A stretch of 53,502 nucleotides of DNA, from assembly GCA_937949545.1 (NCBI GenBank), contig CALEDR010000038.1, positions 1 to 53,502 of the forward strand, read 5' to 3'. How positions within the stretch are numbered: the stretch's first letter is position 1; every line of letters starts with the position of its first letter. The DNA comes from an uncultured Phycisphaerae bacterium. GTDB lineage: Bacteria > Planctomycetota > Phycisphaerae > Sedimentisphaerales > Anaerohalosphaeraceae. The notes beneath the pieces are model-generated. The model searched no databases, was not told the origin of the DNA, and was given only the letters and a program-made list of their open reading frames with translations. Below, piece after piece: positions 1 to 53,502 of the stretch. The position numbers and the translations under genes are program-made.

Positions 1-85
1 AAGTCCGCCGTTTCATGAACGCATCTGTTCAGAATCAAAAAAACTGTGTCCTTCCAATCGCCAGTCTCTTTCTTCCGTTTGATTT

Positions 86-160
86 GTGTAATCTGTGGTT
101 TTTGAATCCGTGTGAATCCTCGGTGAATCTCGATCTGTGTAATCCGTGTAATCTGTGGTT
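86..160. repeat. Dispersed 'GTGTAATCTGTGGTT' repeats
   Basis: The 15-mer GTGTAATCTGTGGTT occurs at 86-100 and again at 146-160. Between them lie variants on the same theme (aatccgtgtgaatcc, gatctgtgtaatccg). A related family (atccgtgttcatccgtggtg, ctgcgaaatccgcggttg) recurs near 14.70-14.76 kb. No gene is visible in the first 160 bases. The role is unknown. Confidence 0.6.
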
Positions 161-162
161 GA

Positions 163-654
163 CTAATACTCCTCCGGATGAAAAAACTCGGCGTTTTCCA
201 GCCACTGTTTCGGCCGCGAGACCAGCTCAATCAGATTCTCCAGCAGCTCTTCGTGTCGGCCTTCTTCCTCCGCCAGCCGCTCAAAAATCTGCTTATGCTC
301 CGGCCGCTCGGCCTGGTCCGCCCTGTCCAGATAAAACGCCCGGCTCTTCTGTTCAATCTCCAGCGCCTGCCGATACAAATGAATCTGGTCCGTCTCGGTC
401 ACAAATTTCTCTCCGAACTCCTTGGCCCGCCGAAAAATATTCTTCGCATTCGCCAGAACATCCGCCGCCTCCGTTTCCGCTCCTGCCGGCTGCTGGGCGG
501 CCATCGCCCGAATGACCGCCGCATGTTTGTCCTCCTCAGCCGCCAGCATCCGCAGGACCTGCTGAACGGAGGAATTCGGAGATTTCTCAGCCAGTTCCCG
601 GTAAAACGCCGCCCCCTCATTTTCCATCTGAATCGCATAGTCAAAGATAGACAT
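163..654 (-). CDS. Ferritin-like / rubrerythrin-type diiron protein
   Basis: A 163-residue four-helix protein. Start chosen at MSIFDYA because GGAGGGAC lies just upstream of that ATG; a longer reading adds 21 residues without a better ribosome site. Diiron ligands are visible as two repeated Glu/ExxH units: ENEGAAFY and EEDKH in the first half, EIEQKSRAFY and EEEGRHEE in the second. This matches the rubrerythrin ferritin-like fold. The C-terminal rubredoxin domain of classical rubrerythrin is absent, so it is the short form. Family knowledge suggests a role in peroxide reduction or iron handling in anaerobes. It is transcribed away from the sulfate-activation operon, and its own partner is not evident. 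Confidence 0.85.
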   Translation of the reverse strand: MSIFDYAIQMENEGAAFYRELAEKSPNSSVQQVLRMLAAEEDKHAAVIRAMAAQQPAGAETEAADVLANAKNIFRRAKEFGEKFVTETDQIHLYRQALEIEQKSRAFYLDRADQAERPEHKQIFERLAEEEGRHEELLENLIELVSRPKQWLENAEFFHPEEY

Positions 655-746
655 TTTTTGTCCCTCCTGTATACATTTTTTGTAAATCACTTTACTTGAA
701 CTTTTCGGCCCCTGCAAAACTTATTTGCAATTACGCCGCCCGATTG

Positions 747-775
747 TTGTCTGTTTCCATCAAATATGGTATATT
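747..775 (+). promoter_or_regulatory. Predicted sigma-70 promoter of the cys operon
   Basis: TTGTCT at 747-752 and TATATT at 770-775 are separated by 17 bases. It points at cysC, with an expected start near 782. Confidence 0.5.
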
Positions 776-803
776 TTCAATCCCGTTTTCTGAAACTGTG
801 AAA

Positions 804-819
804 CCTGTTTCGAAACAGG
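804..819. promoter_or_regulatory. Perfect 16-bp palindrome in the cysC leader
   Basis: CCTGTTTCGAAACAGG is a perfect palindrome lying between the predicted promoter and the cysC ribosome site (GGAGG at 828-832). It could be an operator bound downstream of the transcription start, or a short RNA hairpin. The regulator is unknown. Confidence 0.5.
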
Positions 820-845
820 ATGTCTCGGAGGTATAACGCAGACAA

Positions 846-1376
846 ATGCCTTTTCAGCCCGAAAAACCGGCTTTTGTTCTTTGGCTGACCGGATTAAGCG
901 GTTCCGGAAAGACCACATTGGCCGACCGGCTTGCCCAAATTCTCACGGCTCAGGGGCGAAAAGTCGAACGTCTGGACGGCGACACCCTCCGTAACCTCTT
1001 TCCCAACACAGGTTTCGATCGAAAATCCCGCGACGAACACATCCGCCGAGTCGGGTATTTGGCCAGCCGGCTTGAACACCACGGTGTAATCGTAATTGCT
1101 TCATTTATCTCACCTTACAGAGATTCCAGACAATTTGTCCGAACGCTGTGCAAACACTTCATCGAAGTGTACGTAAAGGCTTCGTTGGACGAATGTAAGC
1201 GGCGTGATATCAAGGGGTTATATCAAAAGGCACAGTCCGGACAAATTCAGCAGTTCACCGGATTGGATGACCCCTATGAAGAACCCGAACATCCGGAAAT
1301 TATCGTCGATACCGAACGAGACCCCGTTAACGTATGTGTCGATAAAATAATGGCTTATATCAAAACGTACCTGTGA
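846..1376 (+). CDS. cysC: Adenylylsulfate (APS) kinase
   Basis: Phosphorylates adenylylsulfate to PAPS, the second step of sulfate activation, in the cytoplasm. The 176-residue length is normal for stand-alone CysC. Visible motifs: Walker A GLSGSGKTT (about residues 16-24), LDGDTLR in the APS-binding part, DEHIRRVGYLAS, and the ISPYRDSR loop. ATG 846 is the first possible start because an in-frame stop precedes it. The GGAGG ribosome site is unusually far from it, about 14 bases. First gene of cysC-cysD-cysN-cysQ. A second, degenerate CysC-like domain sits at the end of CysN, so this copy is probably the active kinase. Confidence 0.95.
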   Translation: MPFQPEKPAFVLWLTGLSGSGKTTLADRLAQILTAQGRKVERLDGDTLRNLFPNTGFDRKSRDEHIRRVGYLASRLEHHGVIVIASFISPYRDSRQFVRTLCKHFIEVYVKASLDECKRRDIKGLYQKAQSGQIQQFTGLDDPYEEPEHPEIIVDTERDPVNVCVDKIMAYIKTYL

Positions 1377-1382
1377 GAATTT

Positions 1383-2267
1383 ATGGCTGACCATCTCGAC
1401 CAACTCGAAAACCTCAGCATCCACATCTTGAGAGAAGCCTACGCCAATTTCAAGAGCTTGTGTATGCTCTGGTCTATCGGCAAGGACAGCACCGCGCTGC
1501 TCTGGCTGGCCCGCAAGGCCTTTCTGGGCCATGTTCCCTTTCCGTTAGTCCATATAGATACAGGGTTTAAGATTCCGGAGATGATTGAGTACCGCGACCG
1601 TCTGACCCGCCAGTGGCAGCTGGATATGATTTACGGCATCAACACGGAGGCCCTCGAGCGAAAAGAGACCTTCCCGGACGGCAAAGTGAACCGGCTCCGC
1701 TGCTGTAAGCTGCTGAAAACCGAGGCACTTAAGAATACGCTCAGCGGCGCCTGGCCCCGGTATCGGTTCAATCATTCCTCCGACCGATATGAGCTGGACC
1801 CCAACCGCGAACCCTTCACCGGCGTTATTGTCGGCCTGCGGGCTGATGAAGAGGGATCCCGTTCCAAAGAACGCTATTTTTCCAAAAGGGACCGCTTAAG
1901 TGAATGGGATATCGCCGACCAACCCCCAGAGTTTTGGAATCAGTACAAAACCGATTTCGCACCGGGCACCCACGTTCGGATTCATCCGCTGCTGGACTGG
2001 ACGGAACTGAACATCTGGGAATACATTGAGCGAGAAAAGATTCCGACGGTCTCCCTGTACTACGACCAGGGAAACGGCAAACGCTATCGTTCGCTCGGAT
2101 GCTGGCCGTGCACATTTCCCATAAACTCCACGGCGAAGAATCCGAAGGAGATAATCGAAGAACTGCGCAGCGGACAGCTGAAAAATATCGCAGAACGGAG
2201 CGGGCGGGCGCAGGATGCCGAAGACGGCGGCGGACTGGAAACCCTCCGCCGGGAAGGATATATGTAA
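1383..2267 (+). CDS. cysD: Sulfate adenylyltransferase subunit 2
   Basis: Catalytic subunit of ATP sulfurylase, joining sulfate to ATP to make adenylylsulfate and acting with the GTPase subunit CysN. The protein has 294 residues, the usual size. The PP-loop appears as [17 protein letters not shown] near residue 32. The downstream segments [15 protein letters not shown] and [14 protein letters not shown] are typical of CysD and PAPS-reductase-like enzymes, as is the C-terminal GCWPCTFPI. It begins 6 bases after cysC stops and is followed 18 bases later by cysN, so co-transcription is expected. Confidence 0.96.
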
Positions 2268-2285
2268 AAGGAGAAGAGCAGACGG

Positions 2286-4088
2286 ATGAACTCTGTAGCC
2301 GAAGAAAAAATGAATATTATCGTTGCCGGGCATGTGGACCACGGCAAGAGCACCGTCATCGGGCGTCTTCTGGCGGATACGGATTCTCTGCCGAAGGGCA
2401 AACTCGAGCAGATTCAGGAGCTGTGCCGTCGGACCAGCCGGCCTTTCGAATATGCCTTTCTGCTGGATGCGCTCAAGGATGAACAGGCCCAGGGAATTAC
2501 GATTGATTCGGCACGCATCTTTTTCAAATCCGCCAAACGGCACTATCTGATTTTGGATGCCCCCGGTCATATCGAGTTTTTGAGAAATATGGTAACCGGC
2601 GCTTCGCATGCAGAAGCAGCCCTATTGGTGATTGATGCCGTCGAAGGAGTCCGGGAAAACTCACGCCGTCACGGGTATATGCTCTCGATGCTCGGCATCC
2701 GTCAAATCGCCGTCCTCATCAATAAAATGGATTTGGCCGGATGGAACCGACAGGTCTTTAAGCAGCTGGAGGCCGAATACCAGCAGTTTCTGAAGGAAAT
2801 CGGCCTGTCGGCCGCCTTTATCCCAGTCAGCGGAATGGAAGGAGACAATATCGCCCGCCCCAGTGAGCGGATGAATTGGTACCAGGGGCCGACCGTGCTG
2901 GAAGCCCTCGATGCTTTTATCAAAGAGCCGCTGCCGGTGGACAAACCTTTCCGGATGCCTGTGCAGGATGTGTATAAATTTACACAGGCGGGCGACCAGC
3001 GCCGCATCGTCGTCGGAACCGTGGAAACCGGTGCGGTTCGCCCGGGGGATGAGCTGATTTTTTATCCGTCCGGCAAAAAGAGCCGCGTCAAGACGTTGGA
3101 ACGATTCGGTTCGCCGACGCCGGAGTCGTATGAGGCGGGCCAGGCGGCGGCTTTTACGCTGGAGGAGCAGATTTATCTGACGCGCGGTCAAATCGCCGCT
3201 CGCGCCGGCGAGCCGGCCCCCGAAGTCGGACGGCGCTTTCAGGTTCATTTGTTCTGGATGGGCAAAGAGCCGCTGCGAACGGAAAAAGAATATTGGATCA
3301 AGGTCGGAACCGCCAAGCAGCCGATGCGGGTGGAAAAGATCCTGTCCGTGATGGACGCCTCGGATTTGCAGGTCAAACGGCAGCAGGAATTTGTAGGCCA
3401 TCATGATGTCGCCGAGTGCATCCTGCAGACGGCTCGAGCCGTTGCCTTTGATCGTTCCGACCGGTTTCCGACACTCAGCCGATTTGTTATTGTGGATGAT
3501 TATGAAATCCGCGGAGGAGGGCTGATTCGCCATGTTCTTCCGGATACGGAAGAATCGCTGCGTCATCGAGTAATGCAGCGCAACCTGAAATGGGCCCTCA
3601 GTTCGATCAGCCGTGAACAGCGTTGGGAACGTTACAGTCAGAAGGCCTCTTTGGTTTTGATTACCGGCCGGAAAAACACCGGCAAAAAAACGCTGGCCCG
3701 GGCCCTCGAACGCAAACTGTTTGCGGAAGGCAAACTGGTTTACTTTATGGGGATTGCCAATGTGCTGTATGGGGTCGATGCCGACATCAAAACCCCTGGA
3801 CCGGATATGTCCCATCGTCCGGAGCATCTGCGGCGGCTGGGGGAAGTGGCCAACCTGATGCTCGATGCCGGAATGATTCTGATTGTAACAGCCATCGGGC
3901 TTACGCAGAATGATTTGGAAACGATTCGAACCGCCGTGGACAGCGACCTGGTGGAGGTCATCTGGGTTGGGCCGGATATCACCGATATTCAAGCGGATCT
4001 GCAGATAGAAACATTGGAAGATCTCGAAGTAGCGGCCGGTCAGGTCAAACGCCTTCTGCAGAAGAAAGGAATAATTTTCAGTGTCTGA
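2286..4088 (+). CDS. cysN: Sulfate adenylyltransferase subunit 1 with degenerate APS-kinase-like tail
   Basis: Regulatory GTPase subunit of ATP sulfurylase; GTP hydrolysis drives adenylylsulfate formation by CysD. GTPase motifs are clear: G1 GHVDHGKST (about residue 15), G3 DAPGHIEF, G4 NKMD. EF-Tu-like beta-barrel domains follow to about residue 430. At 600 residues it is longer than plain CysN. Residues about 450-600 resemble the APS kinase of CysN-CysC (NodQ-like) fusions: P-loop GRKNTGKKT and [17 protein letters not shown]. The DGD and SPYR motifs of active APS kinase are missing. The tail may therefore be inactive or structural, with the separate cysC doing the kinase step. An AGGAG lies about 12 bases before ATG 2286; ATG 2311 is an alternative start. 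Confidence 0.95.
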
Positions 4089-4869
4089 GAAGAAAGAAGA
4101 TCGGCCGATGGATGCTGATTTGCAGCGGATCGAACAGGCCCTGATGGCCGCGCAAAAGGCTGTTGTCCCGTTTATGGGCGGCCGGATTGTTTCCGAGAAA
4201 AAGGCCGGCGGAGACCCCGTTACGCAAGCCGATATTCTGCTCGATAAAGTTCTAAAAGAAGCCCTGCTGGAACCCTCCGAAGGGTGGCTTTCGGAAGAGA
4301 CGGCCGACGACTGGAGCCGTTTGAAAAGAAAGCGGGTTTGGGTTGTGGACCCGTTGGACGGCACACGCGAATTCGTGGAGGGGATTCCGGAATGGTGTAT
4401 TTCTGTGGCTCTGATCGTAGAGGGACATCCAACGGCGGCGGGCATTTGCAATCCAGCCGCTGGACAGATTTTTCTGGGCAGCCGTTCGTCCGGGGTGACT
4501 CTGAACGGTCGGCCGGTTCGGGTCAGTCCCAAAGCCGAACTGGCAGGAGCGAAGATTCTGGCCAGCCGCAGTGAAGTCCGGCGAGGAGAATGGAAACGCT
4601 TTGAAGGAGCTGGTTTTGAGATTATCCCAATGGGCTCGGTCGCGTATAAACTGGCCCTGGTCTCGGCGGGCCGGGCGGACGGAATGTTCACGCTGGTGCC
4701 GAAAAGTGAATGGGATGTAGCGGCCGGCGTCTGCCTCGTCGAGGCCGCCGGCGGTCAATGGGAGGCCGCCGAACAAAGACGGTCATTCAATCAGCCCAAT
4801 CCTCTTCTGAACGGCCTCTGGGTAGCCAATGCAGAGCTTCTTTCGTCTCTGAAAAAGATAACGGACTAA
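4081..4869 (+). CDS. cysQ: 3'(2'),5'-bisphosphate nucleotidase
   Basis: Member of the inositol-monophosphatase superfamily that removes the 3' phosphate of PAP or PAPS, preventing build-up of the by-product of sulfate activation. The protein has 262 residues. The metal-binding motifs are visible as WLSEET and [13 protein letters not shown] in the N-terminal half and [15 protein letters not shown] in the C-terminal half. The GTG start at 4081 overlaps the cysN stop by 8 bases, suggesting translational coupling; ATG 4108 is an alternative. Its place at the end of a cysCDN operon favours the CysQ role over inositol monophosphatase or histidinol-phosphatase. Confidence 0.9.
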
Positions 4870-4889
4870 AGGACGTATTGCCGCGTCTG

Positions 4890-6350
4890 TTATTTTGTGC
4901 TGCCGGCTGTTTTACAGAACTGTATGACAGTTTTTTCATTGCTCCATGTCTGCAGACTGCTGTCAGCCGGGAGAGAATTTAACGTGGATTTCTTTGGTGT
5001 GATGAGGATTCTGTAATCCGCATCTTTTTCTTCGACGGCAATTGGACGTTCCGCGTAGAAAGGAATTCGTTTATCTTCTGAGAAAATACGGGCTTGCGGC
5101 TCGGTATGCGCAGCAATCCATCGGGCAGCTTCGATGTAGATTTTCTTGTCGAAATGAAGCGGACGAATGAGTTTCGGTGTTGCTGTCAGCAAAGCTATTG
5201 AGAGCAAGCCAATATAAACATAACGGGTTCGCAGTTTGGCAAGCACGTGGAGCCGAGAAGGCAGGGAAGAACAGAAGTGCCATATTCCAAGCGGAATGAA
5301 AGGGCAGCTGAGAGCAATGAAAGGCAGCATATGACGTCGACAGATATATCCCCATCCCATGTGGAGGAGAAGAAGAGTAGACATATTCACAATAAGAAAG
5401 ATGATTGTCATAGTTCTATAGAGATTTTTTAATGGAATGCTGCTTTTGATAAAATGCCAGAGGCCGAGAAGCCAAAATGGGAAAAGAAAATACAACATAT
5501 TTTCTATAAGGTCTTGGACCAAGTCGAAAGCAGCCATAGGCAAAAGACCTTTTTCGGAAGGGGCGTCCGAGTTCCAGAAAAAATCAGGTGTTGCAGAATG
5601 GAGCATGGGCAGTAATTTTCCCGGAAGAATGGAATCCGCATATGTCCAATAAGGCAGGACCGGCAGCAGCCAGGCTCCGGCAGCCAGAACGCCGGCCAGC
5701 AGCAGCCGTCCGGCGTTCGGCACAGTTTTTTGTCTCCAAAACAAGAGGGCAAGAACGGCAGCCAGATACAGGAGAATCTGAGCGCACTCCGGACGGAATA
5801 AATACCCAACCCCTCCGAGAAATGCCGAGACCATCCACCCAAGAAGAGTTTGTTTTTCCAGATTTCTCAGAAGGGCGTAAAAGGCCGCTGAGAGGAAAAG
5901 CAGATGCGGCCAGTCTCGGAGGACATCGCAGCCGTGTTTGGAAACCGGCAGAACCAGTAAAATGAGAAGCCCTCCGAAGGTCCAGACAGGCCGGAAGAGT
6001 CGGCACCCGATTTTCCAGAGCAAAAATACACTTCCCAGTTGGGTTAGAAGAACAGCCAGTTGAGAAGAATAAATCCAGGATAAGGTCGAGGAGGAGTTCG
6101 CCGGTGGGAAAAAGAGGATTTTGTGGGTTAGGGAGAGCAGCACAGGAAAGCCCGGGGGGAATTTTCGGCATAGGTCCGCATATCCGCTGGGAAGCGTTTG
6201 AGCCGATTGAATGTAGAAAACTCCGTCTTCACTGATCACAACCGTGCGGCCGATATGGTACAAACCCAGCAGAGCTGTCAGACCCAGCAGAATGCCTGTA
6301 CAAAGCGATTGTGTGCGGATGACTCGCCGAGAAAAAGACCCCATCTGCAT
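4890..6350 (-). CDS. Multi-pass membrane glycosyltransferase (GT39/ArnT-like)
   Basis: A 486-residue integral membrane protein with about ten hydrophobic segments. Near the N-terminus the first loop carries SEDGVFYIQSAQ, an acidic residue after the first helix, followed by KFPPGFPVLL. This is the arrangement of the dolichyl-phosphate-mannose-type (PMT/ArnT/RgtA-D) glycosyltransferases that use polyprenyl-phosphate sugars at the membrane face. A further loop has CDVLRDWPHLLF. Start chosen at ATG 6350 because AAGG lies about 7 bases upstream; a TTG at 6377 would add 9 residues. It converges on cysQ with only 20 bases between the genes. The substrate cannot be told from sequence. Confidence 0.75.
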   Translation of the reverse strand: MQMGSFSRRVIRTQSLCTGILLGLTALLGLYHIGRTVVISEDGVFYIQSAQTLPSGYADLCRKFPPGFPVLLSLTHKILFFPPANSSSTLSWIYSSQLAVLLTQLGSVFLLWKIGCRLFRPVWTFGGLLILLVLPVSKHGCDVLRDWPHLLFLSAAFYALLRNLEKQTLLGWMVSAFLGGVGYLFRPECAQILLYLAAVLALLFWRQKTVPNAGRLLLAGVLAAGAWLLPVLPYWTYADSILPGKLLPMLHSATPDFFWNSDAPSEKGLLPMAAFDLVQDLIENMLYFLFPFWLLGLWHFIKSSIPLKNLYRTMTIIFLIVNMSTLLLLHMGWGYICRRHMLPFIALSCPFIPLGIWHFCSSLPSRLHVLAKLRTRYVYIGLLSIALLTATPKLIRPLHFDKKIYIEAARWIAAHTEPQARIFSEDKRIPFYAERPIAVEEKDADYRILITPKKSTLNSLPADSSLQTWSNEKTVIQFCKTAGSTK

Positions 6351-6394
6351 AAATGCCCTTTTCTTTCCCAATCCCAATTATTAGTAGATAGGAC

Positions 6395-6422
6395 AATATA
6401 AAATGGTTGCCTTTTGGGTCAA
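6395..6422 (-). promoter_or_regulatory. Predicted promoter of the membrane glycosyltransferase
   Basis: On the minus strand TTGACC (6422-6417) and TATATT (6400-6395) are separated by 16 bases, reading toward the gene that starts at 6350. Confidence 0.5.
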
Positions 6423-6467
6423 GGGGAAAAAAAGGCTGTCAAATCGCAGCACATCACGCAAAGCATC

Positions 6468-7952
6468 TTAAGGAGCAGGTGTGCCGATTTGGAGGTTGGC
6501 ATCGGCGGCCGTGCCCGGCACCAGGTCCAAGACGGCATTTTTGAGAACTACACTGAAAATGCACTTGTCCAAATCGATTTTGCAGCTGACCATACCCCCT
6601 TCCGCGGCGGGAACATTGAGGCACGAATAAACATTGCCCTTGGCTGCTTTTGTGAAGCTGCCTTCAGGAATGGTGAAGGTTTGTGCACCCCAGGTGATGC
6701 TGACCGGCAGGGCTGCCAGGTTGGTCCCGGCGACATCCGCAACAGCGATTTCCCCGGTGATGCTCAGCTGATCTGTGCCGGCGGTTCTGCCCTTTGCGGC
6801 GGCGGCCTTGCTGATGCGGAGCTCATCTCGATAATTGCGCATCAGCCGGATGGGAATCCGCCCGGAGCCGTTGATGATGGGCTCATCGACCTCACCCGTA
6901 TAGGAAACACTGCCGATGGTCAGATTCAGCCGAATCGGAGAAGACAGACCGGTCAAATCCACGCGCGACAGCGTGAGCGAAAACGTCTGTGTTGAAAAAT
7001 CAAACCCCAGGGAGGTAATGCCGCCGGGCTGATTGTTGACAAGCCGTCGGGACCACGTAAACTGATTGCGGACTTTGTCCCACGTAAATCCGCAGGACTC
7101 CGTATAGACCATTTTGCCGTCCAGTACGGAAATGACGGACAGTTCAATTTGCGGAACCCAGAACAGATTGGGAGCCCCTGTAAACCTTCCGCTGACAGTC
7201 ATGGTGTCCTGTCCAATAACGCTTCTGGCCGTCACCTGACAGCGGTTTATCGTTAAGGTGCCCGCAGAGGGGAGGTCTTGCTCCCAGTCATCCGGTTTGG
7301 TTCCGTCCAGATAAATCCATCGCTTCAGCGCCTCGTCATAGGAGTAAAGGTTCGACATTGCAAAGGAAAAAGTCTGCTGTTCAAAAGTCCCTAAAAAGGT
7401 TTTGGTGGTTATATCGAGCGTAATTTGTGTAAAAGAGCAGATGCTTTCAAAGTCGATGCCGAATCCGAATCCGCCGCCGTTGCCGATGTAATCAATCAGC
7501 TCCAGCAGCGAAGAGGAAAGCGAAACCTTTGAACCGTTAGACAGTTTGATGATGCAGGGGTTTTTATAGACGGTCCATATCGACGAAGCCCCGTTGTTGA
7601 CCTGACTGAGACGGCACACCCATTTTCCGTTTACCACAGTGCCTTTGAGCGGAACTCCGTGGCCCTGGAAGGCATTGCCGGATTCGGAGGTGTTTCCCTT
7701 CTGGACCCACTCGAGCGGGTTATCGAGGAGATGAATGTAAAACTGCGGATTTTTGACAGGCACAATGTCGTGAATGGTCAGTACGGCCTCGGTAATCACA
7801 CTGCCGACCGGGATGGCGGCCTGCTGACTGGAGATTCCCCATATCAGATACTCACCGGGTTTCATCGTGTGCGGATAAGCCGCACGGCCCAGCAAAATCC
7901 CCATCAACGCAAAAGCGGCGAGCGGAAACAAGTTTTGTTTTGACTGCTTCAT
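6468..7952 (-). CDS. Exported protein of unknown function
   Basis: A 494-residue protein with a clear N-terminal signal peptide (MKQSKQNLF, then a hydrophobic stretch ending near GRAAYPHT). The rest is rich in Thr, Ser, Gly and Asn with alternating hydrophobic residues. It seems to contain repeated beta-sandwich-like units, each with phrases such as LTINRCQVTARS, LTLSRVDLTGL or LNLTIGSVSY. Cysteines are sparse and no catalytic motif is recognised. ATG 7952 has GGAAG about 6 bases upstream. It lies between the hyp genes and the membrane glycosyltransferase, all minus strand. A cell-surface or periplasmic structural role is a guess. Confidence 0.75.
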   Translation of the reverse strand: MKQSKQNLFPLAAFALMGILLGRAAYPHTMKPGEYLIWGISSQQAAIPVGSVITEAVLTIHDIVPVKNPQFYIHLLDNPLEWVQKGNTSESGNAFQGHGVPLKGTVVNGKWVCRLSQVNNGASSIWTVYKNPCIIKLSNGSKVSLSSSLLELIDYIGNGGGFGFGIDFESICSFTQITLDITTKTFLGTFEQQTFSFAMSNLYSYDEALKRWIYLDGTKPDDWEQDLPSAGTLTINRCQVTARSVIGQDTMTVSGRFTGAPNLFWVPQIELSVISVLDGKMVYTESCGFTWDKVRNQFTWSRRLVNNQPGGITSLGFDFSTQTFSLTLSRVDLTGLSSPIRLNLTIGSVSYTGEVDEPIINGSGRIPIRLMRNYRDELRISKAAAAKGRTAGTDQLSITGEIAVADVAGTNLAALPVSITWGAQTFTIPEGSFTKAAKGNVYSCLNVPAAEGGMVSCKIDLDKCIFSVVLKNAVLDLVPGTAADANLQIGTPAP

Positions 7953-8096
7953 TTTGGCTTCCGGTACGACTCACAAAGGATGTCGAACTGTTCGCCCCCA
8001 AAGTCGGAATTTGCCTTTCCTTCTAAAAGGTACGAAATGTTGAGCAGGCGGTCAAAAGGACAGAGCGGCTGACTGACGGATTTCGTCCGATAAAAT

Positions 8097-8118
8097 CCCA
8101 AAAATGGAGGTTTTGGGG
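8097..8118 (-). terminator. Probable terminator after hypD
   Basis: Read on the minus strand, CCCAAAA and TTTTGGG flank a loop of about 7 bases and are followed by an A/T-rich run (ATTTTATC). It sits about 25 bases past the hypD stop codon. The stem is short. Confidence 0.4.
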
Positions 8119-8141
8119 CTCAGTCGAAAGAAAAAGAACGT

Positions 8142-9209
8142 TTATCGGCCTCGATATTTATACCAGGCTGAACAGGTCCCTTCGGTGGAAACCATGCAAG
8201 GACCGATGGGATGATCGGGAGTGCAAGTTTTCGCAAAGAGCGGACAGGCAGGCGGTTCTACCAGACCGCACAGAACCCGGCCGCACAGGCACCCGGCAGG
8301 TTCAGGGGAATTCAGAGGTGTGATGGCCAGTCTCTTTTCGGCGTCAAATTGTTCATAGTCTTTTTTCAAACGAAGCGTCCCGCCTGCAATCCGGCCCAGA
8401 CCTCTCCAGGGACCGTCCCAGGGCTCAAAGAACTGCTCCAGCAGCTTCAGGGCGATTTCATTTCCGGCAGGGCGCACGGCCGCCTGATACACCGACTCCA
8501 CGCAGGCGCGGCCGGAGCAGATTTGTTCGCAGATTCGGGCAATGCCTTCGAGAATCTGCATCGGTTCAAAGCCCGCTACCACGCAGGGCCGATGATATAT
8601 CTCTGCGATGGGCCGATACGCATCCGAGCCGATGATCACGCTTACATGCCCGGGACACAAAAACGCATCGATTTTGTCGTTGCGTCCTTCGAGGAGTGCT
8701 TTCATGGCGGGGATGACGAGTTTGTGTGCACAAAGAATCGTGAAATTGCGGACTTCCTCCGCCAGCGCCTGCTGCAGAACAACAGCCGTAGCCGGGGCCG
8801 TGGTTTCAAAACCGACGGCGGCAAACACGACGAGCTTGTCCGGGTTTCTTCGGGCGGCGTCCAACGCATCATCCGTGCTCAGGACAATCCGCACATTCGG
8901 GCGATGAAGTTTTTCCAGGGAAGTCCGGCTGCCGGGTACGCGAATCATATCGCCGTAGGTGGCGATAAGTGTATCGGAACGTTGCGCCAACTCCAGAAGC
9001 GTGTCAATCGTCCCCTGGTCCGTCACGCAGACTGGACAGCCCGGTCCGGAAAGCAGACGAATCCCATCCGGCAAAAGCGAGCGGATGCCGTGTCGAAAGA
9101 GCGCCACCGTATGCGTGCCGCAGACTTCCATAATCTGAATCGGCCTGCCGATTTTCTGAACGGCGTCCGTCAGCCGATTTTTTATCAATTGAATGACTTC
9201 CGGATTCAT
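8142..9209 (-). CDS. hypD: Hydrogenase maturation protein HypD
   Basis: Iron-sulfur scaffold that, with HypC, assembles the Fe(CN)2CO group of [NiFe]-hydrogenase. It has 355 residues, the usual size. Conserved elements are plain: MEVCGTHTVALFRHG near the start, LSGPGCPVCVT, TYGDMIRVPGS, AAVGFETTAPATA, FLCPGHVSVIIG and GFEPMQILEG. The C-terminal cysteine cluster includes AGCLCGRVLCG, ACPLFAKTCTP and GPCMVSTEGTCSAWY. The ATG overlaps the hypC stop (ATGA) and has GGAGGGG about 6 bases upstream. Last gene of hypF-hypC-hypD. Confidence 0.97.
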   Translation of the reverse strand: MNPEVIQLIKNRLTDAVQKIGRPIQIMEVCGTHTVALFRHGIRSLLPDGIRLLSGPGCPVCVTDQGTIDTLLELAQRSDTLIATYGDMIRVPGSRTSLEKLHRPNVRIVLSTDDALDAARRNPDKLVVFAAVGFETTAPATAVVLQQALAEEVRNFTILCAHKLVIPAMKALLEGRNDKIDAFLCPGHVSVIIGSDAYRPIAEIYHRPCVVAGFEPMQILEGIARICEQICSGRACVESVYQAAVRPAGNEIALKLLEQFFEPWDGPWRGLGRIAGGTLRLKKDYEQFDAEKRLAITPLNSPEPAGCLCGRVLCGLVEPPACPLFAKTCTPDHPIGPCMVSTEGTCSAWYKYRGR

Positions 9210-9457
9210 TGTGACCCCTCCGGCGGACGGGCCTGCTGCTCCTGCAGACGGGCGATTTCTTCAAAAAGCTCCCAGGTCTTGCGGGCCTCTTCTTCCTCCA
9301 CTTTGGTAATAGCATAGCCGGCATGGACCAGCACGATGTCGCCCAGCTTCACCTCCGGCGTCAGTGTGGTGCGGATGGCCCAGCGGGTGCCCATAGCATC
9401 CACGACGGCTCGGTCGCCTTCCATCTCAACGATTCTGGCTGGTACGGCTAAACACAT
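9206..9457 (-). CDS. hypC: Hydrogenase maturation chaperone HypC
   Basis: Small chaperone that carries the Fe(CN)2CO precursor with HypD and hands it to the hydrogenase large subunit. It has 83 residues. The diagnostic N-terminal MCLAVPARI, with the essential Cys2, is present, as is the central VKLGDIVLVHAGYAI. An AGGA lies about 9 bases before the ATG. It starts 15 bases after hypF and overlaps hypD by 4 bases, so the three genes form a tight operon. Confidence 0.97.
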   Translation of the reverse strand: MCLAVPARIVEMEGDRAVVDAMGTRWAIRTTLTPEVKLGDIVLVHAGYAITKVEEEEARKTWELFEEIARLQEQQARPPEGSQ

Positions 9458-9472
9458 CTATCTCTGTCCTTT

Positions 9473-11782
9473 TTATTCTGTTTCCAGCAGGGCGGCGGCA
9501 ATGGCAGCCTGGCCGAGGGCGATTCCGCCGTCATTGGCAGGCACCTTGCGCTTCCAGAGTACACAAAAACCGTCTCGTTTCAAGGATTGAATCAGCCGTT
9601 CGGCCAAGAATCGGTTGCAGAATACCCCGCCGCTGAGTGCAATTTTTTGCAGACCCGTTTGTTCCCGTGCTTTTTTAGCCGTCTGAAGCAGGGCGGCGGC
9701 GATGGTATTGTGAAATCGAGCGGCCAAAACCGGAACAGGCGTCCCCCGCGCCGCATCCTCGGCCATCTCGAGAAATATCGGTCTCGGATTCCACACCAGC
9801 GGCGGCTCAGGCGGGCTGTCTATCTGAACGGTATAAACGCCTGTTTCCGTCGGGTCGGCGGCTGCCTCCAGGGCCATCGGCAGCTGGGCCTCGAAGGTAT
9901 TCACAGTCCCCAACCCGAGCAGGGCCGCCGCCGCATCGAACATCCGGCCCAGACTGCACGTCGGCACAGTTTGAAATCCTTTTTGAATCTGTGCAATGAG
10001 CACCTCACGTTTTTTCCGGTCCGGCTCCAGCCGCTCTAAGATGGAGTCAAATCGGGAAGGAATCTGCGGCCCCAGAAGTCCCAACAGCGGACGCACGGCC
10101 TGTCGGGCTGCCGCATCTCCGCCCGCCAGCGGAAAATAGGCCGGGTGGGCAAATCGCTCGAACTGTAGCTGCGAGGCAATCAGACACTCGCAGCCCCAGA
10201 CCGCCCCGTCTGTACCGTAGCCCGTTCCGTCGGCGGCCAGCCCGATGACCCGCTCGTCAATCTCCAGCTGATATTCCGCCAGCACGGAGGCGATATGCGC
10301 CCAGTGATGCTGGACGGCAAAGAACCGCTCCGCCGGCAGCGAGCGGGCAAACTGAGCCGACAAATACCCCGGATGCAGGTCGCAGACGACAACCTTTGGA
10401 TCCGCCTCAAACAGCGACTGCAGGTGTTTGACCGCCCGGATGTAGTGCCGGTACGATTTACCTTCCGCCAAATCGCCGATATGCTCGCTCAGCAAATATT
10501 GATTGCCCTTGACAAAGCAGAAGGTGTTTTTCAAATCCGACCCAGCCGCAAAGATTTCCTGATGGGCCGGACGAATCCTTCGCAGCGGCGTCGGCACATA
10601 TCCGCGGGCCCGCCGCAGAAAAGCCGGCCCGCCGGCCACCCAATGCACTACGGAATCGTCAATCGGCCGAAAAATGTCCCGATTGTGCAGCAGAAAGGCA
10701 TCCGCAACCTCCCCCAGTTCGGTTAGGGCCTGCTGATTTTCATAAAGTAGCGGTTCTTCGCTGAAATTGGCGCTGGTCATCACCAGACGGCAAATCCCCT
10801 CCTCCGCAAACAGCAGATGGTGTACCGGCGCATACGGCAGCATCAGCCCAAACGTTTTCGTTCCCGACGCCACCGACGGCGCCAGCGGGTGGGATTCCTT
10901 TTGAGGCACCAGAACAATGGGGGCCTGCGGACTGCTCAGAAGACGCGCGGTCTCCGGGGTGATTTGAGCGCAGCGCCGCGCCTCTTCGAGCGAGCGAACC
11001 ATCACGGCGAAGGGTTTGGCCTGCCGATGCTTTCGCTGCCGCAGACGCTCTACGGCCTCTTCCTGAGAGGCATCAACGGCCAAATGAAATCCGCCGATGC
11101 CTTTGACGGCGACAATCCCGCCGCTGCGGAGAATGTCCGCCGCCTTTCGAATGGCCGCATCCGATTCGCCGCAAAGCACCTGTCCTCGGCTGTCTGTCAG
11201 CTCCAGCGACGGCCCGCAGGCCGCACAGGCGACCGGCTGGGCGTGAAACCGCCGATCCGCTTTGTCCTCATACTGGCTCCGGCAGCGCGGGCACATCGCA
11301 AAGCGGTCCATCGTCGTTTGCGGCCGGTCATACGGGACGTCTTTGATCAGTGTATAACGGGGTCCGCACTGGGTGCAGGTGATAAACGGATAGCGATAGC
11401 GGAAATCCGACGGGTCGAACAGCTCCTGAAGGCACTGCGGACACACCGCTGTATCCGGTGTGATTTGACACTGCGGCGTCCCTTCCGTTCGGCTGGGCAG
11501 TATCTGAAAATCCGCCTCCGTCTCAACCAGGGCAAGGGGGCTAATCTGCGTGCTTTCGAGCTGCATCAGGGGCGGCCAGTCGGGACACAAAGAGGGATTC
11601 TCCAGCCAGGCCAGCAGGGTTTTGAGCTTCTCCGGCGGCCCCTGAACCTCCAGCGTGATTCCCGCCCGGTCATTCAGAACAAAACCTGTCAGGCCCAACC
11701 CCTTGGCTTTGCGGTAAAAAAAAGGCCTGGCCCCCACCCCCTGGACGATGCCTTCCATTTTAATTTGTTTCCGCTCCAGCAC
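9473..11782 (-). CDS. hypF: Carbamoyltransferase HypF
   Basis: Makes the thiocarbamate on HypE from carbamoyl phosphate, the source of the cyanide ligands of [NiFe]-hydrogenase. Domains in order: acylphosphatase (MEGIVQGVGARPFFYRKA), a zinc-finger part with repeated CxxC pairs (CPQC, CTQC, CPRC, CAAC; from about residue 112), a YrdC-like domain (GGIVAVKGIGGFHLAVDA), and a Kae1-like C-terminal domain ending LSGGVFCNRF and NDGGIALGQAA. Length 769 residues. Start chosen at GTG 11782 because a perfect GGAGG sits 6-7 bases upstream; a longer reading to 11866 adds 28 residues unlike the family. hypE, hypA, hypB and hydrogenase structural genes are not in this window. Confidence 0.96.
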   Translation of the reverse strand: MLERKQIKMEGIVQGVGARPFFYRKAKGLGLTGFVLNDRAGITLEVQGPPEKLKTLLAWLENPSLCPDWPPLMQLESTQISPLALVETEADFQILPSRTEGTPQCQITPDTAVCPQCLQELFDPSDFRYRYPFITCTQCGPRYTLIKDVPYDRPQTTMDRFAMCPRCRSQYEDKADRRFHAQPVACAACGPSLELTDSRGQVLCGESDAAIRKAADILRSGGIVAVKGIGGFHLAVDASQEEAVERLRQRKHRQAKPFAVMVRSLEEARRCAQITPETARLLSSPQAPIVLVPQKESHPLAPSVASGTKTFGLMLPYAPVHHLLFAEEGICRLVMTSANFSEEPLLYENQQALTELGEVADAFLLHNRDIFRPIDDSVVHWVAGGPAFLRRARGYVPTPLRRIRPAHQEIFAAGSDLKNTFCFVKGNQYLLSEHIGDLAEGKSYRHYIRAVKHLQSLFEADPKVVVCDLHPGYLSAQFARSLPAERFFAVQHHWAHIASVLAEYQLEIDERVIGLAADGTGYGTDGAVWGCECLIASQLQFERFAHPAYFPLAGGDAAARQAVRPLLGLLGPQIPSRFDSILERLEPDRKKREVLIAQIQKGFQTVPTCSLGRMFDAAAALLGLGTVNTFEAQLPMALEAAADPTETGVYTVQIDSPPEPPLVWNPRPIFLEMAEDAARGTPVPVLAARFHNTIAAALLQTAKKAREQTGLQKIALSGGVFCNRFLAERLIQSLKRDGFCVLWKRKVPANDGGIALGQAAIAAALLETE

Positions 11783-11974
11783 GAAAAACCTCCAGCCTTG
11801 AACATAGCGGCAATGCGTTTTTCGGAAAAGAGAAAAGCCGTGTTTGGCTCTTAAAAGAGAATTCAAAAAATCAATCTCCGCTCGACGAAATGTCCGATAA
11901 ATCTCTGATTTTAATGAAATATTAAGCGATTTTGTTTTAGAAAAGAAAAATCTTTATATAATCTTAAAAACTTC

Positions 11975-12003
11975 TTGAAACACAATGCTGTTCCGGATAT
12001 AAT
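11975..12003 (+). promoter_or_regulatory. Strong predicted sigma-70 promoter with no annotated gene downstream
   Basis: TTGAAA (11975-11980) and a consensus TATAAT (11998-12003) with exactly 17 bases between. The next long open frame on this strand is far away, but a terminator follows at 12251-12317, suggesting a short transcript. Confidence 0.6.
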
Positions 12004-12009
12004 CACGCT

Positions 12010-12317
12010 TGTCGTAGATGATGAATCCTGCAATGGGGGTTAGAAATATGAGGATTCGAATGATTCAGATTTGGTCAGCGGTTCAAAGGCAAAGACCTCC
12101 GCCGCTAAAACAAAAGGGAACCTTTCAATTCTTTCAGGTCTTTGATTTGTCTGCTCTCATAAATAGAAAAATTTGATTCCAATATTGAAAACGGATATTT
12201 GAAATGGTAAAATCGATTCGGATAAAAGTGAAAGTGGAAGGGCGTTTTATGCGGGGGCCACCGACCCCGGAACAGAAGGTTAGAAGTCTCTGTTCTTATT
12301 TGGCCCCCGCTTTTTTT
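12010..12317 (+). ncRNA. Candidate orphan structured RNA
   Basis: The segment from the strong promoter (11975-12003) to a rho-independent terminator (12311-12317) is about 300 nt. Paired elements are visible: GAATCCT 12023-12029 with AGGATTC 12051-12057, AGCGG 12077-12081 with CCGCT 12102-12106, GAACAGA 12270-12276 with TCTGTTC 12289-12295, and the outer terminator stem. A 42-codon frame (12048-12176) with only a poor ribosome site also fits inside, so a small peptide is possible. No known RNA family was recognised. It neighbours the CRISPR locus but need not be related to it. Confidence 0.4.
12251..12317 (+). terminator. Two-stem rho-independent terminator
   Basis: A perfect 10-bp outer stem (GCGGGGGCCA 12251-12260 with TGGCCCCCGC 12301-12310) encloses a 7-bp inner hairpin and is followed by seven T. 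The large enclosed loop is unusual for a plain terminator. Confidence 0.65.
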
Positions 12318-12412
12318 CTCCTCTTCCATTCACATTCAATCATCTCATCAGTATTTAAGCGAGTTATTGTTTTAGTGCCTGACAACACGAAATAATCATA
12401 CCACCCCAGTCT

Positions 12413-12591
12413 CTGTCACTCCCGCGACTTGTTCTCCGAAGCTTTCGAGTGAAGGACGAAAGCGGGCAGCATAGAATAGCCCCGTCCGCAAGGGCGGGGA
12501 AAAAGAGAATGAAAATCCCATCCCATCTTCCCTGGGCTTGCGCCCGGGGCTATTCCCCCTGTCACTCCCGCGACTTGTTCTCCGAAGCTTT
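12413..12591. repeat. Duplicated 33-bp segment with GC-rich palindromes
   Basis: A 33-bp sequence starting CTGTCACTCCCGCGAC and ending CTCCGAAGCTTT is present perfectly at 12413-12445 and 12559-12591. Between the copies are hairpins such as CCCCGTCC-GCAA-GGGCGGGG and a ccctgggcttgcgcccgggg palindrome; another (GCGCCC..GGGCGC) lies near 12655-12675. No gene is apparent from 11.9 to 12.77 kb. These resemble intergenic palindromic repeat families, but the family is not identified. Confidence 0.55.
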
Positions 12592-12772
12592 TAGCGAAGA
12601 AGGAAGGCGGGAGTCCAGAGTTTCTGAGGGAGTTTTATTCTACTATATTTACCGCGCCCCTGCTTCGGGCGCGGCTAATCCTGTTCTGCCCGCTGACACG
12701 GGCTCAACATCTCTATATGAAGTCTCTCGTTTTCCGCCGACCGCCGGCGGGATTTTCTTCATTCTTCCTTTA

Positions 12773-13072
12773 TAACTCTTCATTTCCCAAATCGGGGTCA
12801 GATACAACTCGAATGCTTCGTTTTCGCCGCAACAGTCAGTTGTGTCTGGCTCCCAAATCGGGGTCAGATACAACGGAGTGGGGATTGCAGTTGGCCGCGT
12901 ATGCGTTGTGTCTGGCTCCCAAATCGGGGTCAGATACAACTTTTGAAGAACTGAAAACGGACTATAAAGCGTTGTGTCTGGCTCCCAAATCGGGGTCAGA
13001 TACAACCAACCGGCCGCAGCAGTCGCGGCCGTCTTAGTTGTGTCTGGCTCCCAAATCGGGGTCAGATACAAC
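12773..13072 (-). CRISPR. CRISPR array, 5 repeats and 4 spacers (type V-F associated)
   Basis: Four identical 36-bp repeats at 12839-12874, 12905-12940, 12971-13006 and 13037-13072, plus a terminal copy at 12773-12808 whose outer 12 bases have decayed. All four spacers are 30 bp (12809-12838, 12875-12904, 12941-12970, 13007-13036). On the minus strand the repeat begins GTTGTATCTGACC and ends AGCCAGACACAAC; its ends are complementary and can form a long stem with G-U pairs. The decayed copy is at the end far from the effector gene, which supports minus-strand transcription with the leader side at about 13073. Neither cas1 nor cas2 is nearby. Confidence 0.95.
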
Positions 13073-13084
13073 TGTCCCGTCGTA

Positions 13085-13240
13085 TCTTGTTATCTGATCC
13101 CGATTTAGAGCAGTTAATGAGTAAAAAAACCAGGATTTTTGTCAAAAAAAATCCTTTCAAAATGCGGTTTTTTTCTCACCTTCGGGCGTTTTACGCCAAA
13201 GCGCTATCCGCTGTTTGCGGACACAACACGCCCCAGACGA
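13085..13240 (-). ncRNA. Candidate tracrRNA with split anti-repeat
   Basis: This gap between the effector stop and the array has no gene. On the minus strand it carries two segments complementary to the crRNA repeat. GTTGTGTC (13227-13220) matches the last 8 bases of the repeat. A 25-nt segment (13113-13089, beginning CTGCTCTAAATCGGG) pairs with most of the first 28 bases, with a few bulges and wobbles. Between them are hairpins at 13207-13221, 13185-13197 and 13132-13155. The order effector, tracrRNA, array, with an anti-repeat in two parts, is the layout known for Cas12f1. A U-rich hairpin at 13132-13155 could also act as a weak terminator. The 5' end is not defined. Confidence 0.7.
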
Positions 13241-14468
13241 TTACTCGTCTGATTCCTCAAGGCCCTTTTGGGCCATATCTTTCGGTATTTTAACACCTCC
13301 GCGAGCAATATTCAAGGCCGCATTATAATCCGCGTTCGACTCAAAACCGCAGTTGGTGCACTGAAACTGCGCTTGAGTTTTCCGGTTCTCTTTCGCAATG
13401 TGCCCGCACTGGCTGCACGCCTGAGAAGTATACTGGGCTTTCAGTTTTTCTACACGGATCCCTTCCCGTTTGGCCTTATATTCTATCATCTGCTGGAGCT
13501 CATAATAACTCCAGTTCCGCAGGATCGTCTGGCTGGCGTCATAGCCGCTCAGGTCTTCCATCCGGATCACGGCGGCTTTGTATTTTTTCGCAAACTGAAT
13601 AATTTTCTTGCTGATTTTGTGATTAAAACTGTGAACAAACCGGCGTTCTTTGTCCTGCATCTTAAAAATCGCTTGATCAACTTTTTGCCGACCGTGCTGG
13701 CTGTTGGACGGGATAAATTCCCGCTGCCGGCTGCGCTGCTTTTTCTGCATCGCAAACCGCTTGAGAAGATTCGAACCGCCGATATAGGCACGAGCCGCAC
13801 CATTGTTTAAAGCACAAACCGCAGGCACCGAAATCCCTAAATCCACACCCACCGCAACGGCCTCATCCTTTTCGCTGCCTTGCTCCGGAATGCCCACACA
13901 CAGCAGCAAAAACCATTTCTTCTTTCGCCAATCCTTGACAATCTGACTGCCGCTGGCCTTGTAGACTCCGTCCAGGATCCGCTGAACAATCGAGCGGTTG
14001 CCGCTGCGGTCTTTGCCAAACAATAGAGAGATCAATTGTCTGGATCCATCGCAGAACATACTCCTTCTCTTCTTTTCGGAGGTGAATGTCCTCATTGTGC
14101 AGCGGAAGCCATCCGTTGCGGTACGTTCGAAGCGAACGTTCCCCTTTCAGCAAGCCGTTTTTTAAGTCCGCCTGAAAATCCTGATAAACCTTGGTACCAA
14201 TATCTCTGGCAAAATAAGAGGGCAGATCGCGAAACTTTTCTCTTAAATAACGATAACCGCTGTTTTTGAAGCTGCAGCCATATTTTTGTTGCCAGTAATC
14301 ATTCTGTTTTTGTTCCGGAGCTTTGTGGTCGAGCATGTCCTGCCAGGCCGTATAATAGTGTGTCATTACTTTGTTGGCCATCAGGCGGCACTGCTTGAGC
14401 CATTCTTGAATCTTGGGGTAATCCTCTTTGTTTCGGCAGGCGATTTCAATCTTTCGGGTAACAATCAT
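13241..14468 (-). pseudogene. cas12f: Cas12f-like miniature CRISPR effector nuclease, one frameshift
   Basis: RNA-guided DNA nuclease of type V-F by resemblance. Reading from ATG 14468 (GGAGGG 5 bases upstream) and dropping one base of the TTT at 14020-14018 gives about 408 residues. RuvC motifs: Asp209 in VGVDLGIS, Glu304 in RMEDLSGY, Asp380 in NADYNAALN. A zinc ribbon CSQC..CTNC sits between the last two. QRILDGVYKASGSQIVKD and NWSYYELQQMIEYKA strongly recall AsCas12f1 (422 residues; recalled, not aligned by tool). An adjacent 36-bp repeat array and anti-repeat argue against an ordinary IS605 TnpB. As given, frame 1 runs to 13863 and frame 2 opens at 14095. The shift may be real decay, a sequencing error or, less likely, programmed. 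Confidence 0.85.
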
Positions 14469-14815
14469 AAAAACCCTCCATTCCGCATATTCACAGTACC
14501 CTCGTCACATATTGTTCGATCTGCCGCGGTTTCTGCCGCGCCCTTTTCGACCATTCGTTCGTACATCATTGTACTTGCCGAACCTCTTCGGTCAATCGTT
14601 CAAGTCCATAAAACGAACAGCCCAACGAAAAAAATAGCCCCTGACACCAAGCCCTCCGTCGACACCCCCCCACATCTTCCGTTCATCCATACCCATTTCT
14701 TAATCCGCGTCCATCCGTGTTCATCCGTGGTGAATTCTCTTTGATCTGCGAAATCCGCGGTTGCCTTTTGCCTCTTCTTCTGGTATAATATCCCCAATTT
14801 GAGAAGGAGGAACAA
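14469..14815. other. Gene-free stretch upstream of cas12f with dispersed repeats
   Basis: No credible gene is seen. From about 14.70 to 14.765 kb there are repeats of the kind atccgtgttcatccgtggtg and ctgcgaaatccgcggttg, related to those at the start of the window. The stretch ends in a promoter (14761-14789). The cas12f promoter must lie in the left part, but no clear -35/-10 pair was found there. Confidence 0.5.
14761..14789 (+). promoter_or_regulatory. Strong predicted promoter with extended -10
   Basis: TTGCCT (14761-14766), 17-base spacer, TATAAT (14784-14789) preceded by TGG (extended -10). It is followed by GAAGGAGG (14803-14810) and an ATG at 14816. The same TTGCCT-17-TATAAT layout precedes lepA. 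Confidence 0.6.
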
Positions 14816-15154
14816 ATGGGCTTAAAACGAAGGGGCAAGCAGACAACTCCATTTTTATTGGTGTGTCACAGTCCTTCTATTCTGGCACTTCCGATTTTTA
14901 GGCTGTCCCCTCTTCTTTTGGCATCTTCCGGACACATCAGGGGGCCAGCGCGTTTACGGCACGTTTGCCGGTTGTTTCTATCACGTTTGCAACGCGTTTG
15001 TGCGCGTTTTAATCGGTATTTTTCCCGATGCCGATCGCTCAAAAACCGCATTTTCGGCATCAAAAACGAACTTTTTGCCTTTTCTTGTTTTTTTTCTCTG
15101 TTACACTATTTTCTCTGTTACACTATACTGTTTCAAAAAATACGGCAGGAGTGA
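14816..15154 (+). CDS. Unrecognised open frame behind a strong promoter and ribosome site
   Basis: A 112-codon frame with an ideal start context (GAAGGAGG, 5-base gap, ATG) right after the 14761-14789 promoter. Its protein is odd: rich in Arg, Leu, Phe, Ser and Cys, with no recognised domain. It looks like non-coding DNA read through from a real start. The opposite strand holds a 65-residue Arg/Lys-rich frame (14866-15063) that is equally unfamiliar. It may be the head of a gene whose body was lost, or the start signals may serve a leader for the RNase gene downstream. Low confidence as a real protein. Confidence 0.25.
   Translation: MGLKRRGKQTTPFLLVCHSPSILALPIFRLSPLLLASSGHIRGPARLRHVCRLFLSRLQRVCARFNRYFSRCRSLKNRIFGIKNELFAFSCFFSLLHYFLCYTILFQKIRQE
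15093..15126. repeat. 17-bp tandem duplication
   Basis: TTTCTCTGTTACACTAT occurs twice back to back (15093-15109, 15110-15126) just upstream of the RNase HII-like gene. Each copy contains TACACT, a -10-like hexamer. Confidence 0.8.
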
Positions 15155-15156
15155 TG

Positions 15157-16125
15157 ATGGCCTTTCTTGCAGGGATTGATGAAGCCGGCTACGGGCCGCT
15201 GCTGGGGCCGCTGGTGGCGGCGACGGCGGTCTTTGAAGTCCCCGATGCGCTGCTGCGGGCGGATTTGTGGATGGTGCTCGAGTCCGCCGTCTGCCGACAA
15301 AAGAAAGGACAGCGGGGACGGCTCCTCATCAACGACAGCAAAAAGGTCTATTCCCGTCAGGCAGGGCTGAAAGACCTTCAACGAACGGTGCTGGCCTCCC
15401 TGCTGGCAGGCGGCTTCGAAACCGTTCCCCAAACAACGGAGGAGATTTTGAACGTCCTCTGTCCCGATTTTGCCCACCAGCGAGGTGAGTATCCCTGGCA
15501 CACAAGGAAGTCCGAACTGGTATCCATTGATCCGGCGGACATTCGAATTGCAGGGGCTCTTTTCCGGCGGGTTCTGGAGGAGCAGGGGATGCGGTTCTGT
15601 TTTCTGCAGGCCCGGTGTCTGGAGGTGGCCGAATACAATCGCCAAATCGGTTTGGTCAAAAACAAGGCCCGTGTTCTGTTTGGTCAGCTGTGCTGTCTGA
15701 TTGACACGGTGTTTCAAAAAAGCCGTGCATCCGGCAAGGTCGTTCAGTTTCTGATTGACCGGCAGGGCGGACGTCTGCGGTACCGCTCCGAGCTTCAGCG
15801 AATGTTTCCGCAGATGGAATTAACCATTCTAAAGGAGGGCGACGAGCTGAGCAGTTATCAGCTCCGGTCGGAGGAAGGGACGATGCGGCTGCATTTTACG
15901 GCCGGCGCGGATCAAAAATATCTGCCGGTCAGTCTGGCTTCGATGGCGGCCAAATTGGTCCGGGAACTGATGATGGGCAATCTAAATGCTTACTTTTCAG
16001 AGATTTGCGGCCAGATTCGCCCGACAGCCGGATACTGGCAGGACGGTCAGCGGTATATATTAGACTTGACCAAACATCTGGGAGAATGTTTTGTGGATAA
16101 AAGTTTGTTGGTACGAGTTCGGTAA
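15157..16125 (+). CDS. RNase HII-like protein, long divergent form
   Basis: Resembles type 2 RNase H, which nicks the RNA strand of RNA-DNA hybrids or single embedded ribonucleotides. The start GIDEAGYGPLLGPLVAA matches the RNase HII Asp-Glu motif, with Tyr where Arg is usual. LINDSKKVYSRQ parallels the DSKKL segment. FLIDRQGG and GADQKYLPVSLASMAAKLVREL could supply the remaining acidic residues (compare ASILAKVTRD). At 322 residues it is much longer than RNase HII (about 200) and closer to RNase HIII. The central part (residues about 90-210) is not recognised. ATG 15157 was chosen for the AGGAG 5 bases upstream. Whether it is active on hybrids is unknown. Confidence 0.65.
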   Translation: MAFLAGIDEAGYGPLLGPLVAATAVFEVPDALLRADLWMVLESAVCRQKKGQRGRLLINDSKKVYSRQAGLKDLQRTVLASLLAGGFETVPQTTEEILNVLCPDFAHQRGEYPWHTRKSELVSIDPADIRIAGALFRRVLEEQGMRFCFLQARCLEVAEYNRQIGLVKNKARVLFGQLCCLIDTVFQKSRASGKVVQFLIDRQGGRLRYRSELQRMFPQMELTILKEGDELSSYQLRSEEGTMRLHFTAGADQKYLPVSLASMAAKLVRELMMGNLNAYFSEICGQIRPTAGYWQDGQRYILDLTKHLGECFVDKSLLVRVR

Positions 16126-16160
16126 ATGAGCAGCGGAAACAAACAAATTGCTCATTTTTA
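16124..16160 (+). terminator. Terminator of the RNase HII-like gene
   Basis: AAATGAGCA (16124-16132) pairs with TGCTCATTT (16149-16157) and is followed by a short T/A run. The stem begins inside the stop codon. Confidence 0.6.
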
Positions 16161-16306
16161 TAAATATCTGTAAATATGGGCTTTATGTTGTCACTGGAAC
16201 TATCATAAAATGGATAGAAATCATTATTTTTCCATTCTCTTTTTCAGTATATTTATGGAGTGTTTTTGTTTTTTTGTGATTTTTTCACTTTTTTTCTTGC
16301 AAGGGC

Positions 16307-16335
16307 TTGACAAAGTCTTTATAGTAAGATAAGTA
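16307..16335 (+). promoter_or_regulatory. Predicted promoter before a structured RNA candidate
   Basis: Consensus TTGACA (16307-16312), 17 bases, then a weaker TAAGTA (16330-16335). Confidence 0.4.
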
Positions 16336-16341
16336 ATATTT

Positions 16342-16469
16342 GATCTTTTACAGTGTTTGATGTTTTGCGGTCAGTAAAACGAAAGCTCCTTCTGCCGCCC
16401 GTACGTTCAAGTAGCCCTGGGAAGTTCACCGACTTCCTCCTCCTTCTGCGAAGTACGGGCGGTTTTTTT
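16342..16469 (+). ncRNA. Candidate small RNA with pyrimidine-rich loop
   Basis: Between the TTGACA promoter and a seven-T terminator lies a compact fold. The outer stem is CCGCCCGTAC (16395-16404) with GTACGGGCGG (16453-16462), and the inner stem is GGAAGT (16420-16425) with ACTTCC (16432-16437). An upstream GTTTT..AAAAC hairpin is also possible. The unpaired arm between inner and outer stems reads TCCTCCTTCTGC, complementary to ribosome binding sites of the AGGAGG type. No gene occupies 16126-16626. Function as a regulatory RNA is inference; it may simply be an attenuator-like terminator. Confidence 0.4.
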
Positions 16470-16546
16470 GTCTCCGAAATCTGCCGCAAAAATTTTCCCT
16501 TTCCTAAGCGGCATTCATACAGACAGTTAAGACTTTTTTTCTGTTT

Positions 16547-16561
16547 GTTCGGTTTTTGTTC
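16547..16561 (+). promoter_or_regulatory. Candidate LexA box (GTTC-N7-GTTC)
   Basis: GTTC at 16547-16550 and GTTC at 16558-16561 are separated by exactly seven bases, the spacing of the direct-repeat LexA site known from Alphaproteobacteria. A TATAAA at 16586-16591 may be the -10 of the lexA promoter, so binding here would cover the -35 region. This fits autoregulation of the SOS response. Confidence 0.5.
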
Positions 16562-16626
16562 GGGTTTTGAGCCGCTCTTTGCCGATATAAAGCAGACCTG
16601 AACAGATTGGTTAGGAGAAGCAGGAC

Positions 16627-17172
16627 ATGGAAGTCAAACGATTTGATGATTCGCAGATTCCTGTGTGCAAATTCGGTCCGGGCGGCGATTTTGTTGTGGA
16701 ATGGCCCGCTCCCTCCGTCCCGACGGCACCTGAATCAGAGACCGCAGCGAACCCGATTGGGAAGGTTCTGGTGCTGTTGAACCGTCTGCTCGGCTCCCCG
16801 CTGGAGGGCAAGTTGATGGAGGAGTTGGCCGAGGAGGGAAAGCTGTCCGTTTTGCCGCTCCAGACGGCCCTGCAGGAGTCCGGATGCAAAGTTGAGGAGA
16901 CAATTTGCGATGAGCAGAATGGAGATGTCTGCGATTACTCCCCGGCAACTCGACGTGCTTCAAGCGGCGGCGGAGTTTCAGGACAGGCATGGTTATTCGG
17001 CGACGATTGCGGAGTTGTCCGAAAGACTTCACGCAAGCCGGCCCACCGTTCACGAGCATCTGGCGGCCCTCGCCGCCGCCAAACTCATCGTTCGAACCGC
17101 AGCCGGGAAGGCACGCTCTTTACGCTTGACCGAACGGGGTCGGCAGCTTCTTGCTCGAACTCGGCGGCCTGA
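16627..17172 (+). CDS. Hypothetical protein overlapping lexA
   Basis: An open frame of 181 codons preceded by AGGAG and AGGAC. Its first 90 or so residues look protein-like (FGPGGDFVVEWPAP, NPIGKVLVLLNRLL, LMEELAEEGKLSVLPL). The rest, from about 16910 on, lies inside lexA in another frame and has the character of an out-of-frame shadow. Either the gene truly overlaps lexA by about 260 bases, or its natural end has been lost to a frameshift near the lexA start. No domain recognised. It probably shares the lexA promoter, and lexA translation may be coupled to it. Confidence 0.45.
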   Translation: MEVKRFDDSQIPVCKFGPGGDFVVEWPAPSVPTAPESETAANPIGKVLVLLNRLLGSPLEGKLMEELAEEGKLSVLPLQTALQESGCKVEETICDEQNGDVCDYSPATRRASSGGGVSGQAWLFGDDCGVVRKTSRKPAHRSRASGGPRRRQTHRSNRSREGTLFTLDRTGSAASCSNSAA

Positions 17173-17581
17173 AGCGGCGGAAGCCGCATCCCGGGGTTGT
17201 CTGAACGAATCGTCGTCGATTCCTCTGGCAGGGACGGTCTGCGCCGGATACGGGATTGAACCGAGCGAACAGAATGACCGTCTGAGCTTGAAGGAATTGT
17301 TCGGCAGAACAGAGGACCTGTTTGCCCTGCGTGTGAAGGGGTCGAGTATGGTCAATGCCGGCATTCAGGACGGAGATTATGTGATTTGCCGCCGGCAGTC
17401 TGTTGCAGAAAACGGTCAGGTGGTTGCGGCCCTGGTTGACGGCGAACGGGCAGTCCTGAAACGTTTTTTTCTCGAGCCCTCTGCGGTGCGGCTGAAGGCG
17501 GAAAACGATGCCTTTGAACCGATTTATTCGAGAGACTGCCGCATCGAAGGGGTCGTGGTCGGGGTGATTCACCGCCTGTAA
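16910..17581 (+). CDS. lexA: LexA repressor
   Basis: SOS-response repressor that cleaves itself when RecA filaments form. The protein has 223 residues, near the family norm. N-terminal winged helix-turn-helix: ITPRQLDVLQAAAEF..YSATIAELSERLHASRPTVHEHL. Cleavage site Ala112-Gly113 in TVCAGYG. The catalytic dyad is Ser146 in KGSSMVNAG and Lys184 in ERAVLKRFF, inside an S24 peptidase domain. ATG 16910 was chosen for AGGAGA 9 bases upstream; a TTG at 16892 would add 6 residues. A GTTC-N7-GTTC box about 350 bases upstream is the likely operator. It is followed by mfd, another DNA-repair gene. Confidence 0.95.
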   Translation: MSRMEMSAITPRQLDVLQAAAEFQDRHGYSATIAELSERLHASRPTVHEHLAALAAAKLIVRTAAGKARSLRLTERGRQLLARTRRPEAAEAASRGCLNESSSIPLAGTVCAGYGIEPSEQNDRLSLKELFGRTEDLFALRVKGSSMVNAGIQDGDYVICRRQSVAENGQVVAALVDGERAVLKRFFLEPSAVRLKAENDAFEPIYSRDCRIEGVVVGVIHRL

Positions 17582-17698
17582 AGCAGATCGCTTTCAGTAG
17601 AACATCGCCGGATTCCGACGTATATTTTTTTCAGAGGGATTGTGGTGTTGATGACTGCCTGAATGAGAGGCGGCTTTTGTTCCGGCACTCATCAATCG

Positions 17699-20600
17699 AT
17701 GGACTTAGGCAAAGACAAGACGGTTCAGCAGCTGCTTGAGCGGTTGCGTGGCAGAAACCCATCTGACCCCCCGATCGCGGTCGAGGGGACGTGGGGTTCT
17801 TTTGCGCGCCTTCTGGCCGCCTATGTTCATCAGGGACTTCAGCGGCCTGTCCTGTTTGTCAGCGCCCATATCGACGATGCGGATGATGCAGGAGATGATC
17901 TGGAGGTATTCAGCGGTCGAGCGGCGGAGACCCTGCCGGTTTGGGAAAGTCCGCAGGCGGCTTTGGATGCAGCAGATGAAATCGGTTCTCAGCGGGTTCG
18001 CATAGCCCTGAATCTGGCCCGGCGGCAGCGCAGCGGTTCGACTTGTCCGTTTCTGATGAGTGCCTCCATTCAGGCGCTGATGCAGCCGGTTCCCTCTGCA
18101 GACAGTCTCCTCGGAGGCGGCCTGACACTTCAGATGGGCGGGCAATATGACATTGAAAAACTGGCTGCAAAACTGCTCGAGTGGGGATTTGAACCGGTTG
18201 AGCAGGTGGATATCCCCGGCCAGTTTGCCCGCCGCGGCGGGATTCTGGATATTTACGCCTCGGCAGCCGTTAGCGAGCAGTCGCAGGAGGCCTCGGCGGC
18301 AGAGCCGATTCGAATCGAATTCTTCGGCGATGAAATCGAAAGCATCCGCACGATTGATTTGGATACCCAGCGGTCCGGACGCTCCCTGAAATGGGTTCAG
18401 ATTGTCAATCCACCCGCTCAGCAGGTCTTTGAACAGTCGGAACTCTTCCTCAATCTTCTTCCGGAGGAGACGATCGTTTTCCTTGAAGAACCGCTGGAGC
18501 TGGCGGAGGTAGCGGAGGTGTTTTTGTCTCGTCTGGAAGACCTGCGGGGATTCTGCCGCTGGGAGTCGATTTATCAGGCCGTCCGCCGGTTTTCGTCTGT
18601 GGAAATCAGCCGTTTCGGAGGCGGGACGGAGGCCTTGCGGCTGGATGTCGGCAGCATTCAGGAGCTGGAGCATCGGCAGGCGGGAACCTGGAAAGACCAT
18701 AAACAGGCCTTGGCGGCGCTGCTGGAGAAAGCCCGGGACTATGAGGTGTTTTTGTACTGTGAGAATCATGCGGAGATTCAGCGGACGAAGGAGATTCTTC
18801 AGGAAGAAGGCCGGACTATTCCTTCGTCTTTTCATCTGGAGCTGGGGACGGTTCATCAGGGCTTCTGCATCCGTTCGCTGAAGGTGATTGTCGTATCACA
18901 TCATGAACTGTTCGGCCGCTCCCTGATGCGCAGACGCGTCCGGGCGATTCGCATGGCTTCGCCTGTGGACAGTCTGCTGGATTTGACCAAAGGCGATATT
19001 GTCGTGCATGTGTCCTACGGCATCGGCAAGTATGTGGGGATGGAGTCGATTCCGATGCACGGGCAGATGCAGGAGTATCTGACGCTCGAGTATGCCGACA
19101 AGGTGAAGATTCATGTGCCGGTTTCGCAGATTCATCTGGTGCACAAATTCGTCGGGACGATGCCTACGCGTCCGCCCCTGTCCAAAATCGGCACCAAGAA
19201 GTGGGAGCAGCAGAAACAGCGCGTGGCCCAGCATGTTCAGGAGCTGGCGGAGGAGCTGCTTGAGATTCAGGCCAAGCGCCAGCAGATGGGCGGGTTTGCC
19301 TTCGGGCCCGATACGCACTGGCAGAAGGAGTTCGAGGAGGCGTTTGCCTATGAAGAGACGCCGGACCAGCTGAAGGCGGCGGAGGAAATCAAGCGGGATA
19401 TGGAAGCACCGGTGCCGATGGACCGCCTGCTGTGCGGCGATGTCGGCTACGGCAAGACGGAACTGGCGATGCGGGCGGCCTTTAAGGCGGTTTGTGCGGG
19501 CAAGCAGGTGGCAGTGCTGGTGCCGACGACGGTGCTGTCGGTCCAGCACGGCCGGACGTTTGCCGAACGGTTTGCGGATTTTCCCGTCAGCATCGCGGTG
19601 CTGAATCGGTTTACCCCGCCGGCACAGGTTCGGCAGATTCTCTTGGATGCTCGGCAGGGACGGCTGGATATTCTGATTGGAACGCATCGGCTCCTGTCGG
19701 ATGATGTAGGGTTTCACGATTTAGGACTGCTGATTATTGATGAAGAGCAGCGGTTCGGCGTCGAGCACAAAGAGCGGCTGAAGCGGTTTCGGGTGAATGT
19801 GGACATTCTGACGCTGACGGCCACGCCGATTCCCCGCACGCTGCATATGTCTCTGCTGGGTCTGCGGGATATCAGCTCACTGGCGACGCCGCCGCTGGAT
19901 CGGCGCAGCGTGGTCACGCATGTGTGCCGCTTTGACCCGGAAACCATTCGCAAAGCAATTCTGTTTGAAATCGCGCGGGACGGTCAGGTTTTTTATCTGT
20001 ACAACCGGGTGCAGACGATTGACCAGGAGGCGGCGCGGGTACGGGCCATTCTGAATGACCCGAAGATAACCGTGGATATTGTGCACGGGCAGATGTCCAA
20101 GCATCATCTGGAAGATGCGATGATTCGGTTTGTGACCGGTCAGATTCAGGTGCTGGTGTGCTCAACGATTATTGAAGCCGGGCTGGACATTCCGAATGCC
20201 AACACGCTGATTGTCCGGGATGCGGACCGTTTCGGTCTGGCGCAGCTGCATCAGCTGCGGGGACGGGTCGGACGCTACAAACACCGGGCATATGCCTATC
20301 TGCTCTTGCCGGAAAACCGTCCGGTCAGCCCGCTGGCGGCCCGGCGGCTGAAGGCCATTGAGGATTTTTCGCAGCTGGGGGCCGGTTTTCGGATTGCTCT
20401 GCGGGATTTGGAGATACGAGGGGCGGGTAATCTGCTCGGGCCGGAGCAGTCCGGACATATTCATACGGTCGGCTATGAGATGTACTGCCGACTGCTGGCG
20501 GATGCGGTGCGGCGGCTCAAGAACGAGCCGCTGGTTCAGCCGCCGGAGACGGTAATTGATTTGGGTTTTGCACCGGTGATTCCGAAATCGTATATTGCTT

Positions 20601-20968
20601 CCGACCGACAGCGGATGGAGGTCTATCGTCGGCTCGGTCAGGCGTGTACGCCGCAGGATATCGAACGGCTTCGAGAGGAACTGCGGGATATTTTCGGGCC
20701 GATTCCTCCGAAGGTTCAGCAGGTGCTTCAGGCGGCGGAGATTCGCATCCTGGCGCAGCGGCATGGGCTCAAAAGCATTCTGCTGCAGGAATCGGATTTG
20801 ATTTTTCGTTTTTCCGAGGATGCCAAACCGGAGGATTTGTTCGCCCGGTTTCCCGGACGGGTGACTGTTACAGATCCCAGAACGGTCTATGTACGTCTGG
20901 AGAAAAAGGTTCTGGAGCCGCCGACCTTGATCGCCATTCTTCGAAACCTGCTTAAAAGAGGGGGATGA
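17699..20968 (+). CDS. mfd: Transcription-repair coupling factor
   Basis: ATP-driven translocase that removes RNA polymerase stalled at DNA damage and recruits UvrA. About 1089 residues, typical size. The N-terminal UvrB-homology part includes YDIEKLAAKLLEWGFEP and RRGGILDIYA. The polymerase-binding domain starts at GDIVVHVSYGIGKYVGM (about residue 432). The helicase core follows with Walker A CGDVGYGKTELAMRAAF (about 579), DEEQRFGVEHKE (about 680), TATPIPRTLHMSL and QLRGRVGRYKHRAYAY. The C-terminal TRCF domain includes DLGFAPVIPKSYI. The start is uncertain: ATG 17699 and ATG 17663 both lack a good ribosome site. It sits about 120 bases after lexA. Confidence 0.95.
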   Translation: MDLGKDKTVQQLLERLRGRNPSDPPIAVEGTWGSFARLLAAYVHQGLQRPVLFVSAHIDDADDAGDDLEVFSGRAAETLPVWESPQAALDAADEIGSQRVRIALNLARRQRSGSTCPFLMSASIQALMQPVPSADSLLGGGLTLQMGGQYDIEKLAAKLLEWGFEPVEQVDIPGQFARRGGILDIYASAAVSEQSQEASAAEPIRIEFFGDEIESIRTIDLDTQRSGRSLKWVQIVNPPAQQVFEQSELFLNLLPEETIVFLEEPLELAEVAEVFLSRLEDLRGFCRWESIYQAVRRFSSVEISRFGGGTEALRLDVGSIQELEHRQAGTWKDHKQALAALLEKARDYEVFLYCENHAEIQRTKEILQEEGRTIPSSFHLELGTVHQGFCIRSLKVIVVSHHELFGRSLMRRRVRAIRMASPVDSLLDLTKGDIVVHVSYGIGKYVGMESIPMHGQMQEYLTLEYADKVKIHVPVSQIHLVHKFVGTMPTRPPLSKIGTKKWEQQKQRVAQHVQELAEELLEIQAKRQQMGGFAFGPDTHWQKEFEEAFAYEETPDQLKAAEEIKRDMEAPVPMDRLLCGDVGYGKTELAMRAAFKAVCAGKQVAVLVPTTVLSVQHGRTFAERFADFPVSIAVLNRFTPPAQVRQILLDARQGRLDILIGTHRLLSDDVGFHDLGLLIIDEEQRFGVEHKERLKRFRVNVDILTLTATPIPRTLHMSLLGLRDISSLATPPLDRRSVVTHVCRFDPETIRKAILFEIARDGQVFYLYNRVQTIDQEAARVRAILNDPKITVDIVHGQMSKHHLEDAMIRFVTGQIQVLVCSTIIEAGLDIPNANTLIVRDADRFGLAQLHQLRGRVGRYKHRAYAYLLLPENRPVSPLAARRLKAIEDFSQLGAGFRIALRDLEIRGAGNLLGPEQSGHIHTVGYEMYCRLLADAVRRLKNEPLVQPPETVIDLGFAPVIPKSYIASDRQRMEVYRRLGQACTPQDIERLREELRDIFGPIPPKVQQVLQAAEIRILAQRHGLKSILLQESDLIFRFSEDAKPEDLFARFPGRVTVTDPRTVYVRLEKKVLEPPTLIAILRNLLKRGG

Positions 20969-20977
20969 CTGCCTCAT

Positions 20978-22531
20978 CTATTTTGGCAAAGACAATACCG
21001 CGTTCAGTTCTGAGCCGTCCATGGCGGGGTTTGCCGTTGTCTGCTGAATTTGACGCTGAAGATTTTTGAAAATCTTGCGGAAGTGATATCCGTAAATGGA
21101 AAATCGAACTGCCATCTGGAGATAATAAGGATTTTGCAGGGACCAGAGGAGCAGTTTCCAGTAATATGTTCGTCCGCGGCTTAGGACCCCAATGTGCCAG
21201 AGGGATTTCAAGAAGGCACGGAGATCGCTTAGGTTTGGACGGAACTTTTTTGAGGGGGGCAGGCGATAATTTTCCAGAAAACTTTTGATGCGCTGGCAGT
21301 AGTGGTGCTGAGAATAAATGGTTTGGAGCACTTTTTGATATCCGCGTATCAGATTGTCTTCGCCCATTTTCGGGATAAAGTTGATTGTGCAGTCGGTGTT
21401 GTCGCCGGTTGATGCTTTCAAAAGTCGCTGCTCTTTCATCAGACGCTGAAACAGTTTGGTGCCCCGCGGGGCATTCAGCAGGCCGACCATGGCTGTCACA
21501 ATGCTGCTGTGCTGAATGAATTGAATGACTGTATCGAAAATGGAGGGGTCGTCGTGATCAAATCCGAGAATAAAACCACCCTGCACCTGCAGGCCGAATC
21601 GCTGGATTTTCTGTACGCAGGCCAAGAGGTCTCGGCCGCGATTCTGCAGCTTGCTGCATTCAGTCAAACTGGCTTGGTTGGGGGTTTCGATGCCAATAAA
21701 AACGCAGTCAAACCCGGCTTTGACCATCAAATTCATCAGTTCTTCGTCATCAGCCAGGTCTATGGAAGCCTGGGTATTGAATGTAAACGGGTAGCGTTTG
21801 GCCTCCATCCATTGAATGATGGCCGGCAGCAGCTGGGTTTTGACCCTCTTTTTGTTGCCGATAAAATTGTCGTCGATGAAGAAGACTTCCCGCCGCCAGC
21901 CGGTGGCATAGATATGGTCCAGTTCGGCCAAAATTTGATCGATAGACTTGGTTCGAATCTGGTGGCCGAACAGGGTTGTCACGTCGCAGAAGTCGCAGTC
22001 AAAGGGGCAGCCCCGAGAATACTGGATTCCCATGGCGCCGTATTTTTTCATTTTGACCAGATCCCATCGCGGCAGCGGGGTGCTTTGCAGGTCTGCCCTG
22101 TTGTGCGTGGTATAGATTTTTCGCGGGGTTCCATTCTGCAGATCTTCCAGAAACATCGGCAGGGTAATTTCACCTTCTTTGAGGACCAGATGGTCCACGT
22201 GGGTATATAATTCGGGAAGACTTGTGAACAAGGGGCCGCCGGCGATTACCTTTTTCCCTTGCTGCTGACAGCGAGCGATAATCTGATCGGCGGATTTTTT
22301 CTGAATGAACATGGCCGTCAAAAAGACCAGGTCTGCCCATTGAATATCCCGGTCCCGCAGGGGTGAGACGGCCGTATCCACAAGCCGTACTGACCAGTCT
22401 TTGGGCAAAAGGGAGGCAATGGTAAGAAGTCCCATTGGGGGCAGAATTGCTTTTTTGGAGACAAATTTGAGTGCGTTTTTCAGACTCCAGAACGTGTCCG
22501 GCACTTGCGGGTTTACAAGTAAAACATTCAT
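20978..22531 (-). CDS. B12-binding radical SAM protein (DUF4070 type)
   Basis: A 517-residue protein with an N-terminal cobalamin-binding-like domain (MNVLLVNPQVPDTFW, PPMGLLTIASLLP, VIAGGPLFTS). A radical SAM core follows with the iron-sulfur motif CPFDCDFC in YSRGCPFDCDFCDVTT. VFFIDDNFIGNKKRVKTQLL and QGGFILGFDHDD are typical of the B12-radical SAM group with a C-terminal DUF4070 region, the group that includes the hopanoid methylase HpnP. A methyltransferase or related role is therefore possible, but the substrate is not readable from sequence. AAGGA lies just upstream of the ATG. It converges on mfd. Confidence 0.88.
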   Translation of the reverse strand: MNVLLVNPQVPDTFWSLKNALKFVSKKAILPPMGLLTIASLLPKDWSVRLVDTAVSPLRDRDIQWADLVFLTAMFIQKKSADQIIARCQQQGKKVIAGGPLFTSLPELYTHVDHLVLKEGEITLPMFLEDLQNGTPRKIYTTHNRADLQSTPLPRWDLVKMKKYGAMGIQYSRGCPFDCDFCDVTTLFGHQIRTKSIDQILAELDHIYATGWRREVFFIDDNFIGNKKRVKTQLLPAIIQWMEAKRYPFTFNTQASIDLADDEELMNLMVKAGFDCVFIGIETPNQASLTECSKLQNRGRDLLACVQKIQRFGLQVQGGFILGFDHDDPSIFDTVIQFIQHSSIVTAMVGLLNAPRGTKLFQRLMKEQRLLKASTGDNTDCTINFIPKMGEDNLIRGYQKVLQTIYSQHHYCQRIKSFLENYRLPPSKKFRPNLSDLRAFLKSLWHIGVLSRGRTYYWKLLLWSLQNPYYLQMAVRFSIYGYHFRKIFKNLQRQIQQTTANPAMDGSELNAVLSLPK

Positions 22532-22785
22532 AATTCCTTTTCCTTTCCGATCCGAAATATGGCGGATCTTCAGCCAAGTGCGGGTGGGCGCATCGTGAAG
22601 AAGACGAAAAATGGAGCGCTTACATCAGGAGAAAAACTGAATTGAACCGGTGATCTGCCACAACGACAATTTCTAAGACCGGATCAATATGTTTCCACTT
22701 CTTTGTCTCAATTGTTCAAAGCGTGCCGAGCCGTATTGACCCCATTGTTTTTCAATTTTTAATTTTAAGCCGACCGGAATCTATA

Positions 22786-22822
22786 CCGGACGAATACACG
22801 ATAAATTATACTCCGGACGAAT
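22786..22822. repeat. Direct repeat CCGGACGAAT in a divergent promoter region
   Basis: CCGGACGAAT at 22786-22795 and 22813-22822, a period of 27 bases, within the 430-base gap between the radical SAM gene and the Nudix gene. It might be a regulator-binding pair. Elsewhere in the gap only A/T-rich DNA and an AAGAGAA-TTTTTCTCTT palindrome (about 22861-22877) are seen. Confidence 0.45.
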
Positions 22823-22902
22823 TGGATTGGGCAGGAAATTTTTCAAAAACAATTTAATTAAAGAGAATTTTTCTCTTGTTTGTGGCCGCCTTGCACTCCC
22901 AA

Positions 22903-22931
22903 TTGACATTGGGAGAGGATTTGGCTACACT
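22903..22931 (+). promoter_or_regulatory. Predicted promoter of the Nudix gene
   Basis: TTGACA (22903-22908), 17 bases, TACACT (22926-22931). The predicted start near 22938 leaves a short leader before the gene at 22966. Confidence 0.65.
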
Positions 22932-22965
22932 CCGGCTCCAATAAGATCGAATGGGAGTTTTTCAA

Positions 22966-23583
22966 ATGGTGCAGGATGAACGGGTTTTGGTAGTCGAACG
23001 AAAATTGTTAGAAAGTGCAGGAATGTTTCAGGGAGTCATGCCGGACGCATCGCGATACCTTCCGATTTTTTTTGCGCCGGGTGCCGGACGCTACATGCTT
23101 CGTGTGGAAGCGGAAAAAGATCCGTCCTTTAAGCAGATGATTCCTTACGTACTTATGTGTTCCGGCGACCAATACCTGACTTATGTGCGGGGCAAGCGGG
23201 CAGGTGAAACACGTCTGGTTGAGAAACGCTCCATCGGCATCGGCGGACATATCAATCCGGCCGATGATATGGAGTTGTTTTCGCCGTATGATACTTATTT
23301 AAATGCGGTGCACCGGGAGGTGGCGGAAGAGGTGAATGTGGAATCACCGTATAAGGAGACAATCATCGGTTTGCTGAATGATGACTCCAACGAAGTCGGC
23401 CGTGTTCATCTTGGGATTGTGCACTTATGGGACTTGGAGAAGCCGGCGGTCAGTCGCCGGGAGCAGATGATTACACAACTGGAATTTTTGCCGCTGGAGG
23501 AACTTCTCCGTCGACGGGACAGCATGGAAACCTGGTCGCAGCTGTGCCTGGATTATCTGTTGGCGGGTTTACAGAAAGGTTGA
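22966..23583 (+). CDS. Nudix-domain protein
   Basis: A 205-residue protein with a Nudix box in modified form: GIGGHINPAD.., a short insertion, then AVHREVAEEVNVE, which carries the REXXEE metal-binding core. Nudix enzymes hydrolyse nucleoside diphosphates linked to another group; the substrate here is not evident, and the insert in the box makes it atypical. Start chosen at ATG 22966 because GGGAG lies 8 bases upstream, while ATG 22951 would leave almost no leader after the promoter. It is followed closely by the exported redoxin-like gene. Confidence 0.75.
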   Translation: MVQDERVLVVERKLLESAGMFQGVMPDASRYLPIFFAPGAGRYMLRVEAEKDPSFKQMIPYVLMCSGDQYLTYVRGKRAGETRLVEKRSIGIGGHINPADDMELFSPYDTYLNAVHREVAEEVNVESPYKETIIGLLNDDSNEVGRVHLGIVHLWDLEKPAVSRREQMITQLEFLPLEELLRRRDSMETWSQLCLDYLLAGLQKG

Positions 23584-23605
23584 GGTGATCCGGATTCGGA
23601 GAGTT

Positions 23606-24697
23606 ATGAAGAGACATTGGATAAAGATCCTGGTGTTTGGGCTCTCGTTTTTTTATCGTCAGACCATTTGTTTGGCAGAGGAGAAGGATTATATTCCGCC
23701 GGCCTTGACGCCGCTGCCGTATCTCATCCGCGACCCGGCTGTCCGCAAAGAGCTGAAACTGACGGCTGAGCAGACCGGCCGTTTGGAAGCGCTTTGCAGC
23801 CGCATGGACCCGCACTTGTTCGTTCTTCGGGACCAGCCGCCCAATCCGACGGAGCCGGAGATGATTGAGCATGTCCGCGCCGTGGTGGAACTGATGAAGG
23901 AGACGGATGACATTCTCCAGCCCCCTCAGCGGCTTCGCCTGCAGGAGCTGGGGTTTCAGTTTGAGGGAGTTTATGCGATGTTCCGCCCGGCGCCGTCGGC
24001 CTATTTACAACTGACCAAAGATCAGAAAAATCGGATGCAGGTTCTCCATCGTCAGTTTTTGCGCAATCAGGAGCAGCTGCGGACCCGTCTGGAGGAAAGC
24101 GGGCGGCAGAACGAACTGCAGGAACAGATGGAACAGCTGCGGATTCGGTTTATGAATCAGTTTCTGCGGGTTCTCTCCGAAGGGCAGGTGGTGATTTGGA
24201 ATGAGATGCTTGGGGAACCGTTTGATTTTTCTCAGACGCAGCCGCTTTCATTCCAGGCCCCGGAACTGGAGGGACTGACCGGTTGGATGAACAGCAAGCC
24301 CCTGACATTTCGGCAGCTGAGCGGGCGTGCGGTGCTGGTGATTTTCTGTTCGCCTGAGCAAGCTTCCGCGGAGGATGTGGCGGCTTACAAGCTCTGGGCC
24401 AGGCAGTACAATCCTCAGGAAGTGGCACTGATTGGGATTTTGGTCCCGCCGCTGCAGGCTCAAAAGAACGGAATAGAACCGGCCTCCTGGGTCCAGAAAG
24501 AAGGGTTGATGTTTCCCGTGGCGCAGGATGCCAAACGGCTGGCGGTCCGGGCATGGGCCAATCCGGTGGTGCCGGGTCTTTATTTGGTTGATAAAAAAGG
24601 ACGGGTGCGCTGGTGGTGGTACGGTCCGCTGCGGCAGAACAATCTCTCGGGCGACAAGTGGGTCGAAGAGCGCATCGAGATTCTTCGTTCGGAATGA
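23606..24697 (+). CDS. Exported protein with redoxin-like C-terminal domain
   Basis: A 363-residue protein with an N-terminal signal sequence (MKRHWIKILVFGLSFF, then ICLAEEK). The middle (about 40-200) is helical and charged, with repeats such as ELKLTAEQTGRLEALCSRM and QLTKDQKNRMQVLHRQF, reminiscent of Spy/LTXXQ-like helices. The C-terminal part (about 215-360) has the thioredoxin-fold look of AhpC/TSA redoxins: LSGRAVLVIFCSPEQASAEDV and VPGLYLVDKKGRVRWWWYGPL. No CxxC active site is present, so redox activity is doubtful. GGAG precedes ATG 23606; a GTG at 23585, right after the Nudix stop, is an alternative start. Confidence 0.65.
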   Translation: MKRHWIKILVFGLSFFYRQTICLAEEKDYIPPALTPLPYLIRDPAVRKELKLTAEQTGRLEALCSRMDPHLFVLRDQPPNPTEPEMIEHVRAVVELMKETDDILQPPQRLRLQELGFQFEGVYAMFRPAPSAYLQLTKDQKNRMQVLHRQFLRNQEQLRTRLEESGRQNELQEQMEQLRIRFMNQFLRVLSEGQVVIWNEMLGEPFDFSQTQPLSFQAPELEGLTGWMNSKPLTFRQLSGRAVLVIFCSPEQASAEDVAAYKLWARQYNPQEVALIGILVPPLQAQKNGIEPASWVQKEGLMFPVAQDAKRLAVRAWANPVVPGLYLVDKKGRVRWWWYGPLRQNNLSGDKWVEERIEILRSE

Positions 24698-24720
24698 CCG
24701 TCGCTTTCCGTCGTTTTGGT

Positions 24721-26151
24721 TTACAAATCTTTGATTTCGTGCAGGGGTTCGATGGGAGCCGGCGGCGGGACTGTCTCATCAAGCACCCGGATGGTTCTCC
24801 ACTGTCCGGTTCGGTACCGCAGATAAATCAGCCCGCTGAAGGCCAGAAGCGTCAGGCACAGAAATCCCCAGGTCCATCGGGGAGAGAGCTGGGCGATTTT
24901 CAGAAGAAAAAGCTGCCCGATAACCAGCGTCCAGTGCATGCTGACGGAAATAGCCATCGCCCAGAACGTATCGCCGGCGCCGCGAAGCGCGCCGCTGAAG
25001 ACCAGCGTCGTGGCGTCCGCCATCACATACAGGGCAGCCATCCGCAGCATAAAGACCGCTTCCGGACGGGCGGCGGCAAAGACGGCGTCCTCCTGAGGGG
25101 GACGGAAGACATCCACCAGAGGATGCGGAAAAAAAGCAAAGGTCAGCAAAGTGCAGAAGGAGTAGGTCCAGGCCAGTTTCAGTCCGGAAAGAGCGGCGCG
25201 GTCGGCAATGTCCGGTTCGGAGCGGCCCATATAGCGTCCGACCAGACTGGTCACACCGACATGAATGCCGACCAGCGGGATGAAAGAGACCAGGTCCCAG
25301 TTAAAGACGATGGTTACGGCAGTTGCAGTCTGGAGACCGCAGGCGTGAAAGTTGAGAATCAGCAGAGTAAAAGCCAGCATGTTGAGGAAGAATTCGATGC
25401 CCGCGGGTGTGCCGTACCGCCAGAGTTTTTTCATCAATAGACCGTCATATCGGAAGGAACGGGTCACGGCAAACACGTGCCGCTCAGGCCCGAGCAGATA
25501 AACACGGCCCAGCACAAGCAGTCCAAAGAAGCTCCCGAGGATTGTGCCGTAGGCCGCTCCGCGAATGCCGAGGGCCGGAAAACCGAAATGGCCGAAAATC
25601 AGAATATAATTGATAAAAATGTTCGAAACCGTTGACACAATCGCCGAGACCATGACGGTGTGGGTTTTGCCGATGCCGGAGAAAAAGCTGCTCAGGCAGT
25701 TTCGAAACAGACTAATCAGGACCCCGTACAGGAGGATATCGAAATAAACCGTTTGGGGGCCGAGCTGTTCCGGAGGAATTTTGGTGAGAAGAAAGAGTTT
25801 CCAGGCCAGAGGACGTGCGGCCAGAATGAGCGGCCATGCAAAGAGGGAAACAAGAAGACCCTGTGTAATCACAACCGGGCAATCGGTTTTTCTGCCTGCA
25901 CCGAAACATTGGGCCGTCAGAGCGGTGCAATAGCCCGTCACGCCGAGAAAGAATGTGCTCAGCATAAAGCAGGTCAGCCCTCCGCCCATTGCGGCACTCA
26001 TCTGGTGGGGTCCCAGACGCGACAGAAACAGCCGGTCTGTGAAAATCATAATGGTGTCGCAGGCGCTGGAAATGACCATCGGAAAGGCGATGGTGAGCAT
26101 TTCCTTTATCCCGCCGGGCCCCAGATAATTTTGTTTCCAAAACGAATTCAT
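24721..26151 (-). CDS. MATE family efflux transporter
   Basis: A 476-residue protein of twelve hydrophobic segments in two halves, as in multidrug and toxic compound extrusion transporters driven by Na+ or H+. Typical sequence near the first helices: MLTIAFPMVISSACDTIMIFTDRLFLSRLG, then GYCTALTAQCFGAGR. The second half shows NFHACGLQTATAVTI and GVTSLVGRYMGR. Substrate unknown. No clear ribosome site precedes the ATG. It diverges from lepA across a gap of about 170 bases and converges on the redoxin-like gene. Confidence 0.92.
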   Translation of the reverse strand: MNSFWKQNYLGPGGIKEMLTIAFPMVISSACDTIMIFTDRLFLSRLGPHQMSAAMGGGLTCFMLSTFFLGVTGYCTALTAQCFGAGRKTDCPVVITQGLLVSLFAWPLILAARPLAWKLFLLTKIPPEQLGPQTVYFDILLYGVLISLFRNCLSSFFSGIGKTHTVMVSAIVSTVSNIFINYILIFGHFGFPALGIRGAAYGTILGSFFGLLVLGRVYLLGPERHVFAVTRSFRYDGLLMKKLWRYGTPAGIEFFLNMLAFTLLILNFHACGLQTATAVTIVFNWDLVSFIPLVGIHVGVTSLVGRYMGRSEPDIADRAALSGLKLAWTYSFCTLLTFAFFPHPLVDVFRPPQEDAVFAAARPEAVFMLRMAALYVMADATTLVFSGALRGAGDTFWAMAISVSMHWTLVIGQLFLLKIAQLSPRWTWGFLCLTLLAFSGLIYLRYRTGQWRTIRVLDETVPPPAPIEPLHEIKDL

Positions 26152-26254
26152 TCGGCCGAAGGTCGCAAAACAAGAGGCAAAACAGGGTTTTTCCGTTCAC
26201 AGCGGGGTTATGGTATCGCTGGGGTCCGCTTTTGTCCAGAAAAGTTGGGGATGA

Positions 26255-26283
26255 TTGCCTGTTTCTGAAAAAGATGATATAAT
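26255..26283 (+). promoter_or_regulatory. Predicted lepA promoter
   Basis: TTGCCT (26255-26260), 17-base spacer, consensus TATAAT (26278-26283), 35 bases before the lepA start. Confidence 0.65.
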
Positions 26284-26318
26284 ATTCTCTTTTCCAAAGA
26301 CAGAGGTTTGGGATTCAT

Positions 26319-28115
26319 ATGGGAACGGAACATATACGGAATTTTTCGATTATTGCGCATATTGACCACGGCAAGAGTACGCTGGCGGACCGGCTGCTCG
26401 AGCTGACCGGCGCCATCAGCGACCGGGAAAAGAAAGAGCAGTTTCTGGATGATATGGACCTGGAGCGGGAGCGGGGCATTACCATTAAGGCCTCTGCGGT
26501 GACGATGACGTATCCGTATCAGGGCCGGACCTATATGCTGAATCTGATTGATACACCCGGGCATGTGGATTTTCATTATGAGGTGTCCCGCGCGCTGACC
26601 GCCTGTGAAGGCGCCCTTCTGGTGGTGGACGCCTCGCAGGGCGTAGAGGCGCAGACGGTTGCCAATGCCTATCTGGCCGTCGAAAGCGGCTGTGAAATCC
26701 TCGGGGTGATCAATAAGATTGATTTAACCGGGGCGCGTCCGGACGAAACAGCACAGGAGGTGGAGCATGCCTTCGGCATTCCGACCAAGGACTGCCTGAA
26801 GGTCAGTGCCAAGACAGGACAGGGTATTTCGGAACTGCTGGAGGCGATTATTACGCGTCTGCCGCCGCCGGAGGATAAAAGTGGAGAACCGACGGCTGCG
26901 CTGATTTTTGACAGCCATGCGGATGAATACCGCGGTGTAATTTGCTACGTGCGGGTGTTTCAGGGGCGTTTGTACAAACGCCAGAAAATCCGGCTGATGG
27001 GTTCCGGCCGCACTTATCAGATTACCGAGCTGGGCAAGTTTATGCCCCGAATGACTCCGGTGGAGGCCCTCGGCACCGGCGAGGTGGGCTATGTGATTGC
27101 CAATATCAAGAATCTGCACGATGTGACAGTCGGCGATACGATCACCGATTTTCATCATCCGGCGGAAAAACCGCTGCCGGGATATAAAAAGCCGGTCCAG
27201 ATGGTTTTTTCCGATTTTTATCCGTCCGGGGAGACGGATTATCCGAAGCTGCGGGAGGCGTTTGAAAAACTGGCGCTGAATGATGCGAGCTTCTCGTTTG
27301 CCCCGCAGAATTCACCGGCGCTGGGATTCGGCTTTCGCTGCGGATTTCTCGGGCTGCTGCATATGGAGATTGTGCAGGAGCGGCTGGAGCGGGAAAGCGA
27401 TGTGGACGTGGTGCAGACAGCCCCGACAGTCAGTTATGAGGTCTTGCTGACCTCCGGGGAGGTCAAGCGCATCGACAGTCCGGCAGAACTGCCCGACCGT
27501 TCGCGGATTGAAGAACTGCGGGAGCCGATGGTCCGGCTGGAAATCATTACCAGCCACGAATCGCTGGGCGGAGTGCTCCGTCTGGCGGAGGAGCGGCGGT
27601 GCAAACTGGTGAAAACCGAATACATCAGCCCCACACGTGTGATGCTCGAATACAAAGCTCCGCTGGCGGAGATTGTCTATGATTTTTATGACCAGCTCAA
27701 GGGCATCAGCCACGGCTACGCGACAATGGATTACGAGTTTTTGGGATTCGAGGCGTCGGATCTGGTCAAGATAGATATTTTGGTGAATAAAACTCCCATC
27801 GAAGCTCTTAGTTTAATTGTGCATCGGAGCAACGCCGAGAAGCGCGGGCGCAAACTGCTTTTGAAACTAAAGGAAGCCATCCCGCGGCATCAGTTTGAAA
27901 TCCCGCTGCAGGCGGCGATCGGCGGCAAGATTATCGCCCGGGAGACGATTAAAGCCTACCGCAAAGATGTGACGGCCAAGCTGTACGGCGGCGATGTCAC
28001 GCGAAAAATGAAGGTGCTCAAGCGACAGAAGGAGGGCAAGAAGCGGATGAAGGCCATTGGCCAGGTGACGATTCCGCAGGATGCCTTTATGTCCATTCTG
28101 GACACAAGCGATTGA
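26319..28115 (+). CDS. lepA: Elongation factor 4 (LepA)
   Basis: Ribosome-bound GTPase that acts on pre- or post-translocation ribosomes and in ribosome assembly. It has 598 residues, the standard length. GTPase motifs: G1 AHIDHGKSTLADRLL, switch RERGITIKASAV, G3 DTPGHVDFHYEVSR, G4 NKIDL. The LepA-specific C-terminal domain is visible (INKTPIEALSLIVHR in variant form, RETIKAYRKDVTAKLYGGDVTRK, KRMKAIGQVTIPQDAFMSIL). Single gene behind a strong promoter; a DUF4143-type ATPase follows on the same strand. Confidence 0.98.
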   Translation: MGTEHIRNFSIIAHIDHGKSTLADRLLELTGAISDREKKEQFLDDMDLERERGITIKASAVTMTYPYQGRTYMLNLIDTPGHVDFHYEVSRALTACEGALLVVDASQGVEAQTVANAYLAVESGCEILGVINKIDLTGARPDETAQEVEHAFGIPTKDCLKVSAKTGQGISELLEAIITRLPPPEDKSGEPTAALIFDSHADEYRGVICYVRVFQGRLYKRQKIRLMGSGRTYQITELGKFMPRMTPVEALGTGEVGYVIANIKNLHDVTVGDTITDFHHPAEKPLPGYKKPVQMVFSDFYPSGETDYPKLREAFEKLALNDASFSFAPQNSPALGFGFRCGFLGLLHMEIVQERLERESDVDVVQTAPTVSYEVLLTSGEVKRIDSPAELPDRSRIEELREPMVRLEIITSHESLGGVLRLAEERRCKLVKTEYISPTRVMLEYKAPLAEIVYDFYDQLKGISHGYATMDYEFLGFEASDLVKIDILVNKTPIEALSLIVHRSNAEKRGRKLLLKLKEAIPRHQFEIPLQAAIGGKIIARETIKAYRKDVTAKLYGGDVTRKMKVLKRQKEGKKRMKAIGQVTIPQDAFMSILDTSD

Positions 28116-28169
28116 GTTTTCTTGGAAACCCCCAAATAAAGACTATAATTGTCTTTATAATTCGACTTT

Positions 28170-28220
28170 TTTCGATAATGTCGTAAAATAGTATAGACTG
28201 TTTTACGACGTTGTCGATAA
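28170..28220. promoter_or_regulatory. Imperfect 19-20 bp inverted repeat upstream of the ATPase gene
   Basis: The left arm (28170-28188, ending GTCGTAAAA) mirrors the right arm (28201-28220, beginning TTTTACGACGTTGTC) around a 12-base centre. The right arm ends 10 bases before the ATG at 28230, and no ribosome site is seen there. It could be an operator for self-regulation or an RNA hairpin. Confidence 0.55.
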
Positions 28221-28229
28221 TAGTATCAT

Positions 28230-29435
28230 ATGGAGATTCGAAGACGCTTATACGATACGATTTTAGCCCGCCATTTGTCATTAAACCGCCGGATGGCCTT
28301 TGTCAGCGGGGCTCGGCAAGTCGGCAAAACGACTACCTGTCGGCTTGTTGCCCGGAGGTATTTTAATTGGGATAACGTAGATGACCGTTCGAAGATTGTC
28401 AAAGGGCCGTCGGCGGCGGCCGAACAAGCGGGCTTGAATCAGCTTAACCAGGCGACTCCTGTTATCCTGTTTGATGAACTGTATAAGTTCAGAAAATGGA
28501 AGCTTTTTTTAAAAGGATTTTTTGATACCTATGCGGATCAGGTCCGGATTGTCGTAACCGGCAGTTCGCGGCTGGATATTCATCAGCATGGGGGAGACAG
28601 TTTGATAGACCGGTATTTTTTATACCGAATGCATCCGTTTACGGCCGCAGAAACGGTTCGTCAGGACCTGCCTGAGCCCGGACCGATTGTTCGTTCGCCC
28701 AAGCCTGTTCCGGAGGAGGATTATGCCGCGCTCTGGGAGTATGGCGGCTATCCGGAGCCGTTTCTTCGCCGGGATGCCATGTTCAGCCGACAGTGGCACA
28801 ATCTGCGGGTGCAGCTCTTGCGGGAGGACGTGCGGGATTTAACGAGGATTCAGCAGATGGATCAGTTAGAGCTGCTGGTTCATCTGCTCCTTGCCCGGTC
28901 CGGGAGCCAGCTGGTTTACAGCAGTCTGGCCGCGGAGGTCGGTGTAACGATAGACACCGTTCGCCGATGGATTGGGACCTTATGCAATCTACACCTCGGG
29001 TTTTTAATTCGGCCGTGGTTTAAAAATGTTTCCCGTTCTCTTCGCAAAGAACCGAAATGGTTTGTATGCGACTGGTCGCTGGCGGAGGATACCGGCAGAC
29101 GAGCGGAAACCTTTGTGGCTTGTCATTTGCTCAAGGCGGTGGAGGGGTGGAACGACCTGGGTCTGGGGACATTTGTTTTGGGGTATGTGCGGGATGTCTA
29201 TCAGCGGGAGACGGATTTTATCGTGGTTCGGGACGGCAAGCCGTGGTTTCTGGCGGAGGTCAAGAGCTCTGACACGAAAATAAGCCCCGCATTGTCCTAT
29301 TTTCAGCGTCAGCTGAAGGTGCCGTTTGCCTTTCAGGTCGTGATGGATGAACCGTATGTGGATGCGGATTGTTTTTCTCGTCCGCATCAGCCGATTGTTG
29401 TGCCGGCCCGGACGTTTCTTTCTCAATTGCTCTAA
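28230..29435 (+). CDS. ATP-binding protein of the AAA_14/DUF4143 family
   Basis: A 401-residue protein. The N-terminal AAA_14 ATPase domain has Walker A SGARQVGKTT (about residues 26-35), a Walker B-like VILFDELYKFRKWK, and the sensor VTGSSRLDI. The C-terminal DUF4143 part resembles a PD-(D/E)xK nuclease fold: ETDFIVVRDGKPWFLAEVKSS, with Asp and Glu-x-Lys in the right order. Members are widespread and often horizontally moved; their cellular role is unclear. The start has no ribosome site and is preceded by a long palindrome. It converges on menG. Confidence 0.85.
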   Translation: MEIRRRLYDTILARHLSLNRRMAFVSGARQVGKTTTCRLVARRYFNWDNVDDRSKIVKGPSAAAEQAGLNQLNQATPVILFDELYKFRKWKLFLKGFFDTYADQVRIVVTGSSRLDIHQHGGDSLIDRYFLYRMHPFTAAETVRQDLPEPGPIVRSPKPVPEEDYAALWEYGGYPEPFLRRDAMFSRQWHNLRVQLLREDVRDLTRIQQMDQLELLVHLLLARSGSQLVYSSLAAEVGVTIDTVRRWIGTLCNLHLGFLIRPWFKNVSRSLRKEPKWFVCDWSLAEDTGRRAETFVACHLLKAVEGWNDLGLGTFVLGYVRDVYQRETDFIVVRDGKPWFLAEVKSSDTKISPALSYFQRQLKVPFAFQVVMDEPYVDADCFSRPHQPIVVPARTFLSQLL

Positions 29436-29441
29436 ACCGAT

Positions 29442-30116
29442 TTACAGCAGGTGTCCGAGCATGTGCAGGGTGACGGTGCCGGCGCAGAGGCGATGGCCTG
29501 CGGAATAGGACAGACCTGCCTGTCGACAAACGCCTCGAAAATCTAATTCATCATTCCAGGTGCGGATGGATTCTGCCAGATAAATCAGCGGGTTGGGTCT
29601 GCCGAAAAGGGGAACACTTGCAGCGGGCATCAGATATCGAAGATACATCCAGAACAATCTGCGAACCAATTTGTTTTTCGGCAGGGAGAATTCGAGGATG
29701 CCGATGCGTCCGGCGGGATGCAGGAGCCGCTTCATTTCCTTCAGGGCTGCAGAGAGGTCGGGGATATTCCGCAGGCCGAACGCACAGGCAATCAGGCCGA
29801 AAGAGCTCGGCGGAAGTTCTGTCTGGACGGCGTCGCCGACCTGCCAGGTTATCTGCTCAGACAGGGTAGCGTATTTTTTCTCGGCCTGCTCAATCATCGC
29901 CGGACTGATATCCAGGCCGATGATTTCAGCGGCGGGCTGAAGACGGGCCAGGGCGGCGGCCATTTCGCCTGTTCCGCAGCACAAATCAAGGATGCGCTCT
30001 TGCGGCTGCGGATTCAGCAGAGCAGCGGCGGTGAGGCGCCAGCGCCGGTCCAGCCCGAAACTGAACAGGCGATTGCAGAGGTCATAGCGTGCGGCGATGG
30101 GTTCAAAGTCAAACAC
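29442..30116 (-). CDS. menG: Demethylmenaquinone methyltransferase
   Basis: Last step of menaquinone synthesis: methylates demethylmenaquinone using S-adenosylmethionine (UbiE/MenG/COQ5 family). It has 224 residues. N-terminal FDFEPIAARYDLCNRLFSFGLDRRWR is the family signature. Motif I is ILDLCCGTGEMAAAL, and later segments include GLDISPAMIEQAEKKY, ACAFGLRNIPDLSAALKEMKRLLHPAGRIGILEFS. Start is GTG with GGAG 7 bases upstream. It lies 22 bases after menA, so the two menaquinone genes are co-transcribed, and the order supports MenG over UbiE. Confidence 0.93.
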   Translation of the reverse strand: MFDFEPIAARYDLCNRLFSFGLDRRWRLTAAALLNPQPQERILDLCCGTGEMAAALARLQPAAEIIGLDISPAMIEQAEKKYATLSEQITWQVGDAVQTELPPSSFGLIACAFGLRNIPDLSAALKEMKRLLHPAGRIGILEFSLPKNKLVRRLFWMYLRYLMPAASVPLFGRPNPLIYLAESIRTWNDELDFRGVCRQAGLSYSAGHRLCAGTVTLHMLGHLL

Positions 30117-30138
30117 GGCGGTTCTCCGAACGTTCGAT

Positions 30139-31065
30139 TTATCCTGCCTTGTTCAGCAGAATAGATAGGATCAGAAGAATGCCGAAGGTCAGATGCAGGG
30201 CGGCAGTCTGACGGTCCAGAGTCTCAATCTGCCGGCAATGACGGGCGGTCAGGACACTGCGCAGGTTGCGGACCGCCAAAGGAGCCGCCAGCAGCGCCAG
30301 AAGCGACAGCGCAGGAAGAATGTTCAGGATAATCAGGACGGCCGTAATTCCGAAAGCCGCCAGCACAAGAGCAGCGTATTCGATTGTGGCCCGGCGAGAA
30401 CCCAGCACACAGGCGGTTGTCTGAATGCCGGCTTTGGTGTCGTCGTCGATGTCACGCAGATTGTTGGCGGTCAGAATGGCTGTCACAAGACAACCGACCG
30501 GCAGTGAGACCCACAAGACCGAATGGCGGTATGTGCCGGTCAGGACATAAAAAGAGCCGATGACCATCAGCGGACCCATCAGCACAAAGACCATCGGATC
30601 GCCGAATCCCCGATACTTCAGAAAGACCGGAAATCCGGTATAAAAGAACCCGCCGGCCATTCCGACCAGTCCCAAAAGAAGCATCGGCCAGCCGCGAAGC
30701 CAGACAAACCAAAATCCGAGCAGCGCCGTAAGGGCAAAACAAATCAGTCCGACGGTCAGGACAGCGCCAGGCGTCAGCAGGCCTTCGGGAAGGACTCGGC
30801 TGCCGCCGCGTGTGTCAGGTCGGTCCACGCCTTTGAGAAAATCAAAATATTCGTTGATCAGATTGGTCCCGGCGTGAATTGCCAGCGAGGCGGCCAGAAC
30901 GAAAGGAAGCAGCCGCCACTGTGTATTTGTGTTGCCGTATGCCAGGGCCGCTCCCAGAAAGACAGGAATGATAGACGCCGTATAAGAAAAGGGGCGAAAG
31001 GCCTGAAGCCAGACGGAAAGCCGGGATCGATTCATTTCGGTTGGTTTGGGCAGCTCAGGCGACAT
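30139..31065 (-). CDS. menA: 1,4-dihydroxy-2-naphthoate polyprenyltransferase
   Basis: Membrane prenyltransferase of the UbiA superfamily that attaches the isoprenoid chain to dihydroxynaphthoate in menaquinone synthesis. It has 308 residues and about eight membrane helices. The first Asp-rich motif is NLINEYFDFLKGVDRPDT; the second is visible as NNLRDIDDDTKAG. Typical MenA N-terminus: WLQAFRPFSYTASIIPVFLGAALAY. The ATG overlaps the end of truD by 11 bases, suggesting coupling; ATG 31035 is an alternative. With menG next, the product is likely menaquinone. Confidence 0.93.
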   Translation of the reverse strand: MSPELPKPTEMNRSRLSVWLQAFRPFSYTASIIPVFLGAALAYGNTNTQWRLLPFVLAASLAIHAGTNLINEYFDFLKGVDRPDTRGGSRVLPEGLLTPGAVLTVGLICFALTALLGFWFVWLRGWPMLLLGLVGMAGGFFYTGFPVFLKYRGFGDPMVFVLMGPLMVIGSFYVLTGTYRHSVLWVSLPVGCLVTAILTANNLRDIDDDTKAGIQTTACVLGSRRATIEYAALVLAAFGITAVLIILNILPALSLLALLAAPLAVRNLRSVLTARHCRQIETLDRQTAALHLTFGILLILSILLNKAG

Positions 31066-32323
31066 CTTTTTTCATCAGCTCCCGCAGCAGAATGGTGGCA
31101 TAGCAGCCGGAATCCAGTTCGAAGGACAGCTGAAGGTATTCGCCTTTGTCATCCTGTCCGGTGTCGATTTCAGTCTGTTTGGGCTGAAAGCGCAGAGCCC
31201 GCCGTCCGCCTTTGGCGCCGGCAGTTTTGAGCCGCCGAAGGTCTTCCTCCTGCAGCGGGACCTGGTCGAGGACGGCGTTTTCGATTTCTCCGGCGGCTCC
31301 GCTGATTCGGGTGGTGCGAAGCCCCAGCAGGGGGCCGGTCGGACTGATTTCAAACCGTTCGCATCGGGGCTGTTCGGCCGCAGGGTCTTCAACCGCAAAA
31401 CAGGCTCCGTTGTCGTGCTTCATCGCCAAATCCCCCTGGAGCACCTGGTCGATTCGAGGCATTCGAGCGGCCAGAACCTGGTTGAAAATATGAGACTGCC
31501 ATGCCGCCACAAGAAGACTGCGGAACGGTTTGCTGACGGCCAGGGCGGCGCGGCGTTTATCACCGGGATAGTCAATTAGCGACTGCAGCGCCCGCCGCTG
31601 GTCGCGGAAACGGAACGGCCAGTTGCGGTAGGCCTTGTCGTATTGGCCTTCTTCATAAAATCGCCGGGCCCGAATGAAATCTTTCTGTTTGTCCAGTTCG
31701 GGTTTGCCCAGCAGGATGTCCGTAAACTCTTCGAGACGATCCTTTACGAGGGCCCAGCCGAGCAGGTGCGATTCAAAACGAGACCCGAATCGCTGGGGAC
31801 CGAAATAGTTCGGCACACCGCGCCGGGCCAGAATGTTTAAACACTGCTCGGCAATTTCTTTGCCGTGCGGGACAGGAACCTCCAGCTGCCGGACCCGGAT
31901 GCGGAAGCGGTTGCCGGCCAGATGACCGGTTTTGAGTTTGTTGTTGTGCCGGGCGACTTCGAGAATGCGGATGTTCGGGAGCTCCAGGGCCAGCAGCCGA
32001 TCCGGTTCGACGTGTTCAACCGACATCCATTGGCGGGTGACGGCTTTGGTGTCTTTGCGTCCGGCCATCCCGATATCCAGATGGCGGACCCCGAGGGCGT
32101 CGGCAATTCGTTCGGCGGCATCGGAACTGGCCAGGCCGTTTTTTTCAATCCGGAAGAAGGTGTGGGTCCCCTCGCCGGACGGCTGATAAAGAGGAATTTC
32201 ATCGACAAAGAAATCCTCCGGGCAGACCTTGATGACGCCGCCGATGCCGGGCAGCTCTTTAGTCAGATACGGCCAGGCGGTTGTATCCACCAGTTCAATA
32301 TTATTTTCAGACAGAGAATCCAT
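31055..32323 (-). CDS. truD: tRNA pseudouridine synthase D
   Basis: Converts uridine 13 of tRNA to pseudouridine. The protein has 422 residues from ATG 32323; a longer frame to 32434 adds 37 residues unlike the family. The catalytic Asp91 lies in MAGRKDTKAVTRQW. Further signatures: ERIADALGVRHLDIG, GNRFRIRVRQ, GVPNYFGPQRFGSR and the internal TRUD-domain segment around QSHIFNQVLAARM. No strong ribosome site was seen. First gene of a truD-menA-menG cluster; the functional link is not obvious. Confidence 0.92.
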   Translation of the reverse strand: MDSLSENNIELVDTTAWPYLTKELPGIGGVIKVCPEDFFVDEIPLYQPSGEGTHTFFRIEKNGLASSDAAERIADALGVRHLDIGMAGRKDTKAVTRQWMSVEHVEPDRLLALELPNIRILEVARHNNKLKTGHLAGNRFRIRVRQLEVPVPHGKEIAEQCLNILARRGVPNYFGPQRFGSRFESHLLGWALVKDRLEEFTDILLGKPELDKQKDFIRARRFYEEGQYDKAYRNWPFRFRDQRRALQSLIDYPGDKRRAALAVSKPFRSLLVAAWQSHIFNQVLAARMPRIDQVLQGDLAMKHDNGACFAVEDPAAEQPRCERFEISPTGPLLGLRTTRISGAAGEIENAVLDQVPLQEEDLRRLKTAGAKGGRRALRFQPKQTEIDTGQDDKGEYLQLSFELDSGCYATILLRELMKKDVA

Positions 32324-32396
32324 CGTTTTCTGCTTTTTTAGAGTTTTCCTTAGGATAGAGACTGGATGGAAAAAAGCAAGAGGCAAAAACTGGACA

Positions 32397-33566
32397 TCAA
32401 ACGTCAGCAAAATCGCAGAGGATTGAATCGGCAACGGCCCGAGCGGGGCGTGTCAGCTGAATTGTTTCGTGGGTATATTCCAATAATCCGAGAGCGGCGT
32501 AGTGCTGAATAGGTTCGGCAAATAATTCCATCGGGTCAAAGCCGGTTTGGGAGATAAACTGTTGTCGATTAATTCCGGCTGTTTTCCGCAGATTTAGGAC
32601 AGCCGTCTCACAGGCGATTTCGAGGGGGGAGGGTACCTGAACCTCGTCGAAGGCCCATTGGTTCTTTCGGATAGATTCGATGTATTGGTCCAGGTCGGCA
32701 ATGTGGCGGGTCCGCTGACCATTGAACCATGAAGCGGCGGAAGGCCCCAGTCCCAGCCATGGGCGATTGTCCCAATAGCGAAAATTGTGTCGGCAGGCAA
32801 AGCCGGGGCGGGCGAAGTTGGAGATTTCATACGGCTCCAGGCCGGCTGAGGCGAGGAGGTCGATAGCGGCCTCATACATCTGTCGGTCGGTGTCTTCATC
32901 TACAGGAACAATTCTTCCGTCCTCGAGATTGCGAAAAAGCGGGGTGTCTGATTCGTAGGTCAGACTGTAGGCCGACAGATGAGGGATGTCGAGGGCGAGG
33001 GCTTTACGGACAGACTGCTTCCAGGTTTTTAAGGAAGAACCGGGGACGGCATAAATCAAATCCAGTGCTATATTTTCGAAGCCGCATTGTCGGGCTGTTT
33101 TGACGGTTTTGGAGATGTCCTGCGGCTGGTGAAGCCGTCCGAGGAACGACAGCTCCTCCGGATGAAAGGATTGAGCCCCGATGGAGAGTCGGTTGACGCC
33201 GGAAGATTTCAATACCGTAAAAAACTCTGCATTGGTCTGAGCCGGATTGATTTCAACCGTGAACTCTTCCGTCGGCCGGCCTGTCTGTTCGAGAAGCCGG
33301 CGAAGCAAAAAGTCTATTTGGCTGACCGACAGAACAGAAGGAGAGCCGCCGCCGATGTACAGGGTTTGGATAGGATGATGAACGTTATAGAGCTCAAGTT
33401 CTCTCAAAACGGCTCGGCTCCAGGCATCCGCCGCTTCTGTATTGTAGGGAATGGAATAAAAGGAGCAGTAGCGGCATTTGCGGGCACAAAAGGGCACGTG
33501 AATATAAACGGACAGGGTGTTGTCAGGAATCGGAGAAGCGTTTGGTTGGAAACGTTTTTCAGACAT
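32397..33566 (-). CDS. hemW: HemW-like radical SAM protein
   Basis: Radical SAM protein related to oxygen-independent coproporphyrinogen III oxidase; HemW is described as a haem chaperone rather than an oxidase. It has 389 residues from ATG 33566, which overlaps the pssA stop by 8 bases. Iron-sulfur motif Cys27-x3-Cys31-x2-Cys34 in HVPFCARKCRYCSFYS. Family segments: LYIGGGSPSVLS, TVEINPAQTN, RLSIGAQSF, NIALDLIYAVPGSS, HLSAYSLTYE and NFARPGFACRHNFRYW. The last His/Asn-containing segment is typical of HemW. The longer frame to 33662 is not supported. Confidence 0.88.
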   Translation of the reverse strand: MSEKRFQPNASPIPDNTLSVYIHVPFCARKCRYCSFYSIPYNTEAADAWSRAVLRELELYNVHHPIQTLYIGGGSPSVLSVSQIDFLLRRLLEQTGRPTEEFTVEINPAQTNAEFFTVLKSSGVNRLSIGAQSFHPEELSFLGRLHQPQDISKTVKTARQCGFENIALDLIYAVPGSSLKTWKQSVRKALALDIPHLSAYSLTYESDTPLFRNLEDGRIVPVDEDTDRQMYEAAIDLLASAGLEPYEISNFARPGFACRHNFRYWDNRPWLGLGPSAASWFNGQRTRHIADLDQYIESIRKNQWAFDEVQVPSPLEIACETAVLNLRKTAGINRQQFISQTGFDPMELFAEPIQHYAALGLLEYTHETIQLTRPARAVADSILCDFADV

Positions 33567-34455
33567 GGTCCGGTGCAGCCGGAGCAGGCGTTTCGGCCGG
33601 AGCAGCGGCAATCGCCCGGCGGGAATGCAGCCAGATTCTTCGCCACAGGCCGGTGAGAGCATAGCCGCCGAAACAGATAACGAGGGCGACCTGCAGCCCT
33701 GTCTGCCAAATCAGTGCCAGAATGACGGCGACCCAGAACAAGTGAATGATGGGTTTTTTGCCGCGAAGGTACTGGTTGACCAGATGGGGGTACTCGATGC
33801 GGCTGACCATCAGGGCGCCGGCACCGATGGCAATCAGCGGCAGACAATACAGGATTGTTTTCAGAAGCAGAGCAAACAGAGGTCCCCGGGCCGTGGGGTC
33901 GGCCTTCATATGTTCAATCAGGACGATCAGTCCGGCCAGAATACCCGCGGCGGCCGGCGTCGGCAGCCCCTGGAAAATCCGATGGGCACTTTCGTCTTCG
34001 ACATTTTCCACATTAAATCGGGCCAGGCGGACAGCGGCGCAGCACATATAGGAAGCCCCCGCCAGCCAGAGAAACCGACGGAAAAAGTCGGACAGAAAGA
34101 ACGTTTCTTCCCCGAACAGGTCCGGGAAGTTCTGAATCAGCACACGAAAGGCCAGGACCGCCGGGGCCGCCCCGAAGCTGAGCATATCGCACAGACTGTC
34201 CAGCTGGCCGCCGAAACTGGAGGTCGTCTGGCTCATTCGGGCGATGCGACCGTCGAGCATGTCGGCAATCATCGCGATGAAAATCATGTAGCCGGCCAGG
34301 GCAAATTTGTCCGGTCCGTGAGCGGCCAGTCCGATGGCGGCAAACCCGCAGATGCCATTGATGAGGGTCACCAGCGAAGGCAAAATCGTAACGGTCTGGA
34401 GCCGTCTGGGCCTGGACGGAAAGAAGAAACGGCGTTTTCTGTGTTTATGGCTCAT
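33559..34455 (-). CDS. pssA: CDP-diacylglycerol-serine O-phosphatidyltransferase
   Basis: Makes phosphatidylserine from CDP-diacylglycerol and serine in the membrane. It has 298 residues. The CDP-alcohol phosphotransferase motif is complete: DMLDGRIAR, then FGGQLDSLCDMLSFG with the two catalytic aspartates. N-terminal TILPSLVTLINGICGFAAI and several further helices follow. The start overlaps the psd stop by 11 bases, and hemW overlaps its end. The psd-pssA pair makes phosphatidylethanolamine. Confidence 0.95.
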   Translation of the reverse strand: MSHKHRKRRFFFPSRPRRLQTVTILPSLVTLINGICGFAAIGLAAHGPDKFALAGYMIFIAMIADMLDGRIARMSQTTSSFGGQLDSLCDMLSFGAAPAVLAFRVLIQNFPDLFGEETFFLSDFFRRFLWLAGASYMCCAAVRLARFNVENVEDESAHRIFQGLPTPAAAGILAGLIVLIEHMKADPTARGPLFALLLKTILYCLPLIAIGAGALMVSRIEYPHLVNQYLRGKKPIIHLFWVAVILALIWQTGLQVALVICFGGYALTGLWRRIWLHSRRAIAAAPAETPAPAAPDHV

Positions 34456-35167
34456 TTTCGTATCGGGCTAACGGCGTTTCGCCCGCTTTGACTTTGTCGC
34501 CGACTTTGACCAAAATCTTCAGATGCGGCCCCGCCGGTATATACAGTTCGGTTCGGGAGCCGAATTTAATCATACCAAAGGGCTGACCGGCTGTAAAGGT
34601 TTGATTTTCGGCTGCTTGGCAAACAATTCGGCGGGCGATGGCGCCCGAAATCTGCCGCAGCAGAAGCAACTCACGGGGCGGCTGGATTCGCTCCAGCAGG
34701 AGGTTGTTGGATTCGTTGAGTTTTCCGGCCTGAACGCCTTCCAGGGCGTTGAGGAATTTGCCGGGCTTGTAGGTGACGGACTTGACGCGGACGGCGCAGG
34801 GCATTCGGTTAATGTGGACATTGAAGATGCTCAAAAAGATGCCGATGCGAACGACCGGGTCGGGCCCCAGCGCAGGTTCTCGCACCTTTTCAATATCACT
34901 GACGGTGCCGTCAGCGGGGGCAAGAAGCAGAGCCGGGTCGTCCGGAATTGTACGCGTTGGGTCGCGGAAAAAAGAGACGGCCCATCCCAGCACGCACAGC
35001 AGAATTGCTTCCGGCAGGATGCCAGCCAGCCAAAGCCCGATTCCGCTGTGCATGGTTTCCGGAAAGACCTGCCAAAAAAACAGGGCGTACACGAGCATCA
35101 AAACAAGCAGGACAGCCGGATAAGCCGCCGCCTGCGGAAGGCCGTATTTGGTTATCGGAATTCGCAT
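34445..35167 (-). CDS. psd: Phosphatidylserine decarboxylase proenzyme
   Basis: Decarboxylates phosphatidylserine to phosphatidylethanolamine. It has 240 residues, the short PSD-A type. The proenzyme cleaves itself at Gly203-Ser204 in MIKFGSRTELYIP, and the Ser becomes the pyruvoyl group. Two N-terminal membrane helices (AAAYPAVLLVLMLVYALFFW; a second near IWLAGILPEAILLCVL in variant form) anchor it. The segments VSDIEKVREPALG, IGIFLSIFNVHINRMP and YKPGKFLNA are typical. No good ribosome site precedes the ATG. It overlaps pssA, which continues the pathway context. Confidence 0.95.
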   Translation of the reverse strand: MRIPITKYGLPQAAAYPAVLLVLMLVYALFFWQVFPETMHSGIGLWLAGILPEAILLCVLGWAVSFFRDPTRTIPDDPALLLAPADGTVSDIEKVREPALGPDPVVRIGIFLSIFNVHINRMPCAVRVKSVTYKPGKFLNALEGVQAGKLNESNNLLLERIQPPRELLLLRQISGAIARRIVCQAAENQTFTAGQPFGMIKFGSRTELYIPAGPHLKILVKVGDKVKAGETPLARYENEP

Positions 35168-35220
35168 GACTCATAACGTAGAGGAAAAAGGAGAAAAAAG
35201 CAAGACGTCTTGAAATGAAA

Positions 35221-35246
35221 ACGGCGAAGCGGATATGCTTCGCCGT
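35221..35246 (-). terminator. Strong hairpin terminator after the SIS-domain gene
   Basis: ACGGCGAAGC and GCTTCGCCGT form a perfect 10-bp stem with a 6-base loop. On the minus strand it is followed by TTTTCATTTC. It lies 24 bases beyond the SIS gene stop; a T-rich run on the other side suggests it may work both ways. Confidence 0.65.
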
Positions 35247-35270
35247 TCTTGTTTTTCGTCTGCGCGATTT

Positions 35271-36287
35271 TCAGACAATCAGTTCGTTGCCGACTTTTCG
35301 GGCGCGGGTGGGTTTGTCGAGGTTGATGCCGAGGGCCAGGCCGATTTCGACCAGCAGGTTCCATCCGGCGGCCAAGTACACATACGGAGTCAGTTCGCCG
35401 GCATCCGGCACCTGAATCGTTGGGAAGGGGGTCTTGCGGTTGGCGATGGCGACGACCTTGAGCCCCACGCCCTTGACGAGGACCTCCTGAAACTTTTCGA
35501 TTTCGGCCTCGATGGGGTCCACCACAAAGACGATGTCTTTGGGGTCCATCACTTCCTCGATGCCGTGGACGGCATACGTGCCCTCCAGATAGTCGGATTT
35601 ATTTCGGGTGATTTCGTTTGTCTTCAGGGTCAGCTCCTCGGCCACGCCGTCGTTGTATCCGGCAAAATAGATGGTGGGAGCCCCGACGGCCGTCTGGATA
35701 ATCGACGGGTCGATTTTGAGGGTCAGAGCGGTTTGAATCTGGTCCGCCAGTTTGCCGCAGTTGACATCGGCCAGATTGCCGGCGATATGCCGCAGGAGCG
35801 ATTCATAAAAGAGGGCCTGCTCAATCACGCTTTTGGTAGCGGCGACGGCCTGTTCCCAGCCGCAGGTGAGGACAAACGTCCTGGCACAGGCCTCTTCCAG
35901 CAGGGTGCCGGCATTGGCTGACAGGCCGAAACGGTTGGGGTTGCCCATTTCTTTGAGTTTCTTGGCCAGCAGCACCACTTCTTTGGTGCGTCCGGAGTTG
36001 GAGGCGCAGAAAACGGCAAACCGCGACAGGTTGTACTCGGCGGCCTGCCGGGAGCCCTCCGTAAAGACGGCCAAATCCAGCCCCCATCGCAGGGCTTTCC
36101 GAATGGCGTTTTTAGCGGGGAAGATTCGGCTGGACCCCTCGCCGGTCAGCAGCAGCCGACCCGCGGAACGGATGATTTGGGCGACTTCTTTGGTTTGATG
36201 GAGGTTGAATTTTCGGACGACCCCAACTACATCCATCATCTCACGGACCAAGGCGAATTTTGCATATCGTTCTTCCTGCAGATTCAT
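35271..36287 (-). CDS. SIS-domain sugar-phosphate isomerase-like protein
   Basis: A 338-residue protein with two SIS (sugar isomerase) domains, as in the isomerase half of glucosamine-6-phosphate synthase. First domain: AGRLLLTGEGSSRIFPAKNAI and FCASNSGRTKEVVLLAKKL. Second domain: APTIYFAGYNDGVAEELTLKTNEITR and YAVHGIEEVMDPKDIVFVV. There is no glutaminase domain. Substrate unknown; a phosphosugar isomerase or deaminase is likely. AAGGAG lies about 8 bases before the ATG. It follows the DUF4954 gene by 36 bases, so the two may work together in sugar metabolism. Confidence 0.85.
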   Translation of the reverse strand: MNLQEERYAKFALVREMMDVVGVVRKFNLHQTKEVAQIIRSAGRLLLTGEGSSRIFPAKNAIRKALRWGLDLAVFTEGSRQAAEYNLSRFAVFCASNSGRTKEVVLLAKKLKEMGNPNRFGLSANAGTLLEEACARTFVLTCGWEQAVAATKSVIEQALFYESLLRHIAGNLADVNCGKLADQIQTALTLKIDPSIIQTAVGAPTIYFAGYNDGVAEELTLKTNEITRNKSDYLEGTYAVHGIEEVMDPKDIVFVVDPIEAEIEKFQEVLVKGVGLKVVAIANRKTPFPTIQVPDAGELTPYVYLAAGWNLLVEIGLALGINLDKPTRARKVGNELIV

Positions 36288-36323
36288 CGGGATTTCTCCT
36301 TAAATATAGGATGTTTATTCAAA

Positions 36324-38528
36324 TTACCCTCGTTGGAGAACGGCCTGGGCAACGGCCTCGAATTGTTCGGTTTCCTGACGGACCCGTTTGACGAAATCGT
36401 TTTCCTCCAGCGGCCCGATGACGGCGAGCATTTCCTCGCTGTTTCGGTAGGTAGCCTGCCGGAAGGGGTTTTCATAGTCTTTTTTGCGGGATTCGTAAAC
36501 TCGTTGACAAATCAGATGCTGGATTTGGACGGCCTGACGGAGGGTTTCCTTCCACTGCTCAGCGGTCAGCGCTTGTGTTTCATACAGTGAGCATAGAGTC
36601 GCCCAGGCGTGCTTTTGTTTGTCGGCCGGATACCGCTGCCAGAGCTGGTCGTATCGATCGTGAATCTGCTGCCAGGTTTGCAGCTTGCCTTCGCGGATGT
36701 CGGCCCGCAGCCGGTCCACGTCCTCGGCAGGCATCAGCTGGCCGCCTAAATTGACCCAGTCTCGGCATCGGGGGCCCTGCAGAGCGGTTTTCAGGTCTTC
36801 GAAATGCGCCTGCGGATTGGCCTGCATCCAACTGAGCAGATTTTTGACGGCATAGTACAGCAGCATCTGCCGATAGGCCTGGTACCCTTCAGCCGGTTTG
36901 AGAATAACGGCTTTGCGGGAGGATTTTTCCATTTTTTCGCCGAGCACTTCCAAATCCCCGGCTTCCTTCCCGCCGCTGCTCAGCAGAGAACGTCCCAAAG
37001 CAGCCAGTTCATCCGCGGAAAGGCTGTCGGGGTTACGGTCCTGCTTGCGAAGGAGGGCCTTGCCGGTCCACAGTTCCAGCAGGTGCATAGCACGGAAGAT
37101 TTCCTCTGCGGTATCCGGAGCCAGGCAGTCAAACTCGATATGCTGCGTTTTGCGGATGCGTTTGTCGCGCGTCTGGAACTTCCAGGTATTGCGGGCCAGA
37201 GCGTACATGTTGAAAAGCCACCAGAAAGCGGGCATGACCTCCAGGCGGTCCAGGGATACATTGTTGTTCAGCAGCGAAAACGGCAGCGGAATATCCAGTT
37301 CGGCTGGGTAATCTCCTTTGGAAAGCAGTACAAAGGAAGCAAATCGGGAAGAGTGTTTGATGCTTGTGCATAGTCCCGGCCAAAAGCCGCGGCCAGCCTG
37401 GATTTCGTTGTCATTGGCGCGGCTGTTGTGGTTAGATCCAATGGTGGCACCAGCGGCCATATTGCTCTGGCCCAGAACCACGGAGGCAATCAAGAACGAG
37501 TTGTTGTGATGCTGTTCATGGGCGGGAAAAATTAGATTGTTGAGTACTTCACAGCAGGAGATGGTGGAGTTGTCTCCCAGGAAAGAATGAATTAGTCGGG
37601 CACCGTATTTTAGGTTGGAATTATTGCCCAGGATAAATCGCACGGCCTTGCAGCCATAGAAAATGTGGCAGCCGCAGCCGATGATGCCGTTAACCAGCTC
37701 GACCCCTTCACCGATTTGGCTGGGCTCTTCGGGGGAGGAATTGATGGTCAGGTTTTTCAGTTTGTTGGCGCCTTTAATATAGCAGTGAGCGCCGATTTTG
37801 ACATCTTTGAGAATCTGGCAGTTTTTGATGACACACTGATCCCCGACCGTGCCGTAGTAGCCGCGGCGGCTGTCAAACTGCTTCTGGGTCATTTCCTTAA
37901 GCCGTTCCAGAAGCATCTTGTCGTCTCGATATTTCGCCCAGAGGTAGGCGTCAGCGGTAATCATCCCGTCGAAGGGAATCACACGCCGACCGCCGGCTTC
38001 GTTCATCAGGTCCAGCCAGATGCGGACGGATTCGGGCTCGCCGTCTTTGACGATGCCGTTGCCGAACTTGGCGTAGTTGGTCGTGTGCATCTCATGGATG
38101 TTCAGCAGAATGCACCGGTTCCCGATGATGTAGTGGGCCAGATAACTGACATTGTGGATGGCGGTATCATTGCCGATGTCGCAGGAGACAATCCGGCTGT
38201 TCGTGATGCCGATCGGCACCTGTATATCATGGTGCTCCAGGATCTGATTGCGCATTCGTCCCAGCCGCACCAGCCCGAAAAAGGAGCTGTTTTTGATTTG
38301 AGACGGTTCAAACTCGTCGGTGACCAGCACATCATCCCAGTTGTCGGCGGTGTTGCCGTTTTTGACCAGCTGTTCGAGTTCATCGGCCCGCAGATGACGC
38401 CAGGCCGGATGGGGCTGAGGGATTTGGCTGTTGCGGAGATAAAACTCGTCTTTGCCGTCCGGCAGATAGGGGGAAGGGATAAAGTTTTTTCCGAGTTGAC
38501 CGGCCGGAAGCAGAACCACCTGATCCAT
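36324..38528 (-). CDS. DUF4954 family protein with left-handed beta-helix
   Basis: A 734-residue protein. Residues about 60-420 contain hexapeptide-like repeats typical of left-handed beta-helix acyl- and nucleotidyltransferase folds (TNSRIVSCDIGNDTAIHN, IKNCQILKDVKIGAHCYIKG, VELVNGIIGCGCHIFYG, VVLGQSNMAAGATIGSNHNS). The remaining C-terminal half is helical and not recognised. Overall it matches the DUF4954 family known from Bacteroidetes and planctomycetes, whose function is not established. GGAGGG lies 8 bases before the ATG. It is first in an operon with the SIS gene, suggesting sugar-nucleotide work; this is inference. Confidence 0.8.
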   Translation of the reverse strand: MDQVVLLPAGQLGKNFIPSPYLPDGKDEFYLRNSQIPQPHPAWRHLRADELEQLVKNGNTADNWDDVLVTDEFEPSQIKNSSFFGLVRLGRMRNQILEHHDIQVPIGITNSRIVSCDIGNDTAIHNVSYLAHYIIGNRCILLNIHEMHTTNYAKFGNGIVKDGEPESVRIWLDLMNEAGGRRVIPFDGMITADAYLWAKYRDDKMLLERLKEMTQKQFDSRRGYYGTVGDQCVIKNCQILKDVKIGAHCYIKGANKLKNLTINSSPEEPSQIGEGVELVNGIIGCGCHIFYGCKAVRFILGNNSNLKYGARLIHSFLGDNSTISCCEVLNNLIFPAHEQHHNNSFLIASVVLGQSNMAAGATIGSNHNSRANDNEIQAGRGFWPGLCTSIKHSSRFASFVLLSKGDYPAELDIPLPFSLLNNNVSLDRLEVMPAFWWLFNMYALARNTWKFQTRDKRIRKTQHIEFDCLAPDTAEEIFRAMHLLELWTGKALLRKQDRNPDSLSADELAALGRSLLSSGGKEAGDLEVLGEKMEKSSRKAVILKPAEGYQAYRQMLLYYAVKNLLSWMQANPQAHFEDLKTALQGPRCRDWVNLGGQLMPAEDVDRLRADIREGKLQTWQQIHDRYDQLWQRYPADKQKHAWATLCSLYETQALTAEQWKETLRQAVQIQHLICQRVYESRKKDYENPFRQATYRNSEEMLAVIGPLEENDFVKRVRQETEQFEAVAQAVLQRG

Positions 38529-38631
38529 TCAGACGACCCTCCAAAACAAAATGGAAACGGTAAACAGTTGTTTTCAAAAAAAGTATTGTACGGATATTTC
38601 CTGGCGCAGCAATTGTTTTTTCGGGCCGGTT

Positions 38632-40815
38632 TTATTTCTTTCTTCGTTGGGGTTTGGGGCGGCGGGAGCGGCCGCCTTGACGGGTCTGGACCAGCGGTTC
38701 GGCCGGTGCGACAAAAAGCTGACGGGCCGGAACATTCACGGAGACGATTCGCGCCTTCATCGGCTGGCCGAGGTGAATGCTGTGTCCGGACCATTTGCCC
38801 ACCACGGCCTGCGCCCGCTGGTCGTATCTCCATTCGTCCAGTCCCAGGTCGCCGGGTTCAATGAGCCCTTCGATGCCGAATTTCAAACACTGGACAAAGA
38901 CGCCGAAGTTGGTCAGCCCGGAGACAACCGTGTCCATTTCGTTGCCGATGTGTTTGGTGAGCATCTGAAGAATCAGAACGGTTTTGAGCTCCTCTTCGGC
39001 CTGGTCGGCCTGTTCTTCCGTCCAGGTCAAGTGCCGGCCGATTTCCCGCAGTTCCAGCTCGGGCAGGACTTCTTCCAGTCCGATTTTGTTGAGGGTTCCG
39101 CGTATGTAACAGTCGAGAAGCCGGTGCACCAGCAGGTCGGCGTAGCGGCGGATGGGGCTGGTGAAGTGGCAGTAGTGTGTGCTGGCTAATGCATAATGCC
39201 CGATATGCAGGGGCGAGTATTCCGCTCGGGGCAGACTGCGGAGAACATACGTATTGATGGCATAGGAAAGAGGGGTGTCTTTCACGGAATCCAGCAGGTC
39301 CTGAATGGCCCGCCGGTCGAGGAGGCGGGGGACCTTCATTCGGAACAATTTGATAAAGCGTCCGAGGTTTTTGGCGCTCTGAGCGTCCGGGGCCGGGTGA
39401 ATTCGCCGAAGGAAAGGGACCCGGAATCGGTCCAGCAGACCGGCGACCGCTTCGTTGGCCTCGACCATAAACATTTCGATGATGGTATGCGGGTAGCTGT
39501 CATCCGCTGGGTGGGCGTCGATGACCTGCCCGGATTCATCGTATACCAGCTCTGTCTCCGGCAGGTCCAGATGAATCATTCCCGCTTTGCGGCGCCGGGC
39601 CTCAATGGCTCGGGCCAGTGTTTCCATATCCTTCAGCAGGGCGACCACTTCTCCCGGAAACCCCCTGGCCTTTCCCCGCAGAATCCGGTCGGCTTCTTCA
39701 TAGGTCAGGCGGGCCGTAGAGCAAATTACGGTATTGTCAAACTCCGTCTGGAGGACCTTGCCGTCGGGGCTGTAGGTGATGTACACGCTTTTGGTGAAGC
39801 GCCGCTGGCCGGGCTGCAGGGAACAGATGCCGTTGCTGAGCACCTCCGGCAGCATCGGGATGACTTTGCCGGGCAGATAAACGCTGTTGCCGCGCCGGCG
39901 GGCCTCTTTGTCCAGCGGGGTATACATCGGCACAAAGGTGCTCACGTCGGCAATATGGACGCCCAGACGCCAGTTGCCGTCGCGGTCTTTTCGCAGACTG
40001 ATGGCGTCGTCAAAGTCTTTGGCATCCGGCGGGTCGATGGTGATAATGGTTTCTTCGGTCAGGTCAGCCCGGTTTCCGGTTTCGTCGGGATTGAACCGTT
40101 CGACGGCCTGTCGGGCCTGCTGCCGGCATTCTTCGTCAAAATCCTCCGGCAGGGAAAATCGTTCCATCACAGCGCGGATTTCGGTATCGTAGCGCCCGGC
40201 CCTGCCGAGAATTCGAATGACCGCGCCGCGGGCCGGCTGATTGTTTTGCGGATAGCGGGTGACTTCCACCACCACTTTGTCGTTCTCGCGGGCTCCGCTG
40301 GCGGAGACGTCGTCAAGAACAATAGAGCCGAAGAATCCCTTGCCCTCCGGCTGGATGAACCAGATGTTTTGCCGCCGCTGCAGGGTGCCGACAAACCGGT
40401 CGCTGCTTCGTTCGATAATCTGGATAATTTGTCCGCCGTACCGCCATTGGCCGTCTCGCTTGCCGCGCCGAATTACCTTTGCCTGAACAATATCGCCGTT
40501 CATGGCCCCGTTGATGTCGTCGGGAGCGATGTATAGGTCGCCGTGGGCGTTGGGGGTTATCGGAACCAAAAAGCCGAAGCCCCGCGGGTTGGCGCGAAAC
40601 GTTCCGATGACGGTATCGGACAGCGGGGGCAGCATCAGATTCTTGCGGGAATCGGTGACGATTTGTCCGTTTCGGCGAAGGTCCTCTACGGCCTTCTGGA
40701 AGGTTGCCGCCTCCTCCTTGCCGACCCCCAGCCAGCCGGCCAGCTGCGAAGCCGTCATCGGCTCGTAATCCCGTCGTGTCAGGGTGTTAAGTATCTGTAA
40801 TTTATAATGTTCCAT
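38632..40815 (-). CDS. rnr: Ribonuclease R
   Basis: 3'-to-5' exoribonuclease of the RNB family that degrades structured RNA. It has 727 residues. An N-terminal winged-helix region (MTASQLAGWLGVGKEEAATF) is followed by cold-shock domains (IGTFRANPRGFGFLVP) and the RNB core with the metal-binding DPPDAKDFDDAISL. AEYSPLHIGHYALASTHYCHFTSPIRRYADLLVHR is in the later core. A C-terminal S1 domain (VSGLTNFGVFVQCLKFGIEG) and a basic tail (GGRSRRPKPQRRKK) follow. It diverges from the plus-strand operon at 40961. Confidence 0.96.
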   Translation of the reverse strand: MEHYKLQILNTLTRRDYEPMTASQLAGWLGVGKEEAATFQKAVEDLRRNGQIVTDSRKNLMLPPLSDTVIGTFRANPRGFGFLVPITPNAHGDLYIAPDDINGAMNGDIVQAKVIRRGKRDGQWRYGGQIIQIIERSSDRFVGTLQRRQNIWFIQPEGKGFFGSIVLDDVSASGARENDKVVVEVTRYPQNNQPARGAVIRILGRAGRYDTEIRAVMERFSLPEDFDEECRQQARQAVERFNPDETGNRADLTEETIITIDPPDAKDFDDAISLRKDRDGNWRLGVHIADVSTFVPMYTPLDKEARRRGNSVYLPGKVIPMLPEVLSNGICSLQPGQRRFTKSVYITYSPDGKVLQTEFDNTVICSTARLTYEEADRILRGKARGFPGEVVALLKDMETLARAIEARRRKAGMIHLDLPETELVYDESGQVIDAHPADDSYPHTIIEMFMVEANEAVAGLLDRFRVPFLRRIHPAPDAQSAKNLGRFIKLFRMKVPRLLDRRAIQDLLDSVKDTPLSYAINTYVLRSLPRAEYSPLHIGHYALASTHYCHFTSPIRRYADLLVHRLLDCYIRGTLNKIGLEEVLPELELREIGRHLTWTEEQADQAEEELKTVLILQMLTKHIGNEMDTVVSGLTNFGVFVQCLKFGIEGLIEPGDLGLDEWRYDQRAQAVVGKWSGHSIHLGQPMKARIVSVNVPARQLFVAPAEPLVQTRQGGRSRRPKPQRRKK

Positions 40816-40882
40816 CGCCCTCGCATTGTACCAGCAGCTCTGTTGTTTGGCTACCTTTTATCGGAACAAACGGGGCATTTTC

Positions 40883-40910
40883 TTGCATTTTTCCTTTGCG
40901 GGGCTACAAT
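40883..40910 (+). promoter_or_regulatory. Predicted promoter of the 41-49 kb operon
   Basis: TTGCAT (40883-40888), 16 bases, TACAAT (40905-40910). The first gene starts at 40961 with AGGAG 7 bases upstream. Confidence 0.55.
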
Positions 40911-40960
40911 GACTTTCTCTTTAGGGTGGCGGAGAAGGAAATTAAACGCAGGAGATTGCG

Positions 40961-42046
40961 ATGAAAATAGTAGTGTCCGGCATGGTCGGATTGGATAAAA
41001 AAGAGTATCTGGAGGAGGTTTGCGACTATGCCCGTCGGCAGGGCAAGGACATTCTGCTGTGCAATGTGGGCGATCGGATGTATGCCGAGGCGCCGGATGT
41101 GCCGCCGGGGCGCATCCTGGACATCTCCCGAGAGCGGCTGCATTCGCTTCGCCGCAGTGTGTTTAAGGATATTCTGGCCCAGGCCCGAACCCACGAGCAT
41201 GTGATTGTTAATACGCATGCAACCTTTCGCTGGCGGCATGGACTGTTTCCGGCCTTTGATTTTTATCAGACACGGGCACTCAAGGCAGACTTGTTTTTCT
41301 GCATCATTGACAGTGCCGAGCGGCTTCACGTGCGGCTCAAGAAAGACCACCGCAGTCAGCATACCCTCAAAGACCTGCTGGTCTGGCGCGAGGAGGAGAT
41401 TCTGGGGACCCAGATGATGCAGCAGGGGACACGCCCGGAGGCGCCGTTTTACTGTCTGGCACGCGGACTGCACAAGAATACGGTGGAGACCTTTTATCGC
41501 CTGGCGTTTGAACCCCAGCGGCCGCGGGCCTATCTGAGCTTTCCGATGACCCACGTGGCGGGGCTGCCGGATGTGATTGCCGAGATTGACCGGTTTCGCG
41601 AGACGATGAAGGAAATTTTTACCTGTTTTGACCCCGGAGACCTCGAGGAGGCCTATTTGCCGTATTATGCCAAGAAGGCCAAACAGGAAGGGCACAAAAC
41701 CATTGAGGTCGAGGCCCTCGGCCAAAAGGTGACTTTTGATGTGGAGGAGGTACTTCAGATTGAAACCGACATCAACAGCCAGATTTATGCACGGGATTTT
41801 ATGCTGATTGACCAGTCGGAGATGATTATCAGTTTTGTGCCGGCCCTGCCGGATGGAATGCCGGCCCTGTCCAGCGGCGTAGAGCGCGAGCTTCAGCATG
41901 CTCACGAAACGGCCAAGCAGGTCTATGTCATCTGGATACCCAAAAAGGCCCCGTCAGTGTTTGTGACCCAGACGGCCAGCCGGGTTTTTTCGTCCGCCCA
42001 GGAGGCACTCGAGTTTTTCCGGAAAGAATACGGAGGGCGAATTTGA
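40961..42046 (+). CDS. Two-domain protein: nucleotide-kinase-like and deoxyribosyltransferase-like
   Basis: A 361-residue protein. The N-terminal half (about 1-180) looks like a P-loop kinase of the archaeal adenylate-kinase type: MKIVVSGMVGLDKKEY in place of a standard Walker A, then HVIVNTHATFRWRHGLF and LFFCIIDSAERLHVRLKKD. The C-terminal half (about 185-361) resembles nucleoside 2-deoxyribosyltransferases: RAYLSFPMTHVAGLP, IYARDFMLIDQSEMIISFVPA and SSGVERELQHAHETAKQVYVIW. Both domains lack perfect catalytic motifs, so the function is not assigned. It overlaps deoC by 4 bases, which fits nucleoside salvage. AGGAG is 7 bases before the ATG. Confidence 0.65.
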   Translation: MKIVVSGMVGLDKKEYLEEVCDYARRQGKDILLCNVGDRMYAEAPDVPPGRILDISRERLHSLRRSVFKDILAQARTHEHVIVNTHATFRWRHGLFPAFDFYQTRALKADLFFCIIDSAERLHVRLKKDHRSQHTLKDLLVWREEEILGTQMMQQGTRPEAPFYCLARGLHKNTVETFYRLAFEPQRPRAYLSFPMTHVAGLPDVIAEIDRFRETMKEIFTCFDPGDLEEAYLPYYAKKAKQEGHKTIEVEALGQKVTFDVEEVLQIETDINSQIYARDFMLIDQSEMIISFVPALPDGMPALSSGVERELQHAHETAKQVYVIWIPKKAPSVFVTQTASRVFSSAQEALEFFRKEYGGRI

Positions 42047-42732
42047 TTATAAAAACCCCCCAGGAGCTGGCGTCGCGGATTGACCATACTCTGCTGAGTC
42101 CCACGGCGGTGAAGGCGGATATCCAGCGGCTCTGTCAGGAGGCGATGGAGTATCGGTTTGCGGCGGTGTGTGTGACCGGCAAATGGGTCCCGCTGGCGGC
42201 GGACCTGCTGAGGGGCAGCGGCGTGAAGACGGCGGCGGTGGTCGGATTTCCGCTGGGAACGGCCAGCCCGCGTCTGAAGGCCCTCGAGGCCCAGGAGGCC
42301 GTCATGAACGGTGCGGACGAGCTGGATATGGTGGCGGATTTGGCCGCCGTTGTGGAACAGGACGACAAGGCGCTCCGACGCGATATTGAAGCTGTCTGGA
42401 AGGTTTGTCGGCAGATGAACCCGCCGGTGGCGCTGAAGGTGATTATCGAGTCGGCGGCGCTGACGGAGGAGCAGATTGTCTTTGCCTGCCGAATCGGTCA
42501 GGAGATTGGCGTCGATTTTCTCAAGACCAGCACCGGCATGTACAAGGCCGGCGGGGCGACGGTTGAGCATGTACGGCTGATGGCGCAGACGGCCCCGCGT
42601 TGCAGAATCAAGGCCTCCGGCGGCATCCGAACAGCTCAGCAGGCCCTGGCGATGCTCGAGGCGGGCGCCGCTCGATTAGGGGCCTCCTCCTCCGTGCAGA
42701 TTCTGCAGGGGTTTGCTTCCGCGGCGAAATAA
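42043..42732 (+). CDS. deoC: Deoxyribose-phosphate aldolase
   Basis: Splits 2-deoxyribose-5-phosphate into glyceraldehyde-3-phosphate and acetaldehyde in deoxynucleoside breakdown. It has 229 residues. Class I aldolase signatures: IDHTLLSPTA, VGFPLG, GADELDMV, LKVIIESAALTEEQI, and the Schiff-base lysine in VDFLKTSTGMYKAGGAT; RIKASGGIRT follows. The start is TTG, 4 bases inside the preceding gene, with GGAGGG 6 bases upstream. pabB follows 11 bases later. Confidence 0.96.
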   Translation: MIIKTPQELASRIDHTLLSPTAVKADIQRLCQEAMEYRFAAVCVTGKWVPLAADLLRGSGVKTAAVVGFPLGTASPRLKALEAQEAVMNGADELDMVADLAAVVEQDDKALRRDIEAVWKVCRQMNPPVALKVIIESAALTEEQIVFACRIGQEIGVDFLKTSTGMYKAGGATVEHVRLMAQTAPRCRIKASGGIRTAQQALAMLEAGAARLGASSSVQILQGFASAAK

Positions 42733-42743
42733 AGGGCCGTTCT

Positions 42744-44195
42744 ATGCAGCCGCTCCGTCCCAGACTGTGTCGATGCTTCCTTCGTCCGGTTCAATCGAAG
42801 GCCGCTGCGGCCCAGCTCTGTGAAACGGTTTCCCGCAAAGCGTTTCCAGCCGTCTGGGGCGGCAACGACTCGGTTCATCATTTCAGTGTCTTTTCTGCTC
42901 AGCCCGCAGCCGTTTTTCAGGCGGCTCTGAATGAGCCGGCGTTGCCGGCTCAGCTCAAGCAGGCTCTTTCTTCGTACCGATTGGCCGAAGAGGTCCCTGT
43001 GCCCGAAGGGGCTTTCTGCGGGGGCTGGATGGGATATTTTGCCTATGAACTGAGCCGGTTTTTTGAAAAGTTGCCGGGGCGGGCGAAGGACGATATCGGA
43101 ATGCCCGTCGTTTGGCTGGGCTTTTATGATAAGGCCGTTCTTTTTCATCATAATCGGCAGGAATATTGGCTGGCGGCGGTTGAGATAGAAGAGGAAAACA
43201 TTTCTGCCGAAGAAAAGTTTACCCAGCTGTCCGGCTGGCTCGAGGAGGCCGAACATCAGGATGTGCCGGAGATTCCTTTTGCGGCGGATGCCGAGCCCGT
43301 CCGGTTTACGTCCCGAATGAGCCGTCAGGACTATCTGGCCGCTCTGGAGCGCATCCGCCGGTACATTTATGACGGCCAGGTTTATCAGATTAATTTTACC
43401 CGGAGGATGGAAAGTCCTTTTGACGGCAGACCCATCGACCTCTTTCACTGGCACAGCCGCTGGAACCCCAGCCCCTATGCGGCATATCTGGCGGCCGAAG
43501 ACTGGGCTGTCGTCAGCGCCTCGCCCGAATTGTTTTTGCAGATTTGCGGCCGTCGGATCTGTACGCGTCCGATGAAGGGAACGCGTCCGCTTGTCAGCGG
43601 GCCGAATGCGGAGGAACGGAACCGGACGGCGTTTCAGGATTTGGCGGAAAGTGAAAAAGAACAGGCCGAACTGGCGATGATTGTGGATTTGGAGCGCAAT
43701 GATTTGGCACGCGTCTGTGTGCCCGGCAGCCGGATTGTCTCTCAATTCCGCACGATTGAAGAATACGCTACCGTCTATCAGGCCGTTGCGGCGGTAGAGG
43801 GGATGCTGCCGCGGCGGAATGACCCGGCGCTCTTTTTGGAAATCCTTCGGGCGGTTTTTCCGGGCGGTTCGGTGACAGGGGCCCCGAAGATACGGGCGAT
43901 GGAAATCATCGATGAACTGGAGCCGACCGCCCGCGGAGTTTATACCGGTGCTGTCGGCTGGCTGGGGCTGAACGGAGACGCCTGTCTGAATGTGGCTATC
44001 CGGACGACAGTTGTGAAGGGCGGACACGTTTATATCCAGACCGGCGGGGGGATTGTCGCCGATTCCCAGCCGCAGGCGGAATGGGAGGAAATGCTCCTGA
44101 AAGCCCGGGCCCTGCAGAATGCAGTCCAGGCCGTATGCTCGCGGCCGCACAGGCCGGCGGTTTTTGCTGTTCATCCCAACGGCGGCCATTTATAG
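42744..44195 (+). CDS. pabB: Aminodeoxychorismate synthase component I
   Basis: Converts chorismate and ammonia to 4-amino-4-deoxychorismate on the way to folate; it belongs with anthranilate synthase component I in the chorismate-binding family. It has 483 residues from ATG 42744 (AAAGGG upstream); a longer frame to 42600 runs inside deoC and is rejected. Signatures: GGWMGYFAYELSRFFE, YIYDGQVYQINFTRRME, RPMKGTRPL, LAMIVDLERNDLARV, FPGGSVTGAPKIRAMEII and YIQTGGGIVADSQPQAEWEE. YQINFTRRM and the neighbour pabC favour PabB over TrpE. Confidence 0.92.
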   Translation: MQPLRPRLCRCFLRPVQSKAAAAQLCETVSRKAFPAVWGGNDSVHHFSVFSAQPAAVFQAALNEPALPAQLKQALSSYRLAEEVPVPEGAFCGGWMGYFAYELSRFFEKLPGRAKDDIGMPVVWLGFYDKAVLFHHNRQEYWLAAVEIEEENISAEEKFTQLSGWLEEAEHQDVPEIPFAADAEPVRFTSRMSRQDYLAALERIRRYIYDGQVYQINFTRRMESPFDGRPIDLFHWHSRWNPSPYAAYLAAEDWAVVSASPELFLQICGRRICTRPMKGTRPLVSGPNAEERNRTAFQDLAESEKEQAELAMIVDLERNDLARVCVPGSRIVSQFRTIEEYATVYQAVAAVEGMLPRRNDPALFLEILRAVFPGGSVTGAPKIRAMEIIDELEPTARGVYTGAVGWLGLNGDACLNVAIRTTVVKGGHVYIQTGGGIVADSQPQAEWEEMLLKARALQNAVQAVCSRPHRPAVFAVHPNGGHL

Positions 44196-44228
44196 TATGG
44201 CTCAAAAGGCGGATAACCGGAGGATATT

Positions 44229-45077
44229 ATGGAGCAGGTTTTTCTGAATGGTTCTCTTGTGCCCGCATCAGACGCCCGGATTGGGATTGATGACAGTTCG
44301 TTTTTGTACGGAATCGGTCTGTTTGAAACGATGCGGGCGATTGGAGGACGGGTGTTTCGCTTTTCGGACCATTGGCAGCGGCTGGCGGCCTCTGCACAGG
44401 TCCTGTCCATTGTGAATTCCTACTCGCAGGAGAAGGTACAGGATGCCGTTGGACAGGTTCTGCGGGCCAATCAGCTGACGGACGCCCGGATTCGGCTGAC
44501 GCTGACCGGCGGCTCCCTGCGGGCCGAAGAGAACCGCCGTTCGACCCTGCTGGTTACGGCCACGGCCTTTGTTCCGTATCCGAAGGAATATTTTGAAAAG
44601 GGCGTGCGGGTGGTCATTACGGATTACCGCCAGAATCCCAAGGATCCCTTTGTCGGACACAAAACGACCTGTTATGGGCCGCGCCTGGCGGCGCTGCGCG
44701 TTGCACACGAAAAACTGGCGGCCGAAGCCCTCTGGTTTACAACGGAGAACCGGCTGGCCGAGGGCTGCATCAGCAATGTCTTTTTGGTGCGGCAGGGAAA
44801 ACTTCTGACGGCGCCGCTTTCCACGCCGGTTCTGCCGGGGATTGCCCGAAAAACAGTGCTCGAGCTGGCCCAGCAGGAAAAGATTCCGACGGAAGAGCGT
44901 CCGCTGGACATCAATGACATGCTGGCGGCTGAAGAAGTCTTTTTGACCAATGTGGTGATGACGATTCTGCCGGTGGTGGCGGTCGAAGGGCACACCGTCG
45001 GCGAAGGAAAACCCGGTCCGGTGACCAAACACTTGACAGAAAAATATGAGGAAAAACTTCGGGATTCGGCTCTATGA
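44229..45077 (+). CDS. pabC: Aminodeoxychorismate lyase-like class IV aminotransferase
   Basis: Class IV PLP enzyme that would split aminodeoxychorismate to p-aminobenzoate and pyruvate; the fold is shared with branched-chain and D-amino-acid aminotransferases. It has 282 residues. Visible: IGIDDSSFLYGIGLFETMRA, the PLP lysine in GHKTTCYGPRLAAL, ENRLAEGCISNVFLV, and GIARKTVLELAQQ. EVFLTNVVMTILPVV near the end is typical of the group. GGAGG lies about 5 bases before the ATG. The PabC assignment rests on its place right after pabB; sequence alone would allow another class IV enzyme. Confidence 0.85.
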   Translation: MEQVFLNGSLVPASDARIGIDDSSFLYGIGLFETMRAIGGRVFRFSDHWQRLAASAQVLSIVNSYSQEKVQDAVGQVLRANQLTDARIRLTLTGGSLRAEENRRSTLLVTATAFVPYPKEYFEKGVRVVITDYRQNPKDPFVGHKTTCYGPRLAALRVAHEKLAAEALWFTTENRLAEGCISNVFLVRQGKLLTAPLSTPVLPGIARKTVLELAQQEKIPTEERPLDINDMLAAEEVFLTNVVMTILPVVAVEGHTVGEGKPGPVTKHLTEKYEEKLRDSAL

Positions 45078-46186
45078 AAATCGCAGAAATAGAACGGCTG
45101 CTCGAGGAAATTGCTCCGCTGAGACTGGCACAGGAGTGGGACAATGTCGGATTCCTGCTCGGCGACCGCAGGCGGGACATCCAAACCATCCTGCTGACGA
45201 TTGATACGACGATGGCGGTTGTCGCGGAGGCTAAAGCCGCAAAAGCGGACCTGATTTTGGCGTATCATCCGATTATCTGGGATGGGCTGAAAAAGATTAC
45301 CGCCGACGGGCCGACGGCTCCGATTTATGCCCTGATTCGTGAGGGCATCGGTGTTTTTTCCATTCATACGGCTTTTGATACCGTGCTGGGCGGGGTCAAT
45401 GATGCCTTGGCGGAGATTCTTGAGATTCAGGACCCGAAACCCCTCGGGGATTTTGTCCCCGACCCCAAAGGGCCTCAATACAAGATTGTTACGTTTGTGC
45501 CCACGGATTCCGTCAATCAGGTTGCTCAGGCCCTTTATGAAGCCGGCGCCGGCGCCATCGGCCGTTACTCCCATTGCGGATTTCAAACGGTCGGGACGGG
45601 GACATTTAAGCCCCTCAAAGGTGCCAAGCCGACCATCGGCCAAAGAGGCAAATTGGAAAGAGTGCAGGAAATCCGTCTGGAAACCGTCGTGTCCGCCGAC
45701 AAGGTGCAGGCGGCGGTGGCCGCCCTTCGGAGGTCTCATCCCTATGAGACGCCGGCGTTTGATGTGCTGCGCCATTATGACGTGGAAAACCGCCTCGGGT
45801 TAGGCCGTTTCGGCAAACTGCGCAAGCCATTGAGTATCCAGCAGGTCCTTGAAAAAGTCCGCCGAGCAACCGGCACAAAAGCCATCGGGATTGTTGGCCC
45901 GCACAAGAGGCTTGTACAAACAGCGGCGGTCTGTGCGGGCAGTTGCGGAAAGATTTTAAATGCCGTAATAGATGAGAGATGCGATTTGTATCTGACGGGT
46001 GAGATGAAGCATCATCAGGCCTTGGCGGCCGCTGAGTCCGGGTTGACCTGTCTGTGTCTGTCTCATTCCAATTCGGAACGATTTGCTCTGAAAATCCTGG
46101 CTCGGAAATTGAAAAAACACCTCCGAAATGTCACAATACGGCTCAGCAAAAACGATAAGGACCCGTTTGTATGGAAAAAGATTTGA
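45074..46186 (+). CDS. Nif3-like dinuclear metal centre protein
   Basis: A 370-residue member of the NIF3/YqfO/YbgI family (sometimes labelled GTP cyclohydrolase I type 2). Metal-binding signatures: QEWDNVGFLLGD near the start, LILAYHPIIWDGLK, and the C-terminal LYLTGEMKHHQALAA and CLCLSHSNSERFAL. An inserted central domain (about residues 130-235, KIVTFVPTDSVNQVAQALYEAG to RSHPYETPAFDV) identifies the longer YqfO type. The cellular role is not firmly known. It overlaps pabC by 4 bases and scpB by 16. Confidence 0.92.
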   Translation: MKIAEIERLLEEIAPLRLAQEWDNVGFLLGDRRRDIQTILLTIDTTMAVVAEAKAAKADLILAYHPIIWDGLKKITADGPTAPIYALIREGIGVFSIHTAFDTVLGGVNDALAEILEIQDPKPLGDFVPDPKGPQYKIVTFVPTDSVNQVAQALYEAGAGAIGRYSHCGFQTVGTGTFKPLKGAKPTIGQRGKLERVQEIRLETVVSADKVQAAVAALRRSHPYETPAFDVLRHYDVENRLGLGRFGKLRKPLSIQQVLEKVRRATGTKAIGIVGPHKRLVQTAAVCAGSCGKILNAVIDERCDLYLTGEMKHHQALAAAESGLTCLCLSHSNSERFALKILARKLKKHLRNVTIRLSKNDKDPFVWKKI

Positions 46187-46872
46187 ACGAGCAGGATAAA
46201 ATCGACAATCAAATAGGCCAGCCGGAGCCGTCTGCTGATCTTTCGAAGGCCGCGGAGAATGAGCCGGTGTCGAGTGAACCGCCGCGGACGGAATCGGAGG
46301 ATTTTCAGGAGGAGATGGAGGCATGGCCGGCGGAGGAAGCCGGTCTGACTCCCATGCTCGAAACCGTAATCGAAGCGGTTCTGTTTGCCAGTGATGAACC
46401 GCTCAAGCCCGCCAAGCTGGCGGAGATTGCCGAAGCCGGCACCCTTAAGCAGATTCACCAATGCGTTCGGGATTTGAACCGCAAGTACCGGGAAGGCGGT
46501 TTTTCATTCCGCATCGAAAAGATTGCCGGCGGGTATCAGATGATGACGCTGCCGATTTTTAATCCGTGGCTGTCGAAGCTGGTGAAGGTCAGGGCGGACA
46601 ACAAACTGTCGCCGGCGGCACTGGAGACCCTGGCAATTATTGCGTATAAGCAACCGATCATTCGAGCGGATATCGAGGCCATCCGGGGCGTGGCCAGCGG
46701 GGAGGTTATTCGCAATCTAATGTATAAGGGGCTGGTGAAAATTGTCGGTCGAGCGGAGATCCTGGGCCGACCGATGCAGTATGGCACAACGCAGAAATTC
46801 CTGGAAGTTTTCGGACTGAATTCACTCAAAGACCTGCCCAATGTCGAAGAACTCAAAAACCCCCAAACTTGA
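46171..46872 (+). CDS. scpB: Segregation and condensation protein B
   Basis: Winged-helix subunit of the SMC-ScpA-ScpB complex that organises and segregates chromosomes. It has 233 residues, including an acidic N-terminal extension of about 55 residues. Core: VIEAVLFASDEPLKPAKLAEI, GGYQMMTLPIFNPWLSKL, LSPAALETLAIIAYKQPIIRADIEAIRGV, YKGLVKIVGRAEILGRPMQYGTTQKFLEVFGL. Its last 13 or so codons lie in a 40-bp sequence that is repeated at the start of mutY; the ScpB tail NPQT and its stop are preserved. scpA is not in this window. Confidence 0.95.
   Translation: MEKDLNEQDKIDNQIGQPEPSADLSKAAENEPVSSEPPRTESEDFQEEMEAWPAEEAGLTPMLETVIEAVLFASDEPLKPAKLAEIAEAGTLKQIHQCVRDLNRKYREGGFSFRIEKIAGGYQMMTLPIFNPWLSKLVKVRADNKLSPAALETLAIIAYKQPIIRADIEAIRGVASGEVIRNLMYKGLVKIVGRAEILGRPMQYGTTQKFLEVFGLNSLKDLPNVEELKNPQT
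46826..46865 (+). repeat. 40-bp direct repeat, left copy (scpB 3' end)
   Basis: Perfect 40-bp match to 48523-48562 (begins TCAAAGACCTGCCCAATG, ends AAAACCCCCA). Similarity continues imperfectly to the stop codon. It marks the left edge of the tcmP cassette. Confidence 0.9.
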
Positions 46873-46903
46873 GTTTTAAATACTTTCAAGAAGGAGGAGA
46901 AAA

Positions 46904-47767
46904 ATGGCTAAAAAAAGAAATTTGAGATTTGATGAGGTTGGGTATTGGTCTGAAATTAAGCTCGATATTTTGCAAAAATACGGCAGTGCTTATACAACAA
47001 TTATGTCAAAGCAGAGATCAATAAAGGGATATTATTATATTGATGGATTTGCTGGGCCGGGTGTTCATATATCCAAAACCAAAAAGAAACAAATTCCGGG
47101 CAGTCCTTTGATTGCCCTTGATACGAAACCGCCTTTTACAGGGTATTATTTTATCGATCATAATGAGGAAAAAGTTGACTATTTAAGGCAGTTGGCTGCG
47201 GATTGTTCGAATGTTAAGTTTTACTCGGGTGATTGCAATAAGATCTTGCTTGAGGATATTTTTCCATCTATCCAGTATTCAGAGTATAAGCGTGCCCTGT
47301 GCTTATTGGATCCTTATGGACTTCATCTGAATTGGGAGGTTATGCTGGCTGCCGGACAATCCAAGGCCATTGAAATCTTTCTTAATTTTCCTGTAATGGA
47401 TATGAATGGAAATGTATTATGGGGGAATCCGGACAAAGTATTGCCGGAACAAGCAGACCGATTAACATCTTTTTGGGGAGATGAAAGTTGGAAAAAAGCG
47501 GCCTATAAAAAGCAGGGAGGGCTTTTCGGTGATATAGAAGAAAAAACGTCGAATATAGCAATTGCCCTTGCGTTCCAAAGAAGATTGAAAGGTGTTGCAG
47601 GTTTTGGATACGTGTCGAATCCTATGCCGATGAGAAATGAAAATGGGGCTGTTATCTATTATCTTTTTTTTGCTACGCCAAACAAAACCGGGCACAAAAT
47701 TGTAGATGATATTATGGAAACGTATCGGGCCAGAGGGGCTTCCGATGGCAGCTCAGACATCGATTGA
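46904..47767 (+). CDS. tcmP: Three-Cys-motif partner protein TcmP
   Basis: A 287-residue protein matching the TcmP family, defined by its habit of sitting beside Gp37/Gp68-like three-Cys proteins. Recognised parts: VGYWSEIKLDILQKYGSAYTTIM, GYYYIDGFAGPGVHIS, GSPLIALDTKPPF, YYFIDHNEEKVDYLRQL and CLLDPYGLHLNWEVM. The DGFAGPG and FIDHNEEK segments recall a SAM-methyltransferase-like fold. The biochemical role is unknown. Start has AGGAGG about 7 bases upstream. Codon use is AT-richer than surrounding genes, a sign of transfer. It overlaps the next gene by 23 bases. Confidence 0.88.
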   Translation: MAKKRNLRFDEVGYWSEIKLDILQKYGSAYTTIMSKQRSIKGYYYIDGFAGPGVHISKTKKKQIPGSPLIALDTKPPFTGYYFIDHNEEKVDYLRQLAADCSNVKFYSGDCNKILLEDIFPSIQYSEYKRALCLLDPYGLHLNWEVMLAAGQSKAIEIFLNFPVMDMNGNVLWGNPDKVLPEQADRLTSFWGDESWKKAAYKKQGGLFGDIEEKTSNIAIALAFQRRLKGVAGFGYVSNPMPMRNENGAVIYYLFFATPNKTGHKIVDDIMETYRARGASDGSSDID

Positions 47768-48491
47768 ATGGACACAATGTACGTGGAATCCGGTAACCGG
47801 CTGTTCGAAAATCAGTGCCGGCTGTGCTCATTGTTATGCGGAGCGGATGGCCAGACGGCTGTGTGCAATGGGGCAGCCCCGTTATCGCAACGGCTTTCAG
47901 GTCACGGTGCATCCGGAAACGCTGGAGGAACCTTATGGGTGGAGAAAGCCCCGGTTGGTCTTTGTGAATTCGATGAGTGATTTGTTCCATGAAGAAGTAC
48001 CGTTTTCTTTTATTCGTCGGATTTTTGAGGTGATGAACCGCTGCCCGCATCATACGTTTCAGATTTTAACAAAACGATCCCATCGCTTGGTGGAGTTGGC
48101 CCCGCTGCTGGAGTGGACGCCGAATGTTTGGATTGGGGTGACGATTGAAAAATCTGATTATTTGTACCGTCTTGACCATCTGCGGCGTGTCAACGCTTCT
48201 GTAAGATTCTTGTCTCTGGAACCCCTGCTTGGACCGATGGATACTTTAACATTGGAAGGGGTTGATTGGGTCATTGTCGGCGGGGAATCCGGTCCGCAGG
48301 CACGGCCGATGAAAGAAGAGTGGGTTCTTCAGATACACGAAACCTGTTTGAAAGAACGAGTTCCTTTCTTTTTCAAGCAATGGGGCGGTTTCAACAAAAA
48401 AAAAGCAGGACGCCATCTGCGTGGACGTACGTGGGATGAAAAGCCCTTCGTTGTCCTTCAAGGAAACGACTTAAACGGGTTGCCTGTTTAA
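47745..48491 (+). CDS. Gp37/Gp68-like (DUF5131) three-Cys protein
   Basis: A 248-residue protein of the phage Gp37/Gp68 (DUF5131) family. The defining motif is Cys20-x6-Cys27-x2-Cys30 in NPVTGCSKISAGCAHCYAERM; its spacing resembles an iron-sulfur or radical SAM-like cluster site. Other family segments: RKPRLVFVNSMSDLFHEEVP, HHTFQILTKRSHRL, NVWIGVTIE, VRFLSLEPLLGP, VDWVIVGGESGPQARPM and PFFFKQWGG. The start at ATG 47745 lies in the tcmP end with GAGGGG 7 bases upstream. The two form a conserved pair, but their reaction is not known; roles in DNA or RNA modification or phage defence are only speculation. Confidence 0.9.
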   Translation: MAAQTSIEWTQCTWNPVTGCSKISAGCAHCYAERMARRLCAMGQPRYRNGFQVTVHPETLEEPYGWRKPRLVFVNSMSDLFHEEVPFSFIRRIFEVMNRCPHHTFQILTKRSHRLVELAPLLEWTPNVWIGVTIEKSDYLYRLDHLRRVNASVRFLSLEPLLGPMDTLTLEGVDWVIVGGESGPQARPMKEEWVLQIHETCLKERVPFFFKQWGGFNKKKAGRHLRGRTWDEKPFVVLQGNDLNGLPV

Positions 48492-48522
48492 CATCGCTCT
48501 TTTCTTTTTGAGCTTGCTTGAT

Positions 48523-48562
48523 TCAAAGACCTGCCCAATGTCGAAGAACTCAAAAACCCCCA
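48523..48562 (+). repeat. 40-bp direct repeat, right copy (mutY 5' end)
   Basis: Perfect copy of 46826-46865. It contains the mutY start codon (48538-48540) and, in the other frame, the last codons of a ScpB tail. Confidence 0.9.
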
Positions 48563-49638
48563 GACCTGAAGTAATACGCAAGGCTCTTCTGGCTTGGTGG
48601 GATCAGGGGCATCGGGATTTGCCGTGGCGGCGGACAAAAAACCCCTATGCTGTCTGGCTGGCGGAGATGATGCTTCAGCAGACACGCATTGAAACCGTCA
48701 TTCCTTATTATGAACGGTTTCTCCGGCATTTTCCAACGATCGAATCGCTGGCGAGGGCCAAACTGGATTTGGTACTGAAACTGTGGGAGGGGCTGGGCTA
48801 TTACAGTCGTGCGCGCAATCTGCACAAGGCCGCCCAGATGGTTGTTCGGGAGTATGAGGGGCGTTTGCCAGACAATGTCCGCGATTTACAAAAGCTTCCC
48901 GGTGTCGGCCGCTATACCGCCGGAGCCGTGGCGAGTATCGCCTTCCATCAGCCGGCGCCGCTGGTGGACGGCAATGTCATTCGGGTCCTGTGTCGGCTGT
49001 TTTGCATCCGGGAGGAGCCGACCCAATCCGCCGTCAAAAAGAAACTTTGGCAGCTGGCGGAAACGCTGGTTTGTCCCCGGCGTCCGGGGGATTTCAACCA
49101 ATCGCTGATGGAGCTGGGGGCCGTTGTCTGCAAGCCCGGCCTGCCGGATTGCCGGATTTGTCCGCTGGAGACGTTTTGTCTGGCCAAACAAAAGGGGCTT
49201 CAAGCCGTTCTTCCGAAAATGCCCAAAAGCGGAAAACTGCCTGAATATGAAATTGCGGTTGGGATTGTCTTTCGAAACGGCCGGGTTCTGATTGCCAAAC
49301 GAAAGGCCGAAGGACTTTTGGGGGGCTTGTGGGAATTTCCCGGCGGCAAGAGAGAAGCAGGCGAGACGCTCGAGCAAACGGCTGCCCGCGAGATTCGAGA
49401 GGAGACGGGAATTGCCGTTTCCGTTGGTCCGTGCCTGACGGTTGTGCGGCATGCCTATTCACATTTTAAGATAGTTCTGCATGCTTTTTTGTGCGATTAC
49501 CTCAGCGGGAAAGCCGAGCCACTCGAGTGCGATGCGGTCAAATGGGTATGGCCCAGCCAATTGAAAAGGTATGCATTTCCGGCGGCTAATCATCCGATTT
49601 TTGCACGTCTAACTGAGCGGGCGGGTGTGAACGATTGA
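48538..49638 (+). CDS. mutY: Adenine DNA glycosylase
   Basis: Removes adenine paired with 8-oxoguanine. It has 366 residues. Helix-hairpin-helix LPGVGRYTAGAVASIAF and catalytic Asp in PLVDGNVIRVL. Glu in MMLQQTRIETV. The iron-sulfur motif CKPGLPDCRICPLETFC has the C-x6-C-x2-C-x5-C spacing. The C-terminal NUDIX-like domain that reads 8-oxoG is present, with box GGKREAGETLEQTAAREIREETGI. The start ATG 48538 lies in the 40-bp repeat. Translation there was probably coupled to scpB before the cassette came in; no ribosome site is seen now. Confidence 0.95.
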   Translation: MSKNSKTPRPEVIRKALLAWWDQGHRDLPWRRTKNPYAVWLAEMMLQQTRIETVIPYYERFLRHFPTIESLARAKLDLVLKLWEGLGYYSRARNLHKAAQMVVREYEGRLPDNVRDLQKLPGVGRYTAGAVASIAFHQPAPLVDGNVIRVLCRLFCIREEPTQSAVKKKLWQLAETLVCPRRPGDFNQSLMELGAVVCKPGLPDCRICPLETFCLAKQKGLQAVLPKMPKSGKLPEYEIAVGIVFRNGRVLIAKRKAEGLLGGLWEFPGGKREAGETLEQTAAREIREETGIAVSVGPCLTVVRHAYSHFKIVLHAFLCDYLSGKAEPLECDAVKWVWPSQLKRYAFPAANHPIFARLTERAGVND

Positions 49639-49699
49639 CCATCTCATTTAGTCTTTCCTCCCTCCGTTTCCGATGATTTACTTGCAGCCGAAGAAGATT

Positions 49700-50116
49700 T
49701 CAAAATCCGTAGACGGAGCGCAGCTGCTCTTCCGTCGGTTTGGTGTCGTATCGTTCGCCTCGCGGGCCGTACCAATAGCCGCCTTCTCTGCGAAGGGTAA
49801 CGGATATTTTGGACCCGTTGCTGTTGGTTATCCAGACGGTTTCCGTTGCGGCGGCTGAGGCCGATTGAGGATAATAAACCTCCTGCTGACGCTGCTGTTC
49901 GGCCTTCTTTTTGTCGGATTGGGCCCCAATTACATAACCTGCTCCGGCACCGACGGCGGCACCGATCAGCGTTCCTTTTGTGTCTCGGCCGACGGCCTGG
50001 CCGACTCCGGCTCCCACCGCGCCGCCAATCAGGGCTCCGGTCTGCGCATCACTTTGACAGCCGACCGAACCGAGCAGAATCAGCAACGTCATACCTGATA
50101 CCAATAGTTTTCCCAT
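49700..50116 (-). CDS. Glycine-zipper outer-membrane lipoprotein-like protein
   Basis: A 138-residue exported protein. The signal peptide MGKLLVSGMTLLILLGSVGC ends in a lipobox-like SVGC, suggesting a lipoprotein. Then comes a glycine-zipper membrane segment (TGALIGGAVGAGVGQAVG and GTLIGAAVGAGAGYVIG), followed by a Gln/Lys linker. A short C-terminal domain has VWITNSNGSKISVTLRREGGYWYGPRGERYDTKPTEEQLRSVYG. ATG 50116 was chosen for GGGGAG about 8 bases upstream. Similar proteins help membrane integrity; the exact role is unknown. Confidence 0.8.
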   Translation of the reverse strand: MGKLLVSGMTLLILLGSVGCQSDAQTGALIGGAVGAGVGQAVGRDTKGTLIGAAVGAGAGYVIGAQSDKKKAEQQRQQEVYYPQSASAAATETVWITNSNGSKISVTLRREGGYWYGPRGERYDTKPTEEQLRSVYGF

Positions 50117-50184
50117 CTTTTTTGCTCCCCTGACAGAAGAATCTTTTTTATTCTGCAACAGAACGGATAAAGCGGTTCTTTCTC

Positions 50185-50213
50185 TTGTTTTGAAACGAGT
50201 TTCCGGCTATTAT
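50185..50213 (+). promoter_or_regulatory. Predicted dapB promoter
   Basis: TTGTTT (50185-50190), 17 bases, TATTAT (50208-50213). The spacer holds GAAACGAGTTTC, a near-palindrome. Confidence 0.5.
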
Positions 50214-50258
50214 CATCGACATTTCAGCCATTTTAACTGTAAGAAAAGGGGTACTCAA

Positions 50259-51056
50259 ATGGAACCTACGCTGATTATCCATGGTGCGGCTGGGCGGATG
50301 GGCAAACGTTTGATTGCTTTGGCAATCGAGTCCGGCTTCTGGAAGGTAGTTGGAGCAGTGGATCATCCGGATCATCCGGATGTCGGCAAGGATGCCGGAT
50401 TGCTGGCCGGATGCGGGAATGCGGGGGTGGTTTTAACCGGCAGTCTGGATAAAAAGGCGGATGTATTAATTGATTTTTCTTTGCCGTCTGCGGCGGGGCA
50501 AACCATTGCGTTTTGCCAGAAGACCAAAACGGCTTTGGTGATGGGAACGACCGGACTTGCCGATGCACATTTGGACCAGCTTCGAAAGGCCGGTCAAACC
50601 ATCCCGATTGTCCAAGCGACGAATATGAGTTTGGGAATGAACCTGCTGTTCAGTCTGGTAGGACGAGTAGCCAAAAGTCTAGGGGAAGACTATGATATCG
50701 AGATTGTCGAGGCGCATCATCGACATAAAAAAGATGCCCCCAGCGGTTCGGCGCTCTCACTAGCCCAATCTATTTGCGAGCAGATAGGTCGGAAATACCC
50801 GGACGTGTTGGTTCACGGACGGGAAGGCAAAGAGGCCCTGCGTCAAAAGGGGACGATTGGAATGCATGCGATTCGAGCGGGCGATATTGTCGGTCAGCAC
50901 AGTGTGATTTACAGCACGCAGGGGGAGACAATTACCCTTTCGCACTCCGCCCATAGTCGAGATACGTTTGCCCGAGGGGCTTTGAGTGCGGCTCGGTGGC
51001 TTTTGGGGAAAGCTCCGGGACTTTATTCGATGCAGGATGTTTTGGGACTTCGATAA
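50259..51056 (+). CDS. dapB: 4-hydroxy-tetrahydrodipicolinate reductase
   Basis: NAD(P)H-dependent reductase of the lysine and diaminopimelate pathway. It has 265 residues. Dinucleotide-binding GAAGRMGKRLIALA, then VLIDFSLPSAAGQTIAF, MGTTGLADAHLDQL, VQATNMSLGMNLLF. The catalytic signature EAHHRHKKDAPSGSALSLA carries the His and Lys residues. The C-terminal HAIRAGDIVGQHSVIYSTQGETITLSHSAHSRDTFARGAL is also standard. Start at ATG 50259 has AAGGGG 7 bases upstream; a longer frame adds 23 unrelated residues. It is behind its own promoter and followed by the bTHX gene. Confidence 0.97.
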   Translation: MEPTLIIHGAAGRMGKRLIALAIESGFWKVVGAVDHPDHPDVGKDAGLLAGCGNAGVVLTGSLDKKADVLIDFSLPSAAGQTIAFCQKTKTALVMGTTGLADAHLDQLRKAGQTIPIVQATNMSLGMNLLFSLVGRVAKSLGEDYDIEIVEAHHRHKKDAPSGSALSLAQSICEQIGRKYPDVLVHGREGKEALRQKGTIGMHAIRAGDIVGQHSVIYSTQGETITLSHSAHSRDTFARGALSAARWLLGKAPGLYSMQDVLGLR

Positions 51057-51062
51057 GCCGTC

Positions 51063-51091
51063 TTGCAGAGCGGTTGAGATTTGGATACAAT
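51063..51091 (+). promoter_or_regulatory. Predicted promoter of the bTHX gene
   Basis: TTGCAG (51063-51068), 17 bases, TACAAT (51086-51091). Confidence 0.6.
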
Positions 51092-51148
51092 GTAAACCCT
51101 TTATGATTACTTTCAGGCAAGACAATCAGGAAGAGAAAGGAAGTTTTC

Positions 51149-51301
51149 ATGGGAAAAGGGGATAAGAGAACCAAACGCGGCAAACTGTGGAGAGGGACCT
51201 ACGGCAAGATGCGTCGTCCGGCCGACAAGGAGAAGAAAGATCGGATTTTCCCGCCGATGCCGCAGCCGGCTGAACAGGGAAGCGGCACTGAAAGCAAATA
51301 G
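51149..51301 (+). CDS. 30S ribosomal protein bTHX (S31-like)
   Basis: A 50-residue gene too short for most gene finders. It begins [20 protein letters not shown], matching the ribosomal protein THX core (GKGDRRTRRGKIWRGTYGK in Thermus, from memory). THX is a small basic protein set in the head of the 30S subunit. Here an added tail of about 25 residues ([18 protein letters not shown] and on) follows, which planctomycete and Bacteroidetes forms may share. AAAGGAAG lies 5 bases before the ATG. It has its own promoter and terminator. Confidence 0.88.
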
Positions 51302-51327
51302 TGCTGTCCGGCAGCAGTCAAAACACC

Positions 51328-51368
51328 GCCGCAGAAAAGGGAAACCCTCGGTTCTGCGGCTTCTTTTT
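51328..51368 (+). terminator. Rho-independent terminator after bTHX
   Basis: GCCGCAGAA (from 51328) pairs with TTCTGCGGC (51352-51360), with an inner AGGG/CCCT pair, followed by TTCTTTTTT. Confidence 0.8.
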
Positions 51369-51385
51369 TCGGAAAGGCGGATGGG

Positions 51386-52525
51386 ATGGACCCGACACGG
51401 GTACAAACACCCTGTTATGTGATTGATTTGGGGCGGCTGGAAAAGAATCTGGTTCTGCTTAAGCAGGTGCAGCAGGAGACCGGATGTCGGATTCTGCTGG
51501 CCTTAAAAGGATTTGCCGCCTGGGGTACGTTTGGCTTGTGTCGGAGGTATCTGTCCGGGGCGGCGGCCAGTTCCCTGCACGAGGCTAAACTGGCGGCGGA
51601 GTATTTCCGCAAAGAAGTGCATCTGTGTGCTCCGGCCTATCGGGATGATGAGATGCCTGAGTACCTGCGAATCGTTGACCATATTGTTTTTAATTCCCAC
51701 ACACAGTGGAATCGTTTTCGAAAAGAGATTCAGCAATCTTCTCGTCCGATTGCCTGCGGTCTGCGTGTCAACCCGATGCACTCGGAGGTTACGACCCGCA
51801 TCTATGACCCATGTGCGCCCGGCTCCCGTCTGGGGATTCCGCCGGAGCAGTTCCGCTCGGAGGAGCTGGACGGCATCAGCGGTCTGCATTTTCACACACT
51901 TTGTGAATTGAACGCCGATTCGCTGGTTCGGACACTGGCGGCTGTCGAAAAGCATTTCGGCGGGGCTATCCGGCGAATGAAGTGGATGAACTTCGGCGGG
52001 GGACACCACATCACACGGCCGGATTATGATGTGGACCTTTTGTGCCGAACCATTCGGGACTTTTGGCAGCGGTATTCGAATCTGGAGGCAATTTATCTGG
52101 AGCCGGGGGAAGCCATCGCCCTGCATACCGGTTTTCTGATTGCAAGCGTGCTGGACATTGTGCACAACCAGATGGAGATTGCGATTCTGGACACATCGGC
52201 GTCGGCCCATATGCCGGATGTCCTGGAGATGCCGTATCGGCCGGTCATTACCGGAGCGGGCCTGCCGGGGGAAAAGACCTATACCTATCGGCTGGCCGGG
52301 CCGACTTGTCTGGCGGGGGATGTTATCGGCGATTATTCGTTTGACAAGCCGCTTCAGGTCGGCGACCGACTGATTTTTCACGATATGGCTCACTACACGA
52401 TGGTGAAGAATACGATGTTTAACGGCATCAACCTGCCGGATATCGTCCTTTACGACCCGCAGCAGGACCGCTACATCCTTCAGCGGCGGTTTACTTATGA
52501 GGATTTTAAATCCCGCCTGTCCTGA
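51386..52525 (+). CDS. nspC: Carboxynorspermidine decarboxylase
   Basis: PLP-dependent decarboxylase (alanine-racemase fold) that turns carboxynorspermidine or carboxyspermidine into norspermidine or spermidine. It has 379 residues. The PLP lysine is in ILLALKGFAAWG. Further signatures: AAASSLHEAKLAAEYF, VFNSHTQWNRF, CGLRVNPMHSEV, GSRLGIPPEQF, GLHFHTLCE, MNFGGGHHITRPDYD, YLEPGEAIALHTGFL and AGPTCLAGDVIGDYSF. These match NspC rather than diaminopimelate decarboxylase. The partner carboxynorspermidine dehydrogenase is not in the window. AAGGCGG precedes the ATG. Confidence 0.94.
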   Translation: MDPTRVQTPCYVIDLGRLEKNLVLLKQVQQETGCRILLALKGFAAWGTFGLCRRYLSGAAASSLHEAKLAAEYFRKEVHLCAPAYRDDEMPEYLRIVDHIVFNSHTQWNRFRKEIQQSSRPIACGLRVNPMHSEVTTRIYDPCAPGSRLGIPPEQFRSEELDGISGLHFHTLCELNADSLVRTLAAVEKHFGGAIRRMKWMNFGGGHHITRPDYDVDLLCRTIRDFWQRYSNLEAIYLEPGEAIALHTGFLIASVLDIVHNQMEIAILDTSASAHMPDVLEMPYRPVITGAGLPGEKTYTYRLAGPTCLAGDVIGDYSFDKPLQVGDRLIFHDMAHYTMVKNTMFNGINLPDIVLYDPQQDRYILQRRFTYEDFKSRLS

Positions 52526-52612
52526 ACTTTAAAATTTACTTTTTTTGGAAAAAGAGTAGTATCAATCTCTGTGAGGAGCAGCAGAAAGTGAATTCTGCCG
52601 TGAGCGATTTTT

Positions 52613-52933
52613 GTGATTATTGGCGGCAAAAAGACGGTATTTCTTGTCCTGATTCTGCTTCAGGCGGTTGCGTTTTGTTTTGAGCGGCACGGCGAAAAAA
52701 AGCCGGCTGTGTTTGAATCCCTGAATTTCTTTGCCGCGGCGGGTGCTCCAACAGTTGTTTCTCCGGAGCAGAGATATTCCAGGACATTTCTGGTCTGTTC
52801 GGCCCTGTTCAAGACGGCGTCCATCTGGGACGGCCGGGAAATCAGAAGCCGTGCGGAACTCTTTTTCCGGGAATGCTGTTTGTCAGGTTTCCCGCAAAAC
52901 CTGCAGACTCTCGGCTGTCAACTGACTATCTGA
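52613..52933 (+). CDS. Doubtful small open frame in a gene-poor gap
   Basis: The gap 52526-53037 has no convincing gene. One 106-codon frame starts at GTG 52613 with a hydrophobic head (KKTVFLVLILLQAVAFCF) that could be a signal peptide. It lacks a ribosome site and the rest has no recognised domain. It may be a small exported protein or nothing. Confidence 0.2.
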   Translation: MIIGGKKTVFLVLILLQAVAFCFERHGEKKPAVFESLNFFAAAGAPTVVSPEQRYSRTFLVCSALFKTASIWDGREIRSRAELFFRECCLSGFPQNLQTLGCQLTI

Positions 52934-53037
52934 GCTGCTTTTGCCCCTCTTTTTCCGGAAGGCGGTTTTTTGTTTCCTTTCCGGACCGTGTCTTTTTCGA
53001 AAACTGTCTTGATTTCCATTTTGCAGAGGGTGCGTTT

Positions 53038-53499
53038 ATGAACAACAAAACATCCATCTCTTATCAAATCGAGCAGATTCAAAAGATGCTTGATTCCGGA
53101 AAGCCGGAACAGGCGCTGGATTATCTGGACCGGTTGGATTCGAACAATCATCTGATCCAAAATGCACGGGGGGTCTGCCTGATGCGTCTAGGCCAGACGG
53201 ACTCGGCAATCCAGATTTTGCGCGATTTGGCTTTTCGGGGGCAAATCTGTATTCCATCGGATACACCGCTGCTTTTTGCAGCCAACTATGCTGCAGCGCT
53301 GCTGATGAAAGGATATAATCAGGAAGCTCTGGAAATTTTGGCCGATTTAAAACCGGCCCAGCATCCTTATATTGCGGCTTTGTATGATGCCGTTGCAGAA
53401 TGGAAACGGAGGCTTACTCTGTTCCAGAGGTTGTGCTGTCGGCTGAAGCTGTATCCCAAGAAGCCGATTTCTTTGAACGGTTATCCCGGCAGTCTATAA
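53038..53499 (+). CDS. TPR-like helical-repeat protein
   Basis: A 153-residue protein with helical repeats of tetratricopeptide type: IEQIQKMLDSGKPEQALDYLDRL, ARGVCLMRLGQTDSAIQILRDLAF, NYAAALLMKGYNQEALEILADL. These would form a protein-binding scaffold; partner unknown. ATG 53038 was chosen for AGAGGG 8 bases upstream; a longer frame to 52873 is not supported. The stop lies 3 bases before the window end. Confidence 0.75.
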   Translation: MNNKTSISYQIEQIQKMLDSGKPEQALDYLDRLDSNNHLIQNARGVCLMRLGQTDSAIQILRDLAFRGQICIPSDTPLLFAANYAAALLMKGYNQEALEILADLKPAQHPYIAALYDAVAEWKRRLTLFQRLCCRLKLYPKKPISLNGYPGSL

Positions 53500-53502
53500 C
53501 GG

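What the first reader, a model, noticed from the sequence alone, without database searches (positions are those of the whole stretch)
46826..48562. Gene-pair cassette inserted exactly in the scpB-mutY overlap, flanked by a 40-bp direct repeat
The repeat contains both the ScpB tail and the mutY start codon, and both host genes remain whole. The 1.7-kb unit has only tcmP and a Gp37/Gp68-like gene, with AT-richer codon use. It resembles an integrated element with att-like ends but no recombinase, and could be a minimal mobile cassette.
Basis: partly seen in the sequence, partly recalled or inferred. Interest (0 to 1): 0.85.

Follow-up and report, generated by a model that had tools for sequence, protein, structure and literature searches.

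The report
Gene pair bounded by duplicated gene tail
A two-gene cassette that resembles a candidate virus-defence module sits between two overlapping housekeeping genes and is bordered by two copies of the end of the first gene, so it leaves both genes whole and can be lost without a scar, as a sister species appears to have done.

Summary
A 40-bp exact direct repeat (45 of 47 up to the scpB stop) flanks a 1,650-bp unit holding only tcmP and a DUF5131 (Gp37/Gp68) gene. The left copy is the scpB tail; the right copy carries the mutY start. Relatives G003 and G002 have the overlap once and no cassette; G004 has the same cassette and junction. G003 and G004 are sisters next to the site, and the cassette is about as diverged between G000 and G004 as the flanks, so it was most likely inserted in their ancestor and lost precisely in G003. 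The pair matches PADLOC's PDC-M41 (phage defence candidate); models suggest an RlmJ-like methyltransferase and a radical-SAM barrel. Six of 93 pair loci, from several phyla, have flanking repeats at or beside a gene's 3' end (scpB, gpsA, ResIII, Eco57I methylase, two tRNAs), against 1 of 233 control placements. Repeats range from 22 to 126 bp; no recombinase was recognised in the units. I favour host recombination at the gene tail over integrase att sites, without proof. The rate is near the published background for small variable segments: a new member of a known kind.

The parts
46171..46872 (+). scpB, intact
   Evidence: PF04079 E 2.5e-53, TIGR00281 above cut-off
46826..46872 (+). left repeat copy: ScpB tail up to the stop codon
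46841..46879 (+). dead mutY start frame (12 codons and stop) kept in the left copy
46904..47767 (+). tcmP (TIGR04474; PDC-M41A), RlmJ-like methyltransferase fold
47745..48491 (+). Gp37/Gp68-like DUF5131 (PF07505; PDC-M41B), radical-SAM-like fold, overlaps tcmP
48492..48522 (+). 31-nt spacer from the gp37 stop to the right repeat
48523..48569 (+). right repeat copy with the mutY start; its 47 nt equal the single copy in the empty site of G003
   Evidence: (sequences compared by eye)
48538..49638 (+). mutY, intact
   Evidence: TIGR01084 342 bits against cut-off 286.5

Best explanation
A two-gene module (tcmP plus DUF5131, candidate defence module PDC-M41) was inserted at the 3' end of scpB in the common ancestor of G000, G003 and G004. 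Incoming DNA carried the scpB tail next to the pair and recombined with the resident scpB tail through host recombination, either a RecA single crossover of a ligated circle or one-sided homologous plus illegitimate joining. That leaves scpB whole, then the pair, then a second scpB tail that still carries the mutY start. The pair brings its own ribosome site and is read with the scpB operon (inferred from the sequence). Recombination or slippage between the two tails later removed the pair exactly in G003. Shown: anatomy, empty and filled relatives, shared junction, flank and cassette divergence, similar repeats at five other loci. Inferred: the recombination route, the direction of change in G003, and the biochemical role (nucleic-acid modification in phage defence).
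For: Anatomy. Empty sites with a single overlap: G003 and G002. Filled with the same junction: G004. G003 and G004 are sisters next to the site: synonymous distance ScpB 0.18 and MutY 0.20, against 0.39 and 0.59 for G000-G004 and 0.39 and 0.54 for G000-G003; site patterns in the bins next to the insert. Cassette distance G000-G004 is of the flank order or lower: TcmP 0.37, Gp37 0.22, 81-95% identity in bins. Repeats around the pair at L098 (gpsA tail), L099 (ResIII gene tail), L209 (Eco57I methylase tail), L119 (tRNA-Ala) and L211 (just 3' of tRNA-Gly). 7 of 94 tested loci, 6 of 93 if G000 and G004 count once, against 1 of 233 control placements, p 0.0026; with another score, 1 of 716 control placements passed 17 while four pair loci scored 37-65. 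Repeat lengths of 22, 47, 60, 80, about 112 and 126 bp suit homology of chance length better than one fixed att core. The five scpB-adjacent TcmPs form one clade, 99/97, while 14 noncoding bases of the right copy are unchanged in G000 against G003 and 3 of 14 changed in G004, so this insertion looks younger than the oldest scpB-adjacent pairs. In E. coli, incoming DNA with one homologous end gave mainly single crossovers that duplicated 109-950 bp of the gene end (PMC3240628, passages).
Against: A 47-bp repeat at a housekeeping gene's 3' end also fits integrase att sites (8-60 bp; PMC5704250), and L119 lies in a tRNA gene. The other three scpB-adjacent pairs (G005, G027, G028) have no right repeat. 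dapB, further downstream, does not show G003 and G004 as sisters (0.52, against 0.43 for G000-G003), and some flank bins away from the site do not either, so regional exchange is possible. The Gp37 distance is lower than the flanks. No donor molecule was found. The loss in G003 could instead be two gains. The Gp37 tree does not show the labelled scpB-adjacent rows as one group (2 changes; the G027 row was left unlabelled by my oversight and lies with G005 and G028).
Confidence: 0.5

Rival explanations
1. The unit is a CIME-like or trans-mobilised site-specific element: the repeats are attL and attR in the scpB 3' end, and an integrase encoded elsewhere or since lost made the insertion and the excision.
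For: Repeat size 40-47 bp and placement at a gene 3' end fit IME/CIME rules (PMC5704250 passages). L119 has 60 bp of tRNA-Ala and L211 lies beside tRNA-Gly. Exact empty site in G003. Related pairs sit at scpB in three genera.
Against: No recombinase recognised in the window, L098, L099, L119 or L211 units (ORF lists); the extra ORFs in L119 and L209 have no Pfam match, so they stay open. Repeat lengths and targets vary, three exceed 60 bp. 36 nt of the tail are absent elsewhere in the genome and its 28-mer is absent from IMG/VR.
Confidence: 0.27
2. Old vertical presence: the pair entered behind scpB once in the family ancestor and was lost many times; the repeat in G000 and G004 is a later local duplication of the scpB tail.
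For: Five scpB-adjacent TcmPs form one clade 99/97; patchy presence within genera g1, g12, g16.
Against: The overlap is the state in G002 and G003, and the G031 sequence reads as an overlap with a TTG start. The right copy holds the overlapping mutY start, which a pair already between separate genes would not give. G005 groups with G028 rather than with G000 (84/85).
Confidence: 0.15
3. Transposon-like insertion with a long target-site duplication.
For: Direct repeat at both ends.
Against: No transposase in the unit and no convincing inverted repeat at its ends; 40-126 bp is far outside usual target duplications (recalled).
Confidence: 0.03

Closest known systems
PDC-M41 (PADLOC phage defence candidate, two genes)
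   Same: the two proteins hit its A and B models
   Different: a database candidate; the name was found in no paper of the held library, so no activity test was seen
Small variable segments flanked by direct repeats (PMC2884548, passages)
   Same: gene-scale presence/absence with flanking repeats and deletion between them
   Different: most of theirs have repeats under 30 bp; here 40-47 bp and a gene overlap is kept whole
Single-crossover gene-end duplication in E. coli (PMC3240628, passages)
   Same: foreign DNA left next to a duplicated part of a gene end
   Different: theirs is an experiment with 109-950 bp duplicated; here 47 bp, by inference
CIME / IME (PMC5704250, passages)
   Same: 8-60 bp repeats at gene 3' ends, no integration genes left
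   Different: no parent element, no transfer or integration remnant seen
Type VI effector modules displaced by one-sided homology (PMC5361080, passages)
   Same: module anchored by homology at one side, non-homologous joining at the other (proposed there)
   Different: theirs keeps orphan immunity genes, here the tail of the anchor gene

Membership tests
PDC-M41 | PDC-M41A protein | tested here: met
   E 6.1e-73
PDC-M41 | PDC-M41B protein next to it | tested here: met
   E 2.5e-119, genes overlap; PDC-M30B also hits at 6.7e-116
PDC-M41 | protects against phage | not testable with these tools
   no experiment possible; no paper found
TcmP (TIGR04474) | score above curated cut-off | tested here: met
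   205.9 against 53 bits
DUF5131 (PF07505) | score above gathering cut-off | tested here: met
   335.9 against 28.9 bits
rSAM_mob_pairA (TIGR04471) | score above curated cut-off | tested here: not met
   77.2 against 355 bits
Radical SAM enzymes | CX3CX2C motif (recalled) | tested here: not met
   invariant cysteines 20, 27, 30 in 21 sequences, i.e. CX6CX2C
Radical SAM enzymes | partial TIM-barrel fold of the superfamily | tested here: met
   spore photoproduct lyase 4rh0 Z 14.1, 196 residues, rmsd 3.0; model pLDDT 83.5
RlmJ-like methyltransferases | same fold over most of the protein | tested here: met
   6qdx_B Z 17.3, 209 residues, rmsd 3.0; fold only, not substrate
CIME / IME | direct repeats of 8-60 bp at a gene 3' end | tested here: met
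   40-47 bp in scpB
CIME / IME | att sites shared with an integrase-bearing element | tested here: inconclusive
   28-mer absent from IMG/VR, 36 nt of the tail absent elsewhere in G000; related genomes not searched for it
Insertion sequence or transposon | transposase and terminal inverted repeats | tested here: not met
Small variable segment with direct repeats | segment absent in a near relative, repeats at its base | tested here: met

The most novel reading that the evidence does not exclude
The tcmP-DUF5131 pair spreads as a recombinase-free cassette: it excises as a circle by recombination between duplicated gene tails and re-enters relatives by single crossover at the same tail, so each host gene tail becomes a reusable docking site that leaves all host genes whole.
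Probability: 0.17. Interest if true: 0.7.

Novelty: new member of a known kind. Interest (0 to 1): 0.42.

Why it matters
It gives a clear natural case, with empty and filled close relatives, of how a tiny candidate defence module with no mobility gene can enter and leave an operon of two overlapping housekeeping genes without harm. If the recombinase-free route is right, it would help explain how single-operon defence modules scatter across phyla without large mobile elements.

Tried and rejected
Transposon reading rejected. A single fixed att core across loci rejected: lengths and targets differ. L106 (pair between two radical-SAM paralogs) and L127 (direct and inverted repeats) showed up at 2.5 kb range and were not counted as tail duplications; L090 (24 bp, over 2 kb away) and L121 (inverted) were dropped too. 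A search of plasmids with scpB-mutY DNA gave no cassette context (7 records with short matches). No exact 28-mer of the tail in IMG/VR. Protein searches gave only divergent TcmP relatives in plasmids (13 records, up to 33%) and phages (5 records, up to 25%), and 161 phage records with DUF5131. Sequence search of solved structures gave nothing useful. Literature: none of the held papers names PDC-M41, DUF5131, TIGR04474 or 'radical SAM mobile pair'; four hold 'three-Cys-motif partner' or Gp37Gp68 in passing.

Rate caveat: from the table seen in PMC2884548, 10-18% of variable segments have repeats and 6-34% of those reach 30 bp, i.e. roughly 1-5%; five of 93 here reach 47 bp. So enrichment over ordinary accessory segments is not shown, only over random placements. 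In the sister genomes none of nine other gene-scale differences has a flanking repeat, a small sample. My survey took 106 loci, dropped 6 duplicates, found a pair in 97 and tested 94 (3 had too little flank). It did not include every pair locus, and its criterion (E up to 0.001, within 1.1 kb) was fixed after I had seen the first cases. Loci of one lineage may not be independent.

Full report
Observation. The window holds scpB (46171-46872), tcmP (46904-47767), a DUF5131 (Gp37/Gp68) gene (47745-48491) and mutY (48538-49638), all on the + strand. 46826-46865 equals 48523-48562 over 40 bp, and the match runs to the scpB stop as 45 of 47. The two differences are synonymous in the ScpB frame (read from the sequence). 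The left copy is the ScpB tail and still holds a dead mutY start; the right copy gives mutY its start. The unit between is 1,650 bp, holds the two genes and no recombinase.

Empty and filled sites. Among the five same-genus genomes, G004 has the pair at the same junction (right copy 44 of 47 identical to the left), G003 and G002 have the overlap once and no pair there, G001 has no pair and a spacer, and G005 has the pair behind scpB without a right repeat. In other genera G028 and G027 have it behind scpB, while G024, G030 and G016 (genus of G028) and G020 (genus of G027) do not. By reading the sequence, G031 of another genus also overlaps scpB with mutY, from a TTG, so the overlap looks old. 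Other genes lie between scpB and mutY in G034, G035, G017, G025 and G020, none with a scpB-tail repeat.

History. G003 and G004 are sisters next to the site: synonymous distances 0.18 (ScpB) and 0.20 (MutY), against 0.39 and 0.59 for G000-G004 and 0.39 and 0.54 for G000-G003, and 19, 21 and 33 sites in the three nearest 200-bp bins where G000 alone differs, against 2-5 for G003 or G004 alone. This does not hold everywhere: dapB gives 0.52 for G003-G004 and 0.43 for G000-G003, and some bins further out are mixed. The pair itself differs between G000 and G004 by 0.37 (TcmP) and 0.22 (Gp37), and by 5-19% in 200-bp bins. The simplest history is one insertion before the split and an exact loss in G003. 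Two gains are not excluded, and the low Gp37 value may mean some exchange. The 14 noncoding bases of the right copy are unchanged in G000 against G003; in G004 3 of 14 differ from G003 and 2 of 14 from its own left copy. So this insertion looks younger than the genus, though 14 bases are few. The five scpB-adjacent TcmPs form one clade (99/97 in 87 rows, bootstrap not settled), with G005 beside G028 (84/85). So related pairs may have reached the scpB end more than once, which favours homology or site choice at that tail.

Other loci. The pair is widespread and patchy: 80 loci kept of 125 in the genome collection, from many phyla, and 31 of 392 genomes of the phylum with a TcmP match, weak ones included. 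Of the 80, 79 have a DUF5131 gene beside tcmP; in L142 the contig ends 24 bases after tcmP's match. Flanking direct repeats were found at 7 of 94 tested loci, six events if G000 and G004 count once. Besides scpB they are: L098, where 13 nt after the DUF5131 stop a copy of the gpsA tail of about 112 bp begins (the first copy is split between the contig start and the end of another contig that holds the genome's only GpsA hit, so the join is inferred); L099, 126 columns at 86%, the tail of a ResIII gene; L209, 80 columns at 75%, the tail of an Eco57I-type methylase, with one more small ORF in the unit; L119, 60 bp of tRNA-Ala around the pair and one further ORF; L211, 22 bp just 3' of tRNA-Gly. 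Placements of the same shape elsewhere in the same loci gave 1 of 233, p 0.0026 on 6 of 93. The criterion was set after the first cases were seen. Of 19 relative loci of L098, one (L244, G518, GpsA 74% identical) has gpsA next to a 43% identical homologue of the same neighbour and no TcmP hit, an empty site. Between the sister genomes nine other gene-scale differences have no flanking repeat.

Function. The two proteins hit PADLOC's PDC-M41 models; PDC stands for phage defence candidate (PMC11514479, passages). The TcmP model (pLDDT 92) is nearest RlmJ, an rRNA adenine-N6 methyltransferase (Z 17.3), with a mostly conserved DPYG motif. The DUF5131 model (pLDDT 83.5) is nearest spore photoproduct lyase (Z 14.1), then viperin-like enzymes and RlmN, with three invariant cysteines spaced CX6CX2C. 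A table in PMC12445080 lists Hna (SMa2245) and a TcmP (SMa2243) of Sinorhizobium meliloti next to each other (passage); that they are neighbours is inferred from the tags. Two of our loci lie in restriction-modification genes. A joint role in modifying nucleic acid for or against phage is inferred, not shown; phages carry DUF5131 too (161 records).

Mechanism. Both a crossover at a gene tail and an integrase give 'whole gene, insert, tail copy'. I favour the former because repeat lengths range from 22 to 126 bp, targets differ, no integrase was recognised in the units, and E. coli given DNA with one homologous end mostly produced gene-end duplications by single crossover (56 of 60 clones by PCR; PMC3240628, passages). 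Integrase-made elements have 8-60 bp repeats at the same kinds of site, and decayed ones (CIMEs) are known (PMC5704250, passages), so that rival stays open. Since only insertions that duplicate the overlap leave both scpB and mutY whole, selection explains the exact look of the site.

Novelty. Small segments flanked by repeats, with deletions between them, are known from other species (PMC2884548, passages), at rates that do not make this pair clearly exceptional. The case is a clean new member of that kind; what is new here, as far as searches show, is the tie to this pair and the recurrence at gene ends.

Noticed in passing
window 12785-13085 and 13241-14468 (-): A CRISPR-like array: five copies of a repeat of about 36 nt at 66-bp spacing, next to two overlapping ORFs on the - strand that read like the two halves of a broken TnpB- or Cas12-like protein with a zinc-ribbon motif (by eye). 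A 33-bp exact repeat lies at 12413/12559. The stretch 12559-15124 is absent from G003 and G004.
   Followed up: partly
L079 7339-8972 (G002): A DUF5131 gene lies beside a 229-aa gene that is not TcmP (SUFU-like by recall); another partner for this family.
   Followed up: no
L068, L073, L075-L078 (scpB-mutY junction): In related genera several small genes lie between scpB and mutY, so this junction gains genes often.
   Followed up: partly
L119 4731-7506: A 2.8-kb island in tRNA-Ala with the pair and one 264-aa ORF without a Pfam match, no integrase recognised.
   Followed up: partly
L099 1-8657: The pair lies between a ResIII gene and an N6/N4 methylase gene, with other ORFs between, i.e. inside a likely type III restriction locus.
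   Followed up: partly
phage records: 161 phage records, 100 of them Mycobacterium and Gordonia phages, hold DUF5131 relatives; 5 records hold a TcmP-like match.
   Followed up: no
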